From Candidatus Woesearchaeota archaeon (GTDB lineage Archaea > Nanobdellota > Nanobdellia > Woesearchaeales > SM23-78), in NCBI GenBank assembly GCA_016935175.1, contig JAFGRK010000013.1, forward strand, positions 1 to 32,257: a stretch of 32,257 bases of DNA, read 5' to 3'. The notes beneath the pieces are model-generated. The model was not told the DNA's origin, made no database searches, and was given only the letters and a program-made list of their open reading frames with translations. Of this stretch, positions 1 to 32,257 are shown one piece after another (the stretch's first letter is position 1; the number at the start of each line of letters is the position of its first letter). A program made the translations under genes and the position numbers.

Positions 1-312
1 AACTTCTGCATCAACTACGACGGCCAGGAAGAAGTGCTAGGAGCTGTCAGGTTGGTTGTCAGGAAGATACTTGCAGAGAAACTCAAGGAAGAAGACCTGA
101 CTAGCCAAGTAATAAAGGAGAACCTTTACTCATCCTACTTTCCACCCCCTCAGCTAATAATAGAGCCAGGAATGAAGTACTCAGGCATAATGCTCTGGGA
201 CTCAAAAGGGGCGCTGATATACTTTACCAGGGCTCCTTGGCTTGAGTTTGAGAAGAAAGAATATGACAAGGCCATAAGCTTCTACAACAAGGAAGCAGAC
301 AAGGCAGAATGA
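1..312 (+). CDS. C-terminal part of a divergent cis-prenyltransferase (UppS/Nus1-like), 5' truncated by the window
   Basis: The frame is open from base 1, so the gene starts before the window; the visible 103 residues are its C-terminal end. The order of motifs follows undecaprenyl diphosphate synthase: an NYDGQEE stretch (family N-Y-G-G-R), a helix, then PQLIIEPG...MLWD...IYFT..PWLEFEKKEYDKAISFY, matching the family's DLVIRTGG...LLW...LYFT..LWPDFD. The family makes long-chain polyprenyl diphosphates for glycosyl carrier lipids at the membrane. The arginines of the RTGGExR motif, which bind the substrate pyrophosphate, are missing: the sequence reads IEPGMKYSG. That loss resembles the non-catalytic Nus1/NgBR subunit of heteromeric cis-prenyltransferases. 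Family call fairly sure; subunit role inferred. Confidence 0.7.
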   Translation, partial: NFCINYDGQEEVLGAVRLVVRKILAEKLKEEDLTSQVIKENLYSSYFPPPQLIIEPGMKYSGIMLWDSKGALIYFTRAPWLEFEKKEYDKAISFYNKEADKAE

Positions 313-352
313 TACATAAATGATAGGCATGAGTCATAGTTAAATTAATATA

Positions 353-468
353 GTGCGTTCAGCAGTAGCGCATTGCGAGCCCTTGAAAAAATAAGCAATA
401 ACAAAACACGCGGCAAAAGAAGCGATTAAAGATGCGATGCGAGCGCGCTACGAAAAAGCTGAACGCAC
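353..468 (+). ncRNA. Long hairpin upstream of the parvulin gene, probable structured 5' leader
   Basis: Bases 353-363 (GTGCGTTCAGC) pair perfectly with 458-468. Just inside, 365-371 (GTAGCGC) pairs with 445-451, and 372-376 can pair with 434-438 with one G-U. A TATA-like sequence at 313-320 would place a transcript start near 343. The element ends 29 bp before the parvulin start codon and is richer in GC than its surroundings. No ORF explains it. It could be a leader or a free RNA; I recognise no known family. Confidence 0.5.
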
Positions 469-497
469 AAGATACGAACATATGAAGGTGATAAATA

Positions 498-1763
498 ATG
501 GATGAGAACAACCTTTATTTCCAGAGAATGGTTGAGCAAAAGAAACACCATGATAAGAGGAAGACTCCTGCCTGGATAATAGTATTCATCATAATATGCG
601 TGATTGCAATCATAGCCCTGGGAGCTTTGCTTGCCACTAGCAGAAGCCCAATGGATAGCATATTCTCAATTTACAGCCAGCAATACCCGGACTCAGTAAT
701 GAGCGTGCAGATGATCACAGGAGAAGATGCAAACGCCCTAGGGGAGCAGATAAGGGGCTACTGCCCAGGGTTCAACCTTGCAGATTTCTACATGGCACAG
801 TTTGACAATGCTGCAAAGCAGCAGTCAATAGTCCACATAGTCAATTCTAAGAGCGGGGATGTTGAGTGCGTGATTGACAGGAATCCTCCTGTGCAGCAAA
901 GCCAGCAAGCCCTAGGCCAAACCCTATTAGCCACTATCAATGGCGAGCCAGTGTATGCTGAGGAAGTAACGCTTGTGTACAATAACATACCTGCTGAGAG
1001 CAGGACTAATGCCTCGCTAGCAGATGCTTACGACCAGGTAGTCAACAATAAGCTATTGTTGCAGGACGCAGCAAGAAAAGGATTAGTGGTGAGCGATGAG
1101 GAAGTGAACAATGCAATCAATGCCTTCCTTGCCAATAATGGGCTGACCATAGAGCAACTGCAGCAGAACCTGGCAGCTAGCGGCTCAAGCATAGGCACAT
1201 TCACTGTTAACATAAGGAACAACCTGTTATTGCAGAAAGAAGTAGCAGAGGTGACCAAGGGCGCGCCAGCGCCTTCAGAACAAGAGATGATGGCTTATTA
1301 TGATGAGAACAAGCAAGGCTTTTCAACAGTTGCAAGGGCCACCACACATCAGATACTTGTGTATGCCAATGACAGCAACGTTGACTCAAAGCTTGAGTAC
1401 GTGAAAAGCATAGCAGAGCAGCTTAACACAACCAATTTCTGCGAGTTAGTAACCAAGTACTCAGAGGACACAGTCACTATTGGGAGGTGCGGGTTGTATG
1501 AGTTCCAGCAAGGCCAATTACTGCCTGAGTATGAGGATATAGTGTTTAATTCAGAGCCAGGAAGCGCCAAGATAATCAGGACCAGGATAGGCTTGCACAT
1601 AGTCAGGATTGATAATGTCACCTTGCCCAAGCAGCTCAGTTATGAAGAGGCCAAGCCCAGCATCAATGACTATTTTGTGCTAAGGAACATGCAGTCAATG
1701 CTCAACCAACACATCGAACAGCTAAGGCAAGAGGCAGAAGTAGTGAACTATAACCCTCAATAA
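498..1763 (+). CDS. Membrane-anchored parvulin-type peptidyl-prolyl isomerase (PpiC/SurA-like)
   Basis: 421 aa. A short charged N-terminus (KKHHDKRK) precedes one transmembrane helix at about residues 26-48, which should place the rest outside the cell. Residues about 145-255 look like a SurA-type N-terminal chaperone domain (ATINGEPVYAEEV, then helical NNKLLLQDAARKG and VSDEEVNNAI). Residues about 275-375 are a PpiC rotamase domain: ATTHQILV, the KYSEDTVT-GRCGLYEF turn and the closing GLHIVRID. Such proteins isomerise prolyl bonds and help exported proteins fold. Two cysteines in the outer region (GYCPGF, VECVID) could form a disulfide. The ATG follows an SD, AAGGTGAT. Family confident; clients unknown. 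Confidence 0.85.
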   Translation: MDENNLYFQRMVEQKKHHDKRKTPAWIIVFIIICVIAIIALGALLATSRSPMDSIFSIYSQQYPDSVMSVQMITGEDANALGEQIRGYCPGFNLADFYMAQFDNAAKQQSIVHIVNSKSGDVECVIDRNPPVQQSQQALGQTLLATINGEPVYAEEVTLVYNNIPAESRTNASLADAYDQVVNNKLLLQDAARKGLVVSDEEVNNAINAFLANNGLTIEQLQQNLAASGSSIGTFTVNIRNNLLLQKEVAEVTKGAPAPSEQEMMAYYDENKQGFSTVARATTHQILVYANDSNVDSKLEYVKSIAEQLNTTNFCELVTKYSEDTVTIGRCGLYEFQQGQLLPEYEDIVFNSEPGSAKIIRTRIGLHIVRIDNVTLPKQLSYEEAKPSINDYFVLRNMQSMLNQHIEQLRQEAEVVNYNPQ

Positions 1764-1873
1764 GCATAATAACTAAGGATAACAAGCAAAAAAAAGAAGG
1801 ATATTTAAGCAAGAGGAGAATAAGCAATAGGATATAAGCGCAAAAGACAACTAAATAAAGACGGTGGTTTGTT

Positions 1874-2425
1874 ATGGAGAAAGTTGTATATATAATAGGG
1901 GCGTTGAAGAACTGGAAAGTGATAGACTTGGCAAACAGGCTAAGCAAGGAATTCCCTAAGTGTGAATTCTTCTGCAGCTGGATAACCCCAGGGCCTGAGG
2001 CAGATGAATACCTAAGGAAATTCGGCAAGAAAAGAGGCCTTAGTTACAAAGAGACTTTGCAAGACTGGGGCGCTAAGCATGTCTTTAATTTTGACAAGAC
2101 CCATCTAGATAGGGCTGACATGGTGATAATGCTTATGCCTTGCGGAAAATCAGGACACCTGGAACTGGGCTATGTGAGAGGCTGTGGCAAGCCAGGCTAT
2201 GTGCTATTCCCAAAAGAGCCTAAAAGGATTGATGTGATGTACCAATTTGCAACTGACCTATGCTTTAGCACTGATGAATTAATAAATGAATTAAGAAAGG
2301 TTATGGACAAGCCTGTTATGGAAAAGCTAACCATGGAAAAGCCAAAAAACGCAGCTGCGCCAGTCATCAGGAAGAAGAAGATGGACACAGTGGTCATCAC
2401 GGCAAAGCCGCAAGAGATTAGGTAA
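1874..2425 (+). CDS. Nucleoside 2-deoxyribosyltransferase-like protein
   Basis: 183 aa, soluble. An N-terminal beta strand (VVYIIGALKNWK) is followed by DRADMVIMLMPCGKSGHLELGYVRGCGKPGYVL at about residues 80-112. This is the family pattern: a strand ending in small residues, then an S/H-x-E-x-G-x-A/V helix carrying the catalytic Glu (E98), then G-KP. Family members cleave or transfer the N-glycosidic bond of (deoxy)nucleosides or nucleotides. The last 35 residues are Lys-rich, repeat a short VMEKLTMEKPK motif and look disordered. A TATA (ATATTTAA, about 1801) and SD GGTGG precede the ATG. Substrate cannot be read from the sequence. Confidence 0.6.
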   Translation: MEKVVYIIGALKNWKVIDLANRLSKEFPKCEFFCSWITPGPEADEYLRKFGKKRGLSYKETLQDWGAKHVFNFDKTHLDRADMVIMLMPCGKSGHLELGYVRGCGKPGYVLFPKEPKRIDVMYQFATDLCFSTDELINELRKVMDKPVMEKLTMEKPKNAAAPVIRKKKMDTVVITAKPQEIR

Positions 2426-2510
2426 AGGCGTTTTTATTGCTTATTCTTATTATTTCTTCTTTGTATTTTTTCTTCACTAGGCATTAGCTATTAGCATATT
2501 ATAGGCGGCG

Positions 2511-2567
2511 CGCACGAGCCTGCGGGCAAAAAAGACGATGTTTTTTGTTATTGGGCCAAGGCGCGAG
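2511..2567. other. GC-rich imperfect hairpin in the 200-bp gap 2426-2625
   Basis: CAAAAAA (2527-2533) pairs with TTTTTTG (2541-2547) around a GACGATG loop. Outside it GCCT (2518-2521) can pair with AGGC (2559-2562), with GG/CC pairs between. The sequence is GC-rich in an AT-rich spacer. It may be a small RNA or a terminator. Nothing else is recognisable in the gap apart from the downstream promoter. Confidence 0.3.
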
Positions 2568-2652
2568 AAACTAGGTTTAAAGCGTAACCGAAAATCCTTC
2601 AGGTTTTGTGTCGACGGGTATATAAATGAGTTCTAGCATATACCATTCTAAG

Positions 2653-2841
2653 ATGAAAGACTATTATATAAAAGAAAAAGATACTATTTCCAGGATTAGG
2701 GATGACAATGCCAATGACATCAAAATCCGGCTCGAGGGCCTAAGATGGGAATATGACAAGCTCAGGCATTTAAATTCAGTTATGGCTTATTATGTTAAAG
2801 ACAGCATATATGAGCTAGAAAGGAAATTAAGCAAAATATGA
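2653..2841 (+). CDS. Small charged helical protein, unknown function
   Basis: 62 aa from ATG 2653 (MKDYYIKEKDTISRIRDD...). The frame could start at ATG 2626, but a TATA box (TATATAAA, 2619-2626) overlaps that codon and would place the transcript start near 2648. A leaderless start at 2653 is therefore more likely. The protein is rich in Lys, Arg, Glu and Asp and predicted all-helical, with heptad-like spacing in the second half (LRHLNSVMAYYVKDSIYELERKL). No family recognised. Confidence 0.5.
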   Translation: MKDYYIKEKDTISRIRDDNANDIKIRLEGLRWEYDKLRHLNSVMAYYVKDSIYELERKLSKI

Positions 2842-2886
2842 TTATCGCCAACAATATTTATAAAAGCAGACGATATACCAAGTAAA

Positions 2887-3216
2887 ATGACCATGTACTT
2901 TTCAAGCCCAACCATGAGCTACGGCCAGGCTATGGAAAAAGCAGGCTATAACTCAACAGCCAAAGGTAAAAGTAGCTATGGCCCTGCCAATAGCACATAC
3001 GGCTCTGGCAATAGGCTAGTATACGGCAGGAGCAATGCAACATCACCTGATAATCTTTACACCAAGGCCAAGATCGACTACAGCGAGATGATGAAGAACA
3101 AGCTCCGCTACACTGACCCAAAGAAAGCTCTTGAGTACAAAGATAAAGAAGATGATTCTAAAAAAACACTCGAGCTCATGGCACAAAGCGAGCTGGAAAG
3201 GATGCTTGATGAGTAG
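2887..3216 (+). CDS. Unknown low-complexity protein, leaderless
   Basis: 109 aa. Residues 8-60 are rich in Ser, Gly, Tyr, Asn and Ala with repeated YG steps (MSYGQA, SSYGPA, STYGSG, LVYGRS), which suggests a disordered segment. The C-terminal 45 residues are highly charged and helical (DPKKALEYKDKEDD...). The TATA at 2854-2861 (ATTTATAA) lies about 28 bp before the ATG, so the mRNA is probably leaderless. No family recognised; the gene sits directly before the L7Ae operon but has its own promoter. Confidence 0.6.
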   Translation: MTMYFSSPTMSYGQAMEKAGYNSTAKGKSSYGPANSTYGSGNRLVYGRSNATSPDNLYTKAKIDYSEMMKNKLRYTDPKKALEYKDKEDDSKKTLELMAQSELERMLDE

Positions 3217-3236
3217 GAGTTCTTAGTAATGAAAAC

Positions 3237-3245
3237 CTTTATAAA
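3237..3245 (+). promoter_or_regulatory. TATA box of the L7Ae-S28e-L24e operon
   Basis: CTTTATAAA preceded by GAAAAC, a plausible BRE. The centre at 3241 predicts a start near 3267, which is the first base of the kink-turn element below. Confidence 0.7.
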
Positions 3246-3266
3246 CACCCTCTTTTCACTTTCAGC

Positions 3267-3319
3267 TACCAATGAGTTATGAGGTTTTTAGGCCGCAAGC
3301 CTAAAAGCTGAACGAGGTA
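3267..3319 (+). promoter_or_regulatory. Two stacked kink-turns at the 5' end of the L7Ae mRNA (predicted autoregulatory element)
   Basis: The segment folds as follows. C-helix 3267-3270 pairs with 3316-3319. A 3-nt bulge (AAU, 3271-3273) is followed by tandem G-A pairs G3274/A3315 and A3275/G3314. Two Watson-Crick pairs follow (3276-3277 with 3312-3313). A second 3-nt bulge (UAU, 3278-3280) is followed by tandem G-A pairs G3281/A3311 and A3282/G3310. The helix then continues 3283-3293 with 3299-3309, closed by loop CGCAA. Both bulges match the kink-turn rule exactly: helix, three unpaired bases, then GA on each strand. L7Ae is the standard kink-turn binder, and archaeal L7Ae is known to repress its own mRNA through a leader kink-turn. 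The fold is seen; binding is inferred. Confidence 0.75.
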
Positions 3320-3380
3320 CAGTTCTAAGTGTATCTCATAGTGCATAGCATATAGGACCGATAGTAGGAGGTTGAATAAC

Positions 3381-3692
3381 ATGAGCGATAAGGCTTACGA
3401 GGCAATTGAGATTGCAAGAAAGACAGGTAAGATTACCAAGGGAACCAATGAAGTGACCAAGGCCATTGAGAAGGGAAAGGCTAAGCTTGTGGTAGTGGCA
3501 AAGGATGTCACTCCGCCAGAAGTCATCATGCACATTCCTTTGCTTGCCAGGGAAAAGGGCATTGCTGTGGTCGAGGTTGAGAAGAAAGCAGACCTGGGCG
3601 CAAGCGCTGGGTTGAAAGTAGGAACTGCAAGCGTGGCCATACTGAAAGAAGGAGAGGCCAAGGACCTGCTCAGAGAACTAGGCGTGAAATAA
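3381..3692 (+). CDS. rpl7ae: Ribosomal protein L7Ae (eL8), also a kink-turn RNA-binding protein
   Basis: 103 aa from ATG 3381, nine bases after SD GGAGG; the in-frame TTG at 3372 overlaps the SD spacing and is rejected. It has the full L7Ae fold, with the RNA-contact motif GKITKGTNEVTKAIEKGKAK at residues about 16-35 and the specificity loop KKADLGASAGLKVGTAS near 72-88. In archaea it is a subunit of the 50S ribosome, of box C/D and H/ACA guide RNPs and of RNase P. It heads an operon with S28e (17-bp gap) and L24e (10-bp gap). The leader carries predicted kink-turns, so its level is likely self-limited. Confidence 0.95.
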   Translation: MSDKAYEAIEIARKTGKITKGTNEVTKAIEKGKAKLVVVAKDVTPPEVIMHIPLLAREKGIAVVEVEKKADLGASAGLKVGTASVAILKEGEAKDLLRELGVK

Positions 3693-3709
3693 GCCTTTGG
3701 TGAAGTAAA

Positions 3710-4018
3710 ATGGCAGATAAAAGGATGGAAAGAGGAAGCAGCCCCCGCCCGGAAGGAGGCAGGAGGGACCAGCAGGAAGGGCCTAAGGGAGGAGTGAATT
3801 TTTCTCCTGCAGTGCCTGCTAGTGTCGAGGAAATCGTCGGCAGGACTGGAACTAGGGGAGAGGCTACCCAGGTCAGGTGCAAGGTGCTTGATGGCAGGGA
3901 CAAGAACAAAGTCATAAGGAGAAATGTCCGTGGACCTGTTCAGCTGGGTGACATGCTCATGCTTAGGGAGACAGAGATAGAAGCCAGGCCTCTTAACAAG
4001 TCTGGAAGGAGCAAGTAG
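3710..4018 (+). CDS. rps28e: Ribosomal protein S28e (eS28) with N-terminal extension
   Basis: 102 aa. The conserved part starts near residue 36 ([27 protein letters not shown]) and ends with the family signature [23 protein letters not shown]. Archaeal S28e is usually about 70 aa. Here the first 35 residues are an added Arg/Gly/Pro/Glu-rich, probably disordered tail. It is a 30S protein near the mRNA exit channel. SD GGTGA lies just before the ATG. Confidence 0.95.
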
Positions 4019-4028
4019 GTGATATAAT

Positions 4029-4220
4029 ATGCCTAGATGCGATTTTTGCAGGAAGCAAGTTGAGCCTGGAACTGGCAAGATGTTCGTCACAAAAGAAGGC
4101 AGGGTCTATGACTTTTGCAGCATGAAGTGCGAGAAGAACATGCTCAAGCTCCACCGCAAGCCCAGGACTACGCAGTGGACTGTGGAGTACGGCCAGATAA
4201 AGAAGGGCATGAAGAAGTGA
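4029..4220 (+). CDS. rpl24e: Ribosomal protein L24e (eL24), zinc-binding
   Basis: 63 aa, the normal archaeal length. The four zinc ligands are C4, C7, C30 and C34 (CDFC...DFCSMKC), followed by the conserved basic RKPRTTQWT segment. It is a 50S subunit protein. SD AGGTGATAT lies in the 10-bp gap after S28e, so it is the last gene of the L7Ae operon. Confidence 0.95.
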   Translation: MPRCDFCRKQVEPGTGKMFVTKEGRVYDFCSMKCEKNMLKLHRKPRTTQWTVEYGQIKKGMKK

Positions 4221-4222
4221 TG

Positions 4223-4266
4223 AGCCCGGCCGGCGAGGCCCAAATTATTTTTTTCAGGTTTTTTAA
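4223..4266 (+). terminator. Probable terminator after L24e
   Basis: A short GC-rich hairpin (GGCC, loop GGCGA, GGCC) is followed by two T-runs, at 4248-4254 and 4259-4264. The next gene has its own AT-rich upstream region. Confidence 0.5.
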
Positions 4267-4349
4267 GAACTCATTTTCAAACGTAAAAATTATTTGGCCG
4301 CAGGCGCTTACTAAAGTGAAAATACTTTAATCAAAGAAGGTGAATCAAA

Positions 4350-4841
4350 ATGATTGAAAGGACACTTGTGTTGATTAAGCCAGATGGAGTGCAGAGAAGC
4401 CTTGTCGGCAGGATCCTGACCAGGTTCGAGGATGCAGGGCTTAAGATTGTGGGCATGAAGATGGTATGGGTTGATGAGGAGTTTGCCAGAAAGCATTACA
4501 CAGAAGACCTTGAGAAGAGAAGGGGCAAGCATGTTCGTGACTACATGGCTGATTTCATCAAGTCAGGGCCAATAGTGGCTTTTGTGCTTGAAGGCGTCGA
4601 TGCGATTGACAACGTGAGAAAGATTGTAGGCGCAACAGAGCCCAAGGCGGCTGTGCCAGGCACCATAAGGGGAGACTTCGCCCACGTCAGCTATTCACAT
4701 TGCGATGAGAAAAAGCAGGGAGTAAGGAACCTTATCCACGCGTCATCTGACAAGAATGATGCTGAGTACGAGGTAAAGCTCTGGTTCACAGGCAAGGAGA
4801 TGCACTCTTACAAGACAGTGCATGATATTCATTTGCTATAA
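4350..4841 (+). CDS. ndk: Nucleoside diphosphate kinase
   Basis: 163 aa. It opens with ERTLVLIKPDGVQR, and the catalytic histidine is H130 in NLIHASSD. It transfers the gamma phosphate from ATP to NDPs through a phospho-His, supplying GTP and other NTPs. Compared with the compact bacterial form it carries an insertion of about eight residues (YSHCDEKKQGV) between GTIRGDF and the catalytic loop. The L7Ae-S28e-L24e-NDK order is a common archaeal arrangement. SD GAAGGTGA precedes the ATG; the upstream spacer 4267-4349 is AT-rich. Confidence 0.95.
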   Translation: MIERTLVLIKPDGVQRSLVGRILTRFEDAGLKIVGMKMVWVDEEFARKHYTEDLEKRRGKHVRDYMADFIKSGPIVAFVLEGVDAIDNVRKIVGATEPKAAVPGTIRGDFAHVSYSHCDEKKQGVRNLIHASSDKNDAEYEVKLWFTGKEMHSYKTVHDIHLL

Positions 4842-4903
4842 GGGCAAAAAAAAGGTAAAATAGCAATAGGTAATACTGCTAAATAACAAGGAGGAAGTAC
4901 AAA

Positions 4904-4960
4904 ATGGGTAACAAAAATGGAATTTTTGAGACCCCCAGAAATCAGGGAGGTGATTTCTGA
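4904..4960 (+). CDS. 18-aa leader peptide overlapping the EF-2 start codon
   Basis: ATG 4904 encodes MGNKNGIFETPRNQGGDF and stops at TGA 4958-4960, sharing its last base with the EF-2 ATG (TGATG). It has its own strong SD, AAGGAGG, eight bases before the ATG. Its codons run straight through the EF-2 SD (GGAGGTGAT, 4946-4954). The arrangement implies translational coupling: ribosomes ending the peptide would reinitiate on EF-2. Expression is inferred. Confidence 0.6.
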   Translation: MGNKNGIFETPRNQGGDF

Positions 4961-7173
4961 TGGGAGAAAAGATGGTTGATAGGATGAAGAGGATGATGAA
5001 TAAGCGCGAGAATATCAGGAATATTTGCACTAGCGCCCACATCCACCACGGAAAGACTGCTTTTACTGATAATTTGCTGGCAGCAGCAGGGCTCATGTCT
5101 GAGCAGGCTGCAGGAGACCTGGACAAGGGAATGGCTACATGGCAGCACGCTGATGAGCAGGAAAGATTATTGACAGTTGACTCTGCTAACGTCTCAATGG
5201 TTCACGAGTTCCAGAAAGAGGAGTTCTTGATCAACCTAATAGACACGCCAGGGCACGTTGATTTCGGCGGGAACGTCACCAGGGCTATGAGGGCTATTGA
5301 CGGCACAATAGTGCTGGTTTGCGCTTCAGAAGGCATCATGCCGCAGACTGAGACAGTGCTCAAGCAAGCCCTCAGGGAGAGGGTCAAGCCAGTGCTTTTC
5401 GTCAACAAGGTTGACAGGCTCATCAAGGAGATGAAGTTCACGCCAGAGCAAATCCAGGAAAGGCTGGTCAAGATAATCCTTGAGTTCAACACCCTGGTAG
5501 AGGAGATTGCAGAGAAGGATTACAAGCACAAGTGGAAGGTTAACATCCAGGACGGCAGCGTAGCCTTTGGCAGTGCCAGGGATAATTGGGCATTGTCGCT
5601 TCCTTTCATGCAAAAAAAGAACGTCTCTTTCAAGGATGTGAGCAAGGCTTACAATGAGATGACTGCTGATGAGAGAAAGGACTGGTTCTGGAAGAACTCA
5701 CCATTAAACGAGGTAATACTTGATATGGTAGTCAAGCACCTTCCTAACCCTATTGATGCGCAAAAGTACAGGGTCATGAAGATATGGCATGGAGAACCAG
5801 AGTCACCCCTAGGAAAAGGCATGCTTACATGCGACCCTAATGGCAAATTGTCATTCTGCATCACAAGAATCCTTATTGATCCTAAGAGCAACAGGGAGAT
5901 AAGCGCAGGAAGATTGTTCTCAGGAACATTGAAGGAAGGCATGACAGTGTACCTTAACAATGCTAAGCAGAGCCAGAGGATACAGAACGTGTACATGTAC
6001 TTAGGGGTCAAGACTGAGAGCTTTGAGGAAGTGCCGGCAGGCAATGTATTGGCAATAGCAGGCATACAAGGGTTTGCAGGAGAGACTATAACAGAGGAGC
6101 CTGACCAGGCATTTGAGGAATTAAAGCACATTTTTGAGCCTGTCATTACCAAGAGCATCAAGGTCACGCAGATGCAGGACTTGCCCAAGCTGGTTGATGT
6201 GCTCAGGAAGGTTGCAAAGGAAGACCCTAGCATCAAGATAGAGATTAACGAGGAGACAGGCGAGAACCTGATGAGCGGCATGGGAGAATTGCACCTGGAG
6301 ATCATAGAGAACAGGATAGTCACAGAGAAAAACCTGAAAGTCCAGACTTCACCACCCATAGTCGTGTACAGGGAGTCAATCCTTTCCAAATCTCCGCAAG
6401 AGTGCGAGGGAAAAAGCCCTAACAAGCACAATAAGTTCTACTTCCTAGTTGAGCCTCTTGAGGAAGGAGTGTACACTGCCATCAAGGCAGGCCAAGTGAA
6501 TGAGGGCAGGATAAAGAAAAAGGACGTGGCATTGAGGGACAGCCTGGTGGACGCTGGCCTAGACAAGGATGATGCCGATAGAGTCAAGGACATCTTTGAG
6601 GGCAACATATTCATAGACAACACCAGGGGGCAAGTCTACCTTGGAGAAGTCATAGAGATGATAATAGACATGTTCGAGGATGTCATGAAAAAAGGCCCCA
6701 TAGCCCTAGAGCCATGCATCAAGGTGAAAGTAAGGCTTACTGACATGAAGTTGCACGAGGACGCCATCCACAGGGGGCCAGCCCAGGTCTACCCTGCAGT
6801 CAGGGACGGAATAAGGGAAGCCATGATGATAGCCAGGCCTATAATGTACGAGCCCAAGCAGATACAATTGATAGAGGCTCCTGCAGACTACCTAGGGGAT
6901 GTTTCCAAGCTAATCATGAACAAGAGAGGCCAATTAATGGAAGTCACCCAGGAAGGGGCTTTTGCAGAGATAAAGGCCAAGCTGCCAGTGGCAGAGCTCC
7001 TAGGCTGGAGCAGCGACCTTAGGTCAGCTACAGCAGGAAGAGGAGTTTCCTCCTTGATCGACCAGAGCTTCGAGCGATTGCCTGATGAGCTCCATGAAAA
7101 AGTCAAGAGAATCATCAGGAGCAGGAAGGGCATTGCAGAAGACGCAATAGTAGCCAAAGGAGGCAGGGACTAG
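4960..7173 (+). CDS. fusA: Translation elongation factor EF-2
   Basis: 737 aa, full archaeal length. G motifs: AHIHHGKT (26-33), DTPGHVDFGG (95-104), NKVD (149-152). Domain II starts near 305, and domain IV carries the diphthamide loop DAIHRGPAQ with the target histidine H604. It drives GTP-dependent translocation on the ribosome. The P-loop is unusual: the normally conserved Asp of AHxDxGKT is His (H29). EF-1A in the same window keeps its Asp. The start follows a near-perfect SD (GGAGGTGAT) and overlaps the stop of an 18-aa leader peptide. Confidence 0.97.
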   Translation: MGEKMVDRMKRMMNKRENIRNICTSAHIHHGKTAFTDNLLAAAGLMSEQAAGDLDKGMATWQHADEQERLLTVDSANVSMVHEFQKEEFLINLIDTPGHVDFGGNVTRAMRAIDGTIVLVCASEGIMPQTETVLKQALRERVKPVLFVNKVDRLIKEMKFTPEQIQERLVKIILEFNTLVEEIAEKDYKHKWKVNIQDGSVAFGSARDNWALSLPFMQKKNVSFKDVSKAYNEMTADERKDWFWKNSPLNEVILDMVVKHLPNPIDAQKYRVMKIWHGEPESPLGKGMLTCDPNGKLSFCITRILIDPKSNREISAGRLFSGTLKEGMTVYLNNAKQSQRIQNVYMYLGVKTESFEEVPAGNVLAIAGIQGFAGETITEEPDQAFEELKHIFEPVITKSIKVTQMQDLPKLVDVLRKVAKEDPSIKIEINEETGENLMSGMGELHLEIIENRIVTEKNLKVQTSPPIVVYRESILSKSPQECEGKSPNKHNKFYFLVEPLEEGVYTAIKAGQVNEGRIKKKDVALRDSLVDAGLDKDDADRVKDIFEGNIFIDNTRGQVYLGEVIEMIIDMFEDVMKKGPIALEPCIKVKVRLTDMKLHEDAIHRGPAQVYPAVRDGIREAMMIARPIMYEPKQIQLIEAPADYLGDVSKLIMNKRGQLMEVTQEGAFAEIKAKLPVAELLGWSSDLRSATAGRGVSSLIDQSFERLPDELHEKVKRIIRSRKGIAEDAIVAKGGRD

Positions 7174-7177
7174 GTCT

Positions 7178-7205
7178 TTGCCTAAATTTTTTTAGTTTTC
7201 TTATT
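7178..7205. terminator. T-rich terminator between convergent EF-2 and protease genes
   Basis: A run of seven T's (7187-7193) and further T-rich sequence directly follow the EF-2 stop; the convergent protease gene ends at 7219. Confidence 0.45.
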
Positions 7206-7218
7206 GCTTCTTTTATTG

Positions 7219-7929
7219 TTATTTTTTCATTCTTTTCTTTAAGTGGCCACAGTAAACTGACATCACTTCCAGGGCTTCTACAATCTTTGTGCTGCCATAA
7301 AGATCAAATATAGGAGAATTGCCTTTGAGGGTGTGAGTATGGATGCCCATAACCCTGCCATCAAGGCTGACAAGGCTTCCGCCAGAGTCGCCAGGCACTG
7401 AGTCACCATAGCTAGCATAAATCTCTCCTTTGAAATATAGCTTCCTTTTAAGATGTTTTTCAAGCATGCTCGACCTCAAGGTCAGCTTGCCATCCCATCT
7501 AGTAAGAACTAAAAGCGGCTGCTCTTTCAGCTTCACAGAAGTGTTGCAGAACTTATAGAGCATTGGCTTGCACTCGCCAGGCATGGTTGCTTTTGCTAAA
7601 GCCACGTCTCTCTCCTCACTCCATACGCATACTTTCTCAAAAGCATATTCTTGCTGGTCATGCAGCCTTATTTTTCTCTTTTTCATCTTTTTGGGCTCGT
7701 GGTCAACGCAATGCTTAGCAGTCAGGAAATAGCCATTTGAAGTCACAAGAAGCCCATTTGCAAGATGGCCTTTTTTCCCTACTATCTCAACAACGCCAAG
7801 CTCAAGGTTTTTCTTGGCATCAACTTCGCTCAAGCACTCGCCATTATAGAAGTTCTGCAAAAATGACTCTAGGGCGGATGCGACCCGCATACAATCTTCC
7901 TTTGGCTTCTTCTTGAATAAAAATAGCAT
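7219..7929 (-). CDS. Trypsin-like serine protease without signal peptide
   Basis: 236 aa, chymotrypsin fold. The triad is complete and in order: H73 in TAKHCV, D108 in ERDVALAK, S182 in GDSGGSLV, with the following strand RVMGIHTHT. A degenerate GHLANGLLVTSNGYFLTA strand precedes the His, as in HtrA-like and S1 proteases. There is no signal peptide or transmembrane helix, so it seems cytoplasmic; the first 45 residues are a Lys/Glu-rich helical segment. SD GGAGG precedes the ATG. It lies 33 bp after the unknown gene at 7963-8295 and is probably cotranscribed with it. Substrate unknown. Confidence 0.8.
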   Translation of the reverse strand: MLFLFKKKPKEDCMRVASALESFLQNFYNGECLSEVDAKKNLELGVVEIVGKKGHLANGLLVTSNGYFLTAKHCVDHEPKKMKKRKIRLHDQQEYAFEKVCVWSEERDVALAKATMPGECKPMLYKFCNTSVKLKEQPLLVLTRWDGKLTLRSSMLEKHLKRKLYFKGEIYASYGDSVPGDSGGSLVSLDGRVMGIHTHTLKGNSPIFDLYGSTKIVEALEVMSVYCGHLKKRMKK

Positions 7930-7962
7930 GCCATCAATTCCTCCAGAAAAATCAAAATAGTC

Positions 7963-8295
7963 TTACTTCTTTACAAGCTCATACCTTTCCTTTCTTTCAC
8001 GGACCTTCTTGCCGTTGACATACAAGCCTCCTTGCCGCCATACATGCTCACCATTTGGAGCTGACTCTATTGTCGCTGCCCTTGCTGAAATGTATCTTGC
8101 AAGTACAGGATTTTTGGGTGATGGTTCCAAGATGGCTGCAGCATACAGGCCACAAGGATGGTCATAGTTATTGACAACCTCCTCAAGTGCTGACATTGGG
8201 TCTGTTGCCTTGATAAATCCAATATCAGTGTCAGAGAAAAAAGGAGCTGCATTGCTGTTAGTTGCCCATTGGTATACTTTTTTATGATTGCTCAT
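7963..8295 (-). CDS. Unknown 110-aa protein upstream of the protease
   Basis: Soluble protein with an N-terminal alpha/beta pattern (VYQWATNSNAAPFF, DIGFIKATDPMSALEEVV) and a basic tail (VNGKKVRERKERYELVKK). SD AGGAGGGAT lies six bases before the ATG. A minus-strand TATA (TTTATAAAT, about 8338-8346) lies upstream. The phrase TDPMSALEEVVNNYDHP resembles small proteins where one helix follows a short sheet, but I recognise no family. It is probably cotranscribed with the protease. Confidence 0.6.
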   Translation of the reverse strand: MSNHKKVYQWATNSNAAPFFSDTDIGFIKATDPMSALEEVVNNYDHPCGLYAAAILEPSPKNPVLARYISARAATIESAPNGEHVWRQGGLYVNGKKVRERKERYELVKK

Positions 8296-8384
8296 GGCTA
8301 TCCCTCCTAAGGTTTAGAATGCTGTAACAAGAATTAATTTATAAACCTTTTGTTTTCAGTACCACTATCTAGTAGCACTTAACC

Positions 8385-8501
8385 TCAATCTTCCCCGTAG
8401 GGCTCGCTGTCTGCCTCTAGGTCATAGTCAGGCTCTTCCCTATGACTCTCCTCAAAGAACGCCTCGTCATCATCAACTTGCTGCTTTTTCTTCTTGTCCA
8501 T
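8385..8501 (-). CDS. Small acidic protein (38 aa)
   Basis: Reads MDKKKKQQVDDDEAFFEESH followed by an Asp/Glu-rich tail ending EPYGED. SD AGAGGTGG is placed correctly before the ATG. A minus-strand TATA (ATTTAAATA, about 8598-8606) predicts a leader of roughly 75 nt with two small hairpins (CTGC/GCAG and ATGGC/GCCAT). The basic head and acidic body suggest a disordered binding protein; function unknown. Confidence 0.55.
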   Translation of the reverse strand: MDKKKKQQVDDDEAFFEESHREEPDYDLEADSEPYGED

Positions 8502-8611
8502 GATAACCACCTCTGATATGGCACTTATGGCTTAGCCATCTCTGCTTTTGCGCAGGGATAACATGCTTGTTTCAGCTCCCCAGATATGTAAGAACTATTA
8601 TTTAAATTTTG

Positions 8612-10069
8612 TCAAGCTTCCAGGTACTTTTTCTTGAAGCCCATGAGATCTTCCACGTGGTGTATCTCTACCAGGTTGGTTATGGATGGCTGCAAGGTGC
8701 CAAAGGCTGCTGTGAATACAACCAGGTCATTGAGAGAAAGCAATCCTAGGGATAAAAGGTAATCTGCCACCTTGGGCATGACTGCTTGTGAAGGGATTAC
8801 GCTTATGAGAATAGGCATGACCCCCCATGCTAATTGGAGATTGAGCAGCACTTCATGGCTGTCTGTGACAGCTATTACTGGCTGGCAAGGCCTGAACCTT
8901 GATATGAGGCGTGCTGCAAAGCCTGAGCGCGTGACGCACACAATCTTATCAGCCTTGGAATAAGTCGCAAGGTCATATGCTACCCTGCTTATCTCTTCGC
9001 TTATACTGGGGCCGTGCACTTCAGTAAGCGAATGCCTTACCTTATCCTCCACTTCCTCAGCTATATCCCTCACAGCCTGAACTGACTCCGCAGGGTACTT
9101 GCCTATGGCTGTCTCCCCTGAGAGCATAACTGCATCTGCTCCGTCAAGCACTGCATTAGCCACATCACTAACCTCAGCCCTGGTAGGCACTGGAGAATTA
9201 GTCATGGACTCAAGCACTTGCGTGGCTACTATTGCTATCTTGCCTGATGCATTGCATTTCTGTATGATAATCTTTTGCAGGTAAGGTATTTTCTGGGCTG
9301 GTATCTCAACCCCCAAGTCCCCCCTTGCTATCATGATGCCGTCGCTAGCCTCTATTATCTCATCAATATTATCTATGCCTTCCTGGCTCTCAATCTTAGC
9401 GATTATGCCTATAGGCTCATCCCCTAATAATTTCCTGACTCCAAGGACATCCTGCCTGCTCCTGGTGAATGACAAGGCTATGAAGCTGGCCTTGTTCCTC
9501 ACAGCAAACTTGATAGCTTCCTTGTCCCTTTCAGAAAGAGAAGGTATCTTCAGCTTCTTGCCAGGAACATTGACCCCTTTGTTAGGCTTGATAGTGCAAG
9601 CCTCTTGGAAGGAAAGCTTGACCTTAGGGCTTAATCCCTTGCCAATTTCCGCCACAAATGATTTTATGAGCCCGTTATCAAAGAACACCACATCACCTTT
9701 TTTCAGGGCTCTTGAGAAGTCATGGCTAAAATAAGGTAGGCTTCCTTTCTTGAAGCCAAAAGAGGCTGATGAGCCCGCATGGATGTGAATCTCCTTTTCT
9801 GTGCGTATGCGCACCTCAGGTCCTTTGATATCCAGCATCACAGGCATGATCCCAGTATCCCTTACAGCCCTTATCAAGGACTCGTACTGCTCAAAGCTTC
9901 CGTGGGCTGTGTTTATGCGCACGCAGTCCATTCCTGCCATGAACATCCTGCTCAAGACTACAGGGTCAAGCTGGTTTGAGGCAATAGTTGCTATAACCTT
10001 GGTCTTGGTAAATCTTGGCGCAGCGCTGCCAGGGCGCTGGCTTGGCTTATTATTATGGATAATGCTCAC
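8612..10069 (-). CDS. pyk: Pyruvate kinase
   Basis: 485 aa, complete. It starts with KTKVIATI, then [10 protein letters not shown] and [11 protein letters not shown]. The catalytic Lys lies in [18 protein letters not shown] and the metal-binding segment is [15 protein letters not shown]. These are followed by VATQVLESM and [26 protein letters not shown], and a C-terminal domain of about 120 residues. It converts phosphoenolpyruvate and ADP to pyruvate and ATP in the last step of glycolysis. SD AGGAGGTGAG precedes the ATG, and a minus-strand TATA lies near 10095-10105. Confidence 0.96.
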   Translation of the reverse strand: [485 protein letters not shown]

Positions 10070-10208
10070 CTCCTATGACAATGGCTATATTGCTTTAATT
10101 ATTTAAAGCTTTTCAAAGGCTAAGGGTGAGTTCAAAATCTTTCAAAAAGTCGCGGCAGCCTATGTCAACAGCAAAATATATAAATAGGATCATAGAGAAA
10201 CCGGCAGC

Positions 10209-10802
10209 ATGATACTTGACATAAGGGCTTTTGAGCCTGCTCTGATAATGCAGATATTCGTGCTATTGAACCCTTTCTCTTCCCTGCCTATCCTTATGAC
10301 TGCTTACAAGCAGAAGATCAATGCAAAAAAGATTGCTCTGAGCTCAACAGGCATCGCTTTTATCATCGCAGTGCTCATGGTATTCATAGGACCGCCGCTC
10401 CTGAGCTTGTTCGGCATCACCATGGACTCTTTCATGATGGCAGGAGGGCTTGTGCTCTTATTGCTTGGCATCAATACCATCCTGCTTGAGGAAAAGCCTG
10501 TGAAGAGCGTTAACAAGAGCGACACCTTGGTGTCAATCATAGCCACGCCTTTGCTCACAGGGCCTGCGACCATCTCTTTCATCACTATCAAGGCCAATGA
10601 GATGGGCAACCTAGCCCTCCTCTCAAACCTGGTGTTTGCCTTCTTATTAGTAGGCTTGGTCTTCTTCTTGTTCTCAGTGCTCATCAAGCATGTCACCTTG
10701 AAGTTTGTGAGCATAACCTCAAAAGTGCTAGGATTGTTCCTGGTAGGTCTAGCCATTGAGATGATAGCGACTGGCGTGATAAATTTCATTAATGCACACT
10801 AA
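10209..10802 (+). CDS. MarC-family integral membrane protein
   Basis: 197 aa with about six transmembrane helices. It has the family features LNPFSSLPILM near the N-terminus, GILLLLLGIN-type helix sequence (GGLVLLLLGINTIL) and TPLLTGPATISFITI in the middle. Biochemical function is not established for MarC; the old link to multiple antibiotic resistance was withdrawn. A TATA (ATATATAAATA, 10173-10183) lies about 30 bp before the ATG with almost no leader. The promoter region is shared with the divergent pyruvate kinase gene. Confidence 0.88.
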   Translation: MILDIRAFEPALIMQIFVLLNPFSSLPILMTAYKQKINAKKIALSSTGIAFIIAVLMVFIGPPLLSLFGITMDSFMMAGGLVLLLLGINTILLEEKPVKSVNKSDTLVSIIATPLLTGPATISFITIKANEMGNLALLSNLVFAFLLVGLVFFLFSVLIKHVTLKFVSITSKVLGLFLVGLAIEMIATGVINFINAH

Positions 10803-10812
10803 AATGTTTTTT

Positions 10813-11550
10813 CTATAGCAAGCCTAGCAGTATGACTGAGACCACACCGGTTATCAATGAGAAGATGGTGCTATGGCTCCAGTGCTTAAGGTTCTTGTTG
10901 CAAGAGCAAGGTATGAGCTCATCCCCTGCTATGTATATCATAAGCCCTGCTGTGGCTGCCATTATCACGCCAATAACAGGAAAGGGCAATCCTCTGAGCA
11001 GGAAGTGAGCCAGCAAAAAGCCCCCTACTGTAGGGATAGATGTGAGGGATGACAAGAAGAAGGACTTCCATCTTTTCTTGGTGCAATAATAATAAGGTGC
11101 GCTAGTGCATATGCCTTCAGGTATGTCGTGGATAGCTATGGCTATTGCAATTGTAAGGCTTAGCTTGGCGCTGCTAAACCCCCCTATGGCAATGGCTATT
11201 CCTTCAGGGAAGTTATGCAAGAATATCCCTAGAAGCAAGTACACAGCAGTCCTTTTCAGGTGACACCCTTGCTCCTGGGATGCCAGCTCTGGATGGAAGT
11301 GAGGTATGAGCTTATCAACAGCGTACATGATTGCTGCGCCAATAATTATGCCAAGGCAGCAAAGCCAGATTGAGGAGAACTCTATGCTTTCAGGTATCAG
11401 CTCAAGAAAAGAGATTGAGAGCATCACACCTGCAGCAAAGGCAAGCATGTTGTACATCATAATATTAGAGGGCCTTTTCAACACTCCCAAAAGCGACCCT
11501 ATCACAGGGGCTGCTGCGCTTATTAAAAGGATTATATAGATTATCTCCAT
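10813..11550 (-). CDS. ZIP-family divalent metal transporter
   Basis: 245 aa with about eight transmembrane helices. The two metal-binding helices are clear: HNFPEGIAIAIGGFSS (helix IV) and AIAIHDIPEGICTSAPYY (helix V). A histidine-bearing cytosolic loop (LIPHFHPELASQEQGCH) follows helix III. ZIP proteins move Zn2+ or related metals into the cytosol. The minus-strand TATA at 11572-11582 lies about 26 bp before the ATG, so the mRNA is probably leaderless. It ends 10 bp from the convergent MarC gene. Confidence 0.9.
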   Translation of the reverse strand: MEIIYIILLISAAAPVIGSLLGVLKRPSNIMMYNMLAFAAGVMLSISFLELIPESIEFSSIWLCCLGIIIGAAIMYAVDKLIPHFHPELASQEQGCHLKRTAVYLLLGIFLHNFPEGIAIAIGGFSSAKLSLTIAIAIAIHDIPEGICTSAPYYYCTKKRWKSFFLSSLTSIPTVGGFLLAHFLLRGLPFPVIGVIMAATAGLMIYIAGDELIPCSCNKNLKHWSHSTIFSLITGVVSVILLGLL

Positions 11551-11692
11551 GACTTTATGCTCTTATTTAGCCCGGTATATATACTTTTCTAAAACCGAAA
11601 CCATTAAATAATATGGGCTAACCTGTTTTTTTTTATCGCGCAAGAACGGGTTCTTGACTTGTTTTTCCACGACAAATATTTGGAGTGATACT

Positions 11693-12223
11693 ATGGTAAA
11701 AAAGAAAGAGGATAAGGCAGCAAAGGCAGAAGCAGCAAATGATGCAGTAGGGGAAAAGCCCAAGGCAGCAGATGCAGGTGCAAAGCCAGTAGGCACAGTT
11801 GTGAAGGCTGGTGACAACGTGAAAGTAGAGTACACTGGCAGCTTTGATGATGGAAGGGTTTTTGACAGCTCTGAGAAGCACAAGAAGCCATTGCCTTTCC
11901 AGGCAGGGGCTAAGCAGGTAATACCAGGATTTGACAATGCAGTTATCGGCATGAAGCTTGGAGAGGAGAAGACCATCAAGATTCAGCCAGAGGAGGCTTA
12001 TGGCATGCCAAGGCCTGAGCTGGTGCAAAAGGTTCCCAAGGAGCAATTGCCCAAGGAGCAGGAGCCCAAGGTAGGCATGATATTATTGATAGGCTTGCCT
12101 AATGGCCACCAGGTACCTGCCAAGATTACAGGAGTAACTGATAAGGAAGTGACAATTGACCTGAACCATCCGCTGGCTGGCAAGGTGCTTAACTTCAAGC
12201 TCAAGGTTGTCGGCATCAACTAG
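11693..12223 (+). CDS. SlyD-like FKBP-type peptidyl-prolyl isomerase
   Basis: 176 aa from ATG 11693 (SD GGAGTGAT); the longer TTG frame from 11654 is rejected. Residues 1-35 are a Lys/Ala/Glu-rich tail. The FKBP domain follows: VKVEYTGSFDDGRVFDSS, PLPFQAGAKQVIPGFDNAVIGMKLGEEKTI, PEEAYG. Between them and DLNHPLAGKVLNFKLKVV lies an insert-in-flap chaperone domain (about 105-150). It catalyses prolyl isomerisation and holds unfolded chains in the cytosol. A TATA (ATTAAATA, about 11604) and a leader hairpin (CAAGAA/TTCTTG, 11641-11656) precede it. Confidence 0.92.
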   Translation: MVKKKEDKAAKAEAANDAVGEKPKAADAGAKPVGTVVKAGDNVKVEYTGSFDDGRVFDSSEKHKKPLPFQAGAKQVIPGFDNAVIGMKLGEEKTIKIQPEEAYGMPRPELVQKVPKEQLPKEQEPKVGMILLIGLPNGHQVPAKITGVTDKEVTIDLNHPLAGKVLNFKLKVVGIN

Positions 12224-12370
12224 TTTTTTTCTTTTTCATTATCATTCTATCTTTATCCCCTAGGGCAGGTACTACTTTCTTCCTTAAATTTTATTATTTA
12301 TAACCACTCTAAAGGCAATATTTATATGCTTGGGAAGGTTCCTCTGCATTATTTCACAAGGGAATTTAAG

Positions 12371-13189
12371 ATGGCAAGAGTGACTTATAAAGAGCGAATA
12401 ATACTGGAGCAAGAAGCAGCCAGGAGGACTTGGGAGGGTTATGGTGATCCTCCGCTGCGCCAGGAACCGCCAAGATATGCAGAGGAGGAAGCTAAGATCC
12501 CGGGTTTAGGTAATATCTTTTTCTGTGCTCACCCTGATTTCAAAAGCTCATTAGAGGTAATAATGGAGAAGTGTGATGAGGTGATTTCTTTAAGAGATTT
12601 GGCGTATGCAAGAATCAAGCAAGGCAAGTATGGCGGCTTGACACAGAATGGCTCGTTTGTGCGCGAAGGAAGCCTGTTCATCCCTAAAAAAGAGGATAAG
12701 AGGATTTTGCTCAGGGATTCATTAGTGTTGAAAGACCCGGCGCATTATGGGTGCTATGAAGTTGCGATTGATGAGCTTTATATGCCTGAAAGCTTCAATG
12801 TTGATGCCTATCTGGAGCAAATAGGCAAAGATAACTATCTCATATTGAAGGATACTTCTCCAGTTCCGGCTAACAGGCTTGGAGAAGATGAAAGAGCAGT
12901 GTGGCTGTACCAGGACCAAGCCAAGGATTACGGTCTGTTCCTGGAAAGCTTGGGAGAGAAGAGGCTAGTCTATGGGCATTTAGAAAAAGTAATCCCTGAA
13001 CTGAGTTTTTATATGTATATGGAAAGTGATGAACACATTGATAAGCAACCAAGACCCTTTGCGCAGCAACTGTGGTTAGGAGGGAAGGATATCGAGGGGC
13101 CCACTTCAACTTCCATGATTGTCGGTGACTGGTGCCTCCAACAATATCGTCTGCGTGGGTTGCGCCGTGAAAATCCGCATACCGATTGA
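12371..13189 (+). CDS. Unknown 272-aa soluble protein
   Basis: The frame can be opened at 12326, but a TATA (AATATTTATA, 12316-12325) abuts that codon; ATG 12371 (MARVTYKERIILEQ) fits the expected start near 12348. An N-terminal charged helix is followed by mixed alpha/beta sequence with many aromatic residues (LSFYMYMES, QQLWLGGKDI). There is no signal peptide or transmembrane segment. Motifs such as NIFFCAHPDFKSSLEVI and SLRDLAYARIKQGKY are well formed but not a family I know. Confidence 0.6.
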   Translation: MARVTYKERIILEQEAARRTWEGYGDPPLRQEPPRYAEEEAKIPGLGNIFFCAHPDFKSSLEVIMEKCDEVISLRDLAYARIKQGKYGGLTQNGSFVREGSLFIPKKEDKRILLRDSLVLKDPAHYGCYEVAIDELYMPESFNVDAYLEQIGKDNYLILKDTSPVPANRLGEDERAVWLYQDQAKDYGLFLESLGEKRLVYGHLEKVIPELSFYMYMESDEHIDKQPRPFAQQLWLGGKDIEGPTSTSMIVGDWCLQQYRLRGLRRENPHTD

Positions 13190-13244
13190 GTGTGAAGAGC
13201 GATTGTAATCCTGCCAACAGCATCAAATACTTTCTATTCCAGGA

Positions 13245-13290
13245 GGGGGATTTATCTCCCCTAAGGCGTAGTGATAAGCCTATTTTAGGG
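13245..13290. other. Two competing hairpins between the unknown gene and EF-1A
   Basis: GGGGA (13246-13250) can pair with TCCCC (13257-13261). Alternatively CCCTAAGGC (13259-13267) can pair with GCC (13278-13280) and TTAGGG (13285-13290) around a 4-nt bulge. They share 13259-13261 and exclude each other. They lie before the EF-1A promoter (GATTTAAAA, about 13318), so they belong to the 3' end of the upstream transcript or act as its terminator. The rest of gap 13190-13449 is the EF-1A leader, with a CCCTTTT/AAAAGGG hairpin near 13357-13374. Confidence 0.35.
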
Positions 13291-13449
13291 CTTGGATATA
13301 GGCAATACACAATAGAAAGATTTAAAAACAAAAGCCTTATTCTTGGGAAGATTAGCCCTTTTGGAAAAAAGGGAAGAGTGTATTATTTGGTTTATGCCAA
13401 GTTATATGCTGGATTATAGTATTGATAAACACGAAGGAGGGAGATATTA

Positions 13450-14736
13450 ATGGCTAAGGGAAAACCACACATCAACCTCGTGTTCATAGGACACGTGGAC
13501 CACGGAAAATCAACAACAGTAGGTAGGCTTCTATTCGATGCAGGCATCATAGATGAGCAGGCCATGAGGAAGCTCAAGGAGAAAGCCCAGCAGCTAGGAA
13601 AGTCAGGGTTTGAGTTCGCATTTGTCATGGACAACCTGAAAGAGGAGCAGGAAAGGGGAGTCACCATTGACCTCGCGCACAAGAAGTTCGAGACTGACAA
13701 GTACTACTTCACCATAATCGACGCTCCAGGCCACAAGGACTTCATCAAGAACATGATAACAGGAACCAGCCAGGCAGACGCAGCAGTTATTGTTGTCTCA
13801 GCCAACCCTGGTGACGGAGTCCAGGCACAGACCAAGGAGCACATCTTCCTCGCAAGGACCCTAGGAGTCCAGCAAGTCATAATCCTGGTCAACAAGATGG
13901 ACATGGCCAAGTACGAGGAGAAGAGGTACAACGAGGTAAAGGACCAAGTCACAGCCCTTCTCAAGCAAGTAGGCTACAAACCAGACACCATACCATTCAT
14001 AGCAGGAGCAGCCTTCCCAGGGGACAACATCTTCAAGAAGACAGATAAGATGCCTTGGTACAAGGGGCCGATACTGGTCGAAGCCATCAATGGCTTAAGT
14101 GAGCCAGAGAAGCCAGTTGAGCTTCCACTAAGGCTGCCTATCCAGGACGTGTATAACATAACCGGGATAGGAGTGGTGCCTGTAGGAAGAATAGAGACAG
14201 GCAAGATGAAAGTCGGCGACAAGATAATTGCAGTCCCAGGAAGGGAAGGAAAAGGAGTGCCTGGAGAAGTAAAGACCATAGAGATGCATCACGAGCAGAT
14301 GCAAGAAGCACTGCCAGGGGACAACGTCGGTTTCAACGTAAGGGGCTTTGGCAAGAAAGACATAGCCAGGGGAGACGTCCTCGGGCATGAAAGTAATGTT
14401 CCAACTGTTGCGACAGAGTTCACAGCCCAGATAATAGTGCTGAACCACCCAACTGTGATGACCGTAGGCTACACTCCAGTGTTCCACATCCACACAGCAC
14501 AAGTGGCCTGCCAGATAACTGAGCTGACCAAGAAGATAAACCCGGCAACAGGAGAGACAATCCAGGAAAAGCCAGACTTCCTGAAGAATGGCGACGCAGC
14601 CATTATCAAGGTAAAGCCTGTGCAGCCATTAGTGATTGAGAAGCAAAAGGACATACCCCAGCTAGCAAGGTTCGCGGTCAGGGACTCTGGCCAGACAGTA
14701 GCCGCTGGAATGTGTATTGACCTGGTGAAGAAATAA
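13450..14736 (+). CDS. tuf: Translation elongation factor EF-1A
   Basis: 428 aa, complete. G motifs: GHVDHGKS (14-21), switch [18 protein letters not shown] (91-98), NKMD (148-151). Domain [15 protein letters not shown] and domain III with [17 protein letters not shown] follow. It delivers aminoacyl-tRNA to the ribosome. Codon use is more G/C at third positions than in the neighbouring unknown genes, as expected for a highly expressed gene. SD GAAGGAGGGAGAT precedes the ATG. The EF-1A/uS10 pair is conserved in archaea. Confidence 0.98.
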
Positions 14737-14746
14737 GAAGAATAAA

Positions 14747-14774
14747 ATCTTCTTTTTTTCATTTTTGTTTTTTT
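14747..14774 (+). terminator. T-rich terminator-like sequence after EF-1A
   Basis: T-runs at 14753-14759, 14762-14766 and 14768-14774 directly follow the EF-1A stop. Read-through into uS10 is still likely because no clear TATA box precedes uS10. Confidence 0.45.
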
Positions 14775-14838
14775 GGGCTTCCAATCATGATGAACTGGAG
14801 CTTTATCATGAGGCAAACAAGATAGGTCGTGATGAAAC

Positions 14839-15150
14839 ATGCAGAAAGCTAGAATCAAGATTACCAGCACAGACATCAGCAAGATAAACCAGGTGTGCGA
14901 GTACATAACTGGCATTGCTGACAAGACCGGAGTCGTCATGAGAGGGCCTATCCCATTGCCAACCAAGAAGCTCAAGCTTTCTACAAGGAAAAGCCCATGC
15001 GGGAACGGGACTGCAACCTGGGACCACTATGAGATGAGAATCCACAAGAGGCTCATAGACATAGGCATAGACGAGCGAGCGCTAAGGCTGGTCATGAGAG
15101 TGCCAATACCAGAAGGGCTGAATATTGAGATAGAGATGATTGATGTATAA
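14839..15150 (+). CDS. rps10: Ribosomal protein uS10
   Basis: 103 aa, normal archaeal length. Conserved [32 protein letters not shown] and [15 protein letters not shown] are present. It is a 30S head protein. The segment carries one Cys, unlike the zinc-binding type. It lies 102 bp after EF-1A, the conserved archaeal order. Confidence 0.97.
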
Positions 15151-15314
15151 CTCTTATATGGGCTTGAGCAAAGCGAAACCCATTTTTACCCAAAGGCTTG
15201 CTTGCAAGGCTTTATTGAGATGATAGATGTTTGAATTGCGTTCTAGGTTCGTTTTTTCCAACTTTTTCCTAAAAAGTTGCCCTGATTTTCTAGTCCTCAA
15301 ATAAGAATGAGAAT

Positions 15315-15605
15315 TCACCTTTTCTTTTTTAGAATTTCAGCAGAAAGCCTTTCTGCAGTCTCAGCAAACTCCCTGAGAGCTTGACAATAGCCATCATACC
15401 ATCTTTTGGCATCATCATTAGAAACCCAAGGGCCACGATATTTTGAATTTGAGCGCAAGGCTGCTGCCCTGTTGTTATGGGCGGTTACCACCCTTTCACG
15501 GTCAAAAGCGTCTATTTTCTTTTGAGCCTTAACAGCAGCTTTCTTTGCCTCACCTAGAAAATAGTTTAGTTCCTCATTCTTTATCCTGGTGCCTAATAAA
15601 GCCAT
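15315..15605 (-). CDS. Unknown 96-aa basic helical protein
   Basis: Start chosen at ATG 15605 (MALLGTRIKNEELNYFLGEAKK). A minus-strand TATA (GATTTAAATA, about 15623-15632) lies about 25 bp upstream, giving a leaderless mRNA, while the longer frame to 15752 runs through that promoter. The protein is mainly helical and rich in Ala, Lys and Arg, with a central AHNNRAAALRSNSKYRGPW segment. No family recognised. A strong hairpin (CTTTTCTTT/AAAGAAAAG, 15657-15677) lies upstream of the promoter, after the 15749-16354 gene. Confidence 0.5.
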   Translation of the reverse strand: MALLGTRIKNEELNYFLGEAKKAAVKAQKKIDAFDRERVVTAHNNRAAALRSNSKYRGPWVSNDDAKRWYDGYCQALREFAETAERLSAEILKKKR

Positions 15606-15748
15606 AAGCTGATCATGGAAAGGTATGTATTTAAATCTTTCTAAAATTAGTGCGACCTTTTCTTTACGAAAGAAAAGCTCGCCAAAAGAAAAAATTGGTA
15701 GGAACAAGTTCATCCACGCCCGAAGCGTGAGCGAGGGCCGAATAAGCT

Positions 15749-16354
15749 TCATCCAGAAACTTCTATTTCATTGGCTTCAAATGCCACTTCTAGTGCATCA
15801 AAGAAACTTTTCCCTTTACCTTTTTTTACCATGTTGTACATCCAAGCATCTCTTCCGCCTTTTTCTTTAGGGCTTTTTAGGACTTTTGTAGCATAGCATT
15901 GATCGCCATTTGGTAACTTGCTCTGCCTTGTTTCATAGGTGAAGCCTCTTTGGAACCAAGTTATAGGAACGCTTATTTCCTTGACTCTTTCAATCACGTC
16001 TCCTGGAACCTCAACCAAGGTAAGGCCACGCAATTCAACAACAAATTCTCCTTTTTGAACATAAGCATCAATAGTCCTTCCTCTTAAAAGCCAGCCATCA
16101 AGAGAGCTTGTTGCGCTAGATGTGCCTGTAAGATAATGTGGCTTTAATTTACCATATACTTCACTGTATTTCCGCCCTCCTGCCAGAAAATCCTCATTAG
16201 CGTGAGAAAGCGCATCCTCAACATTTGGGTGCTCGCCATAGCCTTTCAGCTTATTTTCTTTTTCTATCCTTATAACTCTAAGCCCTCCGCCAGAACGGAA
16301 TCCGTGGAGCTTGCAGCCTTCCTTCAAAGCCTTTTCAAGTCCTGATAGTTTCAT
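15749..16354 (-). CDS. Unknown 201-aa soluble protein
   Basis: Alpha/beta protein with GCKLHGFRSGGGLRVIRIE near the N-terminus and GRTIDAYVQKGEFVVELRGLTLVEVPGD in the middle. It ends in a helix (SFFDALEVAFEANEIEVSG). There is no signal peptide or membrane helix. SD GAGAGGT precedes the ATG. It follows the gene at 16377-16736 by 22 bp, so the two likely form one minus-strand operon. I recognise no family. Confidence 0.6.
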   Translation of the reverse strand: MKLSGLEKALKEGCKLHGFRSGGGLRVIRIEKENKLKGYGEHPNVEDALSHANEDFLAGGRKYSEVYGKLKPHYLTGTSSATSSLDGWLLRGRTIDAYVQKGEFVVELRGLTLVEVPGDVIERVKEISVPITWFQRGFTYETRQSKLPNGDQCYATKVLKSPKEKGGRDAWMYNMVKKGKGKSFFDALEVAFEANEIEVSG

Positions 16355-16376
16355 TTCAATACCTCTCTTGTAAACT

Positions 16377-16736
16377 TTATTTCAAGTACCTGCCGACAAC
16401 GATTTCCAGGAGGCTTCTTCCCATACGTCTCCAGTTTTCAGGCTCAATTCCAGGCCCAAGCTTGCCATACTCCTTTGCAGGCTTTGCGCCCATCAGTATC
16501 TTGTTCTCAGCGTTTGCAAAGAATGTTAGCATAACCAATTCAGCATCATAGCCCCAAGAATACCTTGTTAGATGGCGGCCTTGGTTGTCAAGCTTATTTG
16601 ATGCTAAGAACTCATCATTGCACTGCTGCCTGATGTCATCAAGCTCTTTCACAGGGCTTCCATCAAGCACTTGCTTAACTGCTCTCAGGTAAGGCTGATA
16701 TTGCTCATGCTGTAGGTATTGCTGCTCTTCATCCAT
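16377..16736 (-). CDS. Unknown 119-aa protein
   Basis: Start chosen at ATG 16736 (MDEEQQYLQHEQYQPY). A minus-strand TATA (ATTTATAAA, about 16761-16769) predicts a start near 16741, and the longer TTG frame is less likely. The protein is soluble and mixed helical, with RYSWGYDAELVMLTFFANAENK in the centre and a C-terminal helix SLLEIVVGRYLK. First gene of a two-gene minus-strand unit. Function unknown. Confidence 0.55.
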   Translation of the reverse strand: MDEEQQYLQHEQYQPYLRAVKQVLDGSPVKELDDIRQQCNDEFLASNKLDNQGRHLTRYSWGYDAELVMLTFFANAENKILMGAKPAKEYGKLGPGIEPENWRRMGRSLLEIVVGRYLK

Positions 16737-16846
16737 ACATTGTAGCGACTTCAAAGTAGTTTATAAATATTATGGAAACTAGCTGCTGTCTTTTAGGAAA
16801 ATTTATATATCGATGTTCTTATGGCTAATCCAGAGAGGTGAGTTTC

Positions 16847-17458
16847 ATGATTAGTCCTAAGTCAATACAGAAAGAGCTGAAAGAAAAGAAGTGGAAGCCT
16901 ATCAAGAAGCATCCTAAGTTTGATTCTATCATCGAGTTCGACATCATTGACGAGAAAAAGTCATGGTACCTGGCTGACTGGTTCCTTTTCATAAAGGAAG
17001 TTGAGAAGCTGGATGGAGCCACTGCAGAAAAGCTTTCCCTTGCCATGGAAAGCCTTGAGGAGCAGGAAAGGAACTGGTGGCAGGCCAAGATACTATTTTT
17101 CATAATACTGGCAGAGGAAGTTGACCCGGAAGCAGCTCTCAGCATAGCCTCTGATGAGCTTGACATAAGGAGCATCAACAAGAAAGGCGAAGTCTCAGGC
17201 AGGACCATAGTCATAGACACTTCAAAAGGCTTGGTTTACGGAAGCCTTCCTTCATCACCGCTTGATTCTAGGCTGAAATTAAGCCATGCCAAGGACAGCC
17301 TTGAGAAGGTCATGAAAAAGCCTTTGCATTATGTCCAGCCAGGCAAGCCAAAGAAGTTGAAGAGGTTCTGGCTTAGGTTCTTCCTGCTGGTAAGCACATT
17401 CTTCCTGCTAGGGTTCATATCAGCGTTTGTGTTCCTGCTGTTTTTGCTGAGAAGCTGA
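16847..17458 (+). CDS. Unknown tail-anchored membrane protein
   Basis: 203 aa from ATG 16847, five bases after SD GAGGTGA; TATA (ATTTATATAT) at 16801-16810. Residues 1-175 are soluble and charged, with two Trp-rich helices (SWYLADWFLF, RNWWQAKILFFIIL). One strongly hydrophobic helix lies at the extreme C-terminus (FFLLVSTFFLLGFISAFVFL, about 178-200) after a basic patch. This is a tail-anchored layout with the main domain in the cytosol. No family recognised. Confidence 0.6.
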   Translation: MISPKSIQKELKEKKWKPIKKHPKFDSIIEFDIIDEKKSWYLADWFLFIKEVEKLDGATAEKLSLAMESLEEQERNWWQAKILFFIILAEEVDPEAALSIASDELDIRSINKKGEVSGRTIVIDTSKGLVYGSLPSSPLDSRLKLSHAKDSLEKVMKKPLHYVQPGKPKKLKRFWLRFFLLVSTFFLLGFISAFVFLLFLLRS

Positions 17459-17552
17459 TCAAGGGGCATGAGCATAAACTAAAAACAGGAATAGCCTGCC
17501 TTAGATTATGATTTGCAAAAGCTTTAAATAAGCCAAAAGCAAAAAGGCATTG

Positions 17553-18008
17553 ATGGCAGATGAAGCTTCTTACCTGGAGATAAAGTATGGGGTTAGTGAC
17601 ATAATAGGCAAGCCCGGGGCTATTGCTTTTGTGTTATTCTTCTGGGCAGTGATTGCCATATATGTCAAGATAAAGCTCCTGACGATATCTGGAATAACTA
17701 AGTATATTGTTTCCACCATGTTCATACTTTTGGGTGGCTTTATAGCGTACATGTTCCTGGGAAAGGATACTACTTCATGCAAATTAAAACAAGATGGGAT
17801 TGAAAGGCGATTAAGGTCATCCACCATGATCTTCTGGGATGAGATAGAGTCTTACGTGGTAAAGGACAACAAGGTTTACCTGAAGATCAAGTATAACCCC
17901 AATAGCCTCATGAGCAAAGCCATTATCAAGATACCGCTTGTGGAACACAAAGCCAAGATTATACAAACCCTAGACCAGCACATCAAGAGGAAGAGTTCGG
18001 ACACCTGA
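17553..18008 (+). CDS. Unknown two-helix membrane protein, PH-like C-terminal part
   Basis: 151 aa from ATG 17553, about 26 bp after the TATA (CTTTAAATAA, 17521-17530), so leaderless. Two transmembrane helices lie at about residues 23-42 and 52-70. The C-terminal 75 residues alternate strands with a final helix (CKLKQDGIERRLRSSTMIFWDEIESYVVKDNKVYLKI...). This arrangement resembles bacterial PH-like (PF-type YdjK/YcxB) membrane proteins, but that is only a shape argument. Confidence 0.55.
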   Translation: MADEASYLEIKYGVSDIIGKPGAIAFVLFFWAVIAIYVKIKLLTISGITKYIVSTMFILLGGFIAYMFLGKDTTSCKLKQDGIERRLRSSTMIFWDEIESYVVKDNKVYLKIKYNPNSLMSKAIIKIPLVEHKAKIIQTLDQHIKRKSSDT

Positions 18009-18081
18009 TTCTAAGCCAGGGCAAGAAAAAAATTTATAAAAAAGACTTATTATCCACTCACAGGGGGTAATATTTTCCAAA

Positions 18082-18459
18082 ATGGCCTCAATGCAATGGA
18101 TTATCGGGGAACAAAAGGGCAAGCTTATCATGGTATTGTCTGTGAAGAGAAACATAGAGGATATCTGCTCTGAGGAAGAGCAGGATTACAGGCAAGCGTT
18201 AAAAGGGCTCAAGGAAGCTGTTCCTGCAAGCTTCAAGCTCTTCAAGCACTACATGGGATATTCTGCCTCAAGGCCTGACAGGCTTTACATCAATGGAGTG
18301 CACTACTTTGCCTTTGAGGCAAGGCAAGGCAGCAAAGCACACTTAGAAGGCCAGCTTGAAAGGATAAATAAGGATTTCAAAGAAAAAATCTTTTTTGACG
18401 ACCCAGTGCCGCTAGAGAAGCATTTCATCTCAGAGATGATTGGGCTTTACCGAGCGTAA
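18082..18459 (+). CDS. Unknown 125-aa soluble protein
   Basis: TATA (AATTTATAA, 18031-18039) predicts a start near 18062 and a 20-nt leader with a weak GGGGT SD. The protein is alpha/beta with YMGYSASRPDRLYINGVHYFAFEAR in the middle and a basic helix after it. Its last 30 bp overlap the convergent P-loop gene tail to tail. No family recognised. Confidence 0.55.
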   Translation: MASMQWIIGEQKGKLIMVLSVKRNIEDICSEEEQDYRQALKGLKEAVPASFKLFKHYMGYSASRPDRLYINGVHYFAFEARQGSKAHLEGQLERINKDFKEKIFFDDPVPLEKHFISEMIGLYRA

Positions 18460-18951
18460 GAACAATTCCAGCTCCTTCTTGTTGCGTATCCTAATAGTAT
18501 CAGAGGGGTAATTGTCAAATATTGCCTTGTGCTTATGCCTGGTTGACTCGTTGCGCGCATGGTGCTTGTGCGTCGGCTTCTTGTAATAGTCCCAAGCGTA
18601 ATGGATGAAGTCAATGGTCGAGCTCAGCTTTTCCCTCCTTTTGAGCTGCCTTTTCAGCAGCCTCCAGGTTATCACGTGGGGAGGGTAATCAAGCCATACT
18701 ATCAGGTCTGCCCTGTCAAGCGAGCAGGTGACGCAGCTAGAATAAACACCTTCGATTATCCAAGATTTCCTTTTAGTCACCTTTTTGACCAGCTTTTCAA
18801 CCTGCTCTGGCTTTCTTTTCTTGGTGAACTTCCTCTGCCAATAGAAATCATCCAGGCCATAGCTCTTTATCTTCAGCATCATAGCTAGCTTGCTTGCTAG
18901 GGAGCTCTTGCCTGAGGCTGAGTTGCCTATTATATAGATGCGCTTGTGCAT
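18430..18951 (-). CDS. P-loop kinase-like protein (FlaR/topology-modulation family)
   Basis: 173 aa. Walker A is GNSASGKSS (9-17). The family order follows: LASKLAMML, LDDFYWQRKF, the WIIEGVYSS strand, the DRADLIVWLDYP Walker-B-like strand and the basic lid WRLLKRQLKRREKL. These resemble small adenylate-kinase-like NTPases annotated as FlaR or topology modulation protein; true substrate is unknown. Minus-strand TATA (ATTTAAATA, about 18973-18981) precedes the ATG. The 3' end overlaps the convergent gene by 30 bp. Confidence 0.8.
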   Translation of the reverse strand: MHKRIYIIGNSASGKSSLASKLAMMLKIKSYGLDDFYWQRKFTKKRKPEQVEKLVKKVTKRKSWIIEGVYSSCVTCSLDRADLIVWLDYPPHVITWRLLKRQLKRREKLSSTIDFIHYAWDYYKKPTHKHHARNESTRHKHKAIFDNYPSDTIRIRNKKELELFLRSVKPNHL

Positions 18952-19003
18952 GGCAAAAGGGCTAGTTCTGCATTATTTAAATCTTTTTAGGCTATCAGCA
19001 AGG

Positions 19004-19115
19004 AAAAAGCCGCCGCCACCTCAGCTTTCGCTTTGAACGAGAATATCTATTCGAGTGAAAAGCGATGGTGGCTTGGGCGGGGGATGCCCCCACGAGGTGC
19101 CCAAGGCGGCTTTTT
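19004..19115 (+). ncRNA. Predicted three-way-junction RNA, unknown family
   Basis: P1: 19004-19014 (AAAAAGCCGCC) pairs with 19105-19115, 11 perfect pairs. P2: 19015-19020 (GCCACC) pairs with 19067-19072; after a 7-nt 5' bulge, 19028-19044 pairs with 19049-19065 as 17 continuous pairs including two tandem G-A steps, loop AUCU. P3: 19073-19078 (TTGGGC) pairs with 19099-19104, then 19079-19083 (GGGGG) pairs with 19087-19091, with a 7-nt 3' bulge. The three helices meet with no unpaired junction base. A TATA (TTTAAA, about 18976-18981) predicts a start near 19003, and a U-run ends P1. The complementary strand would fold as well, so orientation is likely, not certain. Confidence 0.65.
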
Positions 19116-19150
19116 CAGTTTCTAGCCGAATATATACTCTACTACCGAAA

Positions 19151-19159
19151 GATTTAAAT
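19151..19159 (+). promoter_or_regulatory. TATA box of the NAD salvage operon
   Basis: GATTTAAAT preceded by ACCGAAA, a good BRE. It predicts a start near 19182, inside the first inverted repeat. A second TATA-like sequence (AATATATAC) lies at 19129-19137. Confidence 0.6.
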
Positions 19160-19166
19160 AGTTAAT

Positions 19167-19183
19167 AGTGTATTCTAAACACT
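19167..19183. promoter_or_regulatory. Candidate operator 1 of the NAD operon
   Basis: Perfect inverted repeat AGTGT-N7-ACACT, flanked by TTAAT on the left and AA on the right. It starts 8 bp after the TATA and covers the predicted transcription start, the classic position for archaeal repression. The same architecture recurs at 19219-19235 and 23802-23818. Confidence 0.6.
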
Positions 19184-19186
19184 AAG

Positions 19187-19207
19187 AAAGCCACAAAAGA
19201 TGGCTTT
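19187..19207 (+). promoter_or_regulatory. Leader hairpin between the two NAD-operon repeats
   Basis: AAAGCCA (19187-19193) pairs with TGGCTTT (19201-19207) around a 7-nt loop. In RNA it makes a stable hairpin that the ACACT/AGTGT pairing of 19179-19183 with 19219-19223 could enclose. Confidence 0.45.
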
Positions 19208-19218
19208 TCACCTTAATA

Positions 19219-19235
19219 AGTGTCAAAAAAACACT
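19219..19235. promoter_or_regulatory. Candidate operator 2 of the NAD operon
   Basis: Second perfect AGTGT-N7-ACACT repeat, flanked by TTAATA and AA as in site 1. Its centre is 52 bp from that of site 1, close to five helical turns. It ends 3 bp before the SD of the first gene, so it could also act as an RNA hairpin. Confidence 0.55.
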
Positions 19236-19251
19236 AATGGAGGCGCACAAT

Positions 19252-20607
19252 ATGGAGCACAAACAAGACAAGACCCTTCTCACAGACCTGTATCAGCTGA
19301 CAATGCTGGCATCATACCATGACAACAACAAAGGCGAAGACACAGCCACCTTTGATCTTTTCATAAGAAAGCTGCCAGAAGACTGGGGCTACTTCATAGC
19401 CAATGGCATAGAAGACGCCATAGACTACATCACCAGCCTCAAATTTTCAGAATCAGACATAGAATACCTAAGAAAGCAGGAGTTCTTCAAGCCAGAGTTC
19501 ATAAAATACCTCAAAGACTTCAAGTTCGAAGGAGATGTGTGCGCAGTGAAAGAAGGCACGCTAATATTCCCAAACCAGCCAATAATGCGGGTGAGTGCCA
19601 AAAGGAGTCAAGCCCAATTCGTAGAATCTGCCCTCCTTAACATGATAAACTTCCAGACCATGATTACCAGCAAGACAAACAGGATTGTAAACGCGGCAAA
19701 AGAAGCCAAGATAGTTGATTACGGGCTAAGGAGAGCCCAGGAAGAAGATGCAGCAATGAAAGGAGCAAGGGCCACCTACATTGGAGGCGCAATAGGCACG
19801 AGCAATGTCAAGGCAGGCAAGGATTATGGCATAAAAATACTAGGCACGCAGGCCCACAGCTTTATCATGAGCTTTCCCTCAGAGCTAGAGGCTTTCAGGG
19901 CTTATGCCAAGACCTTCCCAAATAAAGGAACACTCCTAATCGATACATATGACACAATCCAGGGAGCAAAAAACGCAGCCATAGTAGCCAAGGAGCTGGA
20001 AAAGCAAGGAGACAGGCTGAGCGCAGTAAGGCTTGACTCAGGAGACTTATGCGACCTTTCCAAGAAAGTCAGGGAGATACTTGACAAGGAAGGCTTGCAC
20101 TATGTCAACATCGTAGCAAGCAATGACCTCAATGAATACAAGATAGAAGAGCTGAGAAAAAATGGAGCAAAAATAACAGGCTACGGGGTAGGCACAGAGA
20201 TGATAACAGCCAAACCAGTAGCAGCCGTCCCAGGAGTGTACAAGCTTGTTGAAGACAATGACGGAGCCAAGATCAAGCTTTCAGCTGAGAAAAAGACTTA
20301 CCCAGGCAAAAAGCAAGTTTACAGGATGGCAGGGGCTGATGGAAAATACTCTCATGACATTCTAGGATTGGACTTTGAGCCAATAGAAGGAACTCCGCTA
20401 CTGGAGAAAGTAGTCAAGCAAGGCAAGAGAGTGACAGCAAGGAGAAGCCTGGAAGAGATAAGGCAGTACGCGCTTGATAATGCCTCAAGATTGCCTGACC
20501 ATCTGAAAGAAGTCAAGGTGGCAAGGCACTACGAGATGAAGATATCAGAAGGATTGAGCAAGCTCATTGATAATCTCACGGATAAATATGGAAATGGAGG
20601 AAAATAA
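19252..20607 (+). CDS. pncB: Nicotinate phosphoribosyltransferase
   Basis: 451 aa from ATG 19252, eight bases after SD GGAGG; the ATG at 19237 overlaps that SD. It opens with LLTDLYQLTMLASY, followed by FDLFIRKLPEDWGYFIANG. The active-site segment VDYGLRRAQEEDAAMKGARA carries the conserved R-R and the phosphoribosylation histidine region (GTQAHSFIMSF). The phosphate loop region includes VRLDSGDL and GVGTEM. It makes nicotinate mononucleotide from nicotinate, PRPP and ATP, the first committed step of salvage. It is the first gene of the operon, behind two candidate operators. Confidence 0.95.
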   Translation: MEHKQDKTLLTDLYQLTMLASYHDNNKGEDTATFDLFIRKLPEDWGYFIANGIEDAIDYITSLKFSESDIEYLRKQEFFKPEFIKYLKDFKFEGDVCAVKEGTLIFPNQPIMRVSAKRSQAQFVESALLNMINFQTMITSKTNRIVNAAKEAKIVDYGLRRAQEEDAAMKGARATYIGGAIGTSNVKAGKDYGIKILGTQAHSFIMSFPSELEAFRAYAKTFPNKGTLLIDTYDTIQGAKNAAIVAKELEKQGDRLSAVRLDSGDLCDLSKKVREILDKEGLHYVNIVASNDLNEYKIEELRKNGAKITGYGVGTEMITAKPVAAVPGVYKLVEDNDGAKIKLSAEKKTYPGKKQVYRMAGADGKYSHDILGLDFEPIEGTPLLEKVVKQGKRVTARRSLEEIRQYALDNASRLPDHLKEVKVARHYEMKISEGLSKLIDNLTDKYGNGGK

Positions 20608-20608
20608 G

Positions 20609-20989
20609 ATGAAAAAGATTGAGCCAGAAAGCCTTAAGCAGCGCATTGAGACATATCTTGAGAGGGCCAAAAAGAACAGAGAAAAGGATGTGCCGTACTA
20701 TCCATTGGATCAGGTAGCAACTTATGAGATAATCGGAGGATACGACTTAGACTGGAGGCGGCAGGTAGACAACAGGTTTGTGACGGGAAAATTCATAGAC
20801 GCTCTTGTATATGCGCTTCACCAGCCTGAATTCTATGCTACCTGGTGCGATGATGATGACCTTAACAATTGCAACCATGGCTTTATCAGGAGAATGGATG
20901 ATCCAGTGCAAACCTTCAGTGCGAGGCAAATGCTTCCAACAGGAGATTATTTTGAAATAATTAAAAAATATGGGAGGGAAAAAAAATGA
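20609..20989 (+). CDS. Unknown 126-aa protein inside the NAD operon
   Basis: ATG 20609 lies one base after the pncB stop, with SD GGAGG inside the pncB end. The last four bases overlap the pncA start (ATGA), so it should be translated coupled with both. The N-terminus is a basic helix (ESLKQRIETYLERAKKNREK). The C-terminal half has an unusual acidic and Cys-bearing stretch, TWCDDDDLNNCNHGFIRRMD, then ARQMLPTGDYFEIIKKYG. The C, D and H residues could bind a metal. I recognise no family. Position implies a role in nicotinate/nicotinamide use or its control. Confidence 0.75.
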   Translation: MKKIEPESLKQRIETYLERAKKNREKDVPYYPLDQVATYEIIGGYDLDWRRQVDNRFVTGKFIDALVYALHQPEFYATWCDDDDLNNCNHGFIRRMDDPVQTFSARQMLPTGDYFEIIKKYGREKK

Positions 20990-21795
20990 AAATCTTTTAC
21001 GATGTGGACACGCAACGCGACTTCATGCACACGAACGGGGCACTATATGTGCCTGGTTCTGGCAAGATTGAGTCAAACCTGGAGGAACTAACAAATTTTG
21101 CAAGGATAGAGAGAATACCCATCTGGGGAAGCATGGACAGGCACTTTGAGAATGACCCTGAGCTCAAGAGAAATGGCGGACCATTCCCAGACCACTGCAT
21201 GAATGGCGCTACAGGTCAAAAACTTGTGGCTGAAACCAATTATGACGTGATAGATGTAGATATGGGGTATGCAACCAAGGTTATCCCGCACAAAGTATCG
21301 GAAAATCAAACCTATGACTGGAATCCCCAAAGGCTTTTTGGGGTTGTAAGACTTTTCCAGGCGGCGAGTGTAATGAATTACATGCGGGGAGTTAAAATAC
21401 TGATTCAAAGAGGGCCCAACATAATATTTGAGAAACAAGCAAATGATGTATTCACTAACCCGGCTGCAGAAAAGCTAATGCGCGCTCTTGAAGTCAAAGA
21501 AGCAGTCGTGTACGGAGTCGCAACAGACTATTGTGTTAAGGATGCTGTTCTCGGCATGCAAAAGAGAGGAATCCAATGTTACGTTGTGAAGGACGCCATT
21601 GCAGCAGTTACTACTAAAACCGGAAAAGCTGCGCTTGAAAAAATGGTAAAAGCAGGAGCAAAGCTAGTCAAGACTAAAGATGTGTTAAAGAATATGATGA
21701 AATGGGATTTACCTGATTATACGACATGGTTGAGTAAAGAAAAAGAAAGAGAACCCGATAAAAGTGGGCTCGTTGAATGGTTTGAGACAAAATAA
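20986..21795 (+). CDS. pncA: Nicotinamidase (isochorismatase fold) with a long insertion
   Basis: 269 aa. Catalytic triad D8 (DVDTQRDF), K150 (IFEKQANDVF) and C183 (GVATDYCVKDAV); metal ligands D51, H53 and H70 (SMDRHF, PFPDHC). It hydrolyses nicotinamide to nicotinate and ammonia, feeding PncB. Usual length is about 180-215 aa; here residues about 85-140 hold an added segment (DMGYATKVIPHKV...RLFGVVRLFQAA), and about 40 residues extend the C-terminus. ATGA overlap with the upstream gene; SD GGGAGG. Confidence 0.9.
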   Translation: MKIFYDVDTQRDFMHTNGALYVPGSGKIESNLEELTNFARIERIPIWGSMDRHFENDPELKRNGGPFPDHCMNGATGQKLVAETNYDVIDVDMGYATKVIPHKVSENQTYDWNPQRLFGVVRLFQAASVMNYMRGVKILIQRGPNIIFEKQANDVFTNPAAEKLMRALEVKEAVVYGVATDYCVKDAVLGMQKRGIQCYVVKDAIAAVTTKTGKAALEKMVKAGAKLVKTKDVLKNMMKWDLPDYTTWLSKEKEREPDKSGLVEWFETK

Positions 21796-21810
21796 GAAAA
21801 GGTGATAATC

Positions 21811-22725
21811 ATGGGTGGAAATGCATTGGAAGACAGAATCAAGCTAGCAAAGATGAACCCTGAACTAGTAGCAAGCCAGATAGAGGATTTCATAATCAGG
21901 GAAATTGAGCAGTGCGGATACGGCGGCGTGGTTATAGGGCTTTCAGGAGGAGTAGACTCAACAGTCACAGCAGCCTTGGCCAAGAGGGCTTTTGACAGGT
22001 ACAACCATGCTCACCCTGACCAGCCACTGGAAGTAAAGGCTTACCTGCTTCCAGCACATACCAATGACCCTATAGACACTAGTGATGGAGTCAAGGCTGC
22101 AGAGCAGCTCAAGATAGATTATGAGCTTTTAAGCATCCAGCCTGTTATTGATTCTTACAAAGCCACTAACCCTGAGGCTTTTGAGAGCAACTATCATAAG
22201 GGTAATCTCATGTCAAGGATAAGGTCTAACATACTTTCTACCAAGGCAGCCACTGAGCAAAAGCTTGTGATAGGCACTGGCAACAAGGACGAGGACTTCG
22301 GTGTAGGCTACTATACTCTTTTTGGAGACGGGGCAGTGCACCTGAGCCCAATAGGAGGGCTTCATAAGAGGCTGGTGAGGGAAATGGCTCGCTACCTCGG
22401 GTTTGCAGGCATTGCAGACAGGATGCCAACTGCTGGCCTTGAGCCATGCCAGACTGACTTCAAAGACTTAGGCTACAAGTATGAAACTGTAGAGCTTGTC
22501 ATGGAAGGGTTGCGCCAAGGGTTCACTTGGAAGCAATTGCCAAAGCATAGCCAAGTGGTTGAATACGCAAAAAACGACATGAAAGAATATGCAAGGCTCT
22601 ATGGCAAGAGCAAGTTTAGCACTGTCAAGGCAATGGTGGAAGACATAAACAAGAGGAACAAGATAGCTAAAAAAAAGGCGCAGATAGTCAACCCCCCAAA
22701 GCCAATAATAACTTTGGAGTATTAG
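21811..22725 (+). CDS. nadE: NH3-dependent NAD(+) synthetase
   Basis: 304 aa from ATG 21811, after SD AAGGTGATA. PP-loop SGGVDS (45-50), and the ATP/NaAD segment GTGNKDEDFGVGYYTLFGDG followed by HLSPIGGLHKR. There is no glutaminase domain, so it uses free ammonia. It amidates deamido-NAD to NAD, the last step of the pathway. Somewhat longer than the usual 250-275 aa, with extra sequence around DPIDTSDGVKAAEQL. It lies 15 bp after pncA in the same operon. Confidence 0.94.
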   Translation: MGGNALEDRIKLAKMNPELVASQIEDFIIREIEQCGYGGVVIGLSGGVDSTVTAALAKRAFDRYNHAHPDQPLEVKAYLLPAHTNDPIDTSDGVKAAEQLKIDYELLSIQPVIDSYKATNPEAFESNYHKGNLMSRIRSNILSTKAATEQKLVIGTGNKDEDFGVGYYTLFGDGAVHLSPIGGLHKRLVREMARYLGFAGIADRMPTAGLEPCQTDFKDLGYKYETVELVMEGLRQGFTWKQLPKHSQVVEYAKNDMKEYARLYGKSKFSTVKAMVEDINKRNKIAKKKAQIVNPPKPIITLEY

Positions 22726-22766
22726 TGATAATGTATAATCAGGAAAGATAAAACAAGGGCGTTAAC

Positions 22767-23678
22767 ATGAAACAAAAAAAAGGATTGATCATCGGAAAGT
22801 TTGAAGTTGTCCACCAAGGCCATGTCGATCTATTCACACAAGTGTCAGGGCGCAAGGACATAAGCCAAATAATAGCCGCGATAACAAGCAACAAGAAAAA
22901 TATATTCTCATGGGAAGAGAGAAAGAGCATGATAGAGCAAGCAGCAAATAGAATGAAGAAGCCTTTTGTGTTCTACAATGTGCCTGATATCAACAACCCA
23001 CCAATGTATGCAGAACATGTAAGGAGGATTATAGGCTTGCCTTCACTTGATGAGGTTGTGCTTTTCACAGGCAACCCTTACACTTCTAACTGCTTCAACG
23101 GCAAGTGCGGAATTGAAACCATCATGATTAAAACCCCTTATAGCTCCTCAAGGTTGCTGGAGATGATAGGCTCTGATGACAATGGCTGGGAAAAATTAGT
23201 GCCGAAATCAACAAAGAGGTTCATCTATGGACATAATGGCGTTGAGAGGATTAAGGAGCACTTCAACAAGGTCCCAGGCCCTCACAAGTTCCCTCGCCTG
23301 GCAACTGACATAATCATAGAATACCAAGGAGGAGTTGTACTTATTGAAAGGAAGAATGAGCCTTTTGGCTGGGCCATGCCAGGTGGCTACCACGAGCTAG
23401 GCTTGTCAGCAGAGAAAAACGCTGCAAAAGAGGCAAAAGAAGAGACAAGCCTTGACATTAATGTCAAGTACTTGCTTGGCTTTTACAGCGATCCAAAAAG
23501 GGATGTCAGGGCACACACAGCATCTGCTGTCTTTGTCGCAGATGGTCATGGAGCACTAAAAGCTGATGATGATGCAAAGGATGCCAGGGTATTCAAGAAA
23601 GAGGAAGTGCCTTGGGAAAAGCTTGCGTTTGACCATGCCAGGATAATCAAGGATTATTACGATAAAAAAGATACTTAG
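22767..23678 (+). CDS. nadM: Archaeal-type NMN/NaMN adenylyltransferase fused to a Nudix domain
   Basis: 303 aa. Residues 1-165 are NadM: GKFEVVHQGH (10-19) is the G-x-F-x-x-x-H-x-G-H nucleotidyl motif, and YSSSRL (125-130) the ISSTxxR-like motif. It joins (nicotinate) mononucleotide to AMP. Residues about 175-300 are a Nudix domain with MPGGYHELG and KEAKEE (221-226). The box is degenerate: the Glu of Gx5E is Leu and the R of REUxEE is Lys, but the metal-binding Glu residues remain. NadM-Nudix fusions are known in bacteria, where the Nudix part hydrolyses ADP-ribose. It follows nadE by 41 bp. Confidence 0.9.
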   Translation: MKQKKGLIIGKFEVVHQGHVDLFTQVSGRKDISQIIAAITSNKKNIFSWEERKSMIEQAANRMKKPFVFYNVPDINNPPMYAEHVRRIIGLPSLDEVVLFTGNPYTSNCFNGKCGIETIMIKTPYSSSRLLEMIGSDDNGWEKLVPKSTKRFIYGHNGVERIKEHFNKVPGPHKFPRLATDIIIEYQGGVVLIERKNEPFGWAMPGGYHELGLSAEKNAAKEAKEETSLDINVKYLLGFYSDPKRDVRAHTASAVFVADGHGALKADDDAKDARVFKKEEVPWEKLAFDHARIIKDYYDKKDT

Positions 23679-23801
23679 GAAAATTCAGGCTTAAGCATAG
23701 CCAAACTCTTTGCCAGTTATCAATATGAAAAAAATCAGGGCTAGATAGTCAAGGAGATAAGCAAGCTGATTGATTTTTCCCCCATGACAAAATTTATAAA
23801 T

Positions 23802-23818
23802 AATGTATGCCATACACT
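23802..23818. promoter_or_regulatory. Candidate operator 3, at the Nudix-regulator promoter
   Basis: AATGT-N7-ACACT followed by AA: the same layout and spacer as the NAD-operon repeats, with one mismatch in the left arm. It begins right after the TATA (ATTTATAAA, 23792-23800) and precedes the leaderless ATG at 23826. It also contains the perfect palindrome TGTATG-C-CATACA. Confidence 0.55.
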
Positions 23819-23825
23819 AACTTCT

Positions 23826-25019
23826 ATGGGTGAGGATGACATTAGTAAAAAGAATGAAGGAGCAATGAATTCTGTCGATATAATCTTTGACATAAACGGC
23901 AAAGAGGTGCTGCTTGTGAAAAGAAAAGCAGAGCCTTACAAAGGCTACTGGGGCCTTCCTGGAGGCAAGCAAGAGCCATTTGAGAAATTGGAGAGCGCAG
24001 TAGTGCGAGTGCTAAAGCAAAGGCTCAACCTTGATGTTAGCGGAGACTTTTCCCAGATGCCCAATGTATTGGTGTTCAATGAGCTGAAAAAAGAGGCAGA
24101 GCTCCACCAGATAAGGACATATGACTCAGGAGCAGACCCAAGAGGAGGCAACACAACTGTGTTTGCCATCCAGCTGCACATTTCACCTGAAAAGCTTATG
24201 AAAGTGATTAAGCCAGGATTCAAAGTGGCAGAAGTAAAGCTGGTGAGCAAGCAAGAGCTTCCTAAGCTGGCATTTGACCACCTGAAATTCATAAACGACT
24301 ATTATAAGTACCTCAAGCCTTACAAGGACAGCGCCAAGACTTATGACTCAAGCAAGTATGAGAAGCCTTCTGTGACAGCAGACATGCTGATATTCACCAT
24401 AAGAAACAATGAGCTGCAAGTGTTGCTGATAAAGAGAAAGTCCTGGCCTTTCAAGGGTATGTGGGCAATACCAGGAGGGTTTGTGGGGCTGAACGAGCCT
24501 ATTGATGAGGCTGCAAAGCGAGAATTGCTAGAGGAGACAGGAGTGAAGGATGTGTATCTTGAGCAGCTCTACACCTTTGGAAAGCCAGAAAGAGACCCAA
24601 GGACAAGGGTGATAACCATCGCATATTATGCACTCATATCCTCTGCTAATGTGAAGCTAGAGGCTTCCACCGACGCTGCAGATGTGGCATGGCTGCCAGT
24701 TGACAATATCCCCAAGCTCGCATTTGACCACAACGAGATAGTCGACTACGCCATAAGCAGGATAAGGAACAAGATTGAGTACACTAACATCGCGTTCCAG
24801 CTCCTTCCGGAAAAGTTCACCTTGAGTGAGCTGCAGAAAGTGTATGAGGTAATCCTTGGAAAAAAGCTTGATAAGAGGAATTTCCGCAAGAAAGTCAAGG
24901 AAACAAGAGTGCTTATCCCTTCGAAGGACTACAAGATGGAAGGGGCGCACAGGCCTGCGCAGCTTTTCTCCTTCAAGGAAAAAGGCCAGAGCATACTTAA
25001 GGCTAGCAAGAAAGTGTGA
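23826..25019 (+). CDS. Double-Nudix protein with C-terminal winged helix, NrtR-type NAD regulator candidate
   Basis: 397 aa from ATG 23826; the earlier ATG 23784 precedes the TATA. Residues 13-165: first Nudix domain, box degenerate (LPGGKQEPFEKLESAVVRVL, catalytic REUxEE lost). Residues 183-315: second Nudix domain with a perfect box (G218, E224, R232-E233, E236-E237). Residues 322-395: winged helix LLPEKFTLSELQKVYEVILG, KKLDKRNFRKKV, characteristic of NrtR-family proteins, which repress NAD genes and sense ADP-ribose through their Nudix domain. NrtR normally has one Nudix domain. It may be enzyme, repressor or both. Separate promoter, immediately after the NAD operon. Confidence 0.82.
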   Translation: MGEDDISKKNEGAMNSVDIIFDINGKEVLLVKRKAEPYKGYWGLPGGKQEPFEKLESAVVRVLKQRLNLDVSGDFSQMPNVLVFNELKKEAELHQIRTYDSGADPRGGNTTVFAIQLHISPEKLMKVIKPGFKVAEVKLVSKQELPKLAFDHLKFINDYYKYLKPYKDSAKTYDSSKYEKPSVTADMLIFTIRNNELQVLLIKRKSWPFKGMWAIPGGFVGLNEPIDEAAKRELLEETGVKDVYLEQLYTFGKPERDPRTRVITIAYYALISSANVKLEASTDAADVAWLPVDNIPKLAFDHNEIVDYAISRIRNKIEYTNIAFQLLPEKFTLSELQKVYEVILGKKLDKRNFRKKVKETRVLIPSKDYKMEGAHRPAQLFSFKEKGQSILKASKKV

Positions 25020-25066
25020 CTTTCAAGCAACAGTTTTATAAACTGAAAGTTTTTCTTTTTTCCCAC

Positions 25067-25085
25067 GCCGCAGTCGCATATAATC
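25067..25085 (+). repeat. Partial copy of the tRNA-Ser 5' end
   Basis: GCCGCAGTCGCATATAATC matches the tRNA start at 25126 except for one substitution and a 2-base insertion, displaced by 59 bp. Its GTCGCAT pairs with ATGCGAC (25106-25112), enclosing a perfect CAGAAAC/GTTTCTG hairpin. A TATA (TTTTATAAA) at 25034-25042 predicts transcription from about here. Confidence 0.6.
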
Positions 25086-25125
25086 AGAAACTGATGTTTC
25101 TGGACATGCGACCTTAGGAAGACCT

Positions 25126-25208
25126 GCCGCGGTCGCATAATCTGGTATTGCACAAGCCTGGAAAGCTTGACTCGAAAGGGTATCCCGGTTCAAATCCGGG
25201 CCGCGGCG
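25126..25208 (+). tRNA. tRNA-Ser (anticodon GGA)
   Basis: Acceptor GCCGCGG pairs with CCGCGGC (25201-25207), discriminator G. The D-arm has three pairs plus a U-U; G18 G19 are in the loop CTGGTA. Anticodon stem CAAGC/GCTTG, loop CTGGAAA, anticodon GGA at 25160-25162. The variable region is 14 nt with a short CTC/GGG arm, so it is class II. T-arm CCCGG/CCGGG with loop TTCAAAT. No intron and no encoded CCA. It reads UCC and UCU serine codons. Confidence 0.93.
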
Positions 25209-25253
25209 TAGCGAAGCGAAGCCGGGGGAGGACTCAGAAATTTATTTCTGTTG

Positions 25254-25267
25254 TCCGGGCCGCGGCG
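25254..25267 (+). repeat. Exact copy of the tRNA-Ser 3' end
   Basis: TCCGGGCCGCGGCG repeats the tRNA 3' end (25195-25208) exactly, again displaced by 59 bp. A T6 run (25269-25274) follows and is the likely terminator. Between the copies lies a GGAC-CAGAAA/TTTCTG-GTCC hairpin (25230-25256). Confidence 0.7.
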
Positions 25268-25331
25268 CTTTTTTCTTAGGGTATATGCCGTATTAAGAAC
25301 ATTTATATAAAGAGCATCATTCATTATCACT

Positions 25332-25886
25332 ATGAAAAAGCCCGATCTTAACTTTCCGAAACTGACAAGTAATGAGAAGATAGTCCTGAAGAAAATCATT
25401 GGCCAAGCTAAGATACCTGACTTGGAAATAGCCAAAAAAATAGGGCTTTCGCAGCAAGCCATCTTCAAGATAAGGCATAAGCTGGAGAATGTCGGCATAA
25501 TCAAAGGATATGCTCCTGTCATAGATTATAAGAAGATAGGTATTGAGGCCTTGGTCGTGCTTGGCGTGAGATTCACTCAGTACATCTGGAACAAATACTC
25601 AGAGGATGAGATCGCTGAGAAGATACTGAAGATTCCGCAAGTGATAACTGCCTATCGCATCCCTGAAGCAAGGATATCCCACCTGCTGGTCATGGGATTC
25701 AGGAATATAGATGATAAGGACAGGTACATGATGAGGCTGCAGAGCAAATATTCAAGAGAGATTGAGATAGTCAATGTCTATCCTTTCTCAGTGGATAGAA
25801 TCATCAAAAACAACCATATCGGCCTGCTAAACACCATCCTTAACCCAAAGGAAGCCTTCTCAAATGATTTTTTCCTGGATAAATAG
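25332..25886 (+). CDS. Lrp/AsnC-like winged-helix transcription regulator
   Basis: 184 aa. N-terminal HTH at about residues 12-60: LTSNEKIVLKKIIGQAKIPD, LEIAKKIGLSQQAIFKIRHKLENVGIIKGYAPVID, the usual Lrp order with the wing leading to a linker strand. The rest (residues 65-180) has two long helices and strands but is not a clean RAM domain. The TATA (CATTTATATAA, 25299-25309) is about 28 bp before the ATG, so leaderless. Targets unknown. Confidence 0.75.
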   Translation: MKKPDLNFPKLTSNEKIVLKKIIGQAKIPDLEIAKKIGLSQQAIFKIRHKLENVGIIKGYAPVIDYKKIGIEALVVLGVRFTQYIWNKYSEDEIAEKILKIPQVITAYRIPEARISHLLVMGFRNIDDKDRYMMRLQSKYSREIEIVNVYPFSVDRIIKNNHIGLLNTILNPKEAFSNDFFLDK

Positions 25887-25953
25887 CTCCGTAAATAACT
25901 ACTTCTAAAGGATTTTAAGATTACTTATACCACCATAGCTAGTTATAGTTGTT

Positions 25954-26094
25954 ATGCTAAGTATATATATGGTTAAGGCAAAAAGGGTAACTGCTTGTAA
26001 GCATTGCAGCAAGGAAATCAGGGATAAGGCAAAAATAATCGGGATTACATTTATTTGCCCTTACTGCGAAAAGCCATGCGAAGACGTTATTTAA
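25954..26094 (+). CDS. Small zinc-ribbon protein (46 aa or 41 aa)
   Basis: Two pairs of cysteines: CKHC near the N-terminus and CPYC in the second half, with one more Cys (KPCED) after it. This is a typical rubredoxin-knuckle zinc ribbon. Start at ATG 25954 (weak TATA near 25927) or in-frame ATG 25969 (MVKAKRVTACKHC). Basic N-terminus suggests nucleic acid or ribosome binding. Confidence 0.65.
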   Translation: MLSIYMVKAKRVTACKHCSKEIRDKAKIIGITFICPYCEKPCEDVI

Positions 26095-26145
26095 AAAAAG
26101 AGATGAGAAGGGACAGGAGGAAGTGAAAAAAAGGAGGTAGGAGCA

Positions 26146-26187
26146 GTGAGGTTTAAGATCAGGGGATTTTGGGGGCAGGAAGAATAA
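26146..26187 (+). CDS. Possible 13-aa leader peptide ending inside a hairpin loop
   Basis: GTG 26146 encodes MRFKIRGFWGQEE and follows SD GGAGGT (26133-26138). Its stop TAA lies in the apical loop of the hairpin below, so a translating ribosome would open the 5' arm. Two still smaller SD-preceded reading frames (26103-26126, 26123-26140) come just before. Speculative. Confidence 0.3.
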   Translation: MRFKIRGFWGQEE

Positions 26188-26204
26188 GCTGCCCCGATCT
26201 TAAA
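26152..26204 (+). promoter_or_regulatory. Two-step hairpin before the 57-aa ORF
   Basis: TTTAAGATC (26152-26160) pairs with GATCTTAAA (26196-26204). GGGGCAG (26172-26178) pairs with CTGCCCC (26189-26195), continuous on the 3' strand. The 5' strand bulges by 11 nt. Probably RNA, in the leader of the gene at 26237. Confidence 0.5.
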
Positions 26205-26236
26205 TCAGGCGGTCATGATAACAAGAGGTGATTAAA

Positions 26237-26410
26237 ATGGCAGGAGTTAAGAAGCAAGATGAAATAAAGTCAGGATTGGTCTATCTTACCAACGAAGAGA
26301 TCTGTTCGGGCTTCTGGTCTAGGCTTATGAGCAACAAGAGGGGAGTGTTGAAGGATTATAAGGTGGATAAAAATGTGGCAAACAAGAGACGATTACATGT
26401 ACGAAGCTGA
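26237..26410 (+). CDS. Unknown 57-aa basic protein
   Basis: ATG 26237 follows SD AGAGGTGAT. Sequence starts MAGVKKQDEIKSGLVYLTNEE and ends in a basic tail (VDKNVANKRRLHVRS). An SD-preceded ATG at 26373 in another frame encodes a 16-residue peptide ending EAEDKI (stop 26421-26423), so a frameshift or overlapping mini-gene is possible. No family recognised. Confidence 0.45.
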   Translation: MAGVKKQDEIKSGLVYLTNEEICSGFWSRLMSNKRGVLKDYKVDKNVANKRRLHVRS

Positions 26411-26447
26411 AGATAAGATATGAGAAAATATTTAAAAGGTGATTAAA

Positions 26448-26549
26448 ATGAGCAATGCAGGGCTGGATAAATGGTGGCAGAAGATGGAAGAGCACAGGAG
26501 GCTTGGGCATCACATAATAAAGTATTCTTATGACGATTATTATGACTAA
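26448..26549 (+). CDS. Unknown 33-aa protein
   Basis: MSNAGLDKWWQKMEEHRRLG then a Tyr/Asp-rich tail ending SYDDYYD. Its leader AGGTGATTAAAATG is the same as that of the gene at 26237, which argues that both are translated. No family recognised. Confidence 0.45.
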   Translation: MSNAGLDKWWQKMEEHRRLGHHIIKYSYDDYYD

Positions 26550-26570
26550 TTCTTAGTTGTTGATAGGGAC

Positions 26571-26582
26571 ATCTTTATATAA
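26571..26582 (+). promoter_or_regulatory. Orphan TATA box pointing into an antisense region
   Basis: ATCTTTATATAA is a strong TATA on the plus strand with no plus-strand gene after it. A transcript from about 26603 would meet a 6-bp hairpin (AGCATC/GATGCT, 26632-26648) and then run antisense to the gene at 26647-27192. Confidence 0.35.
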
Positions 26583-26646
26583 GCAGTGAGCATCAACTTC
26601 TAGCACTTATTAAGGATAGGCTCGCACCTAAGCATCATAAAGATGC

Positions 26647-27192
26647 TCATATATTCTTCAATGCCTCATAGAGATCATGCTTGTCAATCCCGCCGTACTT
26701 CACAGGCTCTTTAATCACATCGAAATAATTCTCTAGGCGAGCAATGGCGCCGCCGATAGCCCATGCCATGGCAGAGCCATCAGTTATTGGTATTAGCTTC
26801 TGGCTTGATATATAGCTTTCTATCATCCGGCTGAACTCATGCTCCTTTATAGGCTTTCCTTGGGTTTGCTGCCTTATGTGCCTGCCAGTGTATTCTACGA
26901 GGCTGTTAAGGCTTCTCACATCATGCTCTGCCTCTATTGAGAGCTCCTTGTCCTTGAGGGATACATACCTCTTGTGAATGCCAGTGTGCATCTCAGCCTT
27001 TACCTTCACCCTTATACTTTCGCCTACACTCACAGCAAGGCCCATGTTCTCAATGGAGTACTTGCCCTTGGCCAAGCCTTCCTTTCTCAACAAGTCATGG
27101 ACTGTATTGAAGTACTCATCCTGCTCCATCTCTCGTTGCTCCAATATCTTCACCACCTCATCTTTTATGTTCCTTAATTTGTCCTCTAACAT
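26647..27192 (-). CDS. Unknown 181-aa soluble protein
   Basis: ATG 27192 (MLEDKLRNIKDEVV) is eight bases after SD AAAGGTGAT; the GTG at 27204 sits in that SD. N-terminal coiled-coil-like helix, central strands (GLAVSVGESIRVKVKAEMH), then helices ending ENYFDVIKEPVKYGGIDKHD. No membrane segment or known family. A hairpin straddles its stop codon. Confidence 0.6.
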   Translation of the reverse strand: MLEDKLRNIKDEVVKILEQREMEQDEYFNTVHDLLRKEGLAKGKYSIENMGLAVSVGESIRVKVKAEMHTGIHKRYVSLKDKELSIEAEHDVRSLNSLVEYTGRHIRQQTQGKPIKEHEFSRMIESYISSQKLIPITDGSAMAWAIGGAIARLENYFDVIKEPVKYGGIDKHDLYEALKNI

Positions 27193-27353
27193 CTTAGCTA
27201 TCACCTTTTGCTTTCATATGTTTTATGCCAATAACTTTCTAAGAAGCAGTGCAATAAGAGGTCCTTTATAAACCGCTACCTTATATTTTCCGTGATATTT
27301 CCGGAAAAAAATTAATAGATAGTTTTTTATACTAAAGGCAGAACCTATTAAGC

Positions 27354-27902
27354 ATGGTGGACGTCCGTAAAATCCTGGTGATATTTCTCATCGGCATAAT
27401 CTTTGCTTTCTTTGTGAACAGCCTGATTGAGGCTTTTTATCCTTCTCCCAGGTATGAGGATTATTGCGGCAGGGATATGTATTCTGAGCCTATGAAGCTA
27501 AGCCCTGGCTCTCCTGACAACTGCACTCCCTTGCCTCCGCTGCGGTGCGATACTGATGGCTTTGTCCAGTACGATTATGAAGGCGGCTATTGCCCTGTCA
27601 GCTCATACTGCAATTACTGCCAAAAGGATTATAATTCTGCCCAGGAAAAGTATAATATGATAGTCTTCATCATCTCTTCCATAATGGCGCTGATAGCCAT
27701 AGCAATCGGGCTTCTCCTTCCGACAGACAAGAACAACCTTAACGAGTGGATAGGCACTGGCTTCCTTTTAGGCGGGCTCATCACTTTGTTCATAGGCACT
27801 GCAAGGTATTACAATGACATGGCAAGGATACTTAGGCCTATTGTGCTTCTCTTGGAGATGCTTCTTGTAATCTTCCTGGCGTATAAGAAGCTTAAAAAAT
27901 GA
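27354..27902 (+). CDS. Unknown membrane protein with Cys-rich outer loop
   Basis: 182 aa, leaderless (TATA 27324-27332, about 26 bp before the ATG). An N-terminal transmembrane helix (VIFLIGIIFAFFV), then about 75 residues with seven cysteines (YCGRD, NCTP, RCDT, YCPV, YCNYC), probably extracellular and disulfide-bonded. Three further helices follow (about 102-120, 133-148, 160-178). Similar layout to the protein at 29694-30074. No family recognised. Confidence 0.65.
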   Translation: MVDVRKILVIFLIGIIFAFFVNSLIEAFYPSPRYEDYCGRDMYSEPMKLSPGSPDNCTPLPPLRCDTDGFVQYDYEGGYCPVSSYCNYCQKDYNSAQEKYNMIVFIISSIMALIAIAIGLLLPTDKNNLNEWIGTGFLLGGLITLFIGTARYYNDMARILRPIVLLLEMLLVIFLAYKKLKK

Positions 27903-27910
27903 TTCTTTTT

Positions 27911-28276
27911 TTAGATGCTTTTAGCATATGCTAATCCTGCTCTTGAGCTTTGCACTGCTGAATGAGCATGGTTATCTAAGTGCTCTTCTGCCACTAATCT
28001 CAAGCATTCCTTGAAACTCTTCATTAGCAGCTTGGCTCTCGGGTTGGTTTTGTTGAGCAGGTAGAGTTGGGTCTTGCCGATTATTCTTGACTTTGCAACA
28101 AAACCCTTTTTCTCCAGTTCTCCAATAATCTCATAAGCCTTAGGCCTGGATATCTTAACTTCTCTTGCCATGTCTCCCACAGCAAAGTCTAGTGCCTGGT
28201 TTTCCAGCAAGTATTCAAGGACCGTGTTCCTTATGCTCTTACCGTATGTCTCGCAGAACGCCCCTCCTTTCCTCAT
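27911..28276 (-). CDS. Winged-helix transcription regulator (ArsR/TrmB-like)
   Basis: 121 aa from ATG 28276, seven bases after SD GGGAGG. HTH at residues about 14-70: SIRNTVLEYLLENQALDF, VGDMAREVKISRPKAYEIIGELEKKGFV, then the wing KSRIIGKTQLYLLN. The C-terminal helix (LLMKSFKECLRLVAEEHLDN) is probably for dimerisation. Targets unknown; it ends 9 bp after the convergent Cys-rich membrane protein gene. Confidence 0.75.
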   Translation of the reverse strand: MRKGGAFCETYGKSIRNTVLEYLLENQALDFAVGDMAREVKISRPKAYEIIGELEKKGFVAKSRIIGKTQLYLLNKTNPRAKLLMKSFKECLRLVAEEHLDNHAHSAVQSSRAGLAYAKSI

Positions 28277-28414
28277 GTTTCGCCCTCCCATCAATAAGTT
28301 ATTTATTATTAACTAACTGTAATTACATATTTACTAAGTCTTATAAATTTTTCGATAAGAGCTTTTATCACTAAGAGCCTTAATATTTTTAAACACCAGC
28401 ATCCCCCCATCCTT

Positions 28415-29230
28415 ATGCCAGATTATTTCAACCCTGCATTCCAGAAATGCATTAGAAAGATTGCTGACTTTGGCTTTAGCAGCTACTTTGGCATCCAAGT
28501 CCATGGCAAAGATAATGTCCCTAAAGCAGGGGCAGCAATATTCTCATTTAACCACGTGCACATGCTTGACTCGTTCATAATAGGAGCCAAGGAGCCTAGA
28601 ATCAGCTACGCCATCTCAAAAAAAGAGCATTTCTACCCTGTTTTAAGGTCAGCTCTTAGAGGAGTAGGGGCTTTGCCTGTGAACACCAAGCCAGAAAAGC
28701 ATAGGTTCACAGAGCTCACAACTAACTATGGCCTTCTCATCCCTAAAAGAAACCACCAAGCCTTCCTGGAAGAGATCAACAGCTACCTTTCAGAAGAGGA
28801 AAAGCTTCAAGACTTATCAACCCTAGACTACAAGCTCATGTCCAAGTACGCCATGGGCAAGGGAGAAGGATTGCTAAGCCACTTGCCAGGCACAAGGACT
28901 AACAGCTATGAAAATATAGCCAAGCCCAAGAAAGGCACAGCAAGATTAGCCTTGCAGATGCAGCAAGAAGAAGGCATAATAGTCTCAATAATCCCGGGGG
29001 CGATTGTTTACAGCAAGGATAATAAGCCTATCATAACCAGGAAGCCCTTGCCCCCATACAAGACTAGGGCGGATATAAGCTTTGGCAAGCCCTTGACAGC
29101 AGCCAGGCAGCACCAGCTTTACAAGCAAGAGCCTGAGGCTGCAGTGCAGCAGCTGACAGATATAATAAATGAAGAAGTTAATAATGAAGTAAAAAATATT
29201 CTGAGAAGCCTTACTCCTTCGCGACCTTAA
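28415..29230 (+). CDS. PlsC-like acyltransferase (1-acylglycerol-3-phosphate acyltransferase family)
   Basis: 271 aa. The HX4D motif is H47-D52 in FNHVHMLDSFIIG, followed by SALRGVGALPVN (family block II) and GIIVSIIPGAIVYSKDNKP, matching the late P-G-(T/A) block. Such enzymes acylate lysophosphatidic acid or related lipids. Ether lipids are standard in archaea, so the substrate is unclear. An extra 80 residues with EEINSYLSEEEKL lie between blocks II and III. Leaderless (TATA about 28386). The 3' end overlaps cspA by 20 bp. Confidence 0.75.
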   Translation: MPDYFNPAFQKCIRKIADFGFSSYFGIQVHGKDNVPKAGAAIFSFNHVHMLDSFIIGAKEPRISYAISKKEHFYPVLRSALRGVGALPVNTKPEKHRFTELTTNYGLLIPKRNHQAFLEEINSYLSEEEKLQDLSTLDYKLMSKYAMGKGEGLLSHLPGTRTNSYENIAKPKKGTARLALQMQQEEGIIVSIIPGAIVYSKDNKPIITRKPLPPYKTRADISFGKPLTAARQHQLYKQEPEAAVQQLTDIINEEVNNEVKNILRSLTPSRP

Positions 29231-29402
29231 TAGCCCTCATGCCTCGGTCTCCTTGCTCGACTTCAAAAGTCACAGGGTCATTCTCCTTGAGAACTACGCC
29301 CGGAGCGAGAGCTGACTGGTGCACGAACAATTCAGAGCCGTCCTCTGCCTTGATAAACCCAAAACCTTTCATCGCATTGAAAAACTTAACTGTCCCTTTC
29401 AT
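29211..29402 (-). CDS. cspA: Cold shock domain protein (CspA family)
   Basis: 63 aa, one cold shock domain. RNP1 KGFGFI (12-17), RNP2 ELFVHQSA (24-31). It binds single-stranded RNA or DNA and unwinds RNA structure. The ATG overlaps the stop of the upstream zinc-ribbon gene (ATGA) and follows SD AGGAGG. Its stop overlaps the convergent acyltransferase gene. Confidence 0.95.
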   Translation of the reverse strand: MKGTVKFFNAMKGFGFIKAEDGSELFVHQSALAPGVVLKENDPVTFEVEQGDRGMRAIKVAKE

Positions 29403-29548
29403 TTTTCTTTCTCCTCCTTATCTTTCTCCTCCTTTCTAAATCTCTTTATGCAATCATCGCAATACTCCTGCATCTTCTGGCCCTGCTCAATTAAATACCT
29501 TTTCTTGCAAAGCCTGCAATGCTTGACATGACGATAACCACCAGCCAT
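29399..29548 (-). CDS. Small zinc-ribbon protein cotranslated with CspA
   Basis: 49 aa: MAGGYRHVKHCRLCKKRYLI, then CDDC and a Lys/Glu tail. Two CxxC knuckles (CRLC, CDDC) separated by 16 residues. SD GGAGG precedes the ATG. Its stop overlaps the cspA ATG. A minus-strand TATA (TTTATAAA, about 29656-29663) predicts a leader of roughly 85 nt before this gene, long for this genome. Probably an RNA or nucleoprotein factor; inferred. Confidence 0.65.
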   Translation of the reverse strand: MAGGYRHVKHCRLCKKRYLIEQGQKMQEYCDDCIKRFRKEEKDKEEKEK

Positions 29549-29693
29549 CTTGGCATAAACCTCCATTATAGCAAACAGCCTTCAGAACGAACATACGCAA
29601 AAAAAAGTCAACGCTTAACCAAAGTTGTCTGATGATAAGGGATAATGAGCCTTGATTTATAAAAGGTTGCTTTTCAGGTGTTAAGGGCAGGTT

Positions 29694-30074
29694 TCAATAC
29701 TTATGAGGCTTTCTCTTCTGCTGGGGCAATCTCACGTATATATAGATGAACACCATTCCCAGCAGGAACAATACTACTGGAATCACCATTGATGATGCCA
29801 TGTGCTGCTTGGAGTTCACTCGCTTAAGCTCGCCTACGTACATCTCCCTATCTTGCATGGTAAAATAATATACTCCTGAGCACAGCTCTTCCTCATAGCA
29901 TATGCCTGGGCCTTCCTCTGTGGGGCAGCAAGCAAGATTGCTAGGGCAGTCATCCTCGCAAAGCGCGCCAATAGCATCCTCATACACAATGTTGCCTGTG
30001 TAAGATACCCCTAATGAGACAAAGCTTAAGATGAAGAGTGATATGCTGATTAAAAGAGATATCTTCTTTAGCAT
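29694..30074 (-). CDS. Unknown two-helix membrane protein with Cys-rich outer loop
   Basis: 126 aa from ATG 30074 (leaderless; TATA about 30096-30103). First helix LLISISLFILSFVSLGVSY, then an outer loop with six cysteines (LCEDDC, ACCP, GICYEEELC), then helix MVIPVVLFLLGMVFIYIYV and a basic tail. The layout recalls the protein at 27354-27902. No family recognised. Confidence 0.6.
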   Translation of the reverse strand: MLKKISLLISISLFILSFVSLGVSYTGNIVYEDAIGALCEDDCPSNLACCPTEEGPGICYEEELCSGVYYFTMQDREMYVGELKRVNSKQHMASSMVIPVVLFLLGMVFIYIYVRLPQQKRKPHKY

Positions 30075-30099
30075 CACAGTTAATTATGAAAACAGGTAT

Positions 30100-30501
30100 T
30101 TAAAGGTTGCGATGGGAGCAATTGAAATAATCATCAACAATGCTTCTGGTGTCATTCCATAGCTGCCTGACTTCAGGCCTATAGTCATAGGCTTCCCAGC
30201 CAGGCACAATGAAGAACATCATGCCCTTGATAAGGTTGGTGTCAGAATTGCAGTGCTGGGTCTCAAATGAGTCAAACACAACAGCATTGTCCAAGCGGCT
30301 GATAGTGCCTTTGATGCTGGCAGTGCCATAGTCCGTTAGCTTTTTCTTCTCAGGCATGAGGTTGACGTACTCGTTTTTGCAGTAAGTTATTCTTGCAGGC
30401 AGCTCTTTTGCCACCCTTTCAAGGATGATTTCCATCTCCCTGATACTGACTGCGCGCACAAACCCAATAGTCGCTTGGTCAATTAGCTCATCCAATGCCA
30501 T
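30100..30501 (-). CDS. Unknown 133-aa protein
   Basis: ATG 30501 (MALDELIDQATIGFVRAV) fits a TATA (ATTTATAC, about 30525-30532), leaderless; a longer frame to 30552 crosses that TATA. Soluble alpha/beta, with MMFFIVPGWEAYDYRPEVRQ near the C-terminus and Cys residues at the end (NCSHRNL). No family recognised. It is close to, and in the same direction as, the 29694 gene. Confidence 0.5.
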   Translation of the reverse strand: MALDELIDQATIGFVRAVSIREMEIILERVAKELPARITYCKNEYVNLMPEKKKLTDYGTASIKGTISRLDNAVVFDSFETQHCNSDTNLIKGMMFFIVPGWEAYDYRPEVRQLWNDTRSIVDDYFNCSHRNL

Positions 30502-30632
30502 GGCAATGAATATTGAAAGGCTAGTATAAATAATTTTCCTATATGTTTCCATTATTGAATGATAAAGGATTCTCTTTTTTTCGCAAATTTTATATACTTC
30601 TTGCCCTATGAAACCTTTCTACAGGGGTGAGA

Positions 30633-31184
30633 GTGCAGCAACTGAGTGATAGCATGGACATACTTAACATACCCCTTGAGGAGCTGGTTTCTGAGATGCT
30701 AAGCGACAAGCTTGCTGAGAGCTATGATAAAAGGTTCTTCAGCGTTCTCACAGCCTATTCCTTTGAGAAAACCAACCTAAGGGTTCACCAGCACTACCTG
30801 CCTGCTTTGCACATCTCAGGAGTGCTTGATGGCTTTGCAAGGAATGACTCTAGCTTTGACCAGGGCTTCCTGTATTTCAATGACCCTGTTGCCAGGCTTG
30901 AGAATGCAGCTGACAACGAGGCATTGCTCTCATTCTGCGATACAGTGCTGTTCTTCTCAGGGCTCATGCCAGAAGCCTTCACCAAGAAGATGGCATCCAA
31001 GGATTACTATGAGAAACTAGCCATAAAAGGCTTCTATGCCCTGCATAAGCGAAGTGTTGGCGGGGATTCGTATTTTAGCATGATGGCTCACTACTTCCCA
31101 AGGTACAGGGACGCCTTAGGCTTTATGAGGCACAACCTGCTCTCAGATAATTTCTCAGGAGAGGAAGAGTGGGCAGTGCAGTGA
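30633..31184 (+). CDS. Unknown 183-aa soluble helical protein
   Basis: Start uncertain: GTG 30633 follows SD GGGGTGA, ATG 30654 has a weaker one. TATA (TTTTATATA, 30588-30596). Mainly helical with FNDPVARLENAADN and FFSGLMPEAFTKKMASKDYYEKLAIKGFYALH in the middle, then HYFPRYRDALGFMRHNLLSD. No family recognised. Confidence 0.6.
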   Translation: MQQLSDSMDILNIPLEELVSEMLSDKLAESYDKRFFSVLTAYSFEKTNLRVHQHYLPALHISGVLDGFARNDSSFDQGFLYFNDPVARLENAADNEALLSFCDTVLFFSGLMPEAFTKKMASKDYYEKLAIKGFYALHKRSVGGDSYFSMMAHYFPRYRDALGFMRHNLLSDNFSGEEEWAVQ

Positions 31185-31290
31185 GTGTGGTGATGAAAAG
31201 TCGCCCTTGCCAATAAAAACATTTATAAATAACCAAATCAAGTGATAGCTTGTAACCGCTGTATATACTTAGCACGCATACCACAGTATA

Positions 31291-32175
31291 ATGAGAAAGC
31301 TGTTAGCAACAGGTATGATCGCGCTTTCGCTTGTTTTTGGTGCGAGCCGGTTAGAGGCATCATCAGGAGAGCAAGATAGGGCTCTGAATTCTCAAATGCA
31401 AAAAAAGCAGGAGCAGCAAGAGCTCTCCCCTCGCCAGAAGCAGCTTAACGAAGCCATGAATAAGGTAATGGCAGAGGTGCAAAGGCAGGAAGCAGGAAAA
31501 AACGCTAAAGGAGCGTATATGCCTGCCAACCCATCAGCAGCTTATGACGGCAAAAGCCTGACCCTGAGCAAGAAGGGCGAGTTCAAGGCAGAAGATGGCT
31601 TAGTCACCAAGCTAGGCGCTGATTTTGTGGTTGATGAAAGCCGCAGGGCCAAGGCATTCAACTTCACAGGGGAGCACGTGACAGGCTCACAGGAAAAGGT
31701 AAGTGCTTTTTTCAGCTATGACTTGCAGAGCAGGCAGAGCATGCTGCAAGGCTCTTATAGGCACAAGGACAAGGGCTTAGAGGTTGCTGTCAGGAACTTC
31801 AAGGAGCCTGTTTTCAAGGCTTATGCGCCCATAGCCAAAGGCATGAGCATAGGCGTCCACGCAGACCCTGCCAGGCATTATTATGCCACTAACCTCGGGT
31901 TCAAGCACCAGGGATTGAATGCAGGCATAAGGCAGGAGAGCATCTTCAGCAATTACAGGACTACCACTAGCTTGTCTTATAGCCTGCCTGAAAAGTATGA
32001 TTTATTGTTCAAGAGCCTATCCTGGACCCATGTCATGTACAACGGCAGCCACAGGGACTCATTCCAGGCTAATGCAAAGATAGGCTTTGCTAATGTGCAG
32101 CTAGGGTTGGATAACATGGCAAGGCCTGAGAAGTATAATCCTTGCTTTAGGATAATGGTTAATAAGAAGTTCTGA
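31291..32175 (+). CDS. Secreted beta-rich protein, barrel-like C-terminal half
   Basis: 294 aa. Signal peptide: MRKLLATGMIALSLVFG, probable cleavage after LEA. Residues 25-75 are Gln/Lys-rich, helical (QMQKKQEQQE...). From about residue 80 the sequence consists of amphipathic strands of 9-12 residues joined by short charged turns (KVSAFFSYDLQ, MLQGSYRHKD, SFQANAKIGF). It ends in a terminal Phe after FRIMVNKKF. This is like bacterial outer-membrane barrels. Leaderless from TATA at 31262-31269. Confidence 0.6.
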   Translation: MRKLLATGMIALSLVFGASRLEASSGEQDRALNSQMQKKQEQQELSPRQKQLNEAMNKVMAEVQRQEAGKNAKGAYMPANPSAAYDGKSLTLSKKGEFKAEDGLVTKLGADFVVDESRRAKAFNFTGEHVTGSQEKVSAFFSYDLQSRQSMLQGSYRHKDKGLEVAVRNFKEPVFKAYAPIAKGMSIGVHADPARHYYATNLGFKHQGLNAGIRQESIFSNYRTTTSLSYSLPEKYDLLFKSLSWTHVMYNGSHRDSFQANAKIGFANVQLGLDNMARPEKYNPCFRIMVNKKF

Positions 32176-32245
32176 AAAGGCTTTCTAAGGATAAAAGCTG
32201 GCAAGCAAGATAGATTATCCCCTCTAGAGTGGTTAACCAAGCGAA

Positions 32246-32257
32246 ATATTTATATTA
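32246..32257 (+). promoter_or_regulatory. TATA box of a gene beyond the window
   Basis: AATATTTATATT at the extreme end of the window; the start codon should lie about 26 bp further on. Confidence 0.35.

Follow-up and report, generated by a model that had tools for sequence, protein, structure and literature searches.

A small gene lying between pncB and pncA in a woesearchaeal NAD operon (positions 20609-20989, forward strand; 126 codons, 126 aa) was assigned to an archaeal NrtR regulon, in which it is optional. Support for this assignment is good, because the NAD operons that contain the gene share twin operators, and because the strong operator sites in the window (the whole 32,257 nt stretch of DNA analysed, from a 1.22 Mb assembly in 35 contigs) lie only before pncB and nrtR. 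The product belongs to a woesearchaeal family with no assigned function. It probably assists NAD metabolism as an optional accessory, without being one of the pathway enzymes.

The open reading frame is a real gene. Homologs in other genomes matched it at 37-41% identity with E values down to 5e-20, indicating that it is coding. The pncB stop codon occupies 20605-20607 and the ATG of the small gene (20609) follows one base further; its TGA (20987-20989) overlaps the pncA ATG at 20986. These coordinates bear out the one-base gap and the ATGA overlap (20986-20989, forward strand) described in the first-pass annotation, and the overlap points to translational coupling. A Shine-Dalgarno motif, GGAGG (20596-20600, forward strand), was read from the sequence 8 nt 5′ of the small-gene ATG, within the end of pncB, and GGGAGGG precedes pncA. 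Given these sites, a longer TTG-started ORF from 20567 was unnecessary for the small gene and was set aside.

All genes of the surrounding cluster are on the forward strand. The nicotinate phosphoribosyltransferase gene pncB (19252-20607; NF006696, E 9e-170) starts at 19237 in the ORF list, and 19252 was preferred on account of a GGAGG located 8 nt upstream. A pncA-like gene (20986-21795) encodes an isochorismatase-family amidohydrolase with the isochorismatase fold, which scores below the NCBIfam nicotinamidase cut-off. It is followed by nadE, encoding NAD synthase (21811-22725; TIGR00552), and by a gene for an NMN adenylyltransferase-like domain fused to a Nudix domain (22767-23678; assigned from Pfam and NCBIfam). 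A second, better-scoring nadE of the genome (E 5.5e-87) lies outside the window, at G000:C30:3818-4546. The regulator is also encoded nearby: nrtR (23826-25019) specifies two Nudix domains and the NrtR winged helix and is the likely repressor, matching PF21906 in Pfam at E 4e-26 and the NCBIfam model for the ADPR-responsive repressor at E 3e-67, under the curated cut-off of that model. The listed nrtR start at 23784 is probably wrong and the ATG at 23826 likelier, since the interval 23793-23820, ahead of this internal ATG, holds a TATA box and an operator.

Upstream of pncB, a TATA box (TTTAAATA, 19153-19160, forward strand), whose position is conserved in at least four genomes, is followed by operator 1 (TAGTGTATTCTAAACACTA, 19166-19184, forward strand), a conserved palindrome matched by the operator matrix, and 52 bp after it by operator 2 (AAGTGTCAAAAAAACACTA, 19218-19236, forward strand). 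Another operator (TAATGTATGCCATACACTA, 23801-23819, forward strand) precedes nrtR, suggesting autoregulation. The weight matrix was trained on relatives only, with the window excluded, and 20 Markov-simulated windows served as background. Only three strong sites were detected in the window (23.2, 21.5 and 17.6 bits; the best site in the Markov windows reached 16.0), two before pncB and one before nrtR, placing a conserved palindromic operator upstream of both the NAD genes and the regulator (19166, 19218 and 23801). Each of the four NAD operons that carry a family member is preceded by two copies of TTAGTGT-N7-ACAMTAA with a spacing of about 52-54 bp; the leading copy directly follows the TATA box, and the other sits immediately ahead of the first gene. 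Twin operators were absent from all non-NAD homolog loci. The proposal that the small gene is made with the salvage enzymes was thus supported and extended, as homologs recur in NAD operons in four genomes with twin NrtR-type operators each time. The same boxes also mark NAD operons without the small gene in G002, G006, G009 and G428, of which G002 and G006 belong to the same genus as the window genome and have kept the operon. The small gene is therefore optional. The family is also enriched where the regulator is encoded: NrtR occurs in five of seven family carriers against 52 of the 353 genomes of the order (hypergeometric p about 0.001, with two carriers sharing a genus).

The arrangement resembles the NrtR regulons of bacterial NAD metabolism (family background in PMC4666351), for example that of Mycobacterium (PMC6800001). 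In both, the gene for a repressor with Nudix and winged-helix domains lies beside NAD genes, the palindrome has an N7 spacer, and an operator precedes the regulator's own gene. The present regulon differs in its archaeal host, in its half-site (TTAGTGT, as against GTTTTCGA in mycobacteria), in operators that come in pairs behind a TATA box (spacing about 52-54 bp), in the second Nudix domain of the window regulator, and in taking in an unclassified small gene. Judging from co-location and from the N7-spaced palindrome bound by mycobacterial NrtR (PMC6800001), NrtR is the presumptive protein binding these operators.

Several other genes were noted in the operator-marked NAD operons of related woesearchaea. 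ADP-ribosylglycohydrolase genes (PF03747) are present at L067 (4088-5107) and L071 (10880-11926). Recurrent beside nadE/nadM in the same regulon are a protein kinase, an unclassified protein and a pyruvate-kinase-barrel protein (L075, 6480-9763; L069, 806-3529; L021, 15239-16222; L073). The kinase and the barrel were Pfam-confirmed in L075 only, and the unclassified protein, which has no Pfam match, looked vWA-like by eye. A radical SAM gene also recurs (L022, 13367-14248; L075, 3589-4473; L071, 9512-10384); it was Pfam-confirmed in L022 and L075, and in G046 it lies behind a second twin-operator pair.

The family is rare and woesearchaeal, with 11 confident loci in 10 genomes when the L065 contig is treated as a separate genome (G000, G003, G009, G040, G046, two in G096, G280, G428, G511 and L065). 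With the first profile it was found in 7 of 353 genomes from the order, and the wider class yielded additional members. Searching a contig collection with an alignment of four homologs returned four loci, all from Candidatus Woesearchaeota, and added L065; the window protein alone gave no match in the same collection. Viral contigs contained no relative. A weak match in G427 (E 4e-7, C-terminal part only) stands outside the 11 confident loci. Also left uncounted were G215, where the match falls within a PEP-utiliser-like protein, and G238 (E 0.009, internal stop). An ORF of G280 between the NAPRTase and pncA-like genes (L021, 11338-11790) is unclassified, occupies the same position as the small gene of the window and bears a weak likeness to the family; it was not counted as a second copy (profile E 0.058, hhalign probability 9%).

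No family match above threshold was obtained for the small protein in Pfam, NCBIfam, PADLOC or PDB sequences, confirming the initial impression that it belongs to no recognised family. PHROGs gave marginal matches only, the best being phrog_33851 (E 6e-4), a weak sequence likeness over the core to a PHROG whose function is unassigned; in the relatives, the profile of this PHROG matched only one member of the same small-protein family. The conserved positions in the 11-member alignment are mostly aromatic residues and glycines (Y16, R19, Y39, G60, F75, G91 and Y92); neither a catalytic set nor a metal-ligand set is conserved in it. The first-pass annotation had singled out a TWCDDDD-x5-C-N-H segment as conserved-looking and possibly metal-binding. 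C80, C87 and H90 are each replaced in several of the 11 homologs, and this reading was therefore dropped.

The structure prediction suggested at that stage yielded a fold but, from two moderate-confidence models, no significant PDB match. AlphaFold was run on an alignment of five sequences only, the window protein and related loci. The model of the window protein reached a pLDDT of 68.6 and a pTM of 0.65, and that of the L065 homolog 77.3 and 0.71. The predicted fold has an alpha-beta-beta-alpha-beta-alpha core. The best PDB hit had an E value of 0.34, and ribosomal eL20/L18A-type chains appeared repeatedly. In the viral structure library (BFVD), two unnamed phage proteins, A0A0A0RTI2 and A0A6J5LHZ5, showed a weak fold likeness over the core (E 8e-4 and 6e-3, TM-scores about 0.4), which is a lead only.

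Four of the 11 homolog loci are NAD-linked. With HIT denoting the small-family member, the window operon reads pncB-HIT-pncA, then nadE, and that of G003 (L022) reads HIT-pncB-pncA-nadE-radical SAM-Nudix. In G280 (L021), NrtR is encoded upstream of HIT-NAPRTase-ORF-pncA-like-GNAT-nadE-Nudix-nadM, where the pncA-like and GNAT genes were assigned from sequence and position, the former without a Pfam or NCBIfam match. In G046 (L020), NrtR is likewise encoded upstream, and the order is HIT-small ORF-nadB-nadA-nadC. The other seven loci have no NAD genes nearby and no common neighbourhood theme. The first-pass annotation had held that homologs occurring mostly outside NAD operons would count against a role in NAD metabolism. 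Read literally, this is the distribution found, yet four of 11 is far above random placement, given that, by estimate, ten or so of the roughly 1,400 genes in a genome are boxed.

Taken as a tentative reading, the product would be a small soluble accessory protein of the woesearchaeal NrtR regulon, which binds or modulates rather than serving as a pathway enzyme. In this mechanism, NrtR would occupy the twin operators and so cover the NAD operon's transcription start and leader. Its release, which in bacteria occurs on ADP-ribose or an NAD-related ligand, would allow joint transcription of pncB, the small gene, pncA and nadE, and the small protein would then be made by translation coupled to pncB and pncA. 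It would most likely act by binding, either in partnership with other proteins or as a metabolite-binding modulator of NAD-metabolism proteins, and would thereby adjust the output of the NAD operon. The binding role is suggested by an absence, namely that of any significant match to a solved fold, and NAD metabolism is the presumed target. The basic activity of the protein need not concern NAD synthesis, because only four of the 11 loci are in NAD operons and neither pncB nor nadE is detectable in three family-bearing genomes, one of which, G427, has the family only as a weak match. It is conceivable, though doubtful, that the proteins form a new archaeal family of small regulators for post-translational control of NAD synthesis, which would have been recruited more than once, behind twin NrtR operators, to salvage and de novo genes.

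The most interesting rival holds that the protein, rather than helping biosynthesis, is a small module resembling an effector or a chaperone, in a Nudix-regulated regulon that deals with NAD/ADP-ribose stress or conflict. Bacterial systems centred on ADP-ribosylglycohydrolase (ARG) combine Nudix regulators with vWA and small chaperone proteins (PMC9503650). Like them (PMC9503650, section 3.8), the archaeal regulon has a Nudix-type regulator, an ADP-ribosylglycohydrolase (here in the operons of relatives, L067 and L071, with a protein kinase gene in L075) and variable small accessory genes, and the patchy, divergent and optional occurrence of the family would suit such accretion. However, the core here is NAD synthesis, no phosphatase partner was seen, and the window operon itself has no ADP-ribosylglycohydrolase. 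PADLOC gave nothing beyond a marginal JetA match, and tblastn with two homologs against 50,697 phage records found no relative. We consider this explanation unlikely.

If the protein served PncB or PncA as a dedicated subunit or activator, close to the partnership first proposed, this would account for the translationally coupled position between the two genes in the window and for the homologs directly upstream of the NAPRTase gene in G003 and G280. The adjoining NAPRTases of these two genomes, however, belong to different subfamilies, and the homolog of G046 sits with nadB-nadA-nadC in a genome that is 97% complete and has no detectable pncB. G096, G040 and G427 have no nadE above the cut-off and no detectable pncB or isochorismatase. 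Occurrence is thus not confined to genomes with pncB or pncA, indicating that the family has no obligatory link to PncA, to PncB or to NAD synthesis itself. The proposed partnership is weakened accordingly; in its strict form it is unlikely, and as a general explanation we regard it as improbable.

The product might also be a general small protein with an unrelated role, whose gene reached NAD operons fortuitously or through horizontal transfer. The seven loci without NAD linkage or a shared gene-content theme would fit this explanation, but four of the 11 belong to NAD operons marked by operators and come from at least two lineages of the family, which would be unlikely if placement were random. 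We think this explanation distinctly improbable. In the tree of the 11 members, the copies of G046, G003 and G280 form a clade (94/95 support) and the window copy falls outside it, although G003 is of the same genus. At least two separate recruitments into NAD operons are therefore likely but not proven: no inner branch reached the strict support level, and label shuffling gave equal clustering in 42 of 500 cases.

Least probable of all is a role as co-regulator, in which the protein would bind NrtR or the NrtR ligand and so exert feedback on the operon: the family member is the first gene directly after operator 2 in three of the four cases (G003, G046 and G280), and the family is enriched in genomes with NrtR, but the small gene is second in the window operon, homologs occur in genomes without NrtR (G096 and G040), and NrtR needs no such partner in the bacteria studied (PMC6800001).

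The reading of the small protein as an optional accessory of the NrtR regulon bears on how these archaea manage their NAD supply. Woesearchaeota are small-genome archaea in which whole biosynthetic routes are often missing. No description of the regulation of NAD supply in this group was found in the literature searched. An operator-marked NrtR regulon is now defined in woesearchaea, with an unclassified small protein flagged as its optional member, and together they give experiments on NAD control in DPANN archaea a place to start.
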